NCBI RefSeq assembly: GCF_947487805.1
Contig: NZ_CANKXW010000004.1
Span: 186,001-250,000 of the forward strand
From: an uncultured Tateyamaria sp.
Lineage (GTDB): Bacteria; Pseudomonadota; Alphaproteobacteria; Rhodobacterales; Rhodobacteraceae
Direction: 5' to 3'
Length of the DNA stretch: 64,000 nt
The translations under genes were made by a program, and so were the position numbers. The notes beneath the pieces are model-generated. The model did no database searches, was not told the DNA's origin, and saw only the letters and a program-made list of their open reading frames with translations. Of this stretch, positions 1-64,000 are shown piece by piece (position 1 is the stretch's first letter; each line of letters opens with the position of its first letter).

Positions 1-1521
1 TTGCCCACCGGACAGTTTGACGCCGCGTTCGCCAACCTGTGCATCATAACCCCTGCGCCCCTGCGGATCGACAAGGTCGAGGATGAAGTCATGCGCCTGC
101 GCCTGTTTTGCCGCTTCGATCATATCCGCCTCAGTCGCGTCTGGCCGACCATAGAGGATATTGTCCCGCACCGACCGGTGCAGCAAAGAGCTGTCCTGTT
201 GCACCATCCCGATGTTCAGCCGCAGCGAATCCTGCCGCACCTGCGTGATGTCCTGACCGTCGATCAGGATGCGCCCCGATTCCGGGTCGTAGAACCGCAA
301 AAGCAACTTGACCAAAGTTGATTTGCCCGCACCAGACCGGCCAACAAGACCAACCTTTTCGCCCGGTTTGATCACGGTGCTGATTGCGCTCAGCCCGCCG
401 CTGCTTCGCCCGTAATGATGGGTCAGCGCATCCAGAGTGATTTCGCCTTGGCTCAACTCAAGCCGTTTTGCATCCTTGGCATCGACAAGCGTGATAGGTT
501 GCGCAATGGTTTCCATCCCCTCGGCCACGACGCCCAATTGCCGGAAGAATGTCGTCAGCGCCCACATGATCCAGCCGGTCATGGCGTTCAGCCGCAGGGT
601 CAACGCAGTGGCTGCCGCCACCACACCGACACTGGCCGCACCCTGCATCCATAGCGCCAGCGCCCAGCCAACGACCCCCACAATCAACAGACCGTTCAGC
701 GCAACAAGCACCACATCCATGATCGTATAGAGCCGCATTTCGGCGATGAACGTCGTGCGGGTCAGCTCGATGGCATCCTTGGCATACTCAATCTCACGGT
801 CGTGGTGCGCGAACATCTTGACTGAATGGATGTTGGTATAGGCATCGACCACGCGGCCGGTCGTTGTAGACCGCGCATCCGACGCCGCCTGCGACGCAGG
901 GCCCACACGCTTGACCGTCCATGCAATCAGGCAGGCATAGGCCGCAAACCACAACGTCAGCGGCAACAACAAACGCGGGTCCGCCACGCTCAGCAAAATG
1001 GCCGCGCCAATCAGATAGGCCAAGGCAAAGGAGATGGCGTCAAAAACCTGAAACACAACCTCGCCCGCAGCGGGCGGTGTCTGCATGATGCGGTTGGCGA
1101 TCCGCCCGGCAAAGTCGTTCTCGAACCAGCCGACAGACTGCCGCAACACATGGCGGTGCGACCGCCAGCGGATCAACGTCCCGAAATTCGGCAAGATCGT
1201 CTGGTTGAGCAAAAGCACGTCCAGCATTTGCAACACCGGTCGGACAAGCAGGATGAACACCCCGACCAGAATGACTTCGGTGCCGTGATCGGCCCAGAAT
1301 TCCGCGGGCGACGCGCCCAAAAGGTCAACCACCCGACCCATGTAATAGATCAGGCCAACCTCGATGGCAGCCACAATGATGGACATGATCGCCGCATAGA
1401 CAAAAACGGTTGTGAACGGCCGACAATATTCTCTCAGAAAGGGCCACAGCTGTGTGGGTGGCGTGTCGGTTTCTTCGTAATGGGAATAGGGATCGACGAG
1501 CGATTCAAAAAACTTGAACAT
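1..1521 (-). CDS. ABC exporter, fused permease and ATPase (3' end cut by window)
   Basis: This is a type IV ABC exporter half-transporter of the MsbA/multidrug kind, with the membrane domain fused to the nucleotide-binding domain. Reading from ATG at 1521, 507 codons stay open to the window edge. The first about 320 residues are hydrophobic with several membrane segments. Then come Walker A (GRSGAGKST, about residues 393-401), a Q-loop (MVQQDS) and the ABC signature LSGGQ, which is exactly the last five codons visible. Walker B and the H-loop lie outside the window. The start has a weak GGA about 9 nt upstream. Substrate is unknown; such homodimers export lipids, peptides or drugs. It is the last minus-strand gene visible, 149 bp downstream of the CCA-adding enzyme gene. 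Confidence 0.9.
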   Translation of the reverse strand, partial: MFKFFESLVDPYSHYEETDTPPTQLWPFLREYCRPFTTVFVYAAIMSIIVAAIEVGLIYYMGRVVDLLGASPAEFWADHGTEVILVGVFILLVRPVLQMLDVLLLNQTILPNFGTLIRWRSHRHVLRQSVGWFENDFAGRIANRIMQTPPAAGEVVFQVFDAISFALAYLIGAAILLSVADPRLLLPLTLWFAAYACLIAWTVKRVGPASQAASDARSTTTGRVVDAYTNIHSVKMFAHHDREIEYAKDAIELTRTTFIAEMRLYTIMDVVLVALNGLLIVGVVGWALALWMQGAASVGVVAAATALTLRLNAMTGWIMWALTTFFRQLGVVAEGMETIAQPITLVDAKDAKRLELSQGEITLDALTHHYGRSSGGLSAISTVIKPGEKVGLVGRSGAGKSTLVKLLLRFYDPESGRILIDGQDITQVRQDSLRLNIGMVQQDSSLLHRSVRDNILYGRPDATEADMIEAAKQAQAHDFILDLVDPQGRRGYDAQVGERGVKLSGGQ

Positions 1522-1553
1522 AAGGGGTATCCGTACAGACGTGAGACAACATG

Positions 1554-1573
1554 TTCGTGACATCCGTCACGAA
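1554..1573. other. Perfect 8-bp inverted repeat between cca and the ABC exporter
   Basis: TTCGTGAC, then ATCC, then GTCACGAA form an 8-bp stem with a 4-nt loop in the 149-bp gap. On the minus strand there is no T-run after it, so it is a weak candidate terminator for the CCA gene, or an operator or 5' leader hairpin for the ABC exporter 33 nt further on. Two AACATGTT palindromes (1548-1555 and 1617-1624) lie nearby. Confidence 0.4.
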
Positions 1574-1670
1574 AGGCGATTGGCGACAATGTCAGGTGTC
1601 GTTCCAGATCCCGTAAAACATGTTGTTCCCTCCGTAGATGCAGCCGGTATAGCGTGCATCCTTCCATTTG

Positions 1671-2843
1671 TCACGATGCCAGCAGGTCGTTTTTTGTCAG
1701 AGAGAGATCAGAGGCGATCCACCGCTCCTTGAGTGTGTTCAATCGTTCGCCCAACGCCGGTCCCGACAGCGTCGCCAGGTCCCGTGCAGCGACGGGAAAA
1801 TCGGTGCCTGCCCCTTGCAGGACCAAGTCAATGTCACCGGGCCCAACGTGCTGTCGCGCCATCGCGCTACGCAAAAGGAGCGCGCCAACACCGGCCGCTG
1901 GCCCCGCGACATGGCCCAGCGCCCGCAGTTGCAGCGTCGACGCCATGTGAGTGCGCGTCGCGTCCAACTGCTTTGCCGCCTTGCGCGACAATCGAAGCCG
2001 ATCCAACGCATCCGCACCGCCAAGCGCCGCAAGGCGGGTCAGCGGGTCGACCACCGCGCCGCTCAGCTCTTCGAGATGCACAAGAGGACCAAGGAAATCC
2101 GGCACTGCGCCGGGCAGAATGTGGGCCAGAACACCGGTCTGGTGCATCACACTGACTGCAGGCACCGGATCGGGCGCGGAAAGCAATTTCAGAACCTCGG
2201 CCCCAACCCGTTCCGCGGACAGGGTGTCCAGCCCGTCAAGGTTACCCGCAATTCCCGCCAGCGCAGAAGGATCCCAGCCCGCCGTCCGGTCAGCGTACCA
2301 CGCGTGAAACCGGAAATACCGAAGGATGCGCAGATAATCCTCACGAATCCGCGCGGCGGGGTCTTCGATGAACCGGACCGTCCGCGATTGCGCATCCGGC
2401 AATCCGCCCAGCGGGTCAATGATCAGGCCGCTGCGATCCGCATAAAGCGCGTTCATGGTGAAATCGCGCCGACGGGCGTCTTCGGCAATGTCGGTCGAAA
2501 ACGCGACAACAGCACGTCGCCCGTCCGTCGCGACATCCCGGCGAAAGGTCGTGACCTCGAACGGAACCGCGTCAACCACCACCGTGATTGTGCCATGATC
2601 TTCGCCAGTCGGGATGCACCGCAGCCCGGCCTCGGTCGCCACGCGCATGGTTTCGGCGGGCACGGCATCAGTTGCAATGTCGATATCCGATTGCGGTTCG
2701 TTCATGATGGCGTTGCGCACGCACCCGCCGACAAAATACGCAACATGGCCCGCCACCTCCAGCGCCTGGCAGACCGCCTGCGCCGACGGATCAATCAGGA
2801 ATGGCGTCGAGGCCGGGAGGTGGGGGAAAGCAGTTCGGTCCAT
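1671..2843 (-). CDS. cca: CCA tRNA nucleotidyltransferase
   Basis: This enzyme adds or repairs the 3' CCA end of tRNAs in the cytoplasm. It is a class II nucleotidyltransferase of the poly(A) polymerase/CCA family. Visible are the head-domain motifs VGGCVRN, DIDIAT (metal-binding aspartates) and RRDFTMNALY, then the neck helix IREDYLRILRYFRFH. I use the ATG at 2843 (MDRTAFPHLP, 390 aa), because the longer frame from 2927 only adds unconserved residues that overlap the Nudix gene more deeply. Even so it overlaps the end of the upstream Nudix gene by 49 nt, so the two are probably co-transcribed with hslO. Whether it adds all of CCA or only A cannot be told from these motifs. Confidence 0.93.
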   Translation of the reverse strand: MDRTAFPHLPASTPFLIDPSAQAVCQALEVAGHVAYFVGGCVRNAIMNEPQSDIDIATDAVPAETMRVATEAGLRCIPTGEDHGTITVVVDAVPFEVTTFRRDVATDGRRAVVAFSTDIAEDARRRDFTMNALYADRSGLIIDPLGGLPDAQSRTVRFIEDPAARIREDYLRILRYFRFHAWYADRTAGWDPSALAGIAGNLDGLDTLSAERVGAEVLKLLSAPDPVPAVSVMHQTGVLAHILPGAVPDFLGPLVHLEELSGAVVDPLTRLAALGGADALDRLRLSRKAAKQLDATRTHMASTLQLRALGHVAGPAAGVGALLLRSAMARQHVGPGDIDLVLQGAGTDFPVAARDLATLSGPALGERLNTLKERWIASDLSLTKNDLLAS

Positions 2844-3415
2844 GCCCGCAATATACGCGCTGTTGCGCCCCAGATGTAATAGGGTCCGTAAGGCACTGTA
2901 TAGTAGGCCCGGCGCTGCCCGCGCCATCTGCGCGACTGGACCTGAAAATTGGACTCGGTCAGAACGTGGACCAGCGGCACACTGAACACCTCGGCCACCT
3001 CACCCTGTTCCGGCACAGGGTCAAATGGTCCATGCAACAGCCCGATCACAGGCGTAACCGTAAAGGATGTCACCGTCTCGTGTGGCGCGAGCGTGCCAAG
3101 GATCTCCACGGTTTCGGACGGCAGCCCGATCTCCTCCTGCGCCTCGCGCAACGCGGTCGCAATCAGATCGACATCACCGCTGTCCTGCTTGCCTCCGGGA
3201 AAGGCGATTTGCCCCGGATGGTGTTTCAGCGCCGAGGACCGTTTCGTCAGGATCAGGCGATAACCACCCTCGGTCCACAAGACCGGCGCCAGCACCGCCG
3301 CCGGGCGCAGTGTCCGGTCCGGCGCCAGTTTGACATCCGGGTTCAGATCAAAGTCCGACGACGCCTGACACGTCCGCCCCATTGCGGAGCGTGTCAGATC
3401 GATCAGGTCACTCAC
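2795..3415 (-). CDS. Nudix hydrolase, CoA pyrophosphatase type
   Basis: This is a Nudix hydrolase of the YeaB/NudL (CoA diphosphatase) type, 206 aa. The Nudix box spans about residues 74-98, from GGKQDSGD to REAQEEIGL. The first acidic position of the box is Asp rather than Glu, as is common in this subfamily. The conserved lead-in HHPGQIAFPGG is present. It would cleave coenzyme A or its derivatives to 4'-phosphopantetheine and adenosine 3',5'-bisphosphate in the cytoplasm; that substrate is inferred from the family. It overlaps hslO by 8 nt upstream and cca by 49 nt downstream, so it sits in the middle of a three-gene minus-strand operon. Confidence 0.88.
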   Translation of the reverse strand: MSDLIDLTRSAMGRTCQASSDFDLNPDVKLAPDRTLRPAAVLAPVLWTEGGYRLILTKRSSALKHHPGQIAFPGGKQDSGDVDLIATALREAQEEIGLPSETVEILGTLAPHETVTSFTVTPVIGLLHGPFDPVPEQGEVAEVFSVPLVHVLTESNFQVQSRRWRGQRRAYYTVPYGPYYIWGATARILRAWTELLSPTSRPRRHS

Positions 3416-4391
3416 CTGTCTTTTCCGCCTCGAACCCGACGGTTTTGGGGTCCAGATCGTAATGCGCCCCGCAGAACTGGCAATCTGCCGTCACGCGCCC
3501 TGCGTCGGTGGTCATCTTTTCGATGTCACGCGCCGAATAGATCGACAGGCTCTGCCGCACGCGGTCCTCGGAACAAGTGCAGCCAAAACGCACTTGCTGT
3601 GTCTCAAAAACCCGCGGCGTTTCCTCGTGAAACAGGCGCAGCAACACGTCGCTGGGCGACAGTTGCGGACCGATTAGCTCGATCTCTTCCACCGTGTTCA
3701 GAAGAATGTTGACCCGGTTCCAGTTCTCGGACGCGTCGCCGTCGAGCAGGTCGGACGCGGCCAGCAGTTGCCCACTGCCTTCGCCCTTGGCCATCAGCGG
3801 TGACGCCTTGGGCATGTGTTGCAGCATGATGCCACCCGCCCGCCAGTGTTCGGCAACGCCCGGTTCGGTCGACTGGCCAAAGCTGAGCTGGAAACGCGTC
3901 GGCAGCTGCTCGGACTGTGCGAAATACGCCTCGGCACAGGCGGCCAGCGATCCACCTTCGAGGGGCGTGATCCCTTGGTACGGGGTCATTCCCTGCCCCT
4001 GATCAATCATGATGGCAAAATACCCTTCGCCAACCTGTTCAAACGGTGCCCCATCTGTCAGGCGATCCGCGTCATAGCTGGCATAGGCGCGAATACGGGC
4101 AATGTCGCCTTCCTTTTCAGGGCCGTAGTAATCCGTGGCGATCATGCGCACCGGACCCTTGGACTGAACCTGCAAGGACAACTTCCACCGTAGTTTGATC
4201 GTTTGACCGATCAGCGCAGTCAGCAGCGCCATTTCCGCCACCAATGCCTCGACCTGCGGGGGATAATCATGTTGTTTGAGGATACCGTCCAACACACCGT
4301 CCAGACGCGCAACGCGTCCGCGCATGTCGGAGGCATCAAGTTGAAAGGGCAGGACGGTGTCGTCCCACGCAAGTTGCGAACCGGTCGTCAT
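3408..4391 (-). CDS. hslO: Redox-regulated chaperone Hsp33
   Basis: Hsp33 is a cytosolic holdase switched on when its zinc-bound cysteines are oxidised, protecting proteins under oxidative plus heat stress. The 327-aa product ends in the redox switch: CTC (Cys271, Cys273) and CQFC (Cys304, Cys307), the expected CxC plus CxxC layout. The start at 4391 (MTTGSQLAWDD) has AAGGAAA about 5 nt upstream, better than the ATG ten codons earlier. It is the first gene of the hslO-Nudix-cca operon and diverges from the Nudix gene at 4469 across a 77-bp gap that must hold both promoters. Length and motifs are normal for the family. Confidence 0.95.
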   Translation of the reverse strand: MTTGSQLAWDDTVLPFQLDASDMRGRVARLDGVLDGILKQHDYPPQVEALVAEMALLTALIGQTIKLRWKLSLQVQSKGPVRMIATDYYGPEKEGDIARIRAYASYDADRLTDGAPFEQVGEGYFAIMIDQGQGMTPYQGITPLEGGSLAACAEAYFAQSEQLPTRFQLSFGQSTEPGVAEHWRAGGIMLQHMPKASPLMAKGEGSGQLLAASDLLDGDASENWNRVNILLNTVEEIELIGPQLSPSDVLLRLFHEETPRVFETQQVRFGCTCSEDRVRQSLSIYSARDIEKMTTDAGRVTADCQFCGAHYDLDPKTVGFEAEKTGE

Positions 4392-4468
4392 GGGGTTTCC
4401 TTTGGCGCCATGAATTGGCATTTCGACGCCTTATATAGGACCATGAGCCGAAACTGAAAGAGGGCCAA

Positions 4469-4912
4469 ATGATCAGACGCTTTGGCGCGCCCCCGGAAGA
4501 CGGCCGCATCTACACCCGCAGACCCGGTGCATACGCGATATTGCCACGCGGGCGGTCCGTTCTGCTGACTTGCCAACTTGCGGAAGAGGCGGATATCCAA
4601 CTGCCCGGCGGCGGGATCGACCCCGGGGAAAGCCCACTGCACGCGTTGCATCGCGAGGTGTTCGAAGAAACCGGATGGCGTATTGCCCGGCCGCGCAAGC
4701 TGGGCGCGTTCAAACGATTTGTGTTCATGCCCGAATACGATCTTTGGGCAGAAAAGCTGTGCCACATCTATGTCGCGCGCCCGACCCGCTGCATCGGCGA
4801 TCCGGTCGAGGCGGATCACATCGCGCTATGGATGCCGATCACAGATGCCATCGACGAGCTGGGCAATGATGGTGACCGGATGTTCCTTGATGGATATGCC
4901 AGCAAAGGCTAG
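4469..4912 (+). CDS. Nudix hydrolase, small
   Basis: This is a 147-aa single-domain Nudix hydrolase. The Nudix box runs over about residues 48-70: GGGIDPGE followed by HREVFEETGW, matching GX5EX7REUXEEXGU. The substrate is not deducible; small Nudix enzymes of this size hydrolyse nucleoside diphosphate-linked compounds or capped RNA 5' ends. A good ribosome site (AGAGGG, 6 nt spacing) precedes the ATG. It is divergent from hslO and convergent with the phosphatase-type response regulator, sharing a CTAG so that the two stop codons overlap. Confidence 0.9.
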   Translation: MIRRFGAPPEDGRIYTRRPGAYAILPRGRSVLLTCQLAEEADIQLPGGGIDPGESPLHALHREVFEETGWRIARPRKLGAFKRFVFMPEYDLWAEKLCHIYVARPTRCIGDPVEADHIALWMPITDAIDELGNDGDRMFLDGYASKG

Positions 4913-6189
4913 CCGCGAAATTCGAAAAGGATCCCGGACACGTCGTCAGGAAACTGATCACCGCCGGAAAACTCTGTCATCTTCCATAGCAGTGCTTCGA
5001 AAAACGCGGGGCCAGATACGTCGCGCAAGTCTGTCATCAGGGTCTCGAGGCCTGATTCCTGCAACATGTCGCCGTTGATGTCCGGGCACTCCGTCACCCC
5101 GTCGGACAGCAAGAGCAGCCTGTCGCCGGGGCGCAGCGTGGTCTCAAATTGCTGAAACGAAATCCCGGACATGAGGCCGACCGGAAAGCCGCCCGGCCCG
5201 GTTTGCTCGATATCGCCGTTCTTGCGCTGCACCGCAGGGTGCGGGTGGCCCGCCTGCGCCATCCGGACATGGCCCGTCTCGAGGTTCACATCGGCAAGCA
5301 AGAGGGTGAAGTAATGTTCCGTCTCCATCTCGTCGAGGACAAGGTCATTGAGCGTCTCGATCACCTCTTCGGGTGGGAGGAATCCATAGGTGCCATCCGG
5401 CTCACGGTGCAAAGCCACGTTCTGGTCCGGTGCCGCCGCTGACAGGTATCCCGCCAGTCGCGCCGTCATCAGCGCAGAACTGATCCCGTGCCCGGACACG
5501 TCGATGGAATAAAGACCCAGATGCCCCTCGCCCGCTGGAAAGAACCCGACCAGATCGCCGCCGACATGCCCGCTGGATCGCAACATCAACGACACGTCGC
5601 CCGTATCGAATGACTTGTGACGCTCGCGGATCAGGGATTGCTGGAGCTTTTTCGCCTCAAGCAGGTCGTTGTCCAGCGAATCGTAAACACGCTGCAATTC
5701 ATCCAGTGTTTCCGTGATCAGGCGGTTCTTGTCCGTCAGTTCGCGCTGCATCCGCAGGATGCGTTCGCCGGCCGCGATCCGCGCGCGCAACTCGTTGGCA
5801 TCCACGGGCTTGGTCACGAAATCATCGGCGCCTGCCTCCAGACCCATGGCGACCTCGTTCTTTTCGCTCTTTGACGTGAGCAGGATGAAATAGCCGTACC
5901 GCTCGCCGGACAGTTTGCGAAACGCATCGCAGAACTCGAGCCCGTTCATGCCGGGCATCATCCAGTCGCTCAACACCAGATCGGGTTGGATTTCCTCGGC
6001 AATGACCATCGCCTCTTCGCCAGAGCCGGCCTCATAGACGTCAAAACCCCAGCGTTTGACCGAACTGCAAAGGATCTTGCGCTGCAACCGGCTGTCATCA
6101 ACGATCAACACACGTTGTGGCGCGTCGACAACAGGTGTCGGCGGGTCGGATACGAGATCCTCTTCCACGGGTTTGATCTTTAAATTCAT
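4909..6189 (-). CDS. Response regulator with PP2C (SpoIIE/RsbU-type) serine phosphatase output
   Basis: This is a two-domain signalling protein of 426 aa. Residues about 26-145 form a receiver domain: DD at 31-32, phospho-acceptor Asp75 in SDWMMPGMNG, and the conserved Lys in VTKPVDA. A coiled-coil-like linker (LQRVYDSLDNDLLEAKKLQQSL) leads to a PP2C/SpoIIE phosphatase domain with GGDLVGFF, IDVSGHGISSALMTARL, LLLLSDGVTE and DDVSGILFEF, which carry the metal-binding aspartates. Proteins of this build usually dephosphorylate an anti-sigma-factor antagonist, but none is encoded nearby. I prefer the start at 6189 (MNLKIKP), since the ATG at 6264 lacks a ribosome site. A lone Hpt gene is divergent 149 bp away and may feed it phosphate. 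Confidence 0.9.
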   Translation of the reverse strand: MNLKIKPVEEDLVSDPPTPVVDAPQRVLIVDDSRLQRKILCSSVKRWGFDVYEAGSGEEAMVIAEEIQPDLVLSDWMMPGMNGLEFCDAFRKLSGERYGYFILLTSKSEKNEVAMGLEAGADDFVTKPVDANELRARIAAGERILRMQRELTDKNRLITETLDELQRVYDSLDNDLLEAKKLQQSLIRERHKSFDTGDVSLMLRSSGHVGGDLVGFFPAGEGHLGLYSIDVSGHGISSALMTARLAGYLSAAAPDQNVALHREPDGTYGFLPPEEVIETLNDLVLDEMETEHYFTLLLADVNLETGHVRMAQAGHPHPAVQRKNGDIEQTGPGGFPVGLMSGISFQQFETTLRPGDRLLLLSDGVTECPDINGDMLQESGLETLMTDLRDVSGPAFFEALLWKMTEFSGGDQFPDDVSGILFEFRG

Positions 6190-6338
6190 TTCACCGGACA
6201 ATCCGTGTTGCGTATCGCTTGCGTATCCTTTGCCACTTAACGCCCGGTGAAAGATATCCGCCATATGGTTAAAGCTTTATCGGTCACGGATTGTTAACCG
6301 GGATCATGTTTTCTCCACCTGCCCAATGGAGATGACCG

Positions 6339-6671
6339 ATGATCGACTGGCAACGCGTTACCACCCTGCGCACCGAAATCGGCGAAGAAGATTTCGAAGA
6401 GGTTGTGCCCCTGTTTCTCGAAGAGGTGTCCGAGATCACGGACGCCTTGCAGGCGCATGTCGATCTCAACGCGCTTGAGGCAAATCTTCATGCCCTCAAG
6501 GGCAGCGCGATGAACCTCGGCTTTGCCGAGTTCTCCGACCTGTGCAGCACGGGCGAGGCCATGGCCGCATCAGGCTCGGCTGCGTCTGTCGATGTTGATC
6601 AGATTCTGGCCAGTTTCGAAAGATCCAGGACCGCGTTTCTGAACGGTCTTGCCAAGGGTGCCGCCGCCTAG
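6339..6671 (+). CDS. Stand-alone histidine phosphotransfer (Hpt) protein
   Basis: This small cytosolic protein (110 aa) is an all-helical Hpt domain with the phospho-accepting histidine at residue 51 in the motif HALKGSAMNLGF. Hpt proteins shuttle phosphate between a hybrid kinase and response regulators. It has GGAG 7 nt upstream of the ATG. There is no kinase gene beside it; the nearest signalling gene is the divergently transcribed PP2C response regulator, an obvious candidate partner (inference). Its stop codon overlaps that of ilvA within a CTAG. Confidence 0.88.
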   Translation: MIDWQRVTTLRTEIGEEDFEEVVPLFLEEVSEITDALQAHVDLNALEANLHALKGSAMNLGFAEFSDLCSTGEAMAASGSAASVDVDQILASFERSRTAFLNGLAKGAAA

Positions 6672-7894
6672 ATCACAAACTGTGCCAGCGTCTCGTCATT
6701 GGTGATGTCGGTATAGGTGAACCCCGCCGCATCCAGCGCGCCAAGAAACCGGTCGAAATTCGATGTACGGGTCGTTTCGATCCCGATCAAAACCGATCCG
6801 AAATTGCGCGCAGATTTCTTGAGATACTCAAAGCGCGCGATATCGTCCTCGGGCCCGAGAATGTTCAGGAAGTCCTTGAGCGCGCCGGGCCGTTGCGGCA
6901 TCCGCAGGATGAAATATTTCTTCACGCCCAGATAGCGCTGCGCACGTTCCTTAACCTCGGGCAGACGTTCGAAATCAAAATTGCCCCCAGACGCCACGCA
7001 AACCACCGTCTTGCCCTTGATCCGCTCGGCTACGTCGGCCAATGCCTCAATGGCCAGCGCGCCAGCGGGTTCCAGCACCATACCTTCGACATTCAGCATC
7101 TCGACGATTGTTGTGCAAATCCGGTCTTCGGGAATGTCGAGGACGTCCGCGGGATCTGCACCCTTGAGCCGCTGAAACGTCCGATCCCCAATCTTGGCAA
7201 CCGCCGCACCGTCCACAAACGTGTTGATCGGAGACACGTCAACGGGCGCACCTGCGGCCAGTGCATCGGCCAAGGATGTCGCGCCACTGGGCTCGACAAA
7301 GCTGTATCCAACGCGGTCCGCGAAATAGCTGCGCGTGCCGGCAGACAGACCACCGCCACCCACCGGCAGGATGATATGATCCGGGCACCGACCCAGCTGC
7401 GTCTCGATCTCGACGGCGACCGAAGCCTGACCCTCGATCACGTCCTCATCATCGAAGGGCGACAGGAAACGTGCACCCGCCTGCTCACAATAGGTCTGCG
7501 CCGACCGCAGCGTGTCGTCGAAATAGTCGCCCGTCAGACGAATTTCGACGCTGTCGCCGCCGAACATCTGCGTCTTCATCACCTTTTGCTGCGGCGTCGT
7601 CACGGGCATAAAGATCACGCCCCGTACCCCGAAGTGCTTGCACATATAGGCAACACCCTGCGCGTGGTTCCCCGCGCTGGCACATACAAACACCGCATCC
7701 GTCAGATCCACCTTGCGCATGGCATTGAACGCGCCGCGCAGTTTGTAGGACCGCACCGGGCTCAGATCTTCGCGTTTCAGCCAGATGTCCGCTCCATACC
7801 GTGCAGACAGCATGTCGTTGCGCAAAAGCGGCGTGGGTGGAAACACCGACCGCATGGCGCGCTCGCCGGCCTTTGCCTGATCTTCAAAGCTCAT
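6668..7894 (-). CDS. ilvA: Threonine ammonia-lyase (threonine deaminase)
   Basis: IlvA converts threonine to 2-oxobutanoate and ammonia with pyridoxal phosphate, the first step to isoleucine. In the 408-aa product the cofactor lysine is Lys51 in SPVRSYKLRGA, and the phosphate-binding glycine loop GGGGLSAG is present. The last about 80 residues (YFILRMPQRPGALKDFLN onward) form a single ACT-like regulatory domain, so isoleucine feedback is likely. I use the ATG at 7894 (MSFEDQAKAG), preceded by GAGG 8 nt upstream; the frame starts 30 nt earlier but without a ribosome site. It stands alone, divergent from argG across 116 bp and convergent with the Hpt gene. Confidence 0.95.
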   Translation of the reverse strand: MSFEDQAKAGERAMRSVFPPTPLLRNDMLSARYGADIWLKREDLSPVRSYKLRGAFNAMRKVDLTDAVFVCASAGNHAQGVAYMCKHFGVRGVIFMPVTTPQQKVMKTQMFGGDSVEIRLTGDYFDDTLRSAQTYCEQAGARFLSPFDDEDVIEGQASVAVEIETQLGRCPDHIILPVGGGGLSAGTRSYFADRVGYSFVEPSGATSLADALAAGAPVDVSPINTFVDGAAVAKIGDRTFQRLKGADPADVLDIPEDRICTTIVEMLNVEGMVLEPAGALAIEALADVAERIKGKTVVCVASGGNFDFERLPEVKERAQRYLGVKKYFILRMPQRPGALKDFLNILGPEDDIARFEYLKKSARNFGSVLIGIETTRTSNFDRFLGALDAAGFTYTDITNDETLAQFVI

Positions 7895-8010
7895 TGTCCG
7901 ACCTCTACCGGGAATAATCATCACCTAGCCCCGGCATCGCAGACCGTCAATCTTGCCCCTTTTGTCCAAAAGGGCTATCGGCAGCGAAACCTGCAGAGGA
8001 ACCCAAGAAC

Positions 8011-9228
8011 ATGAGCGCTCCAAAGAAAGTCGTGCTGGCCTATTCAGGCGGCCTCGATACTTCGATCATTCTGAAATGGCTGCAAACGGAATACGGGTGT
8101 GAAGTTGTCACCTTCACCGCCGATCTGGGCCAAGGAGAAGAGCTGGAGCCAGCCCGCGCCAAGGCGGAAATGATGGGTGCATCGGCCATTTATATCGAAG
8201 ACGTCCGCGAAGAGTTCGTCCGCGATTTCGTGTTCCCGATGTTCCGCGCCAATGCGCTCTACGAAGGGCTTTATCTGCTGGGCACGTCCATCGCGCGGCC
8301 CCTGATTTCGAAACGGCTGGTGGAAATCGCCGCGGCCGAAGGTGCGGATGCTGTCGCGCATGGTGCCACCGGCAAAGGCAACGATCAGGTGCGGTTCGAA
8401 CTGGCCGCCTATGCGCTCAACCCCGATATCAAGGTGATCGCCCCCTGGCGCGAATGGGATCTGTCCAGCCGGACCAAGCTGATCGATTTCGCCGAAAAGA
8501 ACCAGATCCCCATCGCCAAGGACAAACGTGGCGAGGCCCCGTTCAGCGTCGATGCAAACCTCTTGCACACCTCGTCCGAAGGCAAAGTCCTCGAAGATCC
8601 GGCAGTAGACGCGCCCGACTACGTCTATCAGCGCACCGTATCGCCCGAGGACGCCCCCAACACGCCCGAGTATATCGAGGTAGGTTTCGAAAAAGGTGAC
8701 GCGGTTTCAATCAACGGTGAGGCGATGTCGCCTGCCACGATCCTGACCAAGCTGAACGAGTTGGGCGGCAAGCACGGTATCGGTCGGCTTGATCTGGTCG
8801 AAGGGCGGTTCGTGGGCATGAAATCTCGCGGCATCTACGAAACGCCCGGCGGCACTATCCTGCTGGAGGCACATCGCGGGATCGAACAGATCACCCTTGA
8901 CCGCGGCGCCGCGCACCTCAAGGACGAGCTGATGCCGCGCTATGCCGAGCTGATCTATAACGGCTTCTGGTTCTCGCCCGAGCGTGAAATGCTGCAAGCG
9001 ATGATCGACAAGAGCCAGGAACATGTGACCGGCACCGTGCGTCTGAAACTCTACAAGGGTCTGGCGCGCACCGTCGGGCGTTGGTCCGATCACAGTCTCT
9101 ATTCCGAGGCCCATGTCACGTTCGAAGATGACGCGGGTGCCTATGACCAGAAAGACGCCGCAGGCTTTATCCAGCTGAACGCGCTGCGCTTGAAATTGCT
9201 TGCCGCACGCGACCGTCGGCTCAAGTGA
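8011..9228 (+). CDS. argG: Argininosuccinate synthase
   Basis: ArgG joins citrulline and aspartate using ATP to make argininosuccinate, the penultimate step of arginine synthesis. The 405-aa protein begins with the PP-loop ATP-pyrophosphatase motif AYSGGLDTS near residue 10 and contains the conserved [14 protein letters not shown] segment that binds substrates. Length is normal. It is a single gene, divergent from ilvA, and its 3' end overlaps the convergent sulfotransferase-like gene by 8 nt. Confidence 0.97.
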
Positions 9229-9925
9229 TCTTGTGCGCGGCGAGCGCCTCGTAGTGGGGCATCGCCGCTTCCAGCAACGGCGCGTATTCAGGCTCTAATT
9301 GGGGCAAGTCGCCTTCCGCCGCGTCAAACCCGGTCGAGCGGTGAACCGCTCCGTACCAATGCGCGGCCCATACACCATCCGCCGCATGGCCGCCGGTGGA
9401 CCATTGTAACATGGCTTTGGTCCATGTGATCCCGATCCGATCACACAGCATCTGCAACATACGCGCCGGATCGGCCCGTATGTCAGATGAATCAATGACA
9501 ATCGGATCAGCCACCGACCTGAAAATCCGCGTTTGCTGGACAAAGCCGAGGTCATCCAGCGTCGGCGCCTCGCGTTTGCGGGCATAGCTGGCAATCACGC
9601 GCGCCGGATGCCGGATCAGGAACACGTGGCACAGGTCCTGCATCCATGCCATCGGCCAGTGGGGCAGCATATGATGCGTCATGTGTTTTTGGTAGAAAAC
9701 AGGCTCTGTTGCGGGCGATTTCAGACCATCTACCACTTTGGCGGCATCCGTTTCCATGCTGCCCAGAATGTCCTGTCGCATCGGATGGTCCAGACCGGTC
9801 TCGGCCAGGTAAGCGCCATAGAACGGCTCGTCCACGACACGGCAATCGCCACGCGCGGCAAAGCTGTACATCATCGCGGTCGACAGGTTGCGCGGCCCGG
9901 ACCACATCGCAATTCGTTTTGTCAT
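9221..9925 (-). CDS. Sulfotransferase-like P-loop protein
   Basis: This 234-aa protein starts with [15 protein letters not shown], a loop that resembles the 5'-phosphosulfate-binding loop of sulfotransferases. Further on, [18 protein letters not shown] resembles the 3'-phosphate-binding region (RHP...S). This suggests transfer of a sulfuryl group from PAPS to an unknown small molecule, but many bacterial relatives have no demonstrated activity. No sulfate activation genes are nearby. It overlaps argG convergently by 8 nt and diverges from msrA across 124 bp. Confidence 0.72.
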
Positions 9926-10049
9926 GGCGCGACGGTAACGCCCATCTCACGACGGGTAAACGCGACTTCACGCCTTTGCGATTTCGCCGCCTTGTGAGTT
10001 GAGCAATGCGCCGCGTTGAGTCACGGTCGATGTCAAAAGGAGTATTGCC

Positions 10050-10709
10050 ATGACCACGCTTCGGAATGTGAAAACAATCTCTCTCGGAATGATGATCGCC
10101 CTCGGCCTGATTGCTCAAGGCAAAGGCGCGCAAGCGCAGGCGCTTGAAACACTGACCGTCGCAGGCGGGTGTTTCTGGTGTGTCGAGGCGGACTTTGAAA
10201 AGGTCAAAGGCGTCAAAGAGGCGGTGTCCGGTTTTACCGGCGGCACCGTTGCGAACCCAACCTATAAACAGGTGGTGAACGGCGGCACAGGGCATATCGA
10301 AGCGGTGCAGATCACCTATGATCCGGCGCAGGTTTCTGTCGATACGCTTTTAACGCTGTTTTTCCGGTCGGTGGATCCGACGGACGCGGGTGGGCAGTTC
10401 TGCGACCGCGGCCAAAGCTATACCACCGCCGTCTTTGCAACGCCGGATCAAACCGCCGCGGCGCAATCGGCCAAAGCCGCAGCGCAAGCCGACCTTGGGC
10501 AAAACGTGGTTACCCCGATCCTGTCGGAAAGCACATTCTACCCGGCGGATGCCTATCATCAGGATTACTACAAACAGTCCAAGATCATCCTGACTCGCTT
10601 TGGGCCCAAGTCCAAAGCCTCTGCGTATAAAGCCTATCGCGAGGCGTGCGGACGCGATGCGCGCGTCAAGGAGTTGTGGGGGTCGGCGGCACCGTTCGCG
10701 GGCAGTTAA
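10050..10709 (+). CDS. msrA: Peptide-methionine (S)-S-oxide reductase MsrA, exported
   Basis: MsrA reduces methionine-S-sulfoxide in proteins. The catalytic motif GGCFWC is present (Cys41 nucleophile, Cys44), followed by the normal MsrA fold ending in [10 protein letters not shown]. The first about 28 residues are a typical Sec signal peptide (charged NVK, a hydrophobic core, then GAQA), so this copy probably works in the periplasm. The 219-aa length fits one MsrA domain plus signal. A strong ribosome site (AAAAGGAG) precedes the ATG. Its stop overlaps that of the convergent ribokinase gene in GTTAAC. Confidence 0.93.
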
Positions 10710-11584
10710 CCCAAGCGCGCGTCCTCTATATCCTTGAGATCCGGGATCACGTCGGCCGTACCCAGACGGGTAACCATGATCGCACCGGCCTGCGTGGCGA
10801 GCGATAGCGCCTGCCGCATCGGAAACCCCCGGTCCAGCCCGGCGACCAGAAAGCCGGTAAAGGTATCGCCCGCGCCAGTGGTATCCACTGGCGTCACCGG
10901 GATCGCGGGAACGTGCGTATCCGTTCCGGCATCGATATCGATCCAGCGGCTGCCATCCCCGCCCAGTGTCACGACGATGTCGCGCACCTTCAGCTGGTCT
11001 ATGGATGTGCCCAGATGCGCCTCGAGCTGGGTCGCCTCAACTTCGTTCAACACCAGCATGTCGGTATAGGGCAAAACCGCGGACACAGCGGCGGCATCGA
11101 ACGGGGCGGCGGCATAGACCACACGCAACCCGAGGTCTTTGGCCATGCGTGCGGCGACCACCTGCCCGTTGGTTTCGTTTTGAAGGACCAGCGTATCACC
11201 CGGTGCGGCCGTCGACAGGGCGGCGCCGATCATATCGTCCGAAATCATGTGGTTTGTGCCGGAATAGAGAATGATCTGGTTCTCTCCGTCCCGGTCGACG
11301 GTGATATTTGCGTGTCCGGTCGGCGCGTCCGGAAGCGACGTGATATGGCGCGTGTCCACACCGTATTCCATCAGTCGGTCCACGATCCAACCACCCGAGG
11401 TGCCCACCGCTCCGATATGGGTCACACGCGCCGCCGCCCGCGCAATCGCCACCGACATATTCGCGCCCTTTCCGCCCAGACCCTGCTGGTGTGCGTCGGC
11501 GCCAAGCGTCTCGCCCGGCTCCGGCAGGTGCGGAACCTGATAGACGTTGTCGACATTGATCGAACCCAGATTCCAGATCGCCAT
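10706..11584 (-). CDS. rbsK: Ribokinase-family (PfkB) sugar or nucleoside kinase
   Basis: This 292-aa PfkB-family kinase shows the N-terminal signature [16 protein letters not shown] and the C-terminal ATP/anion-hole motif [16 protein letters not shown] with the catalytic Asp. Overall it looks like ribokinase, but no ribose transporter or nucleosidase is nearby, so adenosine or another pentose cannot be excluded. The ATG at 11584 overlaps the maeB stop as TGATG, which points to translational coupling; an ATG 15 nt earlier lies inside maeB. The pairing of a pentose kinase with malic enzyme is unexplained by pathway logic. Confidence 0.82.
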
Positions 11585-13839
11585 CAGCCCACCTTGCACG
11601 CGGCGAGGACAGCCATATTGAGAATATCATTGGCGCTGGAAACAGACGAACAGATCTGGATCGATCCATCCACGCCGGAGAGGATCGGGCCGATAACTGT
11701 CGCACCGCCCATTTCTTGCATCAGCTTGACCGAGATACTGGCCGAATGGCGCGCCGGAACGACAAGGATATTGGCCGGGCCCGTCAGACGCGAGAACGGA
11801 TAGGCCGCCTGGGCCTGAGCGTTGAGGGCCACATCCACCGTCATCTCGCCCTCATATTCGAAATCGACGCCGCGCGCGTCCAGAACGGCAGGGGCTTGGT
11901 GCATCTTTTCCGCGCGTTCCGACACCGGATATCCAAAGGTCGAAAAGCTGACAAAGGCCACGCGAGGCTCCAGCCCCATATTGCGTGCCACACCTGCCGC
12001 CTGCTCGGCAATGTCGGCGAGGTTCTCTTCGTCCGGCCATTCATGGACCAGCGTGTCCGTGATGAACACGATCCGCCCCTTGTGCAACAGCGCGGTAATC
12101 CCCGCCGCCTTGCTGTTGGCGTCCGCATCAAAGACATGGTTGATCCGGTCCAGCACATGCGCCGATTTTCGCGTCGCACCGGTGACCAGCCCGTCGCCAT
12201 GACCGTGCGCCAACATCAGCGCCGAGAACACATGCCGATCCCGTGCTGCCAGACGGTGAATGTCCTGCGCGTCAAATCCACGTCGTTTCAAGCGGTCATA
12301 GAGATAAGTTTTATACGTCTCTAAATGGGACGTATTGGCCGCATTCACCACTTCTAGCTCGCGCGCGGCATCGCCCAAACCGGCCACGTCGAGCTTGGCC
12401 TTTACGTCCTCGGCACGGCCAACAACCAGCGCTTTGCCGAAACCGGATCGTTGGTACATGACTGCGGCGCGCAACACGCGTGGGTCATCGCCCTCCGCAA
12501 AGATCATGCGCGCCTGCGCCGCCCGCGCACGGGCATTGATACCTGTCAGGATGCTGGCCGTCGGGTCCATCCGGCTCTTGAGACTCAGCTCATAGGCATC
12601 CATGTCGATGATCGGTCGGCGCGCGGCACCTGTGTCCATCCCCGCCTTTGCCACCGCGGGCGGAATCCGGTGGATCAGGCGCGGATCAAACGGGGTCGGA
12701 ATGATGTAATCGCGTCCAAAGCTGAGCGTCTTGCCGTAGGCCAGCGCGACCTCATCCGGCACATCCTCGCGTGCAAGAGCGGCAAGCGCATGGGCGCAGG
12801 CAATCTTCATCTCGTCATTGATGGCCCGCGCATTGATGTCGAGCGCACCGCGGAAAAGGTAAGGGAACCCCAGCACGTTGTTGACCTGGTTCGGGTAGTC
12901 ACTGCGCCCCGTGGCGACAATGGCGTCGACGCGGACATCATGCGCCTCTTCGGGCGTGATTTCCGGATCCGGGTTCGCCATGGCGAAAATTACCGGGTTG
13001 TCGCCCATGCTTTGCACCATGGCGGGCGTCACCGCCCCTTTGACAGAAACGCCAAGGAACACATCTGCGCCGATCATCGCCTCTTCGAGGCTGCGCAGAT
13101 CGGTGCTGACCGCATGCGCGGACTTCCACTGGTTCATTCCTTCGGTACGGCCCTGGTAGATTACGCCCTTGGTGTCGCACACGATACAGTTCTCGTGCCG
13201 CGCGCCCATCGACTTCAACAACTCGATACAGGCGATACCCGCCGCACCCGCGCCGTTCAGAACGATTTTCACATCTTCGATCTTTTTCCCCGAGATGTGC
13301 AGCGCATTGATCAGCCCCGCAGCACAGATCACGGCGGTCCCGTGCTGGTCGTCGTGAAAGACGGGGATGTCCATCTCTTCCTTGAGACGCTGCTCGATGA
13401 TGAAACACTCCGGCGCCTTGATGTCCTCGAGGTTGATGCCGCCAAAGGTCGGGCCCATCAGCTTGACCGCCTGACAGAACGCATCGGTGTCCTCGGTATC
13501 CAGCTCGATATCGATGGAGTTTACGTCGGCAAAGCGTTTGAACAACACCGCCTTGCCTTCCATCACCGGTTTGGACCCAAGCGCGCCAAGATTGCCAAGA
13601 CCCAGAACCGCCGTCCCATTCGAGATCACCGCGACCAAATTGCCCTTGTTGGTGTAGTCATAGGCCGTTTCCGGATTGGCAGCGATGGCCTCGCACGGAA
13701 CGGCCACGCCCGGCGAATAGGCAAGACTCAGGTCCCGCTGGGTTGTCATGGGCACGGTGGCAGCAATTTCAAACTTGCCCGGCGTTGGCTCCATGTGGAA
13801 CGCCAAGGCTTCTTCTGGCGTGACCTTGTTCTTGCTCAT
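11584..13839 (-). CDS. maeB: NADP-type malic enzyme with phosphotransacetylase-like C-terminal domain
   Basis: This 751-aa multidomain malic enzyme decarboxylates malate to pyruvate, usually making NADPH. The N-terminal half has TTQRDLSLAYSPGVAVP, the malate-site segment ADVNSIDIELDTED and a Rossmann loop (NGAGAAGIACIELL). The C-terminal about 330 residues match the phosphotransacetylase fold (for example SRLTGPANILVVPA), which in MaeB is regulatory and typically senses acetyl-CoA. The start at 13839 (MSKNKVTPEE) has GGGAGGA 9 nt upstream; the frame extends only 6 codons further. It is the first gene of a two-gene operon with the ribokinase-like kinase and is divergent from mutS. Confidence 0.94.
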   Translation of the reverse strand: MSKNKVTPEEALAFHMEPTPGKFEIAATVPMTTQRDLSLAYSPGVAVPCEAIAANPETAYDYTNKGNLVAVISNGTAVLGLGNLGALGSKPVMEGKAVLFKRFADVNSIDIELDTEDTDAFCQAVKLMGPTFGGINLEDIKAPECFIIEQRLKEEMDIPVFHDDQHGTAVICAAGLINALHISGKKIEDVKIVLNGAGAAGIACIELLKSMGARHENCIVCDTKGVIYQGRTEGMNQWKSAHAVSTDLRSLEEAMIGADVFLGVSVKGAVTPAMVQSMGDNPVIFAMANPDPEITPEEAHDVRVDAIVATGRSDYPNQVNNVLGFPYLFRGALDINARAINDEMKIACAHALAALAREDVPDEVALAYGKTLSFGRDYIIPTPFDPRLIHRIPPAVAKAGMDTGAARRPIIDMDAYELSLKSRMDPTASILTGINARARAAQARMIFAEGDDPRVLRAAVMYQRSGFGKALVVGRAEDVKAKLDVAGLGDAARELEVVNAANTSHLETYKTYLYDRLKRRGFDAQDIHRLAARDRHVFSALMLAHGHGDGLVTGATRKSAHVLDRINHVFDADANSKAAGITALLHKGRIVFITDTLVHEWPDEENLADIAEQAAGVARNMGLEPRVAFVSFSTFGYPVSERAEKMHQAPAVLDARGVDFEYEGEMTVDVALNAQAQAAYPFSRLTGPANILVVPARHSASISVKLMQEMGGATVIGPILSGVDGSIQICSSVSSANDILNMAVLAACKVG

Positions 13840-13963
13840 TTCGTGATGTCCTCCCATGACATAAGCGCGTCATATCCCAGCGTGGGTCATGCCTCAATCG
13901 ACTTTGGCTTTTCCTTGGGGTCCACCGTTTGTAATGTCGCCCGACGCAAGCCCGGGGGTCACC

Positions 13964-16594
13964 ATGTCAGTCACGCCAATGATGGCGCAATATCTCGAGA
14001 TCAAGGCAGCGCATGAAGGTGCATTGCTGTTCTATCGCATGGGCGATTTCTACGAGATGTTCTTTGACGACGCGGTCGCCGCCGCTGAGGCGCTGGATAT
14101 CGCGCTGACCAAACGGGGCAAGTATGACGGCGCTGACATCCCGATGTGCGGCGTTCCGGTTCACGCGGCCGAAGGATATCTGTTGACCCTGATCCGCAAA
14201 GGCTTCCGCGTCGCCGTGTGCGAACAGATGGAAAGCCCGGCAGAGGCCAAGAAGCGCGGCTACAAATCTGTCGTCAAACGCGACGTGGTGCGGTTGGTCA
14301 CGCCCGGCACTTTGACCGAGGACACGCTTCTCGAGGCGCGCCGCCACAACTTCCTCGCCGCTTTTGCGGACGTGCGTGGGGAATGCGCCCTATCGTGGCT
14401 GGACATCTCAACCGGCGCTTTTTTCGTGATGCCGCTGGAAAAGGCCTTATTAGGGCCTGAGTTGGCGCGCCTCGCCCCGTCGGAGCTAATCGTGACAGAG
14501 GTCAGCGAAACCGATCTGCGCGATGTTGCTGATGACTTTGGCATTTCCATAACGACCCTTGGCGCATCCGCATTCGACAGCACAGCCGGAGCGCTTCGGC
14601 TGGGCAATCTCTTCAATGTAAAAACGTTGGACGCATTCGGATCATTCACCCGGCCCGAAGTCGGGGCGATGGGCGCATTGGTCGATTACCTAGAGATCAC
14701 GCAGAAGGGCAAATTGCCCCTGCTGCGACCACCCCAACGGGAAGCACAGTCGCGCACGGTCCAGATCGACGCCGCCACGCGCCGCAATCTGGAACTGACC
14801 AGCGCGCTGTCGGGCGGACGTGCCGGATCACTGCTCGCCGTAATTGATCAGACGCTCACCGCAGCAGGCGCTCGCCTGCTGGAACGCAGACTTTCGTCCC
14901 CTTCTCTCGATTTAGAGACGATTACCGATAGGCTGGACGCCGTGTCCCACTGTGTGACTGATGCCAGTTTCGCGAATACGACGCGCGACCGGCTGCGCCG
15001 CGTGCCTGACCTTGATCGCGCCCTGTCGCGACTGTCCCTGGACCGCGGCGGCCCCCGTGATCTCGCGTCTTTGCGCAACGGATTGGAACAGGCGCAACAA
15101 CTGTTCGATGCAAGACCAACCGACCTACCCCACCTCTTGTCCACGTCCTTTGCAGATATGGCTGGGCATGACGACCTGATTGACCGTTTGGACAATGACC
15201 TGGTCGCCGAACCCCCGCTCCTGGTCAGGGATGGCGGCTTCATCGCCGCGGGTTGCGACGCAGAGCTGGACGAAGCACGCCAGCTGCGGGACGAAGGGCG
15301 CACCGTCATTGCCAAGCTGCAAGCCGACTACGCTGGTCAAACCGGTATCCAGTCGCTCAAGATCAAGCACAACAATGTGCTCGGTTACTTCATCGAAGTA
15401 ACCTCGACCCACGCGGACAAGATGATGTCCGCCCCGCTGAGCGAAACCTTTATCCATCGGCAAACCACAGCCAACCAGGTTCGATTCACAACGGTCGAAC
15501 TCTCTGAATTGGAAACGCGGATCCTGAACGCGGGCAGTCGGGCACTCGAGATCGAAAAACGTCTCTACGAAGGTCTAAGAAGCCTCATTCTTCAAAACGC
15601 CGCTGCGATCAGTCAAACCGCCCGTGCGTTGGCGGAACTGGATCTCGCCTGCGGTCTCGCCACCCTCGCCGTGTCTCTGGATTGGAACAAACCTATCCTG
15701 GATCGGTCCCGCGCCTTCGATATTGAAGGTGGCCGTCATCCGGTGGTCGAACATGCGCTGGCCAAACAGAATGGCGCGCCTTTCATCGCCAATGACTGTG
15801 CCCTGAACGCCGAAGACGGCGCCGCGATCTGGCTGCTGACCGGGCCAAACATGGCGGGTAAATCGACGTTCCTGCGCCAGAACGCGGTGATCGCCATCCT
15901 CGCCCAAATGGGCAGCTATGTTCCCGCCCGCTCCGCCCACATCGGGCTGGTCAGCCAGATCTTCAGCCGGGTGGGCGCATCTGATGACCTGGCCCGCGGC
16001 AGATCAACCTTCATGGTGGAAATGGTCGAAACTGCGGCCATCCTCAATCAGGCCGATGACCGCGCGCTGGTTATCCTCGACGAAATCGGCCGTGGCACGG
16101 CCACATATGACGGGCTGTCCATTGCATGGGCAACCCTCGAACATCTGCACGATGTAAACAAGGCGCGCGCACTCTTCGCCACGCATTACCACGAAATGAC
16201 CACCTTGGCGGGCAAGCTGGAGGGGGTGGAAAACGCCACTGTTGCAGTTAAGGAATGGGAAGGTGAAGTTGTGTTCCTGCACGAGGTCCGGCGCGGCGCC
16301 GCAGATCGATCCTACGGCGTGCAGGTCGCACAGCTGGCTGGCCTGCCCCCGTCTGTCATCGCGCGGGCACGCGTTGTGCTTGATGCGCTGGAATCAGGCG
16401 AACGTCAGGGCGGCACCGCACAAAAGGCGCTGATCGATGACCTGCCGTTATTCTCGGCAACACCACCACCGCCGCCCGTGCAGGTTGCTCAATCCCCGGC
16501 CATCGACCTTCTCGACAGTGTTCATCCGGACGAACTGAGCCCAAAAGAAGCACTCGACCTCATCTACAAACTGAAAGACGCGGCCAAATCCTGA
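13964..16594 (+). CDS. mutS: DNA mismatch repair protein MutS
   Basis: MutS recognises mispaired and looped-out bases and starts mismatch repair with MutL. The mismatch-binding wedge is visible near the N terminus (FYRMGDFYEMFFDDA, containing the Phe-x-Glu reading element), and the ABC-type ATPase near the C terminus has Walker A TGPNMAGKST, then VILDEIGRGTATYDG and the HYHEMT switch. I prefer the ATG at 13964 (MSVTPMMAQY, 876 aa, GGGGG upstream); the frame is open from 13889 and an earlier start cannot be excluded. MutL is not in the window. A hairpin overlapping the stop codon may serve as terminator. Confidence 0.96.
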   Translation: MSVTPMMAQYLEIKAAHEGALLFYRMGDFYEMFFDDAVAAAEALDIALTKRGKYDGADIPMCGVPVHAAEGYLLTLIRKGFRVAVCEQMESPAEAKKRGYKSVVKRDVVRLVTPGTLTEDTLLEARRHNFLAAFADVRGECALSWLDISTGAFFVMPLEKALLGPELARLAPSELIVTEVSETDLRDVADDFGISITTLGASAFDSTAGALRLGNLFNVKTLDAFGSFTRPEVGAMGALVDYLEITQKGKLPLLRPPQREAQSRTVQIDAATRRNLELTSALSGGRAGSLLAVIDQTLTAAGARLLERRLSSPSLDLETITDRLDAVSHCVTDASFANTTRDRLRRVPDLDRALSRLSLDRGGPRDLASLRNGLEQAQQLFDARPTDLPHLLSTSFADMAGHDDLIDRLDNDLVAEPPLLVRDGGFIAAGCDAELDEARQLRDEGRTVIAKLQADYAGQTGIQSLKIKHNNVLGYFIEVTSTHADKMMSAPLSETFIHRQTTANQVRFTTVELSELETRILNAGSRALEIEKRLYEGLRSLILQNAAAISQTARALAELDLACGLATLAVSLDWNKPILDRSRAFDIEGGRHPVVEHALAKQNGAPFIANDCALNAEDGAAIWLLTGPNMAGKSTFLRQNAVIAILAQMGSYVPARSAHIGLVSQIFSRVGASDDLARGRSTFMVEMVETAAILNQADDRALVILDEIGRGTATYDGLSIAWATLEHLHDVNKARALFATHYHEMTTLAGKLEGVENATVAVKEWEGEVVFLHEVRRGAADRSYGVQVAQLAGLPPSVIARARVVLDALESGERQGGTAQKALIDDLPLFSATPPPPPVQVAQSPAIDLLDSVHPDELSPKEALDLIYKLKDAAKS

Positions 16595-16603
16595 CCGCGT
16601 CTT
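16575..16603. terminator. Hairpin at the mutS stop, between convergent mutS and grpE
   Basis: AAGACGCGG and CCGCGTCTT pair perfectly over 9 bp with an 11-nt loop that contains the end of the mutS coding sequence. It lies in the only short gap (35 bp) between convergent mutS and grpE. The T-run after it is poor in both directions, so intrinsic termination is plausible but not certain. Confidence 0.5.
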
Positions 16604-16629
16604 CATTGTTCCAAAAATATGCAAAAGCC

Positions 16630-17193
16630 TTAGCTGGCAGGCATTGATGACACACCCACCTGCGCCGGACGCAGCAACCGGTCGTGCAGCATGAACCCTT
16701 CCGCGGCAACCTGAATGATGTCGCCCGCCTTCGTGCCAGGCACCGGTGCTTCGAACATGGCTTGATGATGCTGTGGATCAAACGCGTCTCCAACCTCCGG
16801 CGCGATCACCTCGATCCCGTGCTTCTTGAACACGTTCAGCAACTCCCGCATGGTCAGCTCGACACCTTCAAGCAATGCGGCCGAAACCTCGCGCTGTTCA
16901 TCCGTCGCCGATTCAAGCGCGCGCTTCATGTTGTCATAAACAGGCAGCATATCACGGGCCAACTTCGACCCGCCGTAATTCTCCGCTTCGCGCCGATCCT
17001 TTTCGGACCGTTTGCGCGCGTTCTCTGCATCTGCAAGTGCGCGCATGAACCGGTCCTTCAGCTCATCCCGTTCCGCACGCAGCTGGTCCAGTTCCAGCGC
17101 TTCGTCGTCGATTTCCGCCATTTCATCCGCGTACTCTTCGTCCGTAGCGATATCGATATCGTCGAGAAAATCGTCGTTCTTCGGCTCAGCCAT
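16630..17193 (-). CDS. grpE: Nucleotide exchange factor GrpE
   Basis: GrpE releases ADP from DnaK in the cytosolic Hsp70 cycle. The 187-aa protein has an acidic disordered N terminus, a long coiled-coil (DQLRAERDELKDRFMRALADAENARKR, given here in pieces), and the conserved beta-domain segment FDPQHHQAMFEAP followed by GFMLHDRLLRPAQVGVS. It lies 3 nt behind hrcA, so the two form one heat-shock operon. dnaK and dnaJ are not in the window. Confidence 0.96.
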   Translation of the reverse strand: MAEPKNDDFLDDIDIATDEEYADEMAEIDDEALELDQLRAERDELKDRFMRALADAENARKRSEKDRREAENYGGSKLARDMLPVYDNMKRALESATDEQREVSAALLEGVELTMRELLNVFKKHGIEVIAPEVGDAFDPQHHQAMFEAPVPGTKAGDIIQVAAEGFMLHDRLLRPAQVGVSSMPAS

Positions 17194-17196
17194 TGT

Positions 17197-18267
17197 TCAC
17201 CTTTCACTGCGGTCTGTCAGCATACGCCCGACCAGCTGGGCTGTATAATCCACAATCGGCACGATCCGCCCGTAGTTGAGACGTGTGGGTCCAATGACCC
17301 CAACCGCACCGATAATCTTTCGATCCGCGTTCATATATGGGGAAACGACCAAAGAGGAACCCGAAAGTGAGAAAAGTTTGTTTTCTGAACCGATAAAAAT
17401 GCGCACGCCGTCGCCGTCTTGGGTGAGGTCCAGAAATTCAGCGATATCGCGTTTTCGTTCCAGATCGTCAAACAGCGTCCGTATACGGTCCAGGTCTTCG
17501 GTCTCTGCCGATTCGTGCAGCAGATTGGACCGGCCCCGCACGATCAGGCGTTCCGGCGTATCGCCACTGCCTTCCCACGAGGCCAGACCGCTTTCAACCA
17601 GCGCTTGCGACAGGCTATCCAGCTCTTGCCGACGGTTCGCAATCTCTCGCTGTACAATTGCACTGACCTCGCTCAGCGTATGGCCTTCGATTACCGCATT
17701 AAGGAAGTTCGCAGCCTCGCGCATGGATGACGGCGTTTGCCCCGCGGGCGGCTGAAACAGGCGGTTTTCAACATGGCCGTCAGCAAAAACCAGGACCACC
17801 AGCGCCTGATCGGGCCCAAGCGGCACGAAATCCAGATGCTTGATCGGCGCTTCGCGTTTCGGGGTGAGGACCAGCGACGCGCCCTGCGTCACGCCAGACA
17901 ACGCCGATCCAACCCGGTCCAACAGCCCGGCCACGTCGCGTTCGTTCGACCCAAGCGTCGCGTCGATCTTTTCCCGGTCTGCCTCGTCCGGCACACCCAT
18001 CTCAAGCAAGCCGTCCACAAACATCCGCAGCCCCTGCTGGGTGGGAACCCGTCCCGCGCTGACATGCGGACTCCCCAGAAGACCCATATACTCCAGATCC
18101 TGCATCACGTTGCGGATGGTCGCCGCGCTGACCTTTTCGCTAAAGTCGCGGGTCAAGGTGCGGGAGCCAACCGGATCACCGGATTCCAGATACCCTTCGA
18201 CCACGCGGCGAAAAACTTCACGCGACCGTTCGTTCATATCTGCCAACAGGGTTTCGGTTTTTGTCAT
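17197..18267 (-). CDS. hrcA: Heat-inducible transcription repressor HrcA
   Basis: HrcA is the winged-helix repressor of class I heat-shock genes and binds CIRCE operators. The 356-aa product starts [20 protein letters not shown], has the helix-turn-helix region [19 protein letters not shown] and ends with the GAF-like dimerisation part ([19 protein letters not shown]). The open frame runs further upstream, but the ATG at 18267 matches the family and lies directly behind a near-consensus promoter. No CIRCE operator (TTAGCACTC with GAGTGCTAA) is visible in the 97-bp gap to rph, so autoregulation through CIRCE is not supported here. Confidence 0.95.
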
Positions 18268-18303
18268 TGTGCTGATTAGAGGCCCACCAAAATCAAAGGT
18301 CAA
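18268..18303 (-). promoter_or_regulatory. Housekeeping-type promoter directly abutting hrcA
   Basis: On the minus strand TTGACC (18303-18298, 5/6 to the -35 consensus) is followed after exactly 17 nt by TCTAAT (18280-18275, 5/6 to the -10). The ATG of hrcA begins 8 nt after the -10, where transcription should start. The mRNA would therefore be leaderless or nearly so, and no ribosome-binding sequence is present between promoter and start. Confidence 0.55.
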
Positions 18304-18364
18304 TCGGGGTTGCGGCTTGGGCCCTTGGAACGGTATCCCGGCGCAGCAACAAAAAGGACATAAC

Positions 18365-19078
18365 ATGCGCCCCTCAGGACGAGAGTTAAGCGAAATGCGT
18401 GCTGTTTCAATCGAAACAGGGTTCACGAAACACGCCGAGGGCTCGGCATTGATCAAAATGGGCGACACGCATGTGCTGTGCACGGCCACGATCGAAGAGC
18501 GGGTGCCCCCGTTCATCAAGGGGTCGGGTCTGGGCTGGGTCACCGCAGAATACGGCATGCTGCCGCGGGCCACGAACACGCGGATGCGGCGCGAGGCCGC
18601 CTCGGGCAAGCAAGGCGGTCGCACGGTCGAAATCCAACGGTTAATCGGTCGGGCCCTGCGCGCTGGCGTGGATCGGGTGGCCTTGGGCGAGCGGCAGATC
18701 ACAATCGACTGCGACGTGCTGCAAGCCGATGGCGGAACGCGTTGCGCCTCGATCACTGGGGGTTGGGTGGCGCTGCGTCTGGCCGTGAACAAGTTGATGA
18801 AGGCGGGCGATATCGTCTCTGATCCGCTGATTTCGCCCGTCGCTGCGGTCAGCTGCGGCATCTACGCGGGTCAACCCGTGCTTGACCTCGACTATCCCGA
18901 AGACAGCGAAGCAGGCGTGGACGGAAACTTTATCATGATGGGCGACGGCCAATTGATCGAAATCCAGATGAGCGCCGAGGGGTCAACATTCTCGCGCGAC
19001 CAGATGAACAATCTGATGGATCTGGCCGAGAAGGGCGTTGGCGAATTGGCCGCGATTCAGCTGGCTGCCGCGACATGA
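18365..19078 (+). CDS. rph: Ribonuclease PH
   Basis: RNase PH trims tRNA 3' ends by phosphorolysis in a hexameric ring. The 237-aa protein starts [20 protein letters not shown] and shows [28 protein letters not shown] and the phosphate-site region [24 protein letters not shown] (here [20 protein letters not shown]). An open frame extends 5' but lies antisense to hrcA; the ATG at 18365 with AAAGGA upstream fits the family. The stop overlaps the rdgB start as ATGA, beginning an rph-rdgB-hemW operon. Confidence 0.96.
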
Positions 19079-19686
19079 CCCGACGTTTCGAAGGCGATCA
19101 GGTCCTTGTCGCCACGCATAACGCGGGCAAGCTTGAGGAGATGGAGCAGCTGTTTGCGCCATTCGGCGTCAAGGTAATCGGTGCTGCGGCCATGAACCTC
19201 GAGGAACCGGAGGAAACCGAAGACACATTTGTCGGGAACGCGCGGATCAAGGCGCACGCGGCGGTCAAGGCGACCGGCCTGCCCGCGCTGGCCGACGATT
19301 CAGGAATTCAGGTGGACGGGCTCGATGGTGCGCCGGGTGTCTATACCGCCGATTGGGCCGAAACGCCGAATGGTCGCGATTTTGAAATGGCCATGACCCG
19401 CACCCATACCGAATTGCAGGAACGTAACGCGCCGCAGCCGTGGACCGCACGGTTTTGCTCAACGCTGGTCCTCGCCTGGCCCGATGGACATGACGAGGTA
19501 TTCGAGGGCACCGTTGAAGGTACGCTTGTCTGGCCGATGCGCGGGGCGCAGGGCCACGGCTATGATCCGATGTTCCAACCCTTGGGTCACGACCGGACCT
19601 TTGCCGAAATGCCCGCAGGTGAAAAAAACGCAATCAGTCACCGCGCTGACAGCTTTGCCAAATTGATCGCAGGCTGTTTTGGCTGA
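19075..19686 (+). CDS. rdgB: XTP/dITP diphosphatase (house-cleaning nucleotide pyrophosphatase)
   Basis: This enzyme hydrolyses dITP, XTP and related deaminated purine nucleotides so they do not enter DNA or RNA. The 203-aa protein has the HAM1/RdgB signatures [11 protein letters not shown] (substrate loop), [22 protein letters not shown] (split here as ADDSGIQV and [10 protein letters not shown]), and a C-terminal [10 protein letters not shown]. It overlaps rph by 4 nt and hemW by 8 nt in the same operon. Confidence 0.96.
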
Positions 19687-20824
19687 CGATTGGACCAATG
19701 GCGGGTTTGGGCTGTATGTCCATTGGCCCTTCTGCGCTGCCAAATGTCCCTATTGCGACTTCAATAGCCACGTGACCCGGTCCGTTGACCACGCCGCCTG
19801 GTGCGCGGCGTTGGTGTCCGAAGTGCACAAGATAGGCGCCGAAACCAGGGGAAGGACGCTGAACTCCGTCTTCTTTGGTGGCGGTACTCCCAGTCTGATG
19901 GACCCACGAACAGTAGACGCAATCCTTGCTGCGGTGCACCAGACCTGGCCCACCGCGAATGATCTCGAAGTAACGCTCGAAGCAAACCCCACATCTGTCG
20001 AGGCAAGCCGGTTTGCCGATTTTCGTACCGCCGGCGTCAACCGCGTATCGATGGGCATTCAGGCATTAAACGATTCTGACCTCAAGGCACTGGGCCGCAT
20101 GCACAGCGCTACCGAAGGTCTGGCCGCATTTGATATCGCGCGGAATACGTTTGACCGCGTCAGTTTTGATCTGATGTATGGGCGTCAAAATCAGTCTCTA
20201 ACACAATGGGAATCAGAGCTTTCGCAAGCACTGTCTCTCGGCCTCGATCACGTGTCACTTTATCAATTGACGGTCGAACAAGGCACGGCGTTCGGGGATC
20301 GCTACAACGCAGGTAGGCTGCGCGGCCTGCCCGATGATGACCTTTCGGCGGACATGTACGCGCTTACCCAAGACATATGCGCGGAACACGGGCTGGATCG
20401 GTACGAGGTGTCGAACCACGCAAAGGACGGAGCGGAGTCCAAGCATAATTTGATCTATTGGCGTTACGGCGACTACGCCGGGATCGGGCCCGGCGCACAT
20501 GGACGCATCACCACGCAAGGGGCGCGGCTCTCCACTGTGCAGACACGCATGCCTGCAGCTTGGCTTTCAGGAGATGATCGTGAATTGCGCAGCGCTTTGA
20601 CCGCATCAGATCAAGCCACCGAGTTCCTGTTGATGGGCATGCGTGTCCGGGATGGAATAAGCATGGACCGGTACTCGGAGATTTCCGGTAACCCTTTGAA
20701 TTCAAGTAATATTAAGGCGTTGTTGGAAATGGGAATGATCGAAATCGAAGGCGATCAACTGCGCGCTTCCGATCACGGGTTTGCCCTGCTCAACGCCGTA
20801 CTTGAAAAGCTCCTGATTGACTAA
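19679..20824 (+). CDS. hemW: Radical SAM heme chaperone HemW (coproporphyrinogen oxidase-like)
   Basis: The 381-aa protein is a radical SAM enzyme of the HemN family with the cluster motif CAAKCPYC (Cys19, Cys23, Cys26) and GGGTPSLM. It lacks the longer N terminus and features of true HemN, so the heme-trafficking HemW role is more likely than oxygen-independent coproporphyrinogen oxidase. The start is TTG at 19679, inside the rdgB 3' end with an 8-nt overlap; the conserved sequence GGFGLYVHWPFC begins only a few residues later, leaving no better start. The stop overlaps the convergent parB stop in CTAA. Confidence 0.9.
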   Translation: MADDWTNGGFGLYVHWPFCAAKCPYCDFNSHVTRSVDHAAWCAALVSEVHKIGAETRGRTLNSVFFGGGTPSLMDPRTVDAILAAVHQTWPTANDLEVTLEANPTSVEASRFADFRTAGVNRVSMGIQALNDSDLKALGRMHSATEGLAAFDIARNTFDRVSFDLMYGRQNQSLTQWESELSQALSLGLDHVSLYQLTVEQGTAFGDRYNAGRLRGLPDDDLSADMYALTQDICAEHGLDRYEVSNHAKDGAESKHNLIYWRYGDYAGIGPGAHGRITTQGARLSTVQTRMPAAWLSGDDRELRSALTASDQATEFLLMGMRVRDGISMDRYSEISGNPLNSSNIKALLEMGMIEIEGDQLRASDHGFALLNAVLEKLLID

Positions 20825-21708
20825 CCATTGCTAAGCCTGCGGCACAGATCATCAAGCTGCTCGAGCGTTTCATAATTCAGGACGAGCTGCCCGGATTCTC
20901 CGTCGCCCTTGTGCGACAGCGACACTTTAACCCCGGTGGCCGCTGACAAGTCGTTTTCCAATGCACGGGTATCTGCATCTTTTGCAGGCGCCGCCTTGCG
21001 ACCCTCGGAAAAGATGTTGTCATCGCCGGACTTCGCAGCCTTCTTTACCAAGGCTTCGGTTGCGCGCACCGACAAGCCACCCGCAATCACCTTTTTCGCC
21101 ATCGCCAAAGGATCATCCGCCGTAATCAGCGCACGCGCATGGCCCGAGCTGAGCGATCCATCCATGACATATGTCTGAATCGCGTCCGGCAGCTGCAACA
21201 GGCGCAACAGGTTCGCAATGTGACTGCGGCTTTTGCCAAGCGCTTCGGCCATTTTCTCCTGCGTATGGCCAAACCGGTCCATCAGCTGTTTATAACCCGC
21301 TGCTTCTTCGATCGGGTTCAGATCCGCGCGTTGAATGTTTTCAATGATCGCAACTTCGAGAACTTCGGTATCCGTGAAATCGCGTATGAGGACTGGCAAA
21401 CGATGCAACTGCGCCTGTTGCGCCGCACGCCACCGGCGTTCCCCCGCCACGATTTCATACATGTCTCCGACCTGGCGAACGATCAACGGCTGAAGAACGC
21501 CCTTTTCCTTGATCGATGCAACCAGATCATCCAGCGGGGCAGCATCAAACTGCTTACGGGGCTGGTCCGGATTTGGGCGAATTTTCTCGATCGGGATCTG
21601 TTGATCAGCCGAGCGGCCCGCCGGTGTCGCGGTGTCTTGATCGGCCACATCTGCCATCAATGCGGACAAACCACGCCCGAGCCCACGCTTTTTGTCATTG
21701 CCGGCCAT
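20821..21708 (-). CDS. parB: Chromosome partitioning protein ParB
   Basis: ParB binds parS sites near the origin, spreads along DNA using CTP and drives origin segregation with ParA. The 295-aa product shows the N-terminal LGRGLSALMAD, the CTP-binding/ParB box GERRWRAAQQAQLHRLPVL with the preceding PNPDQPRKQF, and a helix-turn-helix (MAEALGKSRSHIANLLRLL). The C-terminal dimerisation domain ends at LCRRLSNG. It follows parA by 2 nt. Two exact parS sites at 23080 and 24976 are its expected targets. Confidence 0.96.
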   Translation of the reverse strand: MAGNDKKRGLGRGLSALMADVADQDTATPAGRSADQQIPIEKIRPNPDQPRKQFDAAPLDDLVASIKEKGVLQPLIVRQVGDMYEIVAGERRWRAAQQAQLHRLPVLIRDFTDTEVLEVAIIENIQRADLNPIEEAAGYKQLMDRFGHTQEKMAEALGKSRSHIANLLRLLQLPDAIQTYVMDGSLSSGHARALITADDPLAMAKKVIAGGLSVRATEALVKKAAKSGDDNIFSEGRKAAPAKDADTRALENDLSAATGVKVSLSHKGDGESGQLVLNYETLEQLDDLCRRLSNG

Positions 21709-21710
21709 CT

Positions 21711-22523
21711 CTATGCTCCCACCACTGCTTTGTTGTTGTTTACCAGTTCCTGCGCCAATTCGCGGTAGGCCACCGCGCCCTTGGACCCGGAATCATAGGA
21801 CAATACGGGCATGGCAAAAGATGGCGCCTCACTGACCCGCACATTTCGCGGGATGCGCGTCTTGAAAACAATGTCGCCCAAATTGTCCCGCGCATCTTGT
21901 TCAACCTGTTGAGACAAATTGTTCCGACCGTCGTGCATCGTCATCACGACACCCTCGATGCGCAAATCGGGATTCCCAGTCTGGCGCACCTCACGGATCG
22001 TCAACATCAGCTGTGATAGGCCTTCCAGCGCAAAAAATTCACTTTGCAGCGGAACCAGCACTGAATGCGAGGCGATCATCGCATTCACCGTCAACAGGTT
22101 CAGGGATGGCGGGCAGTCGATCAGGATGTAGTCCAGAGCATAGCTGTCCATCTGTGTTTGCCGCAAAGCATCGTGCAGGAGAAAGCTCCGCTTTTCATTT
22201 GCAATCAGCTCGATGTCCGCAGAGCTGAGGTCTACGGTTGCGGGCACAATCATCAAATCTTCCAGATCGGTAGCCAACACCACATCTTTCAAAGCGACAT
22301 CGCCCAGCAAAAGATCGTACGTGGTGTGCGTCCGATCTTCCATATCGATCCCAAGTCCAGTGGACGCATTGCCTTGTGGGTCCAGATCCACGACCAGCAC
22401 GCGACAGCCGATTTCGCACAGTGCGGCGGCAAGATTTATGGTGGTCGTCGTCTTGCCGACACCGCCCTTCTGGTTGGCCACAGAAATGATTTTGGGACCT
22501 TTTGGTCGGCTTGGGTCAGACAC
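21711..22523 (-). CDS. parA: Chromosome partitioning ATPase ParA
   Basis: ParA is the Walker-type ATPase that moves ParB-parS complexes. The 270-aa protein has the deviant Walker A motif KGGVGKTTTT (about residues 19-27), a switch region VDLDPQGNASTGLG and DCPPSLNLLTVNA. It overlaps the upstream rsmG stop by 8 nt and precedes parB, giving the usual mnmG-rsmG-parA-parB order next to the origin. Confidence 0.97.
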   Translation of the reverse strand: MSDPSRPKGPKIISVANQKGGVGKTTTTINLAAALCEIGCRVLVVDLDPQGNASTGLGIDMEDRTHTTYDLLLGDVALKDVVLATDLEDLMIVPATVDLSSADIELIANEKRSFLLHDALRQTQMDSYALDYILIDCPPSLNLLTVNAMIASHSVLVPLQSEFFALEGLSQLMLTIREVRQTGNPDLRIEGVVMTMHDGRNNLSQQVEQDARDNLGDIVFKTRIPRNVRVSEAPSFAMPVLSYDSGSKGAVAYRELAQELVNNNKAVVGA

Positions 22524-23127
22524 GTTCTATATCCCTTATGGTCAGGATCGCTGCTTCACTATGTGTCATACTCGGCGTCGCTTCATATGAAAACCGCCAG
22601 TTTTCCTGAGCGTCGGCAATCTCCTGCCTCCATTTTGCACCCTTCATGAACACACAAACACCGTCAGGCGACAAGTGTGGCGTTGACCAGTGCAAAAGTT
22701 GATCCAGGTCCGCCAAGGCGCGTGCGGAAACGATGGACGCGCCTTGGGGCGGCGCATCTTCGGCGCGGGTGGCTAAAACCGTTATCGGCAAACTCAGCGT
22801 TCGAGCGCAGGTTCGCAGGAAGGCTGCCTTACGCTGGTCACTCTCGATAAGAGTAAAGCCTGTTTCATGACCCAAACCATCCGCGATTATTGCGACCACG
22901 ACCGCGGGCATCCCGCCGCCACTGCCCAAATCACACCATTTTCCACAGGATTGCCTGAAAACCTGCGCAGAATCCCAGATGTGCCTGTCTTCAAGCTCTG
23001 CCAAGGTCGATTTGGCGACAAGGTTGATCTTGGCGTTCCACTTGCGAAGCAACTCGGCATATGCCGTCAGCTTATCCAATGTTTCACGTGAAACATCTTC
23101 GGGAAACCAGCTGGGCACATGAGTCAT
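22516..23127 (-). CDS. rsmG: 16S rRNA (guanine-N7)-methyltransferase RsmG
   Basis: RsmG (GidB) methylates G527 of 16S rRNA (E. coli numbering) using SAM. The 203-aa product has the SAM-binding loop [16 protein letters not shown] and the family opening [13 protein letters not shown]. The codons for the VSRET stretch are formed by a parS palindrome, so the protein sequence here is partly dictated by a segregation site. It overlaps mnmG by 4 nt (ATGA) and parA by 8 nt. Confidence 0.96.
23080..23095. promoter_or_regulatory. parS centromere site 1, inside rsmG
   Basis: TGTTTCACGTGAAACA is a perfect match to the universal 16-bp chromosomal parS palindrome; one more base pair on each side extends it to 18 bp. 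It lies in codons near the 5' end of rsmG, encoding VSRET. ParB encoded 1.4 kb away should bind it. Confidence 0.93.
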
Positions 23128-24992
23128 GCCGAACGCTTTTCCAGATACCGAATTCGACCGAGGATCAACGCCAGTCCGGCAGGCGTCATACCATCGATAC
23201 GTCCAGCCTGAGACAAATCCGCAGGGCGTGCACGTTCCAATTTGGACACAAGCTCCGCGGAGAGGCCGGTGACTGCACCATATTCGAAATCTTGCGGAAT
23301 TTTCAGCGCCTCGTCCTTGCGCAGCCGTTCAACATCTTTCTCCTGACGCTGAATGTAATTGGCATAAAGCGCGTCCCTGGACATTTGTTCTTGGATATCA
23401 TCCGGCACCTCTGAAAGGCTATGGTCAAGGCGCACCACGTCCGCATAAGCCACATCCGGGAACGCCAAGAGCTGGAAAGCCGTGCGTTTGGTTCCGTCCT
23501 GGTTGATGCGAATGCCCGCTCCGGAAATCTGCTTTGGTGTATATTCAATGGCCTTCAGGCGAATCTTTGCATCTGCAAGCGCGTCGGCCTTGGACAAGAA
23601 CATGCGCCTACGCTCCTCTCCGACACACCCGATGTCCAATCCCAATGGTGTAAGCCGTTGATCAGCATTATCCGCCCGCAGCGACAAGCGGAACTCGGCG
23701 CGTGACGTGAACATCCTGTAAGGCTCCGTCACCCCGCGCGTCGTCAGGTCATCGATCATGACGCCAATGTAACTTTGATCGCGGCGGAAGTGGACGGGTT
23801 CCCTGTCTTGCGACGCCCGTGCAGCATTCAGCCCGGCAACCAACCCCTGCGCGGCCGCCTCCTCGTACCCGGTTGTCCCGTTGATCTGCCCAGCCAGATA
23901 CAGCCCTGGAACACATTCCAAGGACAAATCCGACCGCAATGCACGCGGATCGACATAGTCATATTCAATTGCATAGCCTGGCTGGACGATTTTTGCCTGC
24001 TCCAAACCCTTGATCGAATGCACATAGGCGTGCTGCACGTCTTCAGGCAGAGATGTCGAAATCCCATTGGGATAAACCGTCGTGTCGTCCAAACCTTCAG
24101 GTTCGAGGAAGATTTGATGCGAGTCCTTATCCGCAAACCGCACGACTTTATCCTCGATTGACGGGCAATAGCGCGGGCCAACACCTTCTATGTGGCCGCC
24201 ATACATGGCAGACTTCTCAAGGTTTACCTGAATGATGTCATGTGTCTGCGCGTTGGTGTGGGTGATCCCGCACGCAATCTGCCGCAAGGGCGTGGTCTTG
24301 GACATAAATGAAAACAGTGTGGGCTCGTCATCACCTTCTTGTCGGTCCAATGACGTCCAATCAATAGTTCGCCCATCCAGTCGCGGTGGCGTACCTGTCT
24401 TGAGTCGACCCATCGGCAATTCAAAGCTGTCCATGCGATGCGCCAAGTCAGACGATGCCTTGTCGCCCATACGCCCACCGGAATAGGACACGTCGCCGAT
24501 GTGGATTACGCCGCGCAAGAACGTTCCCGTTGTCAGGATCACTGACTTGCCACCAAGGCTCACCCCATCGGCAAGCAAAACGCCCGCAACCCTCTGTCCG
24601 CTCATGACGAAATCTGTCGCTTCGCCTTCGATCACTGTCAGATTTGGCGTGGATTCAATCATGCCAAGCATTTCGCGATGGTACACCTTGCGATCAGATT
24701 GCGCGCGCGGACCTTGCACAGCTGGGCCTTTGCGGCGGTTCAACAGCCGAAACTGGATTCCGGCCGCATCGGCGACACGCCCCATGATGCCATCCATCGC
24801 GTCCACTTCGCGGACGAGATGCCCTTTACCCAGACCGCCAATCGCCGGATTACACGACATAACGCCAATGCCACTGCGTTTGAGGGTGATCAGCGCGGTG
24901 TCTGCACCCATACGAGCCGCTGCATGTGCAGCTTCGCAGCCGGCATGGCCGGCACCAATGACAATGACATCGAATTGTTTCACGTGAAACAC
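23124..24992 (-). CDS. mnmG: tRNA uridine 5-carboxymethylaminomethyl modification enzyme MnmG
   Basis: MnmG (GidA) with MnmE and FAD modifies U34 of certain tRNAs. The FAD-binding motif [19 protein letters not shown] is at the N terminus, followed by [18 protein letters not shown], and the protein (622 aa) ends in the usual helical domain. I place the start at GTG 24992, 4 nt after the mnmE stop (TAG TGGA GTG); a TTG 15 nt further upstream lies within mnmE, and a GTG three codons later is possible. The start codon touches a parS site. It forms mnmE-mnmG-rsmG-parA-parB. Confidence 0.96.
24976..24991. promoter_or_regulatory. parS centromere site 2, at the start codon of mnmG
   Basis: TGTTTCACGTGAAACA occurs again, identical to the site in rsmG and 1.9 kb from it. 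It encodes FHVKQ at the MnmG N terminus and overlaps the proposed GTG start codon by two bases. Bound ParB could therefore also touch translation-initiation DNA of mnmG; that is inference. Confidence 0.93.
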
Positions 24993-24996
24993 TCCA

Positions 24997-26280
24997 CTAT
25001 TTCCCAAGGCAAAAGCTCGAGAAAATTTCGTCCAGCAAGTTCTCTACATCGATCCGACCAACGACAGCCTCCAAACTGCGAATCGCGGTCCGGATCTCTT
25101 CGGCGGAAATATCATAGTGTTCTGACCCCAGACCAACAAATTGGTAGGCTTGGGCCAATGCACGTGTGGCCGCCTGCATCGCGACACGGTGCCGTTCATG
25201 CGCAACCAGGCCAGCGCCCTGTGACCTTTGTTGCAGCCTCGACGTGATCTCTGCAATCAATTCCGGAACACCCTGCCCGGTCTGTCCGGAAATCGCCGGT
25301 TTTCCGTCGGCACGAATATCAGCCTTGGGCGCGAGGACAATATCCTGATCCGCGGGTGAGACTGGCAGACCATCCACATCTTCAGTCAAAAAGATTCGCA
25401 AATCAGCTAATGTGGCGCGTGCGATCGCCCGGTCGATACCTTCTTGCTCAATCTCATCCTCGCCTTCACGCAGACCGGCAGTGTCCAAAAGAGTGACGGG
25501 CAAACCACCAAGGTCCATCCGCACTTCGATCACGTCACGTGTTGTTCCTGCGCGATGCGATGTGATTGCGGCATCCCGTTTCGCCAACGCATTCAAAAGC
25601 GTTGATTTTCCCGCATTTGGCGGACCAACAATCGCGACATCAAATCCCGTCCGGATGCGTTCGGCTGCTTGATATCCGTCCAACTCTTTCAAAATGCCAA
25701 CGCGCACAGTCTCCAGCAGATCCTGAACTTCTGGTGTCACATCTACCGGCACGTCCTCATCTGCGAAATCAATCGTCACTTCGACCAGGGACGCCGCCCG
25801 GATCAAGTTGCGGCGCCAGTCTTCGATCCGGCCGCCTAATTCACCAGATGATATCCGCTGCGCCTGCCGCCGTTGCCCTTCGGTTTCGGCATCAATCAGA
25901 TCACCCAAACCTTCGACCTGCGCGAGGTCCATCTTATTATTCTCAAGGGCTCGACGGGTGAACTCACCCTCTTGCGCCAGACGGCACGGAAGACCACTCA
26001 ACGTCTTGAGAACGGCGTGCACGACAGCGACGCTGCCATGAAGATGTAGTTCAACGACGTCTTCGCCGGTAAAGCTGGCTGGCCCCTCGAATAACAAAAC
26101 CAGCGCCCGATCAAGAACATCACCATTCGTATCACGAATGTTCCGTAACGCAGCCTGCCGCGGCTGCGGCACATCTCCGACCAGCTGCCGCACGCAATCA
26201 AACGCGGCAGGGCCAGAAATCCGAATAACGGCAACCCCAGCCCGCCCCTGCGCGGTGGCGAGAGCATAAATCGTGTCCAT
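24997..26280 (-). CDS. mnmE: tRNA modification GTPase MnmE
   Basis: MnmE (TrmE) is the potassium-dependent GTPase partner of MnmG in wobble-uridine modification. The 427-aa protein has an N-terminal folate-binding domain ([19 protein letters not shown]), a central G domain with P-loop [12 protein letters not shown], a G2 region TTRDVIEV and G3 DTAGLRE, and ends in FCLGK, the catalytic C-terminal Cys motif (usually CIGK). It lies 18 nt behind rho and 4 nt ahead of mnmG. Confidence 0.97.
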
Positions 26281-26298
26281 TCAAATCACCAAACTGGA

Positions 26299-27570
26299 TC
26301 AGGTGTTCATGGAGTCAAAGAACTCTTCGTTCGTCTTGGTTTGCTTCAGCTTGGAAATCAGGAACTCGATGGCATCGGTCGTGCCCATCGGGTTCAGGAT
26401 GCGCCGCAACACGAAGGTCTTGGCAAGGTCCGTCTTGTCGACCAGGAGGTCTTCTTTCCGCGTGCCGGACTTGAGGATATCCATTGCCGGGAATACGCGC
26501 TTGTCTGCAATCTTGCGATCGAGGACGATCTCGGAGTTGCCGGTGCCTTTGAATTCTTCAAAGATCACTTCGTCCATCCGGCTGCCCGTATCGATCAGCG
26601 CAGTCGCGATGATGGTCAGCGACCCACCCTCTTCGATATTCCGCGCCGCACCAAAGAAGCGTTTTGGACGTTGCAGCGCGTTCGCATCAACACCGCCGGT
26701 CAGAACCTTACCAGATGATGGCACCACGGTATTGAATGCCCTACCAAGTCTTGTGATGGAGTCCAGCAAAATAACAACATCTCGCTTATGCTCTACCAAG
26801 CGCTTGGCCTTTTCGATCACCATCTCGGACACGGCCACGTGGCGCGTCGCGGGTTCGTCGAATGTCGAGCTGACAACCTCGCCTTTCACCGACCGCTGCA
26901 TGTCCGTCACCTCTTCGGGCCGCTCATCGATCAGCAGAACGATGAGGTAGCACTCCGGATGGTTCTTTTCGATGCTCGACGCGATGTTCTGCAACAGAAC
27001 CGTCTTACCCGTCCGCGGCGGCGCCACAATCAAAGACCGCTGTCCTTTGCCGATTGGAGACACCAGGTCGATGATCCGCGCCGACCGGTCCTTGGTTGCG
27101 GGTTCGTTCGTTTCCATGGTCAGACGCTCATCGGGATAGAGCGGCGTCAGGTTGTCAAAGGCGATCTTGTGCTTGGCCTTTTCCGGCTCTTCAAAATTGA
27201 TCCGCGTTGCACTGGTCAGCGCGAAATACCGTTCGTTGTCGTCCGGTGCCTTGATCAGACCATCAATCGTGTCGCCCGTCCGCAGCGAATACTGACGGAT
27301 CATATCCGGCGACACATAGATGTCGTCCGGACCGGGCAGATAGTTCGCTTCGGGCGAGCGCAGGAAACCGAACCCGTCCTGCAGCACTTCGAGAACCCCG
27401 TCACCATAAACCTCCCAACCTTCATCCGCACGTTCGCGGAGGATCTGAAACATCATCTCCCCCTTTCGCATGGTCGAGGCGTTTTCGATCTCCAGCTCTT
27501 CCGCCATGGCAAGAAGGTCTTTGGGACTCTGGGCTTTGAGATCGGCGAGGGCGAGGACTTCAGATGTCAT
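26299..27570 (-). CDS. rho: Transcription termination factor Rho
   Basis: Rho is the hexameric RNA helicase that ends transcription at C-rich, structure-poor RNA. The 423-aa protein has the N-terminal RNA-binding OB fold ([20 protein letters not shown]), Walker [13 protein letters not shown], Walker [15 protein letters not shown] and the Q/R-loop residues [20 protein letters not shown] (split: [19 protein letters not shown]). The start at 27570 ([11 protein letters not shown]) is preferred because conserved sequence begins there; the frame extends 16 codons further. In this window many convergent genes overlap, so Rho may carry much of the termination load. Confidence 0.96.
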
Positions 27571-27693
27571 GAGAATGCTTTCAGGGCGCTCGCGGTGCGG
27601 CGCCTTCGGTTCGGTCAAGTGTAAAGCTGTGTGCGATCCTCGGACGAGGTGCGGGTTAGCAAATAGGCCGTCCCGTGCCGCGAGTCAACGATT

Positions 27694-28143
27694 TCAGAAT
27701 TTCACGACCACGGACAGAACGATCAACACCATCAAAAGCGTCGGAACCTCGTTCATCATCCGGTACTGTCGGCCAGTCTTGATTGGACCACCTGCAGCAA
27801 ACGCCTTGCGCTGGCCGCTCAGCCATCCATGAAAGCCGGACATGGCCAAGATGCCCACCAGCTTGGTCCAGGGCCACACAGCGCCCCAATCGACCACACC
27901 GGGGATCAGGGCAAGGCAGATGCCAAAAATCCAGGTGGCAATCATGGCCGGATTCATGATCACCTTTAGCAGCTTGTATTCCATCGTCTGGAATAGGGCA
28001 TGCGTGTCACCAGACAAACCGACCTGTTCAGAGTGATAGACATAGAGGCGGGGCAGATAGAACAGTGCCGCCATCCATGCAATCACGGACATGATATGAA
28101 ATGCCTTTATCCAAGGATAAACCGTTGCAAGCATATCGATCAT
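27694..28143 (-). CDS. hemJ: Protoporphyrinogen IX oxidase HemJ
   Basis: HemJ is the membrane protoporphyrinogen oxidase of most alphaproteobacteria, converting protoporphyrinogen IX to protoporphyrin IX. The 149-aa protein has about four membrane helices, the conserved AFHIMSVIAWMAALFYLPRLYVYH stretch (His in HIMSVIAWMA) and the charged loop KAFAAGGPIKTGRQYRMMNEVPT. A GGGGAG ribosome site precedes the ATG at 28143 by 7 nt. It is the gene closest to the origin on the left and is read away from it. Confidence 0.93.
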   Translation of the reverse strand: MIDMLATVYPWIKAFHIMSVIAWMAALFYLPRLYVYHSEQVGLSGDTHALFQTMEYKLLKVIMNPAMIATWIFGICLALIPGVVDWGAVWPWTKLVGILAMSGFHGWLSGQRKAFAAGGPIKTGRQYRMMNEVPTLLMVLIVLSVVVKF

Positions 28144-28170
28144 GGCCCGTCTCCCCGCGCTGACGATCCT

Positions 28171-28200
28171 CCCTATAAATAAAATAAAGAAATAAGAAAG
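28171..28200. other. A+T-rich block, possible DNA unwinding element
   Basis: The sequence from 28171 consists almost only of A and T (runs such as TAAATAAAATAAAG) in an otherwise GC-rich chromosome, next to hemJ and within the candidate origin. Such a block is where duplex opening by DnaA would be expected. It may also include hemJ promoter sequence. Confidence 0.5.
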
Positions 28201-28229
28201 GTTGATGATTTTGTAGGGAAGCCGATTTC

Positions 28230-28238
28230 TGTGGATTA
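28230..28238 (-). promoter_or_regulatory. DnaA box, one mismatch
   Basis: TGTGGATTA on the plus strand reads TAATCCACA on the minus strand, one base from TTATCCACA. It lies 30 bp from the A+T-rich block. Confidence 0.5.
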
Positions 28239-28325
28239 TCCCGTTGTTCGGTCAGTTGTCCGCACTGTGTAAATATTCCGGGCCGAGCCGTGTGGTATTG
28301 GGTATGAATCAATAAAGCACTTATT

Positions 28326-28338
28326 TATCAATGTGTTA
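28326..28338 (+). promoter_or_regulatory. Putative IHF-binding site
   Basis: TATCAATGTGTTA fits the IHF consensus WATCAANNNNTTR at every fixed position. IHF sites are a known part of alphaproteobacterial origins; here it sits in the middle of the candidate origin. Confidence 0.5.
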
Positions 28339-28372
28339 AATCTCGCACGGTCCATAAGTTTCAGAACGGATC

Positions 28373-28381
28373 TGTGGATAA
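28373..28381 (-). promoter_or_regulatory. DnaA box, exact
   Basis: TGTGGATAA is the exact reverse complement of the DnaA box TTATCCACA, placed centrally in the gene-free gap. Confidence 0.75.
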
Positions 28382-28397
28382 TCTTGTATATAGAAGG

Positions 28398-28406
28398 TTA
28401 CACACA
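28398..28406 (+). promoter_or_regulatory. DnaA box, one mismatch
   Basis: TTACACACA differs from TTATNCACA at one position and lies 16 bp after the exact box at 28373, in opposite orientation. Confidence 0.45.
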
Positions 28407-28543
28407 GGCTCAGGGTTGTCCTCATCCTCATGGGGTGGAAATCGGGTAACTTAGGTGAACCTGGCAAGCAATACAGGCTTGCACTGAACATCGCGGTTTC
28501 GCACACACGGGCGCACACTCTTCCACATGGTCTTCACACAGGG

Positions 28544-28552
28544 TTATCCACA
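28544..28552 (+). promoter_or_regulatory. DnaA box, exact, touching the maf start codon
   Basis: TTATCCACA ends at the A of the maf ATG. DnaA bound here could affect maf expression as well as origin activity. A weaker copy with two mismatches (TCTTCCACA) is at 28519-28527. Confidence 0.75.
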
Positions 28553-29151
28553 TGGCGCCTTCGGTTGTTCTGGCTTCTGGTTCTCAAATCCGCGCGCAGC
28601 TGCTGCGAAACGCGGGTCTGCAGTTTGACGTTCAAATCGCCCGCGTTGACGAAGAGACGGTCAAGACGGCGTTGCTGGCAGAACAGGCCAACCCCCGCGA
28701 CATTGCCGATACTCTGGCCGAGATGAAAGCCAAACGCGTCGCCGACAAGATGCCGGACGCGATGGTGATCGGCTGCGATCAGGTGCTGGCGTTTGACGGG
28801 CAGATCCTGTCGAAACCCAAGGACAAGGCGGATGCCAAGGCGCAACTGATCGCGATGCGCGGAGAACGTCACATGTTGCTGTCCGCAGCCGTGATCTATC
28901 ACGAGGGAAAACCGATTTGGCGGCATGTCGGCACGGTCCGTCTGAGGATGCGGAATGTGTCCGATGCGTATCTCGATGGATATATCGACCGAAATTGGGA
29001 TGACATACAGCACTCAGTTGGCGCATACCAACTGGAGGCCGAGGGGGTGCGCCTGTTCCAGAGCATCGAAGGGGACTATTTCCACGTGTTGGGAATGCCG
29101 CTTTTGGAACTGTTGTCGTTCCTGACGCTGCGTGGCGTGATCGAAGCATGA
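28552..29151 (+). CDS. maf: Maf-family nucleotide pyrophosphatase
   Basis: Maf proteins hydrolyse non-canonical nucleoside triphosphates such as modified pyrimidine nucleotides. The 199-aa product has the family motif [16 protein letters not shown], the DADQ-like VIGCDQVL and [18 protein letters not shown] (split YQLEAEG, IEGDY). It is the first gene to the right of the origin and begins at a DnaA box with little room for a ribosome site. It overlaps aroE by 4 nt (ATGA). Confidence 0.9.
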
Positions 29152-29996
29152 CAAACGAGACGACGATGTCAGACAAGATACCATTGGCGGGTGTGATCGG
29201 GTCCCCGATTGCGCATTCGAAATCTCCGCAGATACACCGACACTGGCTCAAGACCTATGGGCTGGCCGGGGATTACATCCCGATGGATGTCGCCACGCAG
29301 GATCTGGAAACTGTGCTGCGCACATTGCCCAAGGCGGGTTTTGTTGGTGTGAACGTGACGATCCCACACAAAGAGGCCGCGCTGGAAATTGCAGATCTGG
29401 TAACGGATCGTGCCACGCTGATCGGTGCGGCGAATACGCTGATTTTTCGCAAGGACGGGCAGATCCATGCGGATAATACCGACGGCTATGGTTTTCTCGA
29501 GAACCTGAAGGCCGGCGCACCGGGTTGGGTGCCATCCCTTGGCCCCGCGGCTGTACTGGGTGCCGGGGGTGCTGCGCGTGCGGTGGTTGCGTCGCTGCTG
29601 GATGCGGGTGTGCCCGAGATTTTATTGAGCAACCGGACGCGCGTGCGCGCCGAAAAGCTGGCCGATGATTTTGGCAACCGTGTGACGGTTGTGGATTGGG
29701 TGCAGGCCGGCAACATGATCGATGATGCCGCACTGGTCGTCAACACGACCTCACTGGGCATGATTGGGAAACAGGCGATGCGTGTCCCCTTGGATGGTCT
29801 GCGCAAAGGCGTTTTTGTGACCGATCTCGTCTATGCCCCTTTGCGGACTGACCTCTTGGCCACCGCCGAAGAGGCCGGATGCATCACCGTCGATGGTCTG
29901 GGCATGCTCTTGCATCAGGCTGTGCCCGCATTCGAGCGGTGGTTCGGACAGCGGCCCGAAGTGGACAGCGCCACACGGGCGGCTGCATTGCGATGA
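29148..29996 (+). CDS. aroE: Shikimate dehydrogenase (NADP+)
   Basis: AroE reduces 3-dehydroshikimate to shikimate in aromatic amino-acid synthesis. The 282-aa protein has the shikimate-binding [12 protein letters not shown] and NVTIPHK (catalytic Lys), NTDGYGF, and the NADP loop [11 protein letters not shown] followed by NRTRVRA. The ATG at 29148 overlaps the maf stop; an in-frame ATG at 29166 is an alternative. It overlaps coaE by 4 nt, giving a tight maf-aroE-coaE-dnaQ operon. Confidence 0.96.
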
Positions 29997-30586
29997 GTTT
30001 TCTGCTGGGCCTCACGGGCTCCATCGGCATGGGCAAGTCGACCACGGCGCAGATGTTCGTGGATGAAGGTTGTGCGCTATGGGATGCGGATGCGGCAGTT
30101 CATCGTCTCTATGCCAAGGGTGGCGCCGCTGTTGGTCCACTGTCATCCGAATTCCCGAACGTCATCGAAAATGGCGCGGTGTTGCGAGCCAAATTGCGCG
30201 ACGTCATCCAACAACACCCCAAGGCCCTGGCCCGTATCGAACAGATTGCGCACCCTTTGGTCGCGGGGGATCGCGCCGCGTTCATCGACCAACAAACGGC
30301 GCAGGTGATTGTCCTCGACATCCCCCTGCTGTTCGAAACCGGCGGCCACGCGGCGATGGATGCGGTCGCCGTGGTGTACGTATCAGACGATGTTCAGGAA
30401 CAACGCGTGATGGCGCGCGGCACCATGACCCGCGACCAGTTCCTTGCGATCAAGGCCAAACAGATGCCAGCCGATGAAAAACGCGAGCTGGCGGATTATG
30501 TGATCGAAACCGATGACATGGACACGGCCCGCGCCCAGGTGCGATATGTCATGGCAGACATCAGGAACAGGATCGACCATGCGTGA
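29993..30586 (+). CDS. coaE: Dephospho-CoA kinase
   Basis: CoaE phosphorylates dephospho-CoA to CoA, the last step of coenzyme A synthesis. The 197-aa product starts [18 protein letters not shown] with the P-loop at about residues 8-16, and has the lid region MARGTMTRDQFLAIKAKQMP. The frame is open further upstream in aroE, but the ATG at 29993 overlapping the aroE stop (ATGA) fits the family. It overlaps dnaQ by 8 nt. Confidence 0.95.
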   Translation: MSFLLGLTGSIGMGKSTTAQMFVDEGCALWDADAAVHRLYAKGGAAVGPLSSEFPNVIENGAVLRAKLRDVIQQHPKALARIEQIAHPLVAGDRAAFIDQQTAQVIVLDIPLLFETGGHAAMDAVAVVYVSDDVQEQRVMARGTMTRDQFLAIKAKQMPADEKRELADYVIETDDMDTARAQVRYVMADIRNRIDHA

Positions 30587-31265
30587 GATTGTACTGGATA
30601 CGGAAACCACCGGCTTCGACCCCGAAGGTGGGGACCGCATTGTCGAGATTGGCGCGATTGAACTGATCGGCCACGTGCCGACGGATAACGTGTTTCACGA
30701 ATACATCGATCCGGAACGCTCCATGCCCCAAGAGGCGTTTGAGGTTCACGGTCTGGGTGACGATTTCCTGCGGGGAAAGCCGAAATTCGCCCAGTTAGGG
30801 CAGAAATTTCTGGATTTCATCGGTGATGCCAAGCTGGTCATCCACAACGCGGCGTTCGACATGAAATTCCTCAATGCCGAGCTGAAATGGATGGGTTTGC
30901 CGCAAATCCCCTATGACCGGGCCATCGATACGCTGGATATCGCGCGTCGCCGGTTCCCGGGCTCGCCTGCTTCGCTTGATGCGCTGTGCCGCCGGTTCGC
31001 AATCGATAACTCCGCCCGGACACTACACGGCGCACTTCTGGACAGCGAAATCCTGGCCGAAGTCTATCTGGAGCTGATCGGCGGTCGCCAGCCTGATTTC
31101 GCCCTTTCCAATGACGCGGGCCGGTCGGAATCGACATCGGCGGGCTCGGATTGGGTGATCCCGCCACGTCCCCGCGCCCTACCCGACCGCATCAACGAAG
31201 CAGAACAAGCCGCGCATGCGGATTTCGTGGCGAAACTCGGCGAAAAATCGCTCTGGCAAAATTGA
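30579..31265 (+). CDS. dnaQ: DNA polymerase III epsilon subunit (proofreading exonuclease)
   Basis: DnaQ is the 3'-5' proofreading exonuclease of the replicative polymerase. The 228-aa protein shows ExoI (VLDTETTGFDPEGGDRIVE, with Asp-x-Glu), ExoII (HNAAFDMKFLNAEL) and ExoIII (HGALLDSEILAEVYLEL, with His and Asp). The C-terminal tail (PRPRALPDRINEAEQAAH) would bind the polymerase alpha subunit. The start at 30579 overlaps coaE by 8 nt. A strong hairpin terminator follows. Confidence 0.96.
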   Translation: MREIVLDTETTGFDPEGGDRIVEIGAIELIGHVPTDNVFHEYIDPERSMPQEAFEVHGLGDDFLRGKPKFAQLGQKFLDFIGDAKLVIHNAAFDMKFLNAELKWMGLPQIPYDRAIDTLDIARRRFPGSPASLDALCRRFAIDNSARTLHGALLDSEILAEVYLELIGGRQPDFALSNDAGRSESTSAGSDWVIPPRPRALPDRINEAEQAAHADFVAKLGEKSLWQN

Positions 31266-31298
31266 AAACGCCCGCTGCGGTTCGGCAACGGGCGTTTC
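31266..31298. terminator. Bidirectional intrinsic terminator between dnaQ and secB
   Basis: AAACGCCCG (31266-31274) pairs perfectly with CGGGCGTTT (31289-31297) around a 14-nt loop. The stem ends in an A-run on one side and a T-run on the other, so it can serve convergent dnaQ (plus) and secB (minus). Confidence 0.8.
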
Positions 31299-31319
31299 CT
31301 TGGTCAGTTCGAAAGATTG

Positions 31320-31799
31320 TTACGCGTCAGCGGGCGATGCTTCGCTTTGACGGCGTGCGATTTCATTCCGGTACAGCGACACAAAGTCGATGTTTTCGAG
31401 GTTGAGCGGCGGGAAACCACCGTCACGCGTGATGTCGCTGACGACGCGGCGCAGGAACGGGAAAATCATCCGCGGGCATTCGATCAAAAGGAATGGGTGA
31501 ATCTGGTCCTCAGGCACATTCTCGATGGAAAACAGCCCGACATAATCCAGCTCAAGCAGGAACAGAACAGCGTCGCCGCCCTTGTCCTTGGACGTGATGT
31601 TCATCTTGATCGAACATTCGTACTGGTTTTCCTGCGTGCGCTTTTTCGCATCAAGGTTCACCTGAACCTGGACGTCCGGTGTCACGTCAGACCCGGCGCC
31701 TTTTTGGGCTACAATGTTTTCAAAGGACATATCGCGCACAAATTGCCCAAGAACGCGCATTTGCGGCTGTGCGGGCGGTGCTGCTTGTTCGTCTGCCAT
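31320..31799 (-). CDS. secB: Protein-export chaperone SecB
   Basis: SecB keeps preproteins unfolded and hands them to SecA. The 159-aa protein has the family sequence RVLGQFVRDMSFENI near the N terminus, VQVNLDAKKR, and CPRMIFPFLRRVVSDITRDGGFPPLNL (split CPRMIFPFLRR and GGFPPLNL). It is a single gene convergent with dnaQ; gene order dnaQ-secB-fxsA-Tim44-like is common near alphaproteobacterial origins. Confidence 0.96.
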   Translation of the reverse strand: MADEQAAPPAQPQMRVLGQFVRDMSFENIVAQKGAGSDVTPDVQVQVNLDAKKRTQENQYECSIKMNITSKDKGGDAVLFLLELDYVGLFSIENVPEDQIHPFLLIECPRMIFPFLRRVVSDITRDGGFPPLNLENIDFVSLYRNEIARRQSEASPADA

Positions 31800-31857
31800 A
31801 ATTACTCTCCTGGCGGAATTTGAATTCGTGAACTGTTAACAGCTTGTAGATGCAGCC

Positions 31858-32337
31858 TCAATGCTTGGTCCACCCCGATGGACCATTGGTCTGTGTCTCA
31901 TCCTCGGAAACTTCGGAATATTGACCGTCGATGACGGTCGGATCCTGCGGCCGCGTGCGCTGATCAAACCCCTGGGCGTTGAACGAGGCCACGTGCACCC
32001 GCGCCTTGGCCCATTTGAATACGGCAAGCCGCACCGCCGGGATCAGCAAGGCAAAGCCAACGGCATCCGTGAAAAAACCGGGCGTCAACAACAGCGCGCC
32101 GGAAAACAGGATCATCGCGCCGTTTGCCAAGGCCTCGCTTGGGTCCTGCATCTGGCCAAAAGCAGTGCGCAATTGGTTCATGGCCAGCGCACCCTGCGCC
32201 CGCACCATCATTGTCCCGATGATCGCCGTGATGACGACAATTGCGAGGGTCCAGCCCAGCCCGATTGCACCGCCCACTTGGATGAACAATGCAATCTCGA
32301 TCAATGGAACAAGCAGAAAAGCAACAAACAGCCACAT
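31858..32337 (-). CDS. fxsA: FxsA-family membrane protein
   Basis: FxsA is a small cytoplasmic-membrane protein; in E. coli its overproduction relieves exclusion of phage T7 by the F plasmid, but its normal role is unclear. The 159-aa product has hydrophobic segments at about residues 1-18, 24-45 and 72-100, with LLVPLIEIALFIQVGGAIG and LLLTPGFFTDAVGFALLIP as the conserved parts, and a polar C-terminal tail. I use the ATG at 32337 (MWLFVAF) with AAAGGA 8 nt upstream; an ATG three codons earlier overlaps that ribosome site. It diverges from the Tim44-like gene. Confidence 0.88.
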   Translation of the reverse strand: MWLFVAFLLVPLIEIALFIQVGGAIGLGWTLAIVVITAIIGTMMVRAQGALAMNQLRTAFGQMQDPSEALANGAMILFSGALLLTPGFFTDAVGFALLIPAVRLAVFKWAKARVHVASFNAQGFDQRTRPQDPTVIDGQYSEVSEDETQTNGPSGWTKH

Positions 32338-32466
32338 ATGCGACATCCTTTCGTGTGGGTGTGATCCCCGTGCAGTGGACTTGCTGCACCCTTGCACCTA
32401 CATAAGGAACGGATGTGGCCGTTGCCACCTGGGCCGTCAGATCAAGCTCCTAAACACGAGGTAAGA

Positions 32467-33126
32467 ATGAATTCTCCGCTGATCCAGCTTCTTGTGCTTG
32501 CCGGCATTGCCGTATTTCTGATCTTGCGCCTGAAAAACGTTCTTGGCACGCGCGAGGGGTTTGAACAGCCCCCCGTGCCCAAGCCCGCAAATGACCGTCT
32601 GGGCGGTCCCAACCTCGAAGTGATCGAGGGCGGGCCTGATCTGGACATCACCGACCATGTTGACCCCGACAGCAACGCTGCCAAGGCACTGGCCGAGATG
32701 AAGCGTGTCGAGCCATCGTTCAACGTCGCCGATTTCCTGCAAGGTGCGCGCGGTGCCTACGAGATGATCGTCATGGGTTACGAACGCGGAGAGTTGAGCG
32801 AAATCCAACCGTTCCTGTCCGAAGAGATCTATGAAAGCTTTGTTGACGGCGTCGCTGCGCGCGAAGATCAGGGCCTGACCATCGAAGCCGAATTTATCGG
32901 TGTACGCGAGCTGAAGCTGATGGACGCGACCTATGATCCCGAGACTGGTGAGGGCGAGTTGACGATACGTTTTGTCGCTGAACTCACATCTGCTGTTCGC
33001 GATCAGGGTGGCGATATTGTAGAAGGTAGCCTGACCGAGGTAAAACGGCAGAAAGACGCATGGGCATTTGCGCGAACCATGGGGGCTGACGACCCGAATT
33101 GGCTATTGGTTTCTACAGACGCGTAA
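32467..33126 (+). CDS. Tim44-domain membrane-anchored protein
   Basis: The 219-aa protein has one N-terminal membrane helix (LIQLLVLAGIAVFLILRL), a polar linker, and from about residue 75 a Tim44-like domain (FLQGARGAYEMIVMGYERGEL, cut here to AYEMIVMGYERGEL). The same domain occurs in the mitochondrial import motor protein Tim44; bacterial relatives (TimA) are alphaproteobacterial but their partner is uncertain. Its position beside secB and fxsA suggests a role at the membrane. AGGTAAGA precedes the ATG. It overlaps the mltA start by 28 nt. Confidence 0.87.
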   Translation: MNSPLIQLLVLAGIAVFLILRLKNVLGTREGFEQPPVPKPANDRLGGPNLEVIEGGPDLDITDHVDPDSNAAKALAEMKRVEPSFNVADFLQGARGAYEMIVMGYERGELSEIQPFLSEEIYESFVDGVAAREDQGLTIEAEFIGVRELKLMDATYDPETGEGELTIRFVAELTSAVRDQGGDIVEGSLTEVKRQKDAWAFARTMGADDPNWLLVSTDA

Positions 33127-34157
33127 TTGGCTCTTGTCTTGGCCTTTTCTGTGCGGTGGCCGGTTTGACCGGCCCCGTTGCGGCTGACGTCCGGTATTCC
33201 GTGCTCGACTTTGCCAGCCTGGATGGCTGGGCCGAGGATGATCACGCCGCAGCACTCACCACATTCACCAACACCTGCCGGGATATGAAAGATCCGGATT
33301 GGTCGTCGCTATGCGCGCTGGCCAAGGACAGCACGGACGCCAAGGCGTTTTTTGAACTGTTCTTCCGTCCCGTCCTGATCGAAGACGGCAACCCGGCGCT
33401 GTTCACCGGCTATTTCGAGCCCGAACTTGATGGGGCGTTGCGGCGCAGCAGCAGGTATCGGTACCCGGTCTATGCTATGCCGCGCGAGGCGCGCGTGTCC
33501 CGCCCATGGCTGACCCGTCGTCAGATCCTCGAAGGGGATCGCATGTCTGGCCGTGGTCTGGAAATTGCCTGGGTGGATGACCCGGTCGAGCTGTTCTTTC
33601 TCCAGATCCAGGGATCGGGTCGCATCCGGTTGCCCAACGGGTCGACGATCCGGGTGGGCTATGCCGGGTCAAACGGACATGAATACCGGTCCATCGGAGC
33701 CGAACTGGTGCGGCGCGGCACATACGCCCCGCATCAGGTCAGCGCACAGGTCATCAAGAACTGGGTCAAACGTAACCCCTTTGACGGCACGCAACTGCTC
33801 TACCACAACCCCTCTTACGTATTCTTTCGCGAGGTGAGCGAAGTCCCCGCGGATCGTGGCCCTTTGGGCGCCATGAATCGATCGATCACCACGATGCGCT
33901 CGATTGCGGTGGACCCGGCCTTTGTCACGCTGGGCTCCCCTGTTTGGGTGGAAAAGGATGGCAAATCCCCGCTGCGGCGGTTGATGATCGCCCAGGACAC
34001 CGGGTCAGCGATCAAGGGCGCACAGCGTGCGGATGTGTTCTTTGGCACGGGTGACAGGGCGGGCCGCGAGGCCGGGCGCCTGCGTGATCCGGGCCGCATG
34101 ATGGTGCTGATGCCGATCCAGCGCGCCTATGCCCTGCTGCCAGAAAGCGCGATATGA
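33099..34157 (+). CDS. mltA: Membrane-bound lytic murein transglycosylase A
   Basis: MltA cleaves peptidoglycan glycan strands to 1,6-anhydro-muramyl products in the periplasm. The 352-aa product has an N-terminal signal peptide (IGSCLGLFCAVAGLTGPVAA), the MltA domain (LFTGYFEPELDG, QGSGRIRLPNGSTIRVGYAG) and a C-terminal 3D domain with AQDTGSAIKGAQRADVFFG, whose aspartates include the catalytic one. There is no clear lipobox Cys at the cleavage site. The start is TTG at 33099, within the end of the Tim44-like gene, and is the only start that keeps the signal peptide. Confidence 0.93.
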   Translation: MAIGFYRRVIGSCLGLFCAVAGLTGPVAADVRYSVLDFASLDGWAEDDHAAALTTFTNTCRDMKDPDWSSLCALAKDSTDAKAFFELFFRPVLIEDGNPALFTGYFEPELDGALRRSSRYRYPVYAMPREARVSRPWLTRRQILEGDRMSGRGLEIAWVDDPVELFFLQIQGSGRIRLPNGSTIRVGYAGSNGHEYRSIGAELVRRGTYAPHQVSAQVIKNWVKRNPFDGTQLLYHNPSYVFFREVSEVPADRGPLGAMNRSITTMRSIAVDPAFVTLGSPVWVEKDGKSPLRRLMIAQDTGSAIKGAQRADVFFGTGDRAGREAGRLRDPGRMMVLMPIQRAYALLPESAI

Positions 34158-34747
34158 GCCGCCGCAAGCTGAACGCCGAAGAAAAGGAACTGTGGCAGCG
34201 TGTTGCGGCCAAGACCGAACGGCTGCATCCGCAAAAACAGTTCGACCCCGAAGACTTTGTCACGCCCACCCCTGCGCCCAAGTCGCGCGCAAAACCGGTT
34301 TTTGAGGTTTTGCCCGCGCGCAACGTGGCGACGTCAAAAAATGGCCGCACCAGCGCATCTTTGGCGCCCACCATCATGGATCAGGTCAAGGCGATGCCGG
34401 TTCAGATGGACAAGAAGTCTTTTGGTCAGCTCAAACGGGGCAAGCTGCGGCCTGAGGGCAAGTTGGACCTCCACGGCATGACGCAGGACCGCGCCCACCC
34501 AGCACTGACCGGGTTCATCATGAAGGCGCACGCGCAGGGCAAGCGTCTCGTGCTCGTGGTGACAGGCAAGGGCAAGAACCGTGATGACGGCGGGCCGATT
34601 CCGGTCCGGTTCGGAGTGTTGCGGCATCAGGTGCCACAATGGCTGAGTACGCCTCCGCTGTCCGGCGTTGTCTTGCAAGTCAGCCAGGCCCATCTGCGTC
34701 ACGGCGGCGAGGGTGCCTATTACGTCTATCTACGCCGCGCCCGGTAA
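34154..34747 (+). CDS. Smr-domain protein
   Basis: This 197-aa protein carries a C-terminal Smr domain, a possible nuclease fold also found at the end of MutS2. The signature LDLHGMTQDRAHPALTGF and the glycine loop VVTGKGKN are present, with HLRHGGEGAYYVYLRR at the end. The N-terminal about 95 residues are charged and poorly conserved. It overlaps mltA by 4 nt (ATGA) and the convergent MFS gene by 18 nt. Substrate is unknown. Confidence 0.88.
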   Translation: MSRRKLNAEEKELWQRVAAKTERLHPQKQFDPEDFVTPTPAPKSRAKPVFEVLPARNVATSKNGRTSASLAPTIMDQVKAMPVQMDKKSFGQLKRGKLRPEGKLDLHGMTQDRAHPALTGFIMKAHAQGKRLVLVVTGKGKNRDDGGPIPVRFGVLRHQVPQWLSTPPLSGVVLQVSQAHLRHGGEGAYYVYLRRAR

Positions 34748-35974
34748 ATCCGCGCGCGACCGGTGCACGCCGATCCACATACAAATGCTGGCAAACACGA
34801 AATAGAGTGCGACGCCGATATATTGCGTGTTCAGGTCCACGCCGGCGTCGATCAAAATGCCGGTGATGCCCGGCCCGATGGCAGACCCCAGAACCATGAC
34901 CGCAGCCGCCATCGCCTTGATCGATCCGATGTTGCGCGTGCCATAAAACTCGGCCCAGAACGCATTGGGCAAGGTCGCATTCGCGCCTGTCGTCATCGCC
35001 AGAAACACAAACCCGATCGCGGCATGGAACAGCGTGCCGGACGCGGCAAAGATCAGGAACGCGGCCACCATCGGCAATTGGTAGAGCGAGATCAGCCGCG
35101 CCGTGCCAAACCTGTCCAACGCAAGGCCAGATACGACCATCGCGGCAATGCCCACCACGGTATAAAGCGGGAAGACAGACACCAGTGACAAGTGGCTCCA
35201 CCCTTTGATCTCAGCGAAATAGACCTGTTGGAAAAAGAACGCCGTATTGAACGCCGACGGCCCCAAGAGTGCCGGAACCATGAACCAGAATAGCGGATGG
35301 GCCAGCGTGTCGCGCCGCGTCCAGTGTCTGTTGTTCATGCCGGTCGATTGGTTTTCCTCGGCCATGGATTGGGGCGTGCGTTCCTTGCGCAACAGCATCA
35401 GCAGCAGCGGGATACCGATCAGGGCCACACACCCAGCTCCGACCCACAGGAACCGCCAATGAAACAGCGTCAAGAGCGCCACAAAAGTCAGCGGCAGCAC
35501 CGCCTCGCCCACGGAAAACCCCAACGTTGCCACCGACAGTGCCCGACCGCGCGTCGCCACGAACCATCGGGCCATCGCGACAATGGCGATATGGCTGGTC
35601 ATGCCCTGCCCGGTCAGCCGTAAGGCAAAAATCACGACTGGCAGCAGGATGGCATAGGGATTCGCGGCCATCGCAAAACAGGACGCGGCCAACAGAGCCA
35701 GCACCGCAATCCCAAGCGTTCGCGCGCGAAACATATCCGTCAGACCGCCTGTCCAGATCATCACGCCGGCCGACATGGTTGTGCCCATCGAATAGATACC
35801 ACCCCAAGCGCCGTGCGACAGTTCAAAGTCCTGCTGAATCTGCGCAGCAAAGATCGAGATGAAAAACGTCTGACCGAACGAAGACAGCAGCGTCAGCAAC
35901 GCCCCCGCCGCCAGCCAACTGCGGTTTTCCGTCAGGAAGGGCACAAGGCCGGGACGGGGCGGAGGCGTGCCCAC
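34730..35974 (-). CDS. Major facilitator superfamily transporter
   Basis: This 414-aa protein has about twelve hydrophobic segments typical of MFS carriers, such as LAAGALLTLLSSFGQTFFIS near the start and an internal MVVSGLALDRFGTARL loop resembling the MFS signature at its mid-point. Substrate is unknown. The start is GTG at 35974, overlapping the upstream esterase stop as TAGTG, so the two are translationally coupled. The 3' end overlaps the Smr-domain gene by 18 nt in antisense. Confidence 0.85.
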   Translation of the reverse strand: MGTPPPRPGLVPFLTENRSWLAAGALLTLLSSFGQTFFISIFAAQIQQDFELSHGAWGGIYSMGTTMSAGVMIWTGGLTDMFRARTLGIAVLALLAASCFAMAANPYAILLPVVIFALRLTGQGMTSHIAIVAMARWFVATRGRALSVATLGFSVGEAVLPLTFVALLTLFHWRFLWVGAGCVALIGIPLLLMLLRKERTPQSMAEENQSTGMNNRHWTRRDTLAHPLFWFMVPALLGPSAFNTAFFFQQVYFAEIKGWSHLSLVSVFPLYTVVGIAAMVVSGLALDRFGTARLISLYQLPMVAAFLIFAASGTLFHAAIGFVFLAMTTGANATLPNAFWAEFYGTRNIGSIKAMAAAVMVLGSAIGPGITGILIDAGVDLNTQYIGVALYFVFASICMWIGVHRSRADLPGAA

Positions 35975-37068
35975 TATCGTGCGCTTTGCTGCGATGTTAC
36001 CGCAGCGGAAACCGGTGCAAAGATGCGCCTTTGGCCGGGCAACAGCACGGTGGCCCCCGTGCGCCCGCGCAGGAACTCACGATCAAGGTCCGAAGACCGG
36101 CGCATCAACTGTATCAGGGCGGGCGAGCTTCCGGCGACAAAGTGGTTGCCGGAGCGGCGGTCTGAAAAGGCGGACACATCCACCACGGTGATCGGCAGAT
36201 CGGCAATCGCATCTGCGTTCTGAATATTGCCCAACTGCGTTTTCTGCCCGCGCAGACGCGACGACAGCCGCAGCACGGCATCCTTGCGCGACACGAAAAC
36301 GACAAAGGGATCGGGGATTGTCTGAATGCGCTCGAACTGGCTGCGGAACACGTCGATATTCACGTCGGGGGACATCAGGATCACGCCGTCTATGTTGCGC
36401 CCGACCCAGCCCGGATCGGCGATTTCGCGTTGACGAAATGTCTCCATCACCAGGGCGCTGCCCATGGAGTGTGCCACGACGATGATATTTGGCTGACCCG
36501 CGGCACGAATGGCAACCAAAAGGTCCGCCAGACCGTCGCGGGCAAACAGCGCGCTGTCCCGGTCGTATTCATAACCCAATGGATTGCCGCGGCTGGGCCA
36601 GGAATAGCTGACATGCGCACCCGGCAGTTCAAGATCATGGGCCAATTGGGCCATGCGAAACGCGGAGTCGCTAAAGCTGTTGTTGAACCCGTGGACAAAG
36701 ACAACCACGTCCCGGCTGTCTCTGGCCTGTGCCTTGATCTCTTGGGACAGGCGTTGCGAGAACCCCGCGGCACTGGCAAAGCGGCTCATTTCCGCAAGGG
36801 CAAAATCGCGTTCGGGCTTGGGTTTGTCGAATCCGTCGGACACGGTGCCAAGGCTGCGTTCTGGCGGGATGGACACTGTGGCCTCGATCAGGCTGAGTGT
36901 TTCGGAACGGCCGATGCCAAACTCGCCTGCCTCGTTGATGGCCCGTGTGGTGCCGATGAAAACGGTCTTGTTCAGACCAAAGTTCAACGCATCGGGGATG
37001 ATCGGCGCGGCTGTTCTGTCGCTGCACCCGAACAGGGCCAAGGCACCTAGCAAAGCGATCCACCGCAT
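35974..37068 (-). CDS. Alpha/beta-hydrolase lipoprotein (DUF900-type esterase)
   Basis: This 364-aa protein starts with a lipoprotein signal peptide (MRWIALLGALALFGCSD, lipobox LFGC with Cys15), so it is probably attached to a membrane facing the periplasm. Residues after about 120 form an alpha/beta hydrolase: DVVVFVHGFNNSF (oxyanion region) and VVAHSMGSALVM with the nucleophile Ser in HSMGS. It belongs to the DUF900 esterase/lipase-like family; substrate unknown. It is coupled to the MFS gene downstream and starts 54 nt behind hslU on the same strand. Confidence 0.85.
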   Translation of the reverse strand: MRWIALLGALALFGCSDRTAAPIIPDALNFGLNKTVFIGTTRAINEAGEFGIGRSETLSLIEATVSIPPERSLGTVSDGFDKPKPERDFALAEMSRFASAAGFSQRLSQEIKAQARDSRDVVVFVHGFNNSFSDSAFRMAQLAHDLELPGAHVSYSWPSRGNPLGYEYDRDSALFARDGLADLLVAIRAAGQPNIIVVAHSMGSALVMETFRQREIADPGWVGRNIDGVILMSPDVNIDVFRSQFERIQTIPDPFVVFVSRKDAVLRLSSRLRGQKTQLGNIQNADAIADLPITVVDVSAFSDRRSGNHFVAGSSPALIQLMRRSSDLDREFLRGRTGATVLLPGQRRIFAPVSAAVTSQQSAR

Positions 37069-37122
37069 GTCTACACCGTTTGGTTCAGATGTTGGTGCTG
37101 TAGCCCAACGTGGCCCAAACGG

Positions 37123-38430
37123 CTAGAGCACATAGCGGCTGACATCGGTTGACCGCGCCAGTTCGCCCAAATGCGTTTTCACGAATGCCGCATCGACCGT
37201 TATCGCGTCGCCGCTGCGGTCGGGCGCGGTAAAGGACAGCTCCTCGAACACCCGCTCCATCACGGTATAAAGCCGCCGCGCGCCAATGTTCTCGACACTT
37301 TGGTTTACTTCGGCGGCGATGCGGGCCAAGGCGCGGATGCCGTCGGGCTCGAAGGTGACGGTGACTTCTTCGGTCGCCATCAGGGCCGTGTATTGCAGGG
37401 TCAGCGCGTTGTCGGTCTCTTCTAGGATGCGCACAAAATCGTCTTCGGTCAGGGCGCGCAGTTCCACGCGGATCGGCAGGCGCCCCTGCAATTCGGGCAA
37501 CAGGTCGGACGGTTTGGCGATGTGAAAGGCACCCGACGCAATGAACAGGATGTGGTCGGTCTTGACCGGCCCGTGCTTGGTGCTGACGGTGGTGCCTTCG
37601 ATCAGGGGCAGCAGGTCGCGCTGCACACCTTCGCGGCTGACGTCACCGCCGCGCGCATCCGACCGGGCACAGACCTTGTCGATTTCGTCCAGAAAGACGA
37701 TCCCGTTCTCCTGCACCGACTCCAGCGCCGTCTTGGTGACCGTTTCGTCGTCCAGCAACTTGTCAGCCTCTTCGCCGATCAGCAGATCATAGCTTTGGGC
37801 GACGGTCAGGCGCTTGCGCGTGGTGCGCCCACCCATCGCCTTGCCGAACAGATCGCCAAGGTTCATCATCCCCATGTTGCTGCCGGGTTGGCCGGGAATG
37901 TCCATCATGGGAAACGGGTTTGAGGTGTCGGCCACGTCGAGCTCGATCACCGTGTCGTCCAGCTCTCCGGATTTCAGCTTCTTGCGAAACATCTCGCGGG
38001 TGCCTTCGCGTGCGTCCTTGCCTGCTATCGCCTCGATAACACGGTCTTCGGCGGCCTTATGGGCGTTTGCCTTGACGTCCTCGCGCATGTGGTCACGCGT
38101 CTGCGCGATGGCAGCGTCAACCAGATCACGGATGATCTGTTCGACATCCCGCCCGACATAGCCAACCTCGGTGAACTTGGTGGCCTCGACCTTGAGGAAC
38201 GGCGCGCGCGCCAGCTTGGCCAACCGGCGGCTGATCTCGGTTTTGCCCACGCCGGTGGGGCCGATCATCAGGATGTTCTTGGGATACACCTCGTCCCGCA
38301 GATCGTCGTTCAGCTGCTTGCGCCGCCAGCGATTGCGCAGCGCCACGGCCACGGCCCGCTTGGCATCCGCCTGCCCGATGATGAAACGGTCCAGCTCTGA
38401 AACAATCTCGCGGGGGGTCAGGTCTGTCAT
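37123..38430 (-). CDS. hslU: HslUV protease ATPase subunit HslU
   Basis: HslU is the AAA+ unfoldase that feeds the HslV peptidase in the cytosol. The 435-aa protein has the N-domain [20 protein letters not shown], Walker [17 protein letters not shown], Walker [12 protein letters not shown] and the sensor-2 region [12 protein letters not shown]; it ends in RYVL, close to the C-terminal tail that activates HslV. AGGAGAG precedes the ATG. Unlike in enterobacteria, hslV does not directly adjoin: it lies 1.6 kb upstream, beyond an aldo/keto reductase and a DM13 gene. Confidence 0.97.
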
Positions 38431-38564
38431 AACGCTCTCCTATTGGACTGCATGTAACCTTTGATCACAGAAACGCAACCACGCTCACGTCCGCGTGGGG
38501 GGAGATGCAATATGCGAAACGATCTGCCATGTTCTCGTCATTACCAACCCACGGAGTATCCCCG

Positions 38565-38939
38565 ATGAACCGCCGCAACTTTCTGACTTTCACTGCTGTC
38601 GGCCTTGCCACGCTTCCCGCGTCATCCCTGTTTGCTGGCGGTCATGGCCGCACCGGCACGTTCAAAGGCGCCAGCAACCACGTTACCACCGGTACCGCCG
38701 AGATTGCAGGGAACAAGGTCAACTTGCTGGCCGATTTCACATTCGATGGCGCCCCTGACCCCAAAGTTGCGCTGGGCAAGAACGGCTATGACAAGGACAC
38801 GCTCATGGGTCTGCTGAAGTCCAACAACGGCGCATCCAGCTATGAGATCCCCGCTGGTATCGACGCCAGCCAGTATAACGAAGTCTGGATCTGGTGCGAA
38901 AAGTTCAACGTGCCGCTGGGCGTTGCCAAGCTGAACTGA
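38565..38939 (+). CDS. DM13-domain secreted protein
   Basis: This 124-aa protein begins MNRRNFLTFTAVGLATLP, a signal peptide with an RRNFL twin-arginine-like motif. The rest (GTFKGASNHVTTGTAEI ... YNEVWIWCEKFNVPLGVAKL) matches the DM13 domain, with the conserved Cys in VWIWCEKFNVPLG; DM13 is proposed to be a redox or electron-transfer module. GGAG precedes the ATG at 38565. It is the only plus-strand gene between hslU and hslV, has its own 134-bp upstream gap, and is followed by a strong terminator. Function is unknown. Confidence 0.85.
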   Translation: MNRRNFLTFTAVGLATLPASSLFAGGHGRTGTFKGASNHVTTGTAEIAGNKVNLLADFTFDGAPDPKVALGKNGYDKDTLMGLLKSNNGASSYEIPAGIDASQYNEVWIWCEKFNVPLGVAKLN

Positions 38940-38962
38940 TCCACGCGCTGATCATCGATCTT

Positions 38963-38990
38963 GGGCCGCAGTCACCGCTGCGGCCCTTTT
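38963..38990 (+). terminator. Intrinsic terminator after the DM13 gene
   Basis: GGGCCGCAG (38963-38971) and CTGCGGCCC (38978-38986) pair perfectly over 9 bp with a 6-nt loop and are followed by TTTT. It lies between the convergent DM13 and aldo/keto reductase genes and is oriented to end DM13 transcription. Confidence 0.85.
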
Positions 38991-38994
38991 GGTT

Positions 38995-40032
38995 TCAGCC
39001 AAGTGCTTTGGTCAGCATTTCGTCGGTCATCATCGTATCGAACCAATGCGGATAGCGTTTGCCCGGCATGCCCGCCGCGCTGAGCGCGTCCAGCTGTTCC
39101 GCCGACAACGTCAAACCGGGTGCCGCCAGCGCCGCATCCATATGGCTGCGTTTCGAGGCCCCAAAGATCACCGTGTGATCGCGCTTCTGTGCCAGCACCC
39201 AAGCCAGTGCGACAGTCGCGGGATGTGCGTCATGGGCTTTGGCAATATTGGTCAGTGTGGAAATCGCTGTATGCGCGACGCTCTTGTCCACATCCAGAAA
39301 ATCGCCACCCACGGACAGCCGCCCGTCGCCGTCATCCAGGTTGTCCGGGTCATATTTTCCGGACAAAAGACCACCCGCCAGCGGCGACCACGCCATGAGG
39401 CTGCCGCCCAGTTCGCCCAGCATCGGAAGCACATCCTGTTCGATGTCTCGCGCAACCGCATTGTACAGATACTGCCCGGCGACAAAGGGCGTCATCCGGT
39501 GGTCGCGCTGGTACTGAATAGCGCGCGCGCCCTGCCACGCAGGCCAGTTCGAGAATCCGATATACCGCACCTTGCCGTGATCCACCGCGATTTGCAGCGC
39601 GGCCAACGTTTCCTCGATCGGGGTGGAGAAATCCGTTTTGTGCAGGACCAGAAGGTCGATGTGATCCATCCCCATGCGGGTCAGACTACCGTCGATCTGC
39701 TTCTGGATATGCCCGCGGCTTAGCCCGGTATCATTGATCTGATCGCTTTGGCGGAACCCCAGCTTGGTGCACACAACGGCCTCGTTCCGCCGTTTGCCCA
39801 GCGCCTTGCCAAGGATCTCTTCGGATTCGCCGTTGGAATACCCGTCCGCCGTGTCAAAGAAGTTCACGCCATGGTCCAGCGCATGCTGCACCATATCCGT
39901 TGCCGCGTCCTGTCCGACATTGGCCACACCGGGGATCCATTCGGACCCAAGGTTGAATGTCATCGTGCCAAAGCACATGCGGCTGACGATCAGACCACTA
40001 TTGCCCAGTTTGGTATATGTCATCTCGGTCAT
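38995..40032 (-). CDS. Aldo/keto reductase
   Basis: This 345-aa NADPH-dependent oxidoreductase has the AKR landmarks: [19 protein letters not shown] (catalytic Asp and Tyr, split [11 protein letters not shown]), the catalytic Lys in VVCTKLGF, His in LLVLHKTD and the cofactor region [13 protein letters not shown]. Sequence order resembles the Tas/YajO subgroup. The substrate is unknown. It overlaps hslV by 4 nt (ATGA), so it is co-transcribed with the protease subunit, an odd pairing that may link it to stress. Confidence 0.92.
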
Positions 40033-40586
40033 TTGCGGATCGTCTCCACGGTCAGGTTGCCATTGGTGTAGACACAGATGTCGGACGCAATCGCCATGGC
40101 ATCCCGCGCCACCTGTTCGGCGTTGCGGTCGCTGTCCATCATGCCGCGCGCCGCAGCCAGGGCATAGTTCCCACCCGATCCGATGGCCGTCACGTCGTGT
40201 TCGGGTTCGAGAACGTCGCCCGCCCCGGTGATGACAAAGAGATCGTCGCCATCCGTCACGATCAGCATCGCCTCCAGCTTTTGCAGGTATTTGTCCGTCC
40301 GCCAGTCCTTGGCCAGATCGACGCTGGCGCGCGCCAGTTGTCCAGGTGTCGCCTCCAGCTTGGTCTCCAAGCGTTCCAGCAGGGTAAAGGCATCGGCGGT
40401 CGATCCGGCGAACCCGGCCACAACGTCATAGCCGCCGGGGCTGAGGCGGCGAACCTTGCGCGCCGTGCCCTTGATCACCGTCTGGCCCAGCGATACCTGA
40501 CCATCTCCGGCAATGACGACTTCGCCGCCCTTTTTCACCCCGATGATTGTGGTCCCGTGCCAGCCGGGAAACTCTGATGTGCTCAT
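40029..40586 (-). CDS. hslV: HslUV protease peptidase subunit HslV
   Basis: HslV is the threonine-type, proteasome-like peptidase of the HslUV complex. The 185-aa precursor starts [20 protein letters not shown]; removal of the first 11 residues would expose Thr12 as the nucleophile (HG followed by TT). AGDGQVSLG and [13 protein letters not shown] are the conserved active-site surroundings. A likely heat-shock promoter lies upstream. It heads an operon with the aldo/keto reductase, while hslU is separate. Confidence 0.97.
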
Positions 40587-40605
40587 GTGGGGCCTCCGTC
40601 CATTG

Positions 40606-40643
40606 TTCAGGGATATATGGCTTTGCCCGCCGGTCAGAGCAAG
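40606..40643 (-). promoter_or_regulatory. Putative RpoH (heat-shock sigma) promoter of hslV
   Basis: On the minus strand CCCTTG (CTTG at 40643-40640) and CCATATAT (40620-40613) are separated by 19 nt, resembling RpoH promoters (CTTG then C-rich/CCATAT). Transcription would begin about 20 nt upstream of the hslV ATG. hslV is a classical heat-shock gene, which supports the call. Confidence 0.5.
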
Positions 40644-40687
40644 GGCCGCACCTTGCCCCCGTTTTGCACGACTTCTAATGTGCGGGC

Positions 40688-41599
40688 ATGGCCCAACCCA
40701 AACGCGCGCGCTTTTACCTTGAGGATGATCTGCGCAAGAGTGCTGTGGCAGGGAAACACAATTTCATCGCCAGGATCACTTCTGTCCTGCATTCCGCCGG
40801 GTTTGAGGTCACGTTTCACCCCAATACCATGGCCGAACGGATCAAGGCCGCAGGGCGACGGGGCTATGCCTTGTGCCATATGACGCCCCCGCCAAACGCC
40901 AGGTCGCTGACATTCCGGCGCGTCTATCACTATCCGTTCTGGCAAATTCAGGCGTCTGACCAGCGGTGGGAATGGGACGTGGCGCGCGCAGGCTTTGACG
41001 CCGCCGCCTGTCCGCGCGCAGAGGCGGACCGGTTCTTTGGCTTCTGGCGTAAACGTATCGCCGGGCCGCTGCTGGATCATGTGGCGGATGACGATTTCAT
41101 CTATGTGCCGCTTCAGGGGCGGATCACCGAACAACGCTCCTTCCAATCCTGTAGCCCTATCGAGATGATCCGTAAAACCCGCGCGGCCTTTCCTGACATG
41201 CGGGTTATCGCCACGCTGCACCCCAAGGAAACCTATACCCAAGGTGACATGGCCGAACTTGAGGCGCTGCAAGGCGGTGACCCAAGGCTCGAGGTCGAAA
41301 TGGGCGGCCGCGACCGGCTTCTGCCGCGATGCAGCTTCATAGTCACGCAAACATCCAGCGTCGCCTTTGACGGCATGTTCTTTGGCAAACCGTCGGCAGT
41401 ATTCGGCAAGACCGATTTTCATCACGTGATGGTGGACGGGCGCGACGCAGATGCGTTTGCTGCGGTGCGGGCGCACCGGGCGGACTATGCGGCGTATCTG
41501 TGGTGGTTCTGGCAAAACATGGCGATCAACGCAGGCCATGACAGCGCCGAGGCCAAAATCAGGGCAAAGCTTGCCGCCGCTGGATGGCCGGTGGTGTGA
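40688..41599 (+). CDS. Glycosyltransferase-like protein of unknown function
   Basis: This 303-aa cytosolic protein is not a member of a family I can name with certainty. The second half ([12 protein letters not shown], then [29 protein letters not shown]) resembles the nucleotide-sugar half of GT-B glycosyltransferases and capsule-synthesis (KpsS/KpsC-like) proteins, where a His-Pro motif and a TxxSS...GKP motif bind the donor. The N-terminal part ([10 protein letters not shown] ... [12 protein letters not shown]) has no motif I recognise. No capsule genes adjoin it. It diverges from hslV and converges with trxA. Confidence 0.6.
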
Positions 41600-41629
41600 T
41601 CGAGCGCCCACCGTTGCGGGCGCCCGATC
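41598..41629. terminator. Imperfect hairpin between the glycosyltransferase-like gene and trxA
   Basis: GATCG-A-GCGCCC and GGGCGC-C-CGATC pair with one mismatch around an 8-nt loop in the 36-bp gap between two convergent genes. It has no T-run, so termination is only suggested by position. Confidence 0.5.
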
Positions 41630-41635
41630 AGTAGA

Positions 41636-41956
41636 TCAGATGGACTCTTCGATCCAAGATTGCAGGGCCGCCTTGGGTTTGGCGCCTGCCATGTTCGACA
41701 CGACCTGCCCGTCCTTGAAGATGAACAGCGCCGGGATACCGCGCACGCCCATCTGGGCCGGGGAATTCGGGTTCGAATCGACGTCGACTTTGACGATCTT
41801 CACCTTGCCTTCCATCTCGGCGGACAGCTCTTCGAGCGCTGGGCCGATCTGTTTGCAGGGGCCGCACCATTCGGCCCAAAAGTCCACGACAACGGGGACA
41901 TCGGAATTTTTGACTTCGGCGTCAAAGGTTGCATCGGTTACGGCCACGGTCGCCAT
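41636..41956 (-). CDS. trxA: Thioredoxin
   Basis: This is a 106-aa cytosolic thioredoxin with the active site WCGPC (Cys31, Cys34) and the cis-Pro segment [12 protein letters not shown]. It reduces disulfides in ribonucleotide reductase, PAPS reductase and others. It lies downstream of addA on the same strand, but a 141-bp gap with palindromic and repeated sequence separates them, so it probably also has its own promoter. Confidence 0.97.
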
Positions 41957-42048
41957 TTCGTCTCTCCTGACAGGATAAAGCGTAGGATCGCAACCTAGGT
42001 AGCCGCCTGCCCATCGTCAAGATATGGCGTGTGTTCGCGGGGACGTGT

Positions 42049-42094
42049 CACGATATCGTGCTGGAAGCGCGTGCAATTATCGTGCTGCAAGCGC
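42049..42094. repeat. Palindrome and imperfect direct repeat upstream of trxA
   Basis: CACGATATCGTG (42049-42060) is a perfect 12-bp palindrome. It overlaps the first copy of a 16-bp direct repeat, ATCGTGCTGGAAGCGC (42055-42070), whose second copy, ATCGTGCTGCAAGCGC (42079-42094), has one mismatch and a 24-bp period. The block lies in the addA-trxA gap and may be an operator for trxA. Confidence 0.6.
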
Positions 42095-42097
42095 CAC

Positions 42098-45000
42098 CTA
42101 GGAAACTTGGCTGGAGGCGCTGACCAACAGGTCATAAGGCAGCAGCATCAATTCGGCCGTCCGGGTCCACAGGATACTCACTTCGATGCTGCGATTGGGA
42201 TAAATCTGTCGCAGCGCCGTGTCATAGGCGGCCATCTGCGCCAACAGGCCAACCGGGCAGGTCGCAGGACTGTCCGGCACCACGCGGTTGCTCTTGAAAT
42301 CAACGACATGCACGGCGCTGGGCGTGACGATCAAGCGGTCGATTGTCCCGTGCATACGCCGTGCTCCCAAATGCGCCGTGACGGACACCTCCGCCAAAGT
42401 GTCACCGGTAAACAGGTGCCGCAAATGCGGTGCGTCCAAAACGGCGCGCGCCTCTGCCTCTGCCTGATCTCTCAACACATCAGACAGTGTTGACGCGGCC
42501 AGGATGTGATCCGCTTTCTGCGGATGCTCCAACACCGCATGAACAAGGGTGCCGTAGGCCTTGGCCGTGTCCTCGTCCAGGCCATCGCCGGGCAGTGCCT
42601 TGGCCCCGCCCAGATCCGACGGGGACAGCGTCGGCTCTGGCACGGTCAGGGCGGGGGCATCGGTTTGAAACAGATCGGGCAGGGACGTATCAGGCGGCGC
42701 AGTCGTGGTATCATCGGTCCAGTCCTCAAACGCCCAGTTCCCGGCTTGATGGCGCAGACCCGCGCCCACGGGCGTGTCCAAGTCCTCGGTGCCGCAGGCC
42801 TTCATCCCCGCTTCGACCCGCTGGTACCAATCGTCGCCATTCTTGTCCAATTCACCGGAGGCAGCAACGATCAGCCACTTTTCCGCCCGTGTTAGAGCCA
42901 CATATAGAAGCCGCAGAGACTCTTCGGCCTGCGCGTCCTTCATCTCCTCCAGACGCGTTTTCATTGCATCCGGCTGTTTCGCGCTCGGCACTTTCCAGAC
43001 AGGTAGGCCCCCCATCTCAACCACTTCGTCCCGGTTCTGGAACGTACGTTTGCCGCACTCGGGCAGGATGACAATGGGCGCCTCAAGCCCCTTGGATCCG
43101 TGCACCGTCATCACCCTGATCTGGTTGGAGGCGCTGTCGACCTGGCGTTTGACCTCCAGATCGTCGGTTTCCATCCACGTCAGGAACCCGGTCAGACTGG
43201 GCACCGCAGATCGTTCATAGGCCAGCGCTTGCGACAGCAATGCGTTGATCCCGTCCTCGGCCTCTGTGCCCAGCCGGGCGAGCAATCGTTTGCGACCACC
43301 GTGCCGTGTCAGAACCCGTTCGATCAGGTCGTACGGCCGCAAGAAATCCACGCTGTCGCGCAGGTCGTGCAGCATAGCGACAGTGTCAGGGTACCTGTCA
43401 CCCTGATCGCGCAGGGCGGGCCACAGATGTTTTTCCGTACGGCGATGTGCCAACGTAAACAGGTCCTGTTCCGTCCATCCAAACAGCGGCGACCGCAAAG
43501 CCGTAGCGAGCGATAGGCTATCATCCGGGGTGGCCAGAAAGGACAGCAGCGCACCCAGATCCTTGACCGCAATCTCGGCCCCGACCTTGAGCCTGTCGGC
43601 ACCCGCAATGGGCAGATCCGCCTCCTTGCAAGCGCGGATCAGATCACCGAACACACCGCTGCGTCGCTGCACGAGGATCAGGAAATCGCGTGGCTGCACC
43701 GGGCGCGCGCCATCCTTGTCCGGGATCAGAACGCGGGTGTCGATCATGTGGCGGATCTGGTCGGCAATCGCCTTGGCCAATATCCGGAACTGATGCTCGG
43801 GGTGCCGCTTGTCGACGGGATCGAACCAATCCTGCTCGGGTTCTTGCTCCGGCTTTGGCACCACGGGCCACAGATCGACCCGCCCCGGGAGGTCCGTGTG
43901 AAAGGCGATGTGGCGGTTGTGCCCGAACCCGGCGTCAGCGGCATTTTCAAATACCGCATCAACCAACCCAAGGATCGCGGGCGACGACCGGAACGAATGG
44001 TCCAGCGTGTTGCTGTTCAGAACCTGGTTCGATTCCGCCAGTTTAGAGCCGAATTCCAGCTGCATCCGGTCGAATTCCCGTGGGTCGGCGCCTTGAAAGG
44101 AATAGATCGATTGCTTCTTGTCGCCGACCACAAAGATGGTGCGCGTCACATCCGCCCGCGCGCCGTCACCGCTGGAAAACTCCTCGGCCAGCTTGCGCAC
44201 CACGTCCCATTGGGCGGGGCTGGTGTCCTGCGCCTCGTCCACCAGAATGTGATCGATGCCACCGTCCAAGCGGTAGAGCACCCAAGCCGCCACAGCGCTG
44301 TTGCCCAGCAGAAAGCGCGCCTTCTGGATCAGGTCGTCAAAGTCGAGCCATCCGCGCCGATCCTTGGCCCGTTTGTACATCGCGGCAAAGCGATGCGCGA
44401 ACCGGTGCAGCGTAACTGTCCGCTCTGCCGCCTCCAGTGCCAGCCGTGCGGCGCGCGCGGCCTCGACCCGGTCGATCAGCGCTTCCATCTGGGCAAGCAG
44501 ATGCGCGGCCTCTTTCTGCGTGGCCTTGGTCGGGAACCGTTTTTTGCGCGTGCCTGCCTGGGTCAGGAACGCGGCCTCGGCGATGGAAATGCTGTGCGGG
44601 TCCAGCGACACGATGGTTTGCAGCGTCGCGCCCACCGCGCTGTCGGTGACGCCCTGCGCCAGCAGGATGGGGATCAGGTCCTGCAACATTTCCCAGTCGC
44701 CCGGCGCAAACGTGTCCGCGACGATCCGGTCATGGCTTAGATCGCGGGGCTGTCCAAAGACCTCCAGCACATCGCCCAGCGACAGGTCGCGGAATGCATC
44801 GGCGCGTCCGGCGATCTCCTTGGTCAGCTTCAGGAAATCCTCGCCATTATACTGCCCCGCCAGCGCGGTCAGGATCGGCGCATCCGTGCCCTCGGCCATC
44901 TGATCGACCAATTCCGCGCGCAGCATGTCCGCCGCGCGATCCTCGATCTCGGTAAATTGGGGGCTCACCCCAGCCTCCAGCGGGAACCGCCGCAACAGCG

Positions 45001-45388
45001 ATGCGCAGAACGAGTGGATCGTCTGAATCTTCAGACCGCCGGGGGTTTCAATCGCGCGTGCAAACAGCGTGCGCGCCTCGCGCAGGTCATCCTCGGTTGG
45101 CTTGCGGTCGAGGCCCAGTTCGGCCAGCGCATCAATCAGATCGTCATCACCCAGCATTGCCCACGCGCCCAACCGTTTGAACAGGCGGTTCTGCATCTCG
45201 GACGCGGCGGCCTTGGTGTATGTCAGGCAGAGGATGTGCTGCGGTTGCACGTTTTCCAGCAGCAGGCGCGCGACACGGTCGGTCAGCACCCGCGTCTTGC
45301 CCGACCCGGCATTGGCCGACAGCCACGTGGACGCAAGCGGTTGCGCGGCCTCGTGCTGACGGCGGGTAGCATCGTGCAGTTCGGTCAT
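42098..45388 (-). CDS. addA: Double-strand break repair helicase/nuclease AddA
   Basis: AddA is the UvrD-like helicase and nuclease subunit of AddAB, which resects double-strand breaks for RecA. The 1096-aa product has Walker A SANAGSGKTRVL near residue 25, CLTYTKAAASEM, Walker B HILVDEAQDTSPAQW, VVGDKKQSIYSFQGADP, the motif VMTVHGSKGLEAPIV and a C-terminal RecB-type nuclease with HVVDFKSNRVVP. The ATG at 45388 overlaps the addB stop as ATGA; the frame's earlier start lies within addB. Confidence 0.96.
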   Translation of the reverse strand: MTELHDATRRQHEAAQPLASTWLSANAGSGKTRVLTDRVARLLLENVQPQHILCLTYTKAAASEMQNRLFKRLGAWAMLGDDDLIDALAELGLDRKPTEDDLREARTLFARAIETPGGLKIQTIHSFCASLLRRFPLEAGVSPQFTEIEDRAADMLRAELVDQMAEGTDAPILTALAGQYNGEDFLKLTKEIAGRADAFRDLSLGDVLEVFGQPRDLSHDRIVADTFAPGDWEMLQDLIPILLAQGVTDSAVGATLQTIVSLDPHSISIAEAAFLTQAGTRKKRFPTKATQKEAAHLLAQMEALIDRVEAARAARLALEAAERTVTLHRFAHRFAAMYKRAKDRRGWLDFDDLIQKARFLLGNSAVAAWVLYRLDGGIDHILVDEAQDTSPAQWDVVRKLAEEFSSGDGARADVTRTIFVVGDKKQSIYSFQGADPREFDRMQLEFGSKLAESNQVLNSNTLDHSFRSSPAILGLVDAVFENAADAGFGHNRHIAFHTDLPGRVDLWPVVPKPEQEPEQDWFDPVDKRHPEHQFRILAKAIADQIRHMIDTRVLIPDKDGARPVQPRDFLILVQRRSGVFGDLIRACKEADLPIAGADRLKVGAEIAVKDLGALLSFLATPDDSLSLATALRSPLFGWTEQDLFTLAHRRTEKHLWPALRDQGDRYPDTVAMLHDLRDSVDFLRPYDLIERVLTRHGGRKRLLARLGTEAEDGINALLSQALAYERSAVPSLTGFLTWMETDDLEVKRQVDSASNQIRVMTVHGSKGLEAPIVILPECGKRTFQNRDEVVEMGGLPVWKVPSAKQPDAMKTRLEEMKDAQAEESLRLLYVALTRAEKWLIVAASGELDKNGDDWYQRVEAGMKACGTEDLDTPVGAGLRHQAGNWAFEDWTDDTTTAPPDTSLPDLFQTDAPALTVPEPTLSPSDLGGAKALPGDGLDEDTAKAYGTLVHAVLEHPQKADHILAASTLSDVLRDQAEAEARAVLDAPHLRHLFTGDTLAEVSVTAHLGARRMHGTIDRLIVTPSAVHVVDFKSNRVVPDSPATCPVGLLAQMAAYDTALRQIYPNRSIEVSILWTRTAELMLLPYDLLVSASSQVS

Positions 45389-48318
45389 TCCAGAACCTCC
45401 GGTGCGGGCGCGGCGCTGATGTCCCATTCGCCGAACCGCGCCAACTGATCATAGTCGCGGCTGATCCGTTCCTTTTCGACCGCGCGGCGCGAGGTATAGC
45501 CCTTGTCCCCTTCCAGATAGGCGGACAGCAGGCTGACCAGTTCCGCCAAAACCTTGGCGGGCGGTTCTTCATCAAGCGGGGCGTCCTCGACCTTGGGGGT
45601 CGATCCAATGCCGATGAACTGGGCCGCCCGCACCGCCCGCACGCCCAGCGCGTCAAAGCCGCCCTGTTCGATCATCGCCGCCTCGATCAGCAGCTGCTTG
45701 TCGAAGTGTTTTTGCACGTCCTTTGATGGCAGTTGCCCGGTCTTGTAGTCATAAATGATCACATCACCCACGGGGTCCAGATCGATGCGGTCGGCGCGAC
45801 CCTCCAGCGTGGTGCGCACGCTGGGCAGGTCCAGCCTTCCGATTGCCTCGTCCTCGAACAGGGTCGGGGTGGCGCGCATCTGGCGGGCCTGTTCGGTGGA
45901 CACGATCCATTCGGCCGCGCGGGCGAGCCGCGCGTACATCAGCGCCCGCGCGGCGGGCCACGGCATCTCGCCCGCCAGCACCTCGTCCGCGTGGCGCATC
46001 AATGTCTCGACGGTCAGCGCGCCGGGGTTGTCCAGTGTTTGACGGACAAAGCGTTCCATGACCTCGTGGGCGAGAATACCGCGCAGCAGCGCATCCGGCG
46101 TTTGAACGAGCGGCGACAAGGCGCGCAGCCGCAGGACGTGCTTGGCATAGATCGCATAGGGATCGCGGATCAACGTCTTGATCTCGGTGACGGTAAACCG
46201 TCGCGGGCGGGCCGAGACGGGCGGGCAGGGGCTGGGCCGCTGGGCTTTGGGCGCATCCGGGCTGGCGTCAAGCTGGTCCGCCAGACGCAGCCAGTGTTCG
46301 CCGCGATTGCCAAGGTCGGACCAAAGATCCTCTCCACCCGGCAGGCCAGTCACAAGGTTCTGGATCCGGTTCATCCAGCGCGATGGCACTGTTTCGGCAT
46401 CATCCGACCGGATCGACCGGGTCAGCCAGACATGGCCCGCGCCAATCGCCTGTTGAAAGTCATGGGCCGACAACCCGATACGCCGCTCCGGCAGCAACAG
46501 GCCCGCGTCCTTTCGCATCTTGCGGTTCAACCACGGGTCCGGTTGTGCCGCCTCGGGCCAGGTTCCGTCGTTCAGCCCGGCAAGGATGACCAGATCGGCA
46601 CCCTGCACCCGCGCCTCGAGCGTACCCCAGATCATGATCGTTGGATGGGGGGCGTCGCGGTCGCGGACCTCTTCCTGTTGCAGGATACCATCGACGAGGG
46701 CGCTGTAATCCGCCGCCGACATCTCGCCGCCATGGGGGGCATGTTCGGCCAGTGACGCCATGGCCGCCTGCGCCTTTTGCCCCGCCTTTTTCTGCCACAG
46801 TCCGCCGGGGTCGGTGCCTGTCTGACCCGCTGCAATGGCCTCTGCCACGCGGATGTGCCGCGCGACCCAATCCTCAAGCGGCATCGGGGCCGGGTGATGC
46901 ATCCCGCACAGCGCCGTGCCCAGCCACGCGGCCCAGTCTTCCATACCCTCGACGCCTTCCCTGACCGCCAGCCGGAGCAAGCCCTGGGCATCTGGATAAG
47001 GCAGCCCGTCCTTGCGAATGCGCAACTCCAACCGTTCGGTGAACCGCTGGTGCAGGTTGCGGTCGGCCCCGGTATGGGTCAGCGGGTGTTTGAGCAGGGT
47101 CAGCAACGCCTCCGCATCCAGCGGTGCATCGAACAGGCGTGCCACATGGCGCAAGAACCGGCCCGGTGGTGACAGGTGCAGGGGCGTGCCCGCGCTGTCG
47201 TCCGGCAGGATGTTCCAACGGTCCAGCGCCGCCGTCACTTGCCGTGTCAGCATCCGGTCCGGCGTGATCAGGGCGGCGCGTTCGCCGGTTTCTGCGGCGG
47301 TGCGCAACCGCAGGGCAATGGCGATGGCCTCGGCGCGCGGAGTGTCTGCCTCCACCAGAGTGACATCGCGCAGCGCGTCGTCCAGATCGGTCAGCCGCGG
47401 CCCCTCGCGCCGCCACGCATCCGTCACAGGCGCCGGTCGCAGGGCCAGCGACACCAGCCTGTTGCGCGCAGGCGACGGGGGCGTATCAGGCGACCACCGC
47501 AGAATGTCGCCTGGTGACAGATCCAGCGATTGCGCCAATTTGAGGAACCGGAATTGTGGGTGGTCCTCTCCCATGGCGTCCTTGGCCATGGTTGCCCAGA
47601 CGGTGTCCATGTCGAAATCGAAACCCGGCAGGATCACGGCCCCCTGAGGCAACCTGCTGACGGCCTGCATCAGCAATTGCGTGGTGCCCCGCGATCCGGT
47701 GGAGCCGACAACAAGCACCGGATCGCTGGGTGGCGTATCGGCCCAGTGCGCGGCCAGCCGCAGCACTGTTTCTCGTTGACGTGCCTCCGGGTCGGGCGCG
47801 GTGGCGGTGTCGTCGATATAGGATTGCGCGATGCCGAAGAACCGCTGCGCCCGTTCCCAATGGCCGGATTGGTCCGACACGTCGAGCCGCGCAATCGTGT
47901 CCGCATCCACGCCTTCGCCCTGCATTTCGTCCATCAACGCGGCCAGACTGTCCGCCAGGTCAAATCCGGCGGTCACCGGGGCCAGATTGTCCTGATGCGC
48001 GATCAGGCGCTGGGTCAGGTTGACCAGCTCCAGGCGCCGCCGCAGGGGGGATGTCGCAGGCGGCAGGGCGGTGCCCGGCAGCAGCGTATCAAGGTCAGTC
48101 AACAGGCGGATCTGCGGCAGCAACCGTGGCGGGCCTGCATCGAACAGATCCCTCAGGCGCCGCGCCATGCGCCGCGTGTTCACGAACAGGGTAATCCGCG
48201 CCCACGCATCGGGCGGAGCTCCGTCCAAGCGTTGCTCTAGGCCGCGCAGAACCGCCGCCGGGAAATCCACCCCGATGGGGCAGCCAAAAAGGCGCGGGCG
48301 GCCCCGGTCTTCAAACAT
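45385..48318 (-). CDS. addB: Double-strand break repair protein AddB
   Basis: AddB is the partner of AddA in recombinational repair. The 977-aa protein is of the alphaproteobacterial AddB type: it keeps a degenerate helicase domain (VVGSTGSRGTTQLLMQAV at a Walker A-like site) and has a C-terminal nuclease domain (DPVGDVIIYDYKTGQLPSKD) with the Asp and Lys of the RecB family. It overlaps murU by 8 nt upstream and addA by 4 nt downstream. Confidence 0.95.
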   Translation of the reverse strand: MFEDRGRPRLFGCPIGVDFPAAVLRGLEQRLDGAPPDAWARITLFVNTRRMARRLRDLFDAGPPRLLPQIRLLTDLDTLLPGTALPPATSPLRRRLELVNLTQRLIAHQDNLAPVTAGFDLADSLAALMDEMQGEGVDADTIARLDVSDQSGHWERAQRFFGIAQSYIDDTATAPDPEARQRETVLRLAAHWADTPPSDPVLVVGSTGSRGTTQLLMQAVSRLPQGAVILPGFDFDMDTVWATMAKDAMGEDHPQFRFLKLAQSLDLSPGDILRWSPDTPPSPARNRLVSLALRPAPVTDAWRREGPRLTDLDDALRDVTLVEADTPRAEAIAIALRLRTAAETGERAALITPDRMLTRQVTAALDRWNILPDDSAGTPLHLSPPGRFLRHVARLFDAPLDAEALLTLLKHPLTHTGADRNLHQRFTERLELRIRKDGLPYPDAQGLLRLAVREGVEGMEDWAAWLGTALCGMHHPAPMPLEDWVARHIRVAEAIAAGQTGTDPGGLWQKKAGQKAQAAMASLAEHAPHGGEMSAADYSALVDGILQQEEVRDRDAPHPTIMIWGTLEARVQGADLVILAGLNDGTWPEAAQPDPWLNRKMRKDAGLLLPERRIGLSAHDFQQAIGAGHVWLTRSIRSDDAETVPSRWMNRIQNLVTGLPGGEDLWSDLGNRGEHWLRLADQLDASPDAPKAQRPSPCPPVSARPRRFTVTEIKTLIRDPYAIYAKHVLRLRALSPLVQTPDALLRGILAHEVMERFVRQTLDNPGALTVETLMRHADEVLAGEMPWPAARALMYARLARAAEWIVSTEQARQMRATPTLFEDEAIGRLDLPSVRTTLEGRADRIDLDPVGDVIIYDYKTGQLPSKDVQKHFDKQLLIEAAMIEQGGFDALGVRAVRAAQFIGIGSTPKVEDAPLDEEPPAKVLAELVSLLSAYLEGDKGYTSRRAVEKERISRDYDQLARFGEWDISAAPAPEVLE

Positions 48319-49003
48319 GGTACTGGGCCAGCATCTCCTCGGCCTCCTTGATCCCGCCGGGATGACCTACATCGCACCAGCGCCCGGCATAGCGCGCGCC
48401 ATACAGACGGCCACGGTCCGCCATCATGTTCCAGACGACATTCAGGGAAAACGCCCGCTCTGCCACGTCATGCAGCAGGTCGGTCTTGAGGATCTGAACA
48501 CCGCCGTAAACATACGCGCTGCCGCGATGCAGCGCGCCTTGGTCATCAATGTCGAAATCGCCGCCGCCCTGCCGCCCCAGCACATGGGTCATCGGCACGC
48601 AGGTCAGCAGGGCGTCCATGCGCGCGGGATTCCACTGCGCCAGCAGTTGCGCCACAGGATTGGGCCCGGCCCATACCGCATCCGTGTTCATCGTCAAAAC
48701 CGGCCCCGCACCCAGATGCGGCAGCGCGTTGCGCAACCCGCCGCCGGTGTCGAGGATATCGGGCGCTTCGCGCAGCACGGTCACATCCGTCCCCGCCAGG
48801 TGCTGTTCCAGCTGGTCAGGCAAATAGTGTGCGTTAACCACAATCGGTTGCGCGCCGACCGCGCGGCCCAGCGCCAGCGCGTGGTCGATCAAGGGCCGCC
48901 CGGCCACCTCGATCAACGGTTTGGGGCGCGTGTCGGTCAGGGGGCGCATCCGCGAGCCAAACCCCGCCGCAAAGAGCATCAGGGCCGGGGGATCGTTGCG
49001 CAT
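48311..49003 (-). CDS. murU: N-acetylmuramate alpha-1-phosphate uridylyltransferase
   Basis: MurU makes UDP-MurNAc from MurNAc-1-phosphate in a cell-wall recycling bypass of MurA. The 230-aa protein has the nucleotidyltransferase signature FAAGFGSRMRPLTDTRPKPL and TMNTDAVWAG, with the metal Asp, and GGGDFDIDDQG. General sugar-nucleotide transferases look similar; the assignment rests on its position after an AmgK-type kinase, which it overlaps by 25 nt. It overlaps addB by 8 nt. Confidence 0.87.
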   Translation of the reverse strand: MRNDPPALMLFAAGFGSRMRPLTDTRPKPLIEVAGRPLIDHALALGRAVGAQPIVVNAHYLPDQLEQHLAGTDVTVLREAPDILDTGGGLRNALPHLGAGPVLTMNTDAVWAGPNPVAQLLAQWNPARMDALLTCVPMTHVLGRQGGGDFDIDDQGALHRGSAYVYGGVQILKTDLLHDVAERAFSLNVVWNMMADRGRLYGARYAGRWCDVGHPGGIKEAEEMLAQYHV

Positions 49004-49998
49004 TGATCTTTGAGCCTTTGAAGGAGGGCAGGGGTGGGCACGGGCATCGCGGCCTGCACCAGCGGTGCAATATCGCTTAGCGCCGGATGGGTCAGATCAG
49101 TCTGCAAATGGTCCCAAACGCGGGGGATCAGGTCGACATAGTGCGGCTTGCCATAGAGCATCGACAACCGGGCAAAGACGCAAAGGATGCGCATATTCCG
49201 CTGCACACCGAGGAGTGCATAGGCGGCTCTGAACGCGGCGGCATCCGTGCCCGTCGCCGCGACATAACGGGCAACCATCCGCTCCGCCACCGTCGGTGGC
49301 ACGTCGCGCCGGGCATCCTGCGCAATCGACACGAGGTCATAGGCCGGGTGGCCCAGCATCGCGTCCTGATAATCAAGCAACCCCACGCGCGCCACGCCCG
49401 TCCGCTCCGGCAACCAGATCAGGTTTTCGGCGTGATAGTCGCGCTGGATCAGCACAGGCTCGACCGCATCCATCGGCAACAAAACCGCGTGAAACGCCTC
49501 GGCAAATTGCGCCCTTTGGTCTGTATCGATTTCGCCGGTTGTGCCGCGCTGATACCAATCAAACGCAAGGCAGGCCAAATCCGTCATCACCCGTGCATCG
49601 TATCGGGGCAGGTCCGGCGGAGAGCTGCGATGCAGGTGCACCAGCACGTCCGTGGCCGCGTCATACAGAGGGGCTTCGCACGCCGGATCGGCGGCCATGA
49701 CCCGCGCGAACAGATCGTCGCCCAGATCCTCGATCAGCAGAAAACCGTTGGTCTCGTCCTGCGCAAAGATGTCTGGCGCGGACAGACCCGCCGCGCGCAA
49801 GACGCGCGTGATGTGCACAAATGGTCGGACATCCTCGCCCTTGTCCGGCGGGGCGTCCATCAGAATGGCGGTTTGATCGCCCTTGCGCAGCCGTTCATAC
49901 CGGCGGTTGGAGGCATCGCCCGCTACAAGCTTGCGCGGTGCACCCCCCCAGCCCGCAACGTCCAGAAACACGATGCTCGCCTGCGATCGATCATCCAT
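48979..49998 (-). CDS. amgK: Anomeric MurNAc/GlcNAc kinase (aminoglycoside phosphotransferase fold)
   Basis: AmgK phosphorylates MurNAc at C1 so that MurU can activate it. The 339-aa protein has the aminoglycoside phosphotransferase fold: IQRDYHAENLIWL (catalytic Asp, HxxN) and VGLLDYQDAMLGHPAYDL (metal-binding Asp). These alone would only say kinase of the APH family; the adjacent murU makes AmgK likely. It overlaps tsaE by 8 nt and murU by 25 nt. Confidence 0.87.
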   Translation of the reverse strand: MDDRSQASIVFLDVAGWGGAPRKLVAGDASNRRYERLRKGDQTAILMDAPPDKGEDVRPFVHITRVLRAAGLSAPDIFAQDETNGFLLIEDLGDDLFARVMAADPACEAPLYDAATDVLVHLHRSSPPDLPRYDARVMTDLACLAFDWYQRGTTGEIDTDQRAQFAEAFHAVLLPMDAVEPVLIQRDYHAENLIWLPERTGVARVGLLDYQDAMLGHPAYDLVSIAQDARRDVPPTVAERMVARYVAATGTDAAAFRAAYALLGVQRNMRILCVFARLSMLYGKPHYVDLIPRVWDHLQTDLTHPALSDIAPLVQAAMPVPTPALLQRLKDQCATIPRP

Positions 49999-50464
49999 CT
50001 GCCAGCACCCCCGTCAGTCGTGCGGACCATTTCGCGTCCGTCCAGTGCAGCGTAACGTGCCGCGCCATATCATCGACGGTAATCTGCATGTGCAGCGCAT
50101 CCGCGGGCGTCACAGGCCCCAACCGGTCCGGCCATTCCACCAGACAGATCGCATCGTCGAACGCCTCGACCAGGCCCAGTTCATCGATTTCCTGATCCGA
50201 TGTCACGCGATAGAGGTCGGTGTGCCACAGCGGACCCTGCGCGGTGTCGTATGTCTGGACAAGCGTGAATGTCGGAGAGGGCACGTCCTCTGGCACATCC
50301 AGAATGGACTGGATCAGGGACCGCGCGAAATGTGTCTTTCCCGCCCCCACCTGACCGTCCAGCAGCACGGTGTCGCCCGGCGCCAGCCGCGGCGCAATCC
50401 GTGCGGCACAGGCGGCGGCGGCATCGGCATCGCGCCAAGAAATGGACTGGGGGCTTTGGATCAT
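49991..50464 (-). CDS. tsaE: tRNA t6A biosynthesis ATPase TsaE
   Basis: TsaE works with TsaB, TsaD and TsaC to make N6-threonylcarbamoyladenosine at A37 of ANN-decoding tRNAs. The 157-aa protein has P-loop GQVGAGKTHFARSLI (about residues 38-52), VPSPTFTLVQTYD and LVEWPDRL. It is the first gene of the tsaE-amgK-murU-addB-addA operon. TsaD is encoded elsewhere in this window, at 62785. Confidence 0.95.
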   Translation of the reverse strand: MIQSPQSISWRDADAAAACAARIAPRLAPGDTVLLDGQVGAGKTHFARSLIQSILDVPEDVPSPTFTLVQTYDTAQGPLWHTDLYRVTSDQEIDELGLVEAFDDAICLVEWPDRLGPVTPADALHMQITVDDMARHVTLHWTDAKWSARLTGVLADG

Positions 50465-50509
50465 GGGGCCAAACTATCTGCATCGCCGGGCGCTGCAAGC
50501 AGAATGACC

Positions 50510-52018
50510 CTAGCCCTTGGCGGCAACAGGCACTGCCTGCGGAGCAAGCGCAAACCGAATGACGGTTGCGCCAGAGGCGATGGGCGACAGCCTGACCTGA
50601 CAGGCGCCGTGGGTTACGTGCTCCACATCGGCCTCCCAGGACACGCGTTCGCCAAGCCGCATGACGAAATCACGCATGTCGCCCCATGCGGGATGGGGCT
50701 TTGCGTTGGCCTGCCATTCTCTAAGGCAATCCACGATGGTCACGTCGGCAAAGCTGTTGTCGGGATCCATCTTCCACATCTCGCGATAGGCCGCGTTGCA
50801 GAATGTCAGCACCCCCGCCGAAGAGAATACCGCCAGCGCGTCCTCGAACGTGTCCATCAGCGATTGACCCAGCTCCAGCTCTGCCCGGAAGTTACGGGTC
50901 AGGGAAATCTCGGCCGTAATATCCTCGATCAAAAAGGCGACGGCCCCGTCGGGATGCGGCCGCCCGTTCACCCGGTATGTGTGACCGGTATCCAGCGTCC
51001 AGGTCTCCTGGTAACTGCCATGGCTGGCGGCGGCGATCATCTCGGTGATCTCCTGCCGCCACGAGCTGTAATTCTTGGGCTCCGGCATCACGCGGTTGTC
51101 GCGCAACCGGTCAAAGAAGGACAGCAGGTCAGGCCGCGCGCTCAGGAACTCCGCAGGCAGGGATGTCAGGTCGACCAGCGCCGGGTTGAACAGCGCCAGT
51201 TGCCCGTTGCGGTCAAAGATGGCCAAGCCGATGGACAGCTGGGCAAAGGTCTTGGCCAGTGTCTGGACGAAATTGCGCTGGGCAATCTCGGCCTGGATCA
51301 CCGCGTTGATGTTGACAGCGTGATAGATGCTGTCGCTGCCCGCGCGGGTTGCGGTGACGTTGTACCATTCGGTGCTGTCGGTGCTGTCGATATGAACCGG
51401 AACGCGCACCATGTTCTTGCCGTCAAACCCGCTCTGATCCAGATCGAACAGGGGGGTCGCGTCCTCATTGTCGTTGGTCAGGTCAGCCAGTTCTGCGTAG
51501 GCCGTGTTGTGCCATTGGATGTTGCCATGCCCATCGGCCAGCCAGATGGGATAAGGCGCGTCCGTCGCCGCCAGCCGCAGCGTATCCAGCTCGGCCTCCA
51601 GCGATTTGACCATGTGGATGGTGCCAGCATCGGTGGCATCGTCCTGTTCGATGACCACGCGGGTCATCCCGTTCTCACGGGTGAGGCGCAGCAAGGCGGG
51701 GTCGTCGTCGGCCACCGAAGGCAGTGTCATCGACGTGGCATCGGGCAACGCATCGGCGTCCGGCAATCCCGGAAAGCGCGAAACAAGACCGGCGCGCAGG
51801 GCCTGCCAATCGGTTTCAGCCGCATCGCGGTTCAACAGGGCGCGTGCATGGTGCGACGCGTGTTCCAAATCCAGATCAGAAAACAGAAAATGCAGCCCGC
51901 CATTGCCCGGTGGCACCTGCGCAGCGCGCGGCGCCACCTGCCTGTTCAGGAAAATCAGCCCGACCGCAATCGAAACGGCCGCGGACCCGATGACAGTGAT
52001 AATTTCAACAGCAGTCAC
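50510..52018 (-). CDS. PAS-domain membrane protein without a kinase domain
   Basis: This 502-aa protein has one N-terminal membrane helix (EIITVIGSAAVSIAVGLIFL) and then at least two or three PAS-like segments: IWLADGHGNIQWHNTAYAEL (about 145-165), LAIFDRNGQLALFNPALVDL (about 270) and ALAVFSSAGVLTFCNAAYRE (about 395). I find no His-phosphotransfer H-box, no ATPase (N, G1, G2) motifs and no GGDEF/EAL. The start is GTG at 52018 with AGGTG close by; a TTG 21 nt upstream is possible. It lies 84 nt downstream of regB on the same strand, between regB and tsaE. It may be a sensor whose kinase domain was lost. Confidence 0.8.
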   Translation of the reverse strand: MTAVEIITVIGSAAVSIAVGLIFLNRQVAPRAAQVPPGNGGLHFLFSDLDLEHASHHARALLNRDAAETDWQALRAGLVSRFPGLPDADALPDATSMTLPSVADDDPALLRLTRENGMTRVVIEQDDATDAGTIHMVKSLEAELDTLRLAATDAPYPIWLADGHGNIQWHNTAYAELADLTNDNEDATPLFDLDQSGFDGKNMVRVPVHIDSTDSTEWYNVTATRAGSDSIYHAVNINAVIQAEIAQRNFVQTLAKTFAQLSIGLAIFDRNGQLALFNPALVDLTSLPAEFLSARPDLLSFFDRLRDNRVMPEPKNYSSWRQEITEMIAAASHGSYQETWTLDTGHTYRVNGRPHPDGAVAFLIEDITAEISLTRNFRAELELGQSLMDTFEDALAVFSSAGVLTFCNAAYREMWKMDPDNSFADVTIVDCLREWQANAKPHPAWGDMRDFVMRLGERVSWEADVEHVTHGACQVRLSPIASGATVIRFALAPQAVPVAAKG

Positions 52019-52102
52019 GCACCTGCACCTTATCGCCAACCCAGATCCTATGTACCTTCACCAAGGTTAATGCGCGGTTAACCTCTATGAATTTTTTAGT
52101 AA

Positions 52103-53500
52103 TCAGGAGGTAATGGGCTCGTTGCGTCCTTGTGGCAATGCGTTGTCGCCTGTGCGGGCGTCAATCTTGCTGCGCGGCCACTGCACCTCGACAATTGCGC
52201 CGACGTGATGGCCCTCGGGGCTGGCGCTGCTGTAGGGATCCGCACCGTTGGCAAAGGACAGCTCCGCCCCCGACCGTTCCAGCAACGTCTTGGCTATGAA
52301 GAGGCCCAGCCCCATCCCTTCGTAGCCGGGGCGCTGTTGATTGTCGGTCTGCGTCTTGCGTCGGCGGACAAAGGGATCACCGATGCGGCCCAGCAATTGC
52401 GGCGGGTACCCCCGCCCGTCATCCATGATGCGCAACGTGATGATGTCGTCATTCCAATGCGCCTCGATCCAGACGGTCGAGCGGGCAAAATCCACCGCGT
52501 TCTGCACGAGGTTCCGCAGCCCATGGATGATCTCGGGTTGGCGCAGGATGGCGGGCTGGTCAATGGCATCACCGGCGTCTGGGTCGTGCGTGTATTCCAC
52601 CAATTTGCCGCGGTGTTCATGCGGCTCTGCGGCCTCCTGAACCACGGTCATCAACGGGGCCTGCCGCAGGTGCAGATCGTCTTTGCCCGCGCGACCCATA
52701 TCCCGCAGGATATCACGGCAGCGGTCCGCCTGTTCACGGATCAACGCGGCATCGTCGCGCAACTCCGGCATGTCCGACAACTCTTCGATCAGTTCGGCGC
52801 TGGTCAGCTTGATCGTCGCCAGCGGCGTACCCAGTTCGTGCGCGGCAGCAGCAACAACACCGCCCAGATCGGTCAGCTTCTGTTCGCGCGACAGGGCCAT
52901 TTGCGTCGCGGCCAGCGCGTCCGACATCGAATGGATCTCGGACGTGACGCGGCGCGAATAAAGGCCGATAAAGCAAATCGCGATCACTAGCGCGATCCAG
53001 TTCCCGAACACGAACAGATCCGGAATGCGCAGCAGATATCCAAGCTCTGTCCGCAATGGCAGGTGATATTCCGACAGCAAGGTCACGATCACAATGGCTG
53101 TCGCCGCCACCAGAACCGTCGAGCGCGTCGTAAGCACAGCGGCGGAAATGGTCACCGGCCCCAGCATCAACAGCGCAAACGGATTGTTCAGCCCACCGGT
53201 CAGGAACAGCAGGAATCCCAGCTGCAACAGATCGAACAGAACCATCAGCAGGTTCTCGCGTTCGGTCAGACGCTTGTTTTCCGGAAAGACGAAAATGGCG
53301 ATCAGGTTGCCGATCACCGACACGCCAACCGCGAGGTAACACAGCCCAAGCTCAAGCTGGAGCCCGTACATCCGCTGCGCCACGGTCAGTGCGACAAGCT
53401 GGCCGACAATCGCCACCCAACGCAAAAGGATCATCGTCCGCAAACGGATCCAGTTGGACCGCTGTTGCCCGGTCAGAAGGCCGATATTGGGTTGCGCCAT
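52103..53500 (-). CDS. regB: Redox sensor histidine kinase RegB/PrrB
   Basis: RegB senses the redox state of the quinone pool and phosphorylates RegA, controlling photosystem, respiration and nitrogen genes in this group. The 465-aa protein has six membrane helices with the quinone-site motif GGLNNPF (residues 102-108), the phosphorylated His221 in AAAAHELGTPLATI, redox-active Cys261 in DRCRDIL, and ATPase motifs NLVQNAVDFA, DDGRGYP and GMGLGLFIAK. The frame is open far upstream, but the ATG at 53500 (MAQPNIGLLTG) fits the family. It diverges from senC across 79 bp. Confidence 0.96.
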   Translation of the reverse strand: MAQPNIGLLTGQQRSNWIRLRTMILLRWVAIVGQLVALTVAQRMYGLQLELGLCYLAVGVSVIGNLIAIFVFPENKRLTERENLLMVLFDLLQLGFLLFLTGGLNNPFALLMLGPVTISAAVLTTRSTVLVAATAIVIVTLLSEYHLPLRTELGYLLRIPDLFVFGNWIALVIAICFIGLYSRRVTSEIHSMSDALAATQMALSREQKLTDLGGVVAAAAHELGTPLATIKLTSAELIEELSDMPELRDDAALIREQADRCRDILRDMGRAGKDDLHLRQAPLMTVVQEAAEPHEHRGKLVEYTHDPDAGDAIDQPAILRQPEIIHGLRNLVQNAVDFARSTVWIEAHWNDDIITLRIMDDGRGYPPQLLGRIGDPFVRRRKTQTDNQQRPGYEGMGLGLFIAKTLLERSGAELSFANGADPYSSASPEGHHVGAIVEVQWPRSKIDARTGDNALPQGRNEPITS

Positions 53501-53579
53501 TGTGTCACTACTTCGTTTATTGCACTGGGCCAGAGGATCGTTAGCTAGTGTCCTAGCGCATCTCAACCCCGAGGACACC

Positions 53580-54197
53580 ATGACCCGCATCATCGCACCT
53601 GTCGCCGCTCTTGTCGCTGCCCTGTTTATCGGCGGCATCTGGTGGGCCACGCAGGGCGGGCAAAGCGCAGGCATCGGCCAGTGCACCGCCACCAAGATCG
53701 CGGGCGATGGCAACGAGATCGGCGGCCCGTTCGAACTGGTCAACGCCGAGGGTCAGACCGTGACCGACAAGGACGTGATCACCGAACCGTCGCTGATCTA
53801 TTTCGGCTATACGTTCTGCCCGGATGTGTGCCCGCTCGACACTGCACGCAACGCCGAAGCGGTTGATATCCTCGCCGAACGCGGCATGTCCGTGACGCCC
53901 GTTTTCATCACCGTTGACCCGGAACGCGACACGCCGGAACTGGTCGGCGACTTCGCCTTCAACCTCCATGAAAGGATGATCGGGCTGACCGGTACGCTGG
54001 AACAGACGGATGCGGCCAGCAAGGCCTACCGGACCTATTACAAGCACCATGACAAAAGCGATGAGTTCTATCTGGTGGACCACTCGACCTTCACTTACCT
54101 CGTTCTGCCGGAACAGGGATTTGTCGAATTCTTCCGCCGCGACGTCACCGCAGAGGCCATGGCAGACCGCGTTGGATGCTTTGTCGAAAACGCCTGA
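53580..54197 (+). CDS. senC: SCO1/SenC/PrrC copper-binding thioredoxin-fold protein
   Basis: SenC (PrrC) is a membrane-anchored periplasmic copper protein needed for cytochrome c oxidase assembly and redox signalling. The 205-aa protein has an N-terminal membrane anchor (VAALVAALFIGGIWWA), the copper motif FCPDVCP (Cys80, Cys84) and the third ligand His168 in LVDHSTFTYL. GAGG precedes the ATG. It lies between divergent regB and regA, the classical regB-senC-regA layout of Rhodobacterales. Confidence 0.95.
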   Translation: MTRIIAPVAALVAALFIGGIWWATQGGQSAGIGQCTATKIAGDGNEIGGPFELVNAEGQTVTDKDVITEPSLIYFGYTFCPDVCPLDTARNAEAVDILAERGMSVTPVFITVDPERDTPELVGDFAFNLHERMIGLTGTLEQTDAASKAYRTYYKHHDKSDEFYLVDHSTFTYLVLPEQGFVEFFRRDVTAEAMADRVGCFVENA

Positions 54198-54280
54198 AAA
54201 AGCGGAATAATTTGACCACACCCCATGACCGCGCCATATTCAGCCTCAGCCAAAAAATTATGCGGGAACGGGAGAACCTG

Positions 54281-54835
54281 ATGCCGGAAGCAGCACAGTA
54301 CGAGTTGGGCGAAGACAAGTCTCTCTTGCTTGTCGATGACGATGAACCGTTTCTGCGACGCCTCGCCAAGGCCATGGAAAAACGCGGTTTCGAGATTGAG
54401 ACAGCCGACAGCGTGACCGCCGGCAAGGCCATCGCCACCGCGCGCCCACCTGCCTATGCGGTGGTCGATCTGCGGCTCGAGGATGGCAATGGGCTCGACG
54501 TGGTCGAGGTGCTGCGCGAAAAACGTCCCGATGCGCGGGTGGTTGTACTGACCGGGTACGGCGCCATCGCCACCGCCGTCGCTGCCGTCAAGATCGGGGC
54601 CACAGACTATCTGTCGAAACCTGCTGATGCGACCGACATTACCAATGCGCTTCTGGCGCGTGGCGACGATTTGCCACCGCCTCCCGAAAACCCGATGAGC
54701 GCGGACCGGGTGCGGTGGGAACACATCCAGCGTGTTTATGAACTATGCGATCGGAACGTGTCTGAAACGGCGCGGCGTCTGAACATGCACCGCCGCACGC
54801 TGCAACGTATTCTGGCCAAGCGTTCGCCGCGCTGA
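54281..54835 (+). CDS. regA: Redox response regulator RegA/PrrA
   Basis: RegA is the DNA-binding partner of RegB. The 184-aa protein (the same length as Rhodobacter PrrA) has phospho-acceptor Asp63 in AVVDLRLEDG, the acidic pocket DDD at 19-21, Lys in LSKPAD, a Pro-rich linker (DLPPPPENP) and a Fis-type helix-turn-helix (SETARRLNMHRRTLQRILAK). GGAGAA precedes the ATG at 54281. It is 83 nt after senC and converges with the acetyltransferase gene with a 4-nt gap. Confidence 0.97.
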   Translation: MPEAAQYELGEDKSLLLVDDDEPFLRRLAKAMEKRGFEIETADSVTAGKAIATARPPAYAVVDLRLEDGNGLDVVEVLREKRPDARVVVLTGYGAIATAVAAVKIGATDYLSKPADATDITNALLARGDDLPPPPENPMSADRVRWEHIQRVYELCDRNVSETARRLNMHRRTLQRILAKRSPR

Positions 54836-54839
54836 CGCG

Positions 54840-55328
54840 TCACAGATCGTAGCGTTTGAGGATCTTGTCGACGGTCTGACCGTCGGCCAGTTCGTACCCT
54901 TCGATCCGCCCGTAGTCCTGAAATCCGCGCGACTGATAATAGATCAGACCGCCCTCGTTATCGGCACGGATATTGGCGTTGATCCAGCCATAGCCAAGAT
55001 CCCTGGCCGCCTGGCGCGTGGCGTCAAAGAGTTTTGACCCGATCCCCAGCCCGGTTTGACCCAGCTGAACAAAGGTCGCGATTTCCGCCGCCGCCTCTGG
55101 CAGGTAATCGCCACCCTGTGCAATCCACTGGAACCCGACCACCTGTTCTGCGTCGTTCACCGCGACGTGCCACGCGGTCCTTGTGTATTTCTCCGCCATC
55201 CAGTCGGCCATGTCCTTGCCCGTGACGGGGGTGGTCAGCGCAGTTGTCCCACCTTGTGCAATAATCTCGTTCAAAAGGGAGGCCATCGATGCGGCATCAA
55301 GCGCAATGGCGGGGCGGACGGTGATCAT
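54840..55328 (-). CDS. GNAT-family N-acetyltransferase
   Basis: This 162-aa protein has the GNAT fold, with VNDAEQVVGFQWIAQ as the core beta-hairpin and the acetyl-CoA loop QTGLGIGSKLFDATRQAARD, a Q/RxxGxG/A pattern (QTGLGIG). YQSRGFQDYGRIEGYELADG is the usual C-terminal part. Substrate is unknown. The ATG at 55328 overlaps the upstream HD gene stop as ATGA; another ATG lies two codons earlier. It is co-transcribed with the HD-domain gene. Confidence 0.88.
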   Translation of the reverse strand: MITVRPAIALDAASMASLLNEIIAQGGTTALTTPVTGKDMADWMAEKYTRTAWHVAVNDAEQVVGFQWIAQGGDYLPEAAAEIATFVQLGQTGLGIGSKLFDATRQAARDLGYGWINANIRADNEGGLIYYQSRGFQDYGRIEGYELADGQTVDKILKRYDL

Positions 55329-55921
55329 GGGCATTGCTCCAGCAATTCGGCATGGCGCGCGGTAAAGGCGAGGCGCGTCTCCAGCGGTGGGCGCAGCACG
55401 ATTTCAAGGTCGGTGATCAGCGTCGGATCAGGCTTGCCAAAGAACTTGTCGGCCTCGGCGCGGGTAAACCCCGCGATCTGCGTGGCCTCCATCCAGGCGC
55501 TGATCTTGTCGGCCTTCTTGATCTGTCGCTTGATCGTAGCGGGCACTTTGGCGGGCAGGCCAAACCGGATGTGCACCGCGGCCTCCAGCCGTTCGTCCAG
55601 CGCGCCATAGCCCGGCCCGACCGCCGCCTTTACAGGTGAAATCATGTCGCCGATCACGTATTCGGGTGCGTCATGCAGCAACGCGGCCAACCGCCACTTG
55701 GCCGGGGCCTTGGGCGCGATCCGCCCGAACAGCGTCTCGACCAATAAAGAATGTTCTGCCACCGAATAGGCAAAATCGCCCCGCGTCTGCCCGTTCCACC
55801 GCGCGACAAAGGCCAGACCGTGGGCGATATCCTCGATCTCGATATCCATCGGCGTCGGGTCCAGCAGGTCCAGCCTGCGACCGGACAGCATACGCTGCCA
55901 TGCGCGCGGTTGTTTGGCCAT
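55325..55921 (-). CDS. HD-domain phosphohydrolase (YfbR-like)
   Basis: This 198-aa protein has the HD metal-site motifs EHSLLVETL (His), AALLHDAPEYVIGDM (His-Asp) and later KADKISAWMEATQ. Relatives such as YfbR are 5'-deoxynucleotidases, but the exact activity here is not provable. The ATG at 55921 (MAKQPRAWQ) has GAGG upstream; the frame is open 11 codons further. It precedes the acetyltransferase and diverges from the small secreted protein gene. Confidence 0.85.
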   Translation of the reverse strand: MAKQPRAWQRMLSGRRLDLLDPTPMDIEIEDIAHGLAFVARWNGQTRGDFAYSVAEHSLLVETLFGRIAPKAPAKWRLAALLHDAPEYVIGDMISPVKAAVGPGYGALDERLEAAVHIRFGLPAKVPATIKRQIKKADKISAWMEATQIAGFTRAEADKFFGKPDPTLITDLEIVLRPPLETRLAFTARHAELLEQCP

Positions 55922-55992
55922 TTCGGAATGCCTCGTATCTTTGGCGGGAACCATTTGCGGTCAATCGCGTTTTTTCCACGAAGGAGATCGTT

Positions 55993-56292
55993 ATGAAACC
56001 CGCAATTTTGTTCGCCGCCGCAATCGCCATGTCCGCTACGTCCGCTGCTGCGCAGGATGTCTGCATGTCCGCGCCAGAGCTGGAGGCCAGCCTCAAGGAC
56101 TGGTACGGTGAACAGCCCGTGGATGGATCGCAGACCGACACCACAACCATCTGGGCCTCTGAACAAACCGGTACGTGGACACTGGTCCAGTATCTCGCTG
56201 ACGGGCAAAGCTGTGTCTTGGCGCAGGGCTACGATTGGGGCGCTGAGGTCAGCGAAGACCTTGTTGTGGCCGCGTTGACGGAACAACCCTAA
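55993..56292 (+). CDS. Small secreted protein, function unknown
   Basis: This 99-aa protein has a clear Sec signal peptide (MKPAILFAAAIAMSATSAAA then QDV) and a mature part of about 79 residues with two cysteines (DVCMSAPELE and GQSCVLAQGYDW) that could form a disulfide. AAGGAG precedes the ATG. I recognise no family. It lies between the HD hydrolase and ahcY, in the place where some Rhodobacterales have other genes between regA and ahcY. Confidence 0.75.
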   Translation: MKPAILFAAAIAMSATSAAAQDVCMSAPELEASLKDWYGEQPVDGSQTDTTTIWASEQTGTWTLVQYLADGQSCVLAQGYDWGAEVSEDLVVAALTEQP

Positions 56293-56366
56293 GTTCGTCG
56301 CATCGCCGCATTGAGCCTTTGCCCAGAAACTGGTAGCGCATCCCCAACTTGAAAAGGATGACGCAC

Positions 56367-57755
56367 ATGGCGAATGATTACATCGTTAAAGACATCGCGC
56401 TGGCTGAATATGGCCGCAAGGAACTGGACATCGCCGAGACAGAGATGCCGGGGCTGATGGCCTGCCGCGAGGAATACGGTCAAAGCAAACCGCTTAGCGG
56501 TGCGCGGATCGTCGGGTCGCTGCACATGACCATTCAGACGGCCGTTCTGATCGAAACGCTGGTGGCGCTGGGCGCGGATGTGCGCTGGGCGTCCTGCAAC
56601 ATCTTCTCGACCCAGGATCACGCGGCGGCGGCGATTGCCGCAGGCGGCACACCCGTCTTTGCGATCAAGGGTCAAAGCCTTGAAGAACATTGGGATTATC
56701 TGGACAAGTCCTTCGACTTCGAAGACGGCCCCAACATGATCCTCGACGATGGTGGCGACGCAACGCTCTATGTTCTGCTGGGTGCACGTGCCGAGGCGGG
56801 CGAAGAAATCATCCCCGTTCCGACGTCCGAGGAAGAGGCCGTGATCAAGGCACAGATCGCCAAGCGCATGGCGCAAAGCCCCGGCTGGTTTACCAAGGTC
56901 CGCGACCAGATCAAGGGCGTGTCCGAAGAAACCACAACCGGTGTGCACCGCCTCTATGATCTGGTGAAACAGGGCCAGCTGCCCTTCCCCGCAATCAATG
57001 TGAATGATTCTGTCACCAAGTCGAAATTCGACAACAAATACGGCTGCAAGGAATCGCTGGTAGACGGCATCCGCCGTGCCACCGACACCATGATGGCCGG
57101 CAAGGTTGCCGTCGTGATGGGTTACGGCGACGTCGGCAAAGGTTCCGCGGCATCCCTGCGCGGCGCTGGCGCACGCGTCAAGGTGACCGAGGTCGATCCG
57201 ATCTGCGCGCTCCAAGCGGCGATGGACGGGTTCGAGGTTGTCGTTCTTGAGGACGTGGTGAGCGACGCCGACATCTTTATCACGACAACGGGCAACAAGG
57301 ACGTGATCCGCATCGAGCACATGCGCGAGATGAAGGACATGGCCATCGTCGGCAACATCGGCCACTTCGACAACGAGATCCAGGTTGCCGCGCTTAAGAA
57401 CCACAAGTGGACCAGCATCAAGGAACAGGTGGACATGATCGAGATGCCGAATGGCAATCGTCTGATCCTGCTGTCCGAAGGGCGCCTGCTGAACCTCGGT
57501 AACGCCACGGGTCACCCGTCCTTCGTGATGTCCGCGTCCTTCACCAACCAGGTGCTGGCCCAGATCGAGTTGTGGACCAAGGGCGACGAGTACAAGAATG
57601 ACGTGTACATCCTGCCCAAGCATCTGGATGAAAAGGTCGCGCGCCTGCATCTGGACCGCATCGGCGTCAAGCTGACCAAGCTGGACAGCGAACAGGCGGC
57701 CTATATCGGCGTCACACCCGAGGGCCCGTTCAAACCGGAACACTACCGCTACTGA
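56367..57755 (+). CDS. ahcY: Adenosylhomocysteinase
   Basis: AhcY hydrolyses S-adenosylhomocysteine to adenosine and homocysteine, removing the inhibitor of methyltransferases. The 462-aa protein has the NAD loop [18 protein letters not shown], the conserved [17 protein letters not shown] segment (split [13 protein letters not shown]) and ends in KPEHYRY. The start at 56367 ([10 protein letters not shown]) has AAAAGGA upstream. The 74-bp leader is short and I see no SAH riboswitch fold. The location near regA is typical for Rhodobacterales. A strong terminator follows. Confidence 0.97.
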
Positions 57756-57795
57756 CAGCGCGGGCGGGGATGACGCCGCCCAACCCACGCACATG

Positions 57796-57832
57796 AAAAA
57801 GCCCCGGTCGCATCTCTGCGCCGGGGCTTTTT
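57796..57832. terminator. Bidirectional intrinsic terminator after ahcY
   Basis: AAAAAGCCCCGG (57796-57807) and CCGGGGCTTTTT (57821-57832) form a perfect 12-bp stem with a 13-nt loop between convergent ahcY and the export lipoprotein gene; the A and T runs let it act in both directions. Confidence 0.9.
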
Positions 57833-57852
57833 ACATCAGGTGATCCGATGGA

Positions 57853-58965
57853 TCAGTTGTTGCTGATCGCGTTGCCCACACCAACCACGGATCCGATCAG
57901 GCCAAAGATGGTCCGCACATTGCCAACCGGGCTTTCGGTGGCCATTACGAGGTCCTTGGGATTGATCCGGAACTTGCGCGCGGCAAAGATGTCTTCGGCC
58001 GATGTCAGGTCGATAGTGAACACCACCTGCGTCCGCAGCGGGCCAGACCCATCGCTGCGCAGGTCCTTGCGCGAATATTCCCGCAGGATAAGGATGCCCT
58101 CGGGGTTCGCGCGGGTGTCATTGATACCGCCCAGCAGCGCAAGCGCCTCGATGGCGTTGATATGTTCTTGGGTAAACGGCACGATGGTTTCGGACCCGGT
58201 CGCGCCCAGCGCCACGAAATACCGTTCGTCTTCTTCCACAACGATCTTGTCACCGCCGCGCAAGACCACGTTCGCCGACGCACGTTCATAAAGTGTGTCG
58301 GCGCGGATCTCAAAGCTTTGACCACTGCGCTGCAAACGCACCAGCGGGTTTTCCAGTTGCGGAGAAATCCCGCCCGCATTCGAAATCAGGCTCAGCAGGC
58401 TAAAGTTGCGGTTGGGCAGCGGATAGGTGCCTGGTGAATTGAACCCGCTCACCGCATCGACCGAGTTGTCGGGGCCGGACGTCAGCTGCAACTGCACCTG
58501 TGCGTCGGGAACAACCTGCTCCAGTCGCCGTTCAATTTCGCCACGGGCGCGGTCGGGGGACATGCCGGTCACGCGCACTTCGTCAATGTAAGGCACAAAA
58601 ATCGTGCCGGATGGCGAAACGACCAGGCCGCGCATCTCGACATTCTTTTGCGTCAGCCCGGTCAAAAGGGAGTTTTCCTGGTTATCCCAAATGACCAGAT
58701 CGATCATGTCGCCGATACGGATCAGGTTGGACTTCGGGCCCGTTGTCCCGCTGAACCAATGGTAATGTCCGGCCCAGCCGGTGGCAGGCCACCGATGGAC
58801 CTGCGCAATCGTGTTCTGCGTGATCGGAACGACAGAGAATGGCGCGTCTTCGTCATCCGCGCTCCGGATGACTTCGCCCTCAATGGCAGCACCACGCGGA
58901 AGGCTGCAAGCTGCGACGGCGAACATGGCCAGAAACGCGATGAAAATGCGAACGGTTTTATGCAC
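57853..58965 (-). CDS. Polysaccharide export outer-membrane lipoprotein (Wza-like)
   Basis: This 370-aa protein has a lipoprotein signal (IFIAFLAMFAVAACSLPRG, lipobox AVAAC with Cys20), a polysaccharide export domain starting near LIRIGDMIDLVIWDN and SLBB-like beta-grasp repeats (NSPGTYPLPNRNFSLLSLIS, shown in part). It would form the outer-membrane channel for exported polysaccharide. No polymerase, Wzc-type kinase or transporter gene adjoins. The start is GTG at 58965 with GAGGGA 7 nt upstream. It is a single gene. Confidence 0.87.
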   Translation of the reverse strand: MHKTVRIFIAFLAMFAVAACSLPRGAAIEGEVIRSADDEDAPFSVVPITQNTIAQVHRWPATGWAGHYHWFSGTTGPKSNLIRIGDMIDLVIWDNQENSLLTGLTQKNVEMRGLVVSPSGTIFVPYIDEVRVTGMSPDRARGEIERRLEQVVPDAQVQLQLTSGPDNSVDAVSGFNSPGTYPLPNRNFSLLSLISNAGGISPQLENPLVRLQRSGQSFEIRADTLYERASANVVLRGGDKIVVEEDERYFVALGATGSETIVPFTQEHINAIEALALLGGINDTRANPEGILILREYSRKDLRSDGSGPLRTQVVFTIDLTSAEDIFAARKFRINPKDLVMATESPVGNVRTIFGLIGSVVGVGNAISNN

Positions 58966-59098
58966 GATATGTCCCTCTGGCCGCCCAGCGACCCTTTTTC
59001 CGAAGGTGTAGCCGGAAAACCCGGTCGTTCAAAAACAAATACACAGACAACGCCCATGATCACCAAAAGCGTTGCTCATACACAATATGTCGGAGGGT

Positions 59099-60568
59099 TT
59101 AGTCTCCTTTGGGCGGAGGATTGCCCAGATCTTCTGCTTCCACAACCTCTGAATCGTCGACAACAGTCACTGCGTTCCCTGCATCCTGTGCCAAAGACGT
59201 CGTAAGCAGTGGCAGCATTTCGGTCCCGCCCGGCATAGCGATTTCATTCGCGGGCGGACGTTTCCACTCCAACGTGTCGAACGCCCCGCAATTTGAGCAG
59301 GTCGGCCCCCACTCGCCGTGGATGTTCTGGCAATTGTCGCACACCCACTGCGGACCACGCGGCGCAGAGAGCGCACGCGCCAGCCAGCCCTGGATGACCG
59401 CGTCGGATGCGCCCTGCCCTTTTTCGATGGCCGCCATCAGCGTCACCGACCGGGTTGTCGGATCGGTCTCGACCAGATCGCCCAAGGCCCGCCGCGCAGC
59501 CGGGAAATCTTCGGCAGCGATGTTCAGTTCCGCCAACAGCATCTTGGTCTCGGGATCGTCCTGATGGCTGCGCGTCAGCTGGGCAAACCGCTTCAACCGT
59601 TCACTTGCCGTCTCGTCGGGTTCAATCGCGGCAAAGGCCGCGGCTAGATCAGGGTGTGGTCGCGCCTCCCACGCTTTCTTGAGAACACGCGTCGCGTATT
59701 TCTTCTGACCTTGCTCGATATAGCTGTTGGCGGCCATGACCGCCGCAGGGATCAGATCGGGTGACAGGCGGTTCGCTTCGATCGCCGTCTCGCGCGCCTC
59801 GATGGTCTCGTCTTCTGCCATCACCTGTTTGGCCTCGCTCAGCGCCAACACCGCATCTCGGCGGCGATGCACATCACGCGGCAGCGCCCCGTGTTTCAGC
59901 TTGGCCGAAAGGGTTTGCCGGGCTCCGGCCCAATCTTCCTTGTCGGCTTGCAGCTTCAGCAGAACATCCTGTGTCTCTTCGTGCTTGGGCTTCAGCGCAA
60001 ATGCCTTTTCCGCCAGCTTGAGCGCCGTGTCCGTGTCGCCATCGGCCAACTTTTGCTTCATGATCCCGCGCACGCCGACGAAACGGGTGGCATCGTTCTC
60101 CACCAACTTGCGATATGTTTCCTCGGCCTTCCGGCGATCCCCCGCCAGCTCCGCAGCCTGCGCCGTGAGTAGGTTGGTCAGTTCGGGGCGATTGAGATAT
60201 TTGTCGGCTTTCTCCGCCTTGGCCAAGGCAACGCGCCCCTCGCCTGAGGCCAGCGCCATCATCCCTTCGGCCAGTGCGTCAAACCCTTTCCGCGCGCGAT
60301 TGCGATCAAAGTAGCGCGACAGCGCGGTTTCGTCCCCGTTCAGAAATTTCCATACGGCGACCAGCAAGCCTAGCAGCTTGAGACCGATCCAAATCACCAG
60401 AACCAACACGATCAGTGCGACAACCGATTCAAACGGCCCAAAGTTGTATTCGTCGCCCGCAACGACCACCTGCACGCCGCCATCGGCCTCCAGCAGATAC
60501 CCGGCCCCAAGGGCCAGCGCGGCGACGGCCACAACGAAGACGATAATTTTTACCAATGACCAGATCAT
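59099..60568 (-). CDS. hemY: HemY-type TPR membrane protein with C-terminal zinc-ribbon-like motif
   Basis: This 489-aa protein has two N-terminal membrane helices (SLVKIIVFVVAVAALALGAG and SVVALIVLVLVIWIGLKLLG) and then TPR-like helices throughout residues 95-380. This is the alphaproteobacterial HemY family, named for its position in heme operons; it is not protoporphyrinogen oxidase. Near the C terminus CDNCQNIHGEWGPTCSNCG carries two CxxC pairs, likely a zinc ribbon. It follows mic60 by 14 nt and hemD, suggesting co-transcription. Confidence 0.88.
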   Translation of the reverse strand: MIWSLVKIIVFVVAVAALALGAGYLLEADGGVQVVVAGDEYNFGPFESVVALIVLVLVIWIGLKLLGLLVAVWKFLNGDETALSRYFDRNRARKGFDALAEGMMALASGEGRVALAKAEKADKYLNRPELTNLLTAQAAELAGDRRKAEETYRKLVENDATRFVGVRGIMKQKLADGDTDTALKLAEKAFALKPKHEETQDVLLKLQADKEDWAGARQTLSAKLKHGALPRDVHRRRDAVLALSEAKQVMAEDETIEARETAIEANRLSPDLIPAAVMAANSYIEQGQKKYATRVLKKAWEARPHPDLAAAFAAIEPDETASERLKRFAQLTRSHQDDPETKMLLAELNIAAEDFPAARRALGDLVETDPTTRSVTLMAAIEKGQGASDAVIQGWLARALSAPRGPQWVCDNCQNIHGEWGPTCSNCGAFDTLEWKRPPANEIAMPGGTEMLPLLTTSLAQDAGNAVTVVDDSEVVEAEDLGNPPPKGD

Positions 60569-60582
60569 GAAAAGGCCCCTTC

Positions 60583-61932
<1,350 letters not shown>

Positions 61933-62030
61933 GGTCTCCCCCTCCCGATTCTTCTGGCGGTTGATCCACCGCGTTGAACACTACCCCGCGCCTGTCCGCC
62001 TCTCAACCCGATCTGGGCGAATTGCCGCCG

Positions 62031-62735
62031 TCACAGCAGGCCGCGTATGGCGTCGCACAATGCGGAGGCGTTTGGCGCAGATGCGATCCTCAAGCCCCCC
62101 AGCGCGATGGGTGCCGCTGCCTCCGCCACCGTCGGGCTGAGCGCAGCCACACAGATGGATGTGGCGCGCGGCGCCGTCTTGGCAAACTGGATTGCAGTCC
62201 GAGGCGAAAAAAGGGGAACAATCACACGACTTTCCCGCGTGATCGCCTCGCATGCGGCGGGCTTCAGCGGGCGCAGCACCTGATCATAGACGACGATGTG
62301 GTCCACCGTCAGTCCCGCGCGCCCGAGGCGGACTGCAACATCCCCCCGCGTGTGCGCACCTGACACATGTACCAGCCGCGCAGCGGGCGGATGCGAAATC
62401 AGACCGGCAACCAGACTGTTCGCGTCATGGCCCACCTGCTGCGCCTGCCATCCCCTCGCCTCTGCCGCGCGTGTGGTCGCAGGACCAACGCAATAGGCGA
62501 CACGCCCCGCACCGTCCGGTCCGGCGGCCACTGCGGATTGCGACGTGAAAATCGCGGCATCCTTAGACCCGATGGGAACGGCCACGTCACGCGGCACGAT
62601 ATCGACCAGCGGGCTGAATACTGGCAACAGGCGCGCCTGCATCTCGGCAGGCAGCCCGTCATAGAACGTCCGCGCCCGCGTCAGCGGCCGCGTCAGGATC
62701 AAGGGGATCTGTGGGTTGGGTGCATTGTTTGCCAC
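62031..62735 (-). CDS. hemD: Uroporphyrinogen-III synthase
   Basis: HemD cyclises hydroxymethylbilane to uroporphyrinogen III. The 234-aa product has the weakly conserved HemD pattern: [16 protein letters not shown] at the start, [25 protein letters not shown], and [13 protein letters not shown] use the GTG at 62735, since earlier starts run into the divergent tsaD gene; no strong ribosome site is visible. Only about 50 bp separate it from tsaD. hemC is not in the window. Confidence 0.87.
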
Positions 62736-62784
62736 GGGCGAAACTGTTACCCGGACGCAGCCTGCCGCGCAACGGACCAACACC

Positions 62785-63879
62785 ATGACCCGCCCGATCA
62801 CGTGCCTCGGAATAGAAAGCAGCTGTGACGACACCGCGGCCGCGATTGTGCGCGGTGTGCCCGGCGATATGACCGTTTTGTCCTCTGTCGTGTTTGGTCA
62901 AACCGACCTGCACGCGGCCTTTGGCGGTGTGGTGCCCGAGATTGCCGCCCGCGCCCACGCCGAACGTCTGGATGTCAGCGTGCAAGGCGCGCTGGATCAG
63001 GCGGGTGTCGGGTTCGGTGATCTCGATTCGATCGCGGTCACCTGCGGACCGGGCCTCATTGGTGGGGTCGTCTCGGGCGTGATGACGGCCAAGGCGTTGT
63101 CGGCGGCGACCGGTCTGCCACTCTATGGCGTGAACCACTTGGCCGGGCACGCGCTGACGCCGCGCCTGTCGGATGGCGTGGCCTTTCCCTATCTTATGTT
63201 GCTGGTGTCCGGCGGGCATTGCCAGTTCCTAATTACCCATGGGCCGGACCGGTTCGAACGGCTCGGCGGCACTATCGACGATGCACCGGGCGAGGCGTTC
63301 GACAAGGTCGCGCGCTTGATCGGTCTGGGCCAGCCCGGCGGTCCCGCAGTCGAAGCGGCGGCGCGTGGCGGCGACGCTACGCGCTTTGCCTTTCCCCGCC
63401 CTCTGGCCAACAAACCAGGCTGCGACATGAGCTTTTCAGGCCTCAAGACCGCCGTGCTCCGGGCGCGCGATACACTGGTGGCCGAAGCGGGTGGGCTGCG
63501 TCAGCAGGATCAGGCGGACTTGTCTGCATCGTTCCAAGCGGCGGTTGCCGACAGTCTGGCGGGAAAAAGCCGCCGCGCGCTGGACCAATATCTGGCGCTG
63601 TCGCCGTCCGATCCCAACTTCTGCGTGGCTGGGGGCGTGGCGGCAAACATGCACATTCGCAGCCTGTTAGAGACTGTTTCCGCCGATAAAGGCTGCCGTT
63701 TCCTCGCCCCACCGCTGGCGCTGTGCACGGACAATGCCGCGATGATCGCCGCCGCTGGCATCGAACAGATGGCAGGCCGTACACCGGACGGCATGGACCT
63801 TGCCGCCCGGCCACGCATGCCACTCGACACGCGCAGTGCCGCGATGCTGGGGTCCGGCAAAAAGGGCGCCAAAGCATGA
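62785..63879 (+). CDS. tsaD: tRNA threonylcarbamoyltransferase TsaD
   Basis: TsaD transfers the threonylcarbamoyl group to A37 in t6A synthesis, with TsaB and TsaE. The 364-aa protein has the metal-binding HLAGH (His118, His122), [15 protein letters not shown] at the start, [22 protein letters not shown] and SFSGLKTAV. The start at 62785 (MTRPITC) is the family's; an earlier frame extends 23 codons. It overlaps gpsA by 4 nt. Confidence 0.97.
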
Positions 63880-64000
63880 GTGTCGGCATCATCGGAGCAG
63901 GCGCCTTTGGTACTGCCCTTGCCGTGACACTCGCCCACCGCCAACCCGTGGCCCTCTGGGCACGCGACACCCGCGATATGGCCACAGCGCGCGAGAATAC
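63876..64000 (+). CDS. gpsA: Glycerol-3-phosphate dehydrogenase (5' part only)
   Basis: The 41 residues visible start [20 protein letters not shown], the NAD(P)-binding loop GxGxxG of GpsA, followed by VALWARD. The gene continues beyond the window. The ATG overlaps the tsaD stop as ATGA. GpsA makes sn-glycerol 3-phosphate for phospholipid synthesis; tsaD-gpsA is a common pair in this family. Confidence 0.88.

Follow-up and report, generated by a model that had tools for sequence, protein, structure and literature searches.

The hemJ–maf intergenic gap as the very probable chromosomal replication origin of a roseobacter of, or near, the genus Tateyamaria

We conclude with high confidence that the intergenic gap between hemJ and maf is the chromosomal origin of replication (oriC) of a bacterium that belongs to the genus Tateyamaria or stands very close to it. 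The gap of 408 bp occupies positions 28144-28551 (no strand assigned) of the window, which is the whole 64-kb stretch of DNA analysed here, and corresponds to G000:C4:214144-214551 in contig coordinates. We observed a cluster of DnaA boxes, the position of the gap, its conservation and parS, all of which speak for an origin. A preliminary description of the window had already proposed oriC at this place, and the proposal is supported by the box cluster, the conserved gap, parS, the parAB neighbourhood and 80 relatives (the best 80 of 296 matches). The gap is very probably an ordinary, well-supported oriC of the alphaproteobacterial type in a roseobacter, well conserved among relatives. An origin is thereby located in a so far uncharacterised roseobacter, and the anatomy of the gap is common to the same best 80 of 296 relatives.

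Borders and conservation of the gap

The left border of the gap is hemJ (UPF0093; 27694-28143, minus strand; Pfam PF03653, E = 1.5e-57) and the right border is maf (28552-29151, plus strand; Pfam PF02545, E = 3.7e-44). The two genes diverge around the 408 bp, in line with the outward change of strand described earlier. The gap had also been described as the only one above 300 bp in the window. Our own gene calls gave three such gaps, hemJ-maf included. Since the other two are genes overlooked by our calling script (rsmG, which was recovered by Pfam, and the ORF at 2795-3415, which we take to be a NUDIX gene), hemJ-maf is, on the basis of our calls, the only real gap of this size. An Rfam scan of the window gave no match.

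Relatives were collected by a HemJ protein search, from which the best 80 of 296 matches were taken, so the named relatives lean to close kin; the nearest come from the genus Tateyamaria. All 80 fetched relatives were kept in the gap counts, with the Maf and HemJ ends extrapolated from tblastn matches. In each of these best 80 of 296 maf lies divergently beside hemJ and the gap is kept (80/80), with a mean length of 405 bp (sd 8, range 379-433 bp). Together with our own sequence they make up the 81 sequences counted below.

Gene neighbourhood and parS sites

In Caulobacter, parAB and the gid genes lie on one side of the origin and maf, aroE, coaE and dnaQ on the other. The gene names of the preliminary description agreed with Pfam on both sides of the gap. 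The hemJ side carries ParB, ParA, GidB, GidA, MnmE, Rho and UPF0093 (HemJ), and the maf side carries Maf, AroE, CoaE, an exonuclease (DnaQ-like) and SecB; mnmE, rho and secB are additions to the earlier list. Both parB (20821-21708) and parA (21711-22481), identified by Pfam, are on the minus strand.

Two exact parS sites lie on the hemJ side, at 24976-24991 and 23080-23095 (no strand assigned), at distances of 3.4 and 5.3 kb from the gap's midpoint. They are the only copies of this 16-bp site in the whole 4.14-Mb draft genome, and none was found elsewhere when up to two mismatches were allowed. Among the best 80 of 296 relatives, parS within one mismatch was present in every one of the 69 loci that span 20 kb or more and in 74 of the 80 loci overall, the remaining six being short loci or loci without parS. 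The relatives' sites are strongly one-sided, with 152 on the hemJ side versus 1 on the maf side. Both parS and parAB are thus found close to the gap, as is expected of an oriC. As stated in the available part of PMC8116508, parAB has been proposed as an anchor for predicting alphaproteobacterial oriCs.

A cluster of DnaA boxes in the gap

The gap holds the two exact DnaA boxes described earlier, box C (28373-28381, minus strand) and box H (28544-28552, plus strand). Two near boxes had been claimed as well, and this was only partly borne out: there is one single-mismatch box, box A (TAATCCACA, 28230-28238, minus strand), and the other boxes have two mismatches and start at 28256, 28398, 28416, 28422 and 28519. 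The first of these is the weak box B (TTGTCCGCA, 28256-28264, plus strand). Across the 81 sequences, box A departs from the consensus at a single position in 54 and is exact in none, and box B is within one mismatch in 25. Counted by column, box C is within one mismatch in 26/81 and box H in 54/81, with 23 exact. Neither the exact boxes nor the exact IHF site described below are at fixed places in most relatives, which we counted against the oriC reading.

In the 4,142,356 bp of the draft genome we found 23 exact DnaA boxes and the reversed control gave 20, so single boxes mean little and it is the cluster that counts. About 0.002 exact boxes are expected by chance per 408 bp; the gap has 2. 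It is also the top 400-bp DnaA-box window of the 345-kb contig C4, with a score of 12.5, followed by a window with 5.0 (mean 0.42, sd 0.66). When boxes with at most one mismatch were counted in the 81 sequences, 245 fell in 32.6 kb of gaps versus 230 in 1,484 kb of flanks, a density about 48 times higher in the gaps (relatives being the best 80 of 296). Shuffled gaps had 8.6 boxes on average and 20 at most. The gap therefore carries the DnaA-box cluster that marks members of the bacterial oriC class.

GC skew and the region of dnaA

Cumulative GC skew had been suggested as a check, with a minimum elsewhere speaking against the gap, and on contig C4 the check nominally goes against it. The raw minimum is sharp and lies at C4:268378 (window coordinate 82378), 54 kb from the gap in the direction of maf and 7 kb past dnaA. 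We used four-fold sites to separate coding-strand from replication-strand bias, and this strand-corrected skew also flips at C4:268378, from -0.27 before to +0.24 after. The origin might accordingly be sought near the minimum, at C4:268.4 kb and 7 kb from dnaA, with the hemJ-maf gap as a relic or regulatory region, which we regard as very unlikely. A minimum at a similar distance was found in Tateyamaria G001 and G007. Furthermore, the block around the flip (C4 254.9-323.8 kb) is collinear in Roseobacter GAI101 without any corresponding flip in the raw skew there, so a rearrangement is not a straightforward explanation. We also observed a synteny break relative to Ruegeria pomeroyi near the flip.

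However, neither an exact DnaA box nor parS is present in this region, and the best nearby box window scores 3.0 versus 12.5 at the gap; the dnaA neighbourhood was rejected as the origin on these grounds. The minimum itself is inside a called gene with flanking spacers of about 95 bp. In both R. pomeroyi and GAI101 the dnaA-carrying block is on the hemJ side, more than 110 kb off, while the stretch around hemJ, the gap and maf stays together and collinear (the synteny/BLAST chains exclude short chains and matches below 200 or 300 bases). Fifteen stretches sampled from five other contigs, whose chromosomal status is assumed only, gave corrected skews from -0.20 to +0.23 with sign changes within C1, C2 and C3. 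The strand bias is thus a patchwork, and this too speaks against an origin at the minimum.

We then compared 13 genomes from -40 kb (-20 kb in four of them) to +60 kb around the gap, with bootstrap errors over genes; several minima lie near the edge of these stretches and are local only. Averaged over 20 kb, the corrected skew was -0.097 on the hemJ flank and -0.022 on the maf flank. The corrected step at the gap was upward in 11 of the 13 genomes (the exceptions being Tateyamaria G001 and Gemmobacter G205), which are not independent because the same genes recur across relatives. Of the neighbouring steps that served as controls, the one toward maf was upward in 8/13 and the one toward hemJ in 2/9. 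At 10-kb resolution the change at the gap was from -0.148 to +0.024 in R. pomeroyi and from -0.135 to +0.011 in GAI101; our own genome showed a smaller step, from -0.093 to -0.011, after which the skew was negative again. The raw minimum was more than 10 kb from the gap in 12/13 genomes, displaced by 14-56 kb toward maf in 11/13, and 2-19 kb from the gap in 5/13, including GAI101. With raw minima so displaced, a patchwork of bias and a corrected step at the gap itself, the minimum on C4 is in our judgement not decisive, and raw cumulative skew was rejected as a locator of the origin for its 54-kb offset.

GC skew was described as insufficient to predict origins in several alphaproteobacteria (PMC1914354, available part), and OriC1 of Rhodobacter sphaeroides was placed by cumulative GC skew together with replication and partition loci (PMC6315104, available part). 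In the roseobacter group, raw GC skew alone can miss the position given by boxes and parS by tens of kilobases.

Two features of the corrected skew were seen along the flanks. On the hemJ side it was negative up to the gap in 12/13 genomes. Over about 40 kb of the maf side (28552-64000 plus 4.5 kb beyond) it ranged only from -0.20 to +0.035 in the 13 genomes rather than showing clearly positive values, which, like the two genomes lacking the step, we counted against the oriC reading. This near-neutral maf side could come from gene-specific codon use, the genes there being largely shared.

The A+T-rich block and the conserved element

The A+T-rich block noticed earlier proved to be extreme for the window. 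The richest 60-bp windows of the 64 kb start at 28161-28180 and reach 72% A+T, and the most A+T-rich 60 bp, at 28173-28232 (no strand assigned), is a probable DNA unwinding element. At the level of the sequence, a predicted unwinding region therefore lies beside a box.

The most conserved stretch of the gap is the GATGATGATTnnGTAGG element adjoining this block, and not a DnaA box. In 63 non-Tateyamaria sequences the conservation peaked in GATGATGATTnnGTAGGG, with an information of 1.33 for the 11-bp mean centred on 28202, and was lower in the boxes (1.13 in box H, 1.01 in box A). The GATGATGATTnnGTAGGG element is at 28201-28218 (plus strand), has one mismatch here and contains a TAG (3'-GAT-5') 13 nt from box A. 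Its best match genome-wide, with this one mismatch, is the gap; three other places have two mismatches and the reversed control gave none. TGTGGATTA was found in the first 140 bp (hemJ end) of 50 of the 81 sequences, and 49 of these 50 have the TAG at a 13-nt spacer from a box. We also tried the exact GATGATGATTNNGTAGG as an order-wide signature and rejected it, as only 14/196 genomes match and our own is absent from them. Ten of the 14 matches are beside hemJ and/or maf and four have neither in their locus of about 3 kb, so the exact element is lineage-variable.

Taken from the available parts of PMC8287927 and PMC10721633, the arrangement is like that of BUS with DnaA-trios, in which a DnaA box is followed by a spacer (13 nt here), a box-proximal 3'-GAT-5' and an A+T-rich block. 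For BUS origins, the part of PMC8287927 at hand gives a spacer of 10-13 nt before the box-proximal 3'-GAT-5' trio. Unlike the BUS described in these parts of PMC8287927 and PMC10721633, the in-frame triplets after the first trio (GTT, TTA and GTA, by eye) miss the 3'-GAT-5' consensus, and the conserved repeat here is GATGATGAT read 5' to 3'. The gap thus has the box-proximal trio at about 10-13 nt and lacks a run of further in-frame trios.

At the other end of the gap, the exact box at 28544-28552 does terminate on the A of the maf ATG, as had been described, and a box within one mismatch ends on this A in 50/81 sequences (our own and the best 80 of 296 relatives). A link between this putative DnaA box and maf expression is possible, and these 50 sequences are no more than compatible with it. 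The order at 28540-28554 is AGGG, DnaA box and maf ATG, so that a Shine-Dalgarno-like stretch would be set apart from the start codon by the box itself; GG is found at the place of AGGG in 62/81.

Since the genes are divergent and a box touches the maf start codon, one could take the gap for no more than a DnaA-controlled promoter region of hemJ and maf. We consider this extremely unlikely, because it leaves unexplained why the length is constant and why the gap has an A+T-rich block and a conserved element, with parS and parAB adjacent to it.

IHF and CtrA sites, known origins and a proposed mechanism

The perfect IHF consensus mentioned in the preliminary description was found at 28326-28338 (TATCAATGTGTTA, plus strand) and is the only exact match in the window on either strand. 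An exact consensus is present in 9/81 gaps (our own and the best 80 of 296), with a mean of 2.2 and a maximum of 5 in shuffles, and the possible IHF site is a weak one. No full CtrA site (TTAA-N7-TTAA) occurs within 27.5-29.5 kb of the window, so there is none in the gap, and the origin-borne CtrA sites of a Caulobacter-type Cori are lacking, a point that we counted against the oriC reading. In the set of 81, such a site was present in 15 gaps.

According to the available part of PMC1914354, Cori of Caulobacter crescentus (hemE / COG1806) is similar in its adjoining haem-synthesis gene, its length of more than 400 bp, its A+T-rich stretch, its DnaA boxes and an IHF-like site. It differs, in the same part, in that hemE takes the place of hemJ and that it has five CtrA sites versus no full one here; in our gap, maf is the directly adjoining gene. 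The gap falls in the same class as the predicted alphaproteobacterial oriCs of the Ori-Finder type (PMC8116508) and R. sphaeroides OriC1 (PMC6315104), as far as the accessible portions of these papers describe them. Unlike in those, the skew minimum and the evidence from boxes and parS are 54 kb apart here. A literature search for Rhodobacter oriC together with hemJ returned no match.

We propose that DnaA would bind box A (TAATCCACA), next to the A+T-rich block, and would form a filament toward hemJ through the conserved GATGATGATTnnGTAGG element with the assistance of the boxes at 28373 and 28544. The filament would open the A+T-rich block as the likely site of opening, and the opened block would allow helicase loading for two forks, presumably bidirectional. 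ParB on parS 3-5 kb away would then segregate the copies. IHF may also have a role at the origin.

A second DnaA-box locus upstream of an xthA-like gene

Just one further place in the genome has two exact DnaA boxes within 400 bp of each other. This pair is outside the window, in tandem at C2:304166 and 304242 (span G000:C2:304166-304250, or L018:10166-10250), and lies upstream of an Exo_endo_phos gene (Pfam), presumably xthA, exonuclease III. The 76-bp pair is present in 9/12 genus loci (our own included), though the surrounding sequence has diverged. Downstream of the pair are GAATC (GANTC) and TTAA-N7-TTAA, a CtrA-type site (by eye in 10/11 aligned).

When we searched blind for pairs of exact boxes with a spacing of 73-79 bp, 20/292 genomes of the order matched and the control gave none. 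The pair was upstream of the same xthA-like gene in 18 of the 20, and the spacing was 76 bp in 16, 77 in three and 75 in one. When up to one mismatch per box was allowed, the pair was found upstream of the xthA-like gene in 10/53 sequences and was absent in 43/53 (shuffles gave 0). These 53 consist of 40 of the 50 genomes best matching after our own, four already found by the pattern and six others having been left out, and of 13 further ones, three of which (G001, G005 and G006) had, judging by their coordinates, been counted before among the genus loci. The pair is real but clade-restricted, as it occurs in 10 of the 53 only.

Two exact boxes kept 76 bp apart in most genus loci could suggest that the origin is here, yet this has next to no chance of being right, given that the locus has no parS and that the pair is absent from those 43 sequences. 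It is also separated from hemJ-maf by 1.48 Mb in R. pomeroyi and, in GAI101, by 2.26 Mb when measured along the contig (1.54 Mb in the opposite direction, should the contig be a closed circle); we therefore did not take it for an origin.

With hemJ-maf as oriC, the xthA box pair may represent a further site of DnaA control. E. coli has datA and DARS as DnaA sink and recharging sites. It is conceivable, though we think it unlikely, that a roseobacter subgroup splits DnaA control between the hemJ-maf oriC, which has no full CtrA site here, and the distant xthA-like locus with its boxes 75-77 bp apart and its GANTC and CtrA-type sites. The latter would then either serve as a sink or recharging site for DnaA, as datA or DARS do, or link DNA repair with the replication cycle. 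The pair offers a lead of its own on how DnaA may be controlled away from oriC. Beside the xthA-like gene we also observed a divergent 152-aa ORF (G000:C2:303606-304064, minus strand) with repeats of about 20 residues containing MFSSGSAP.
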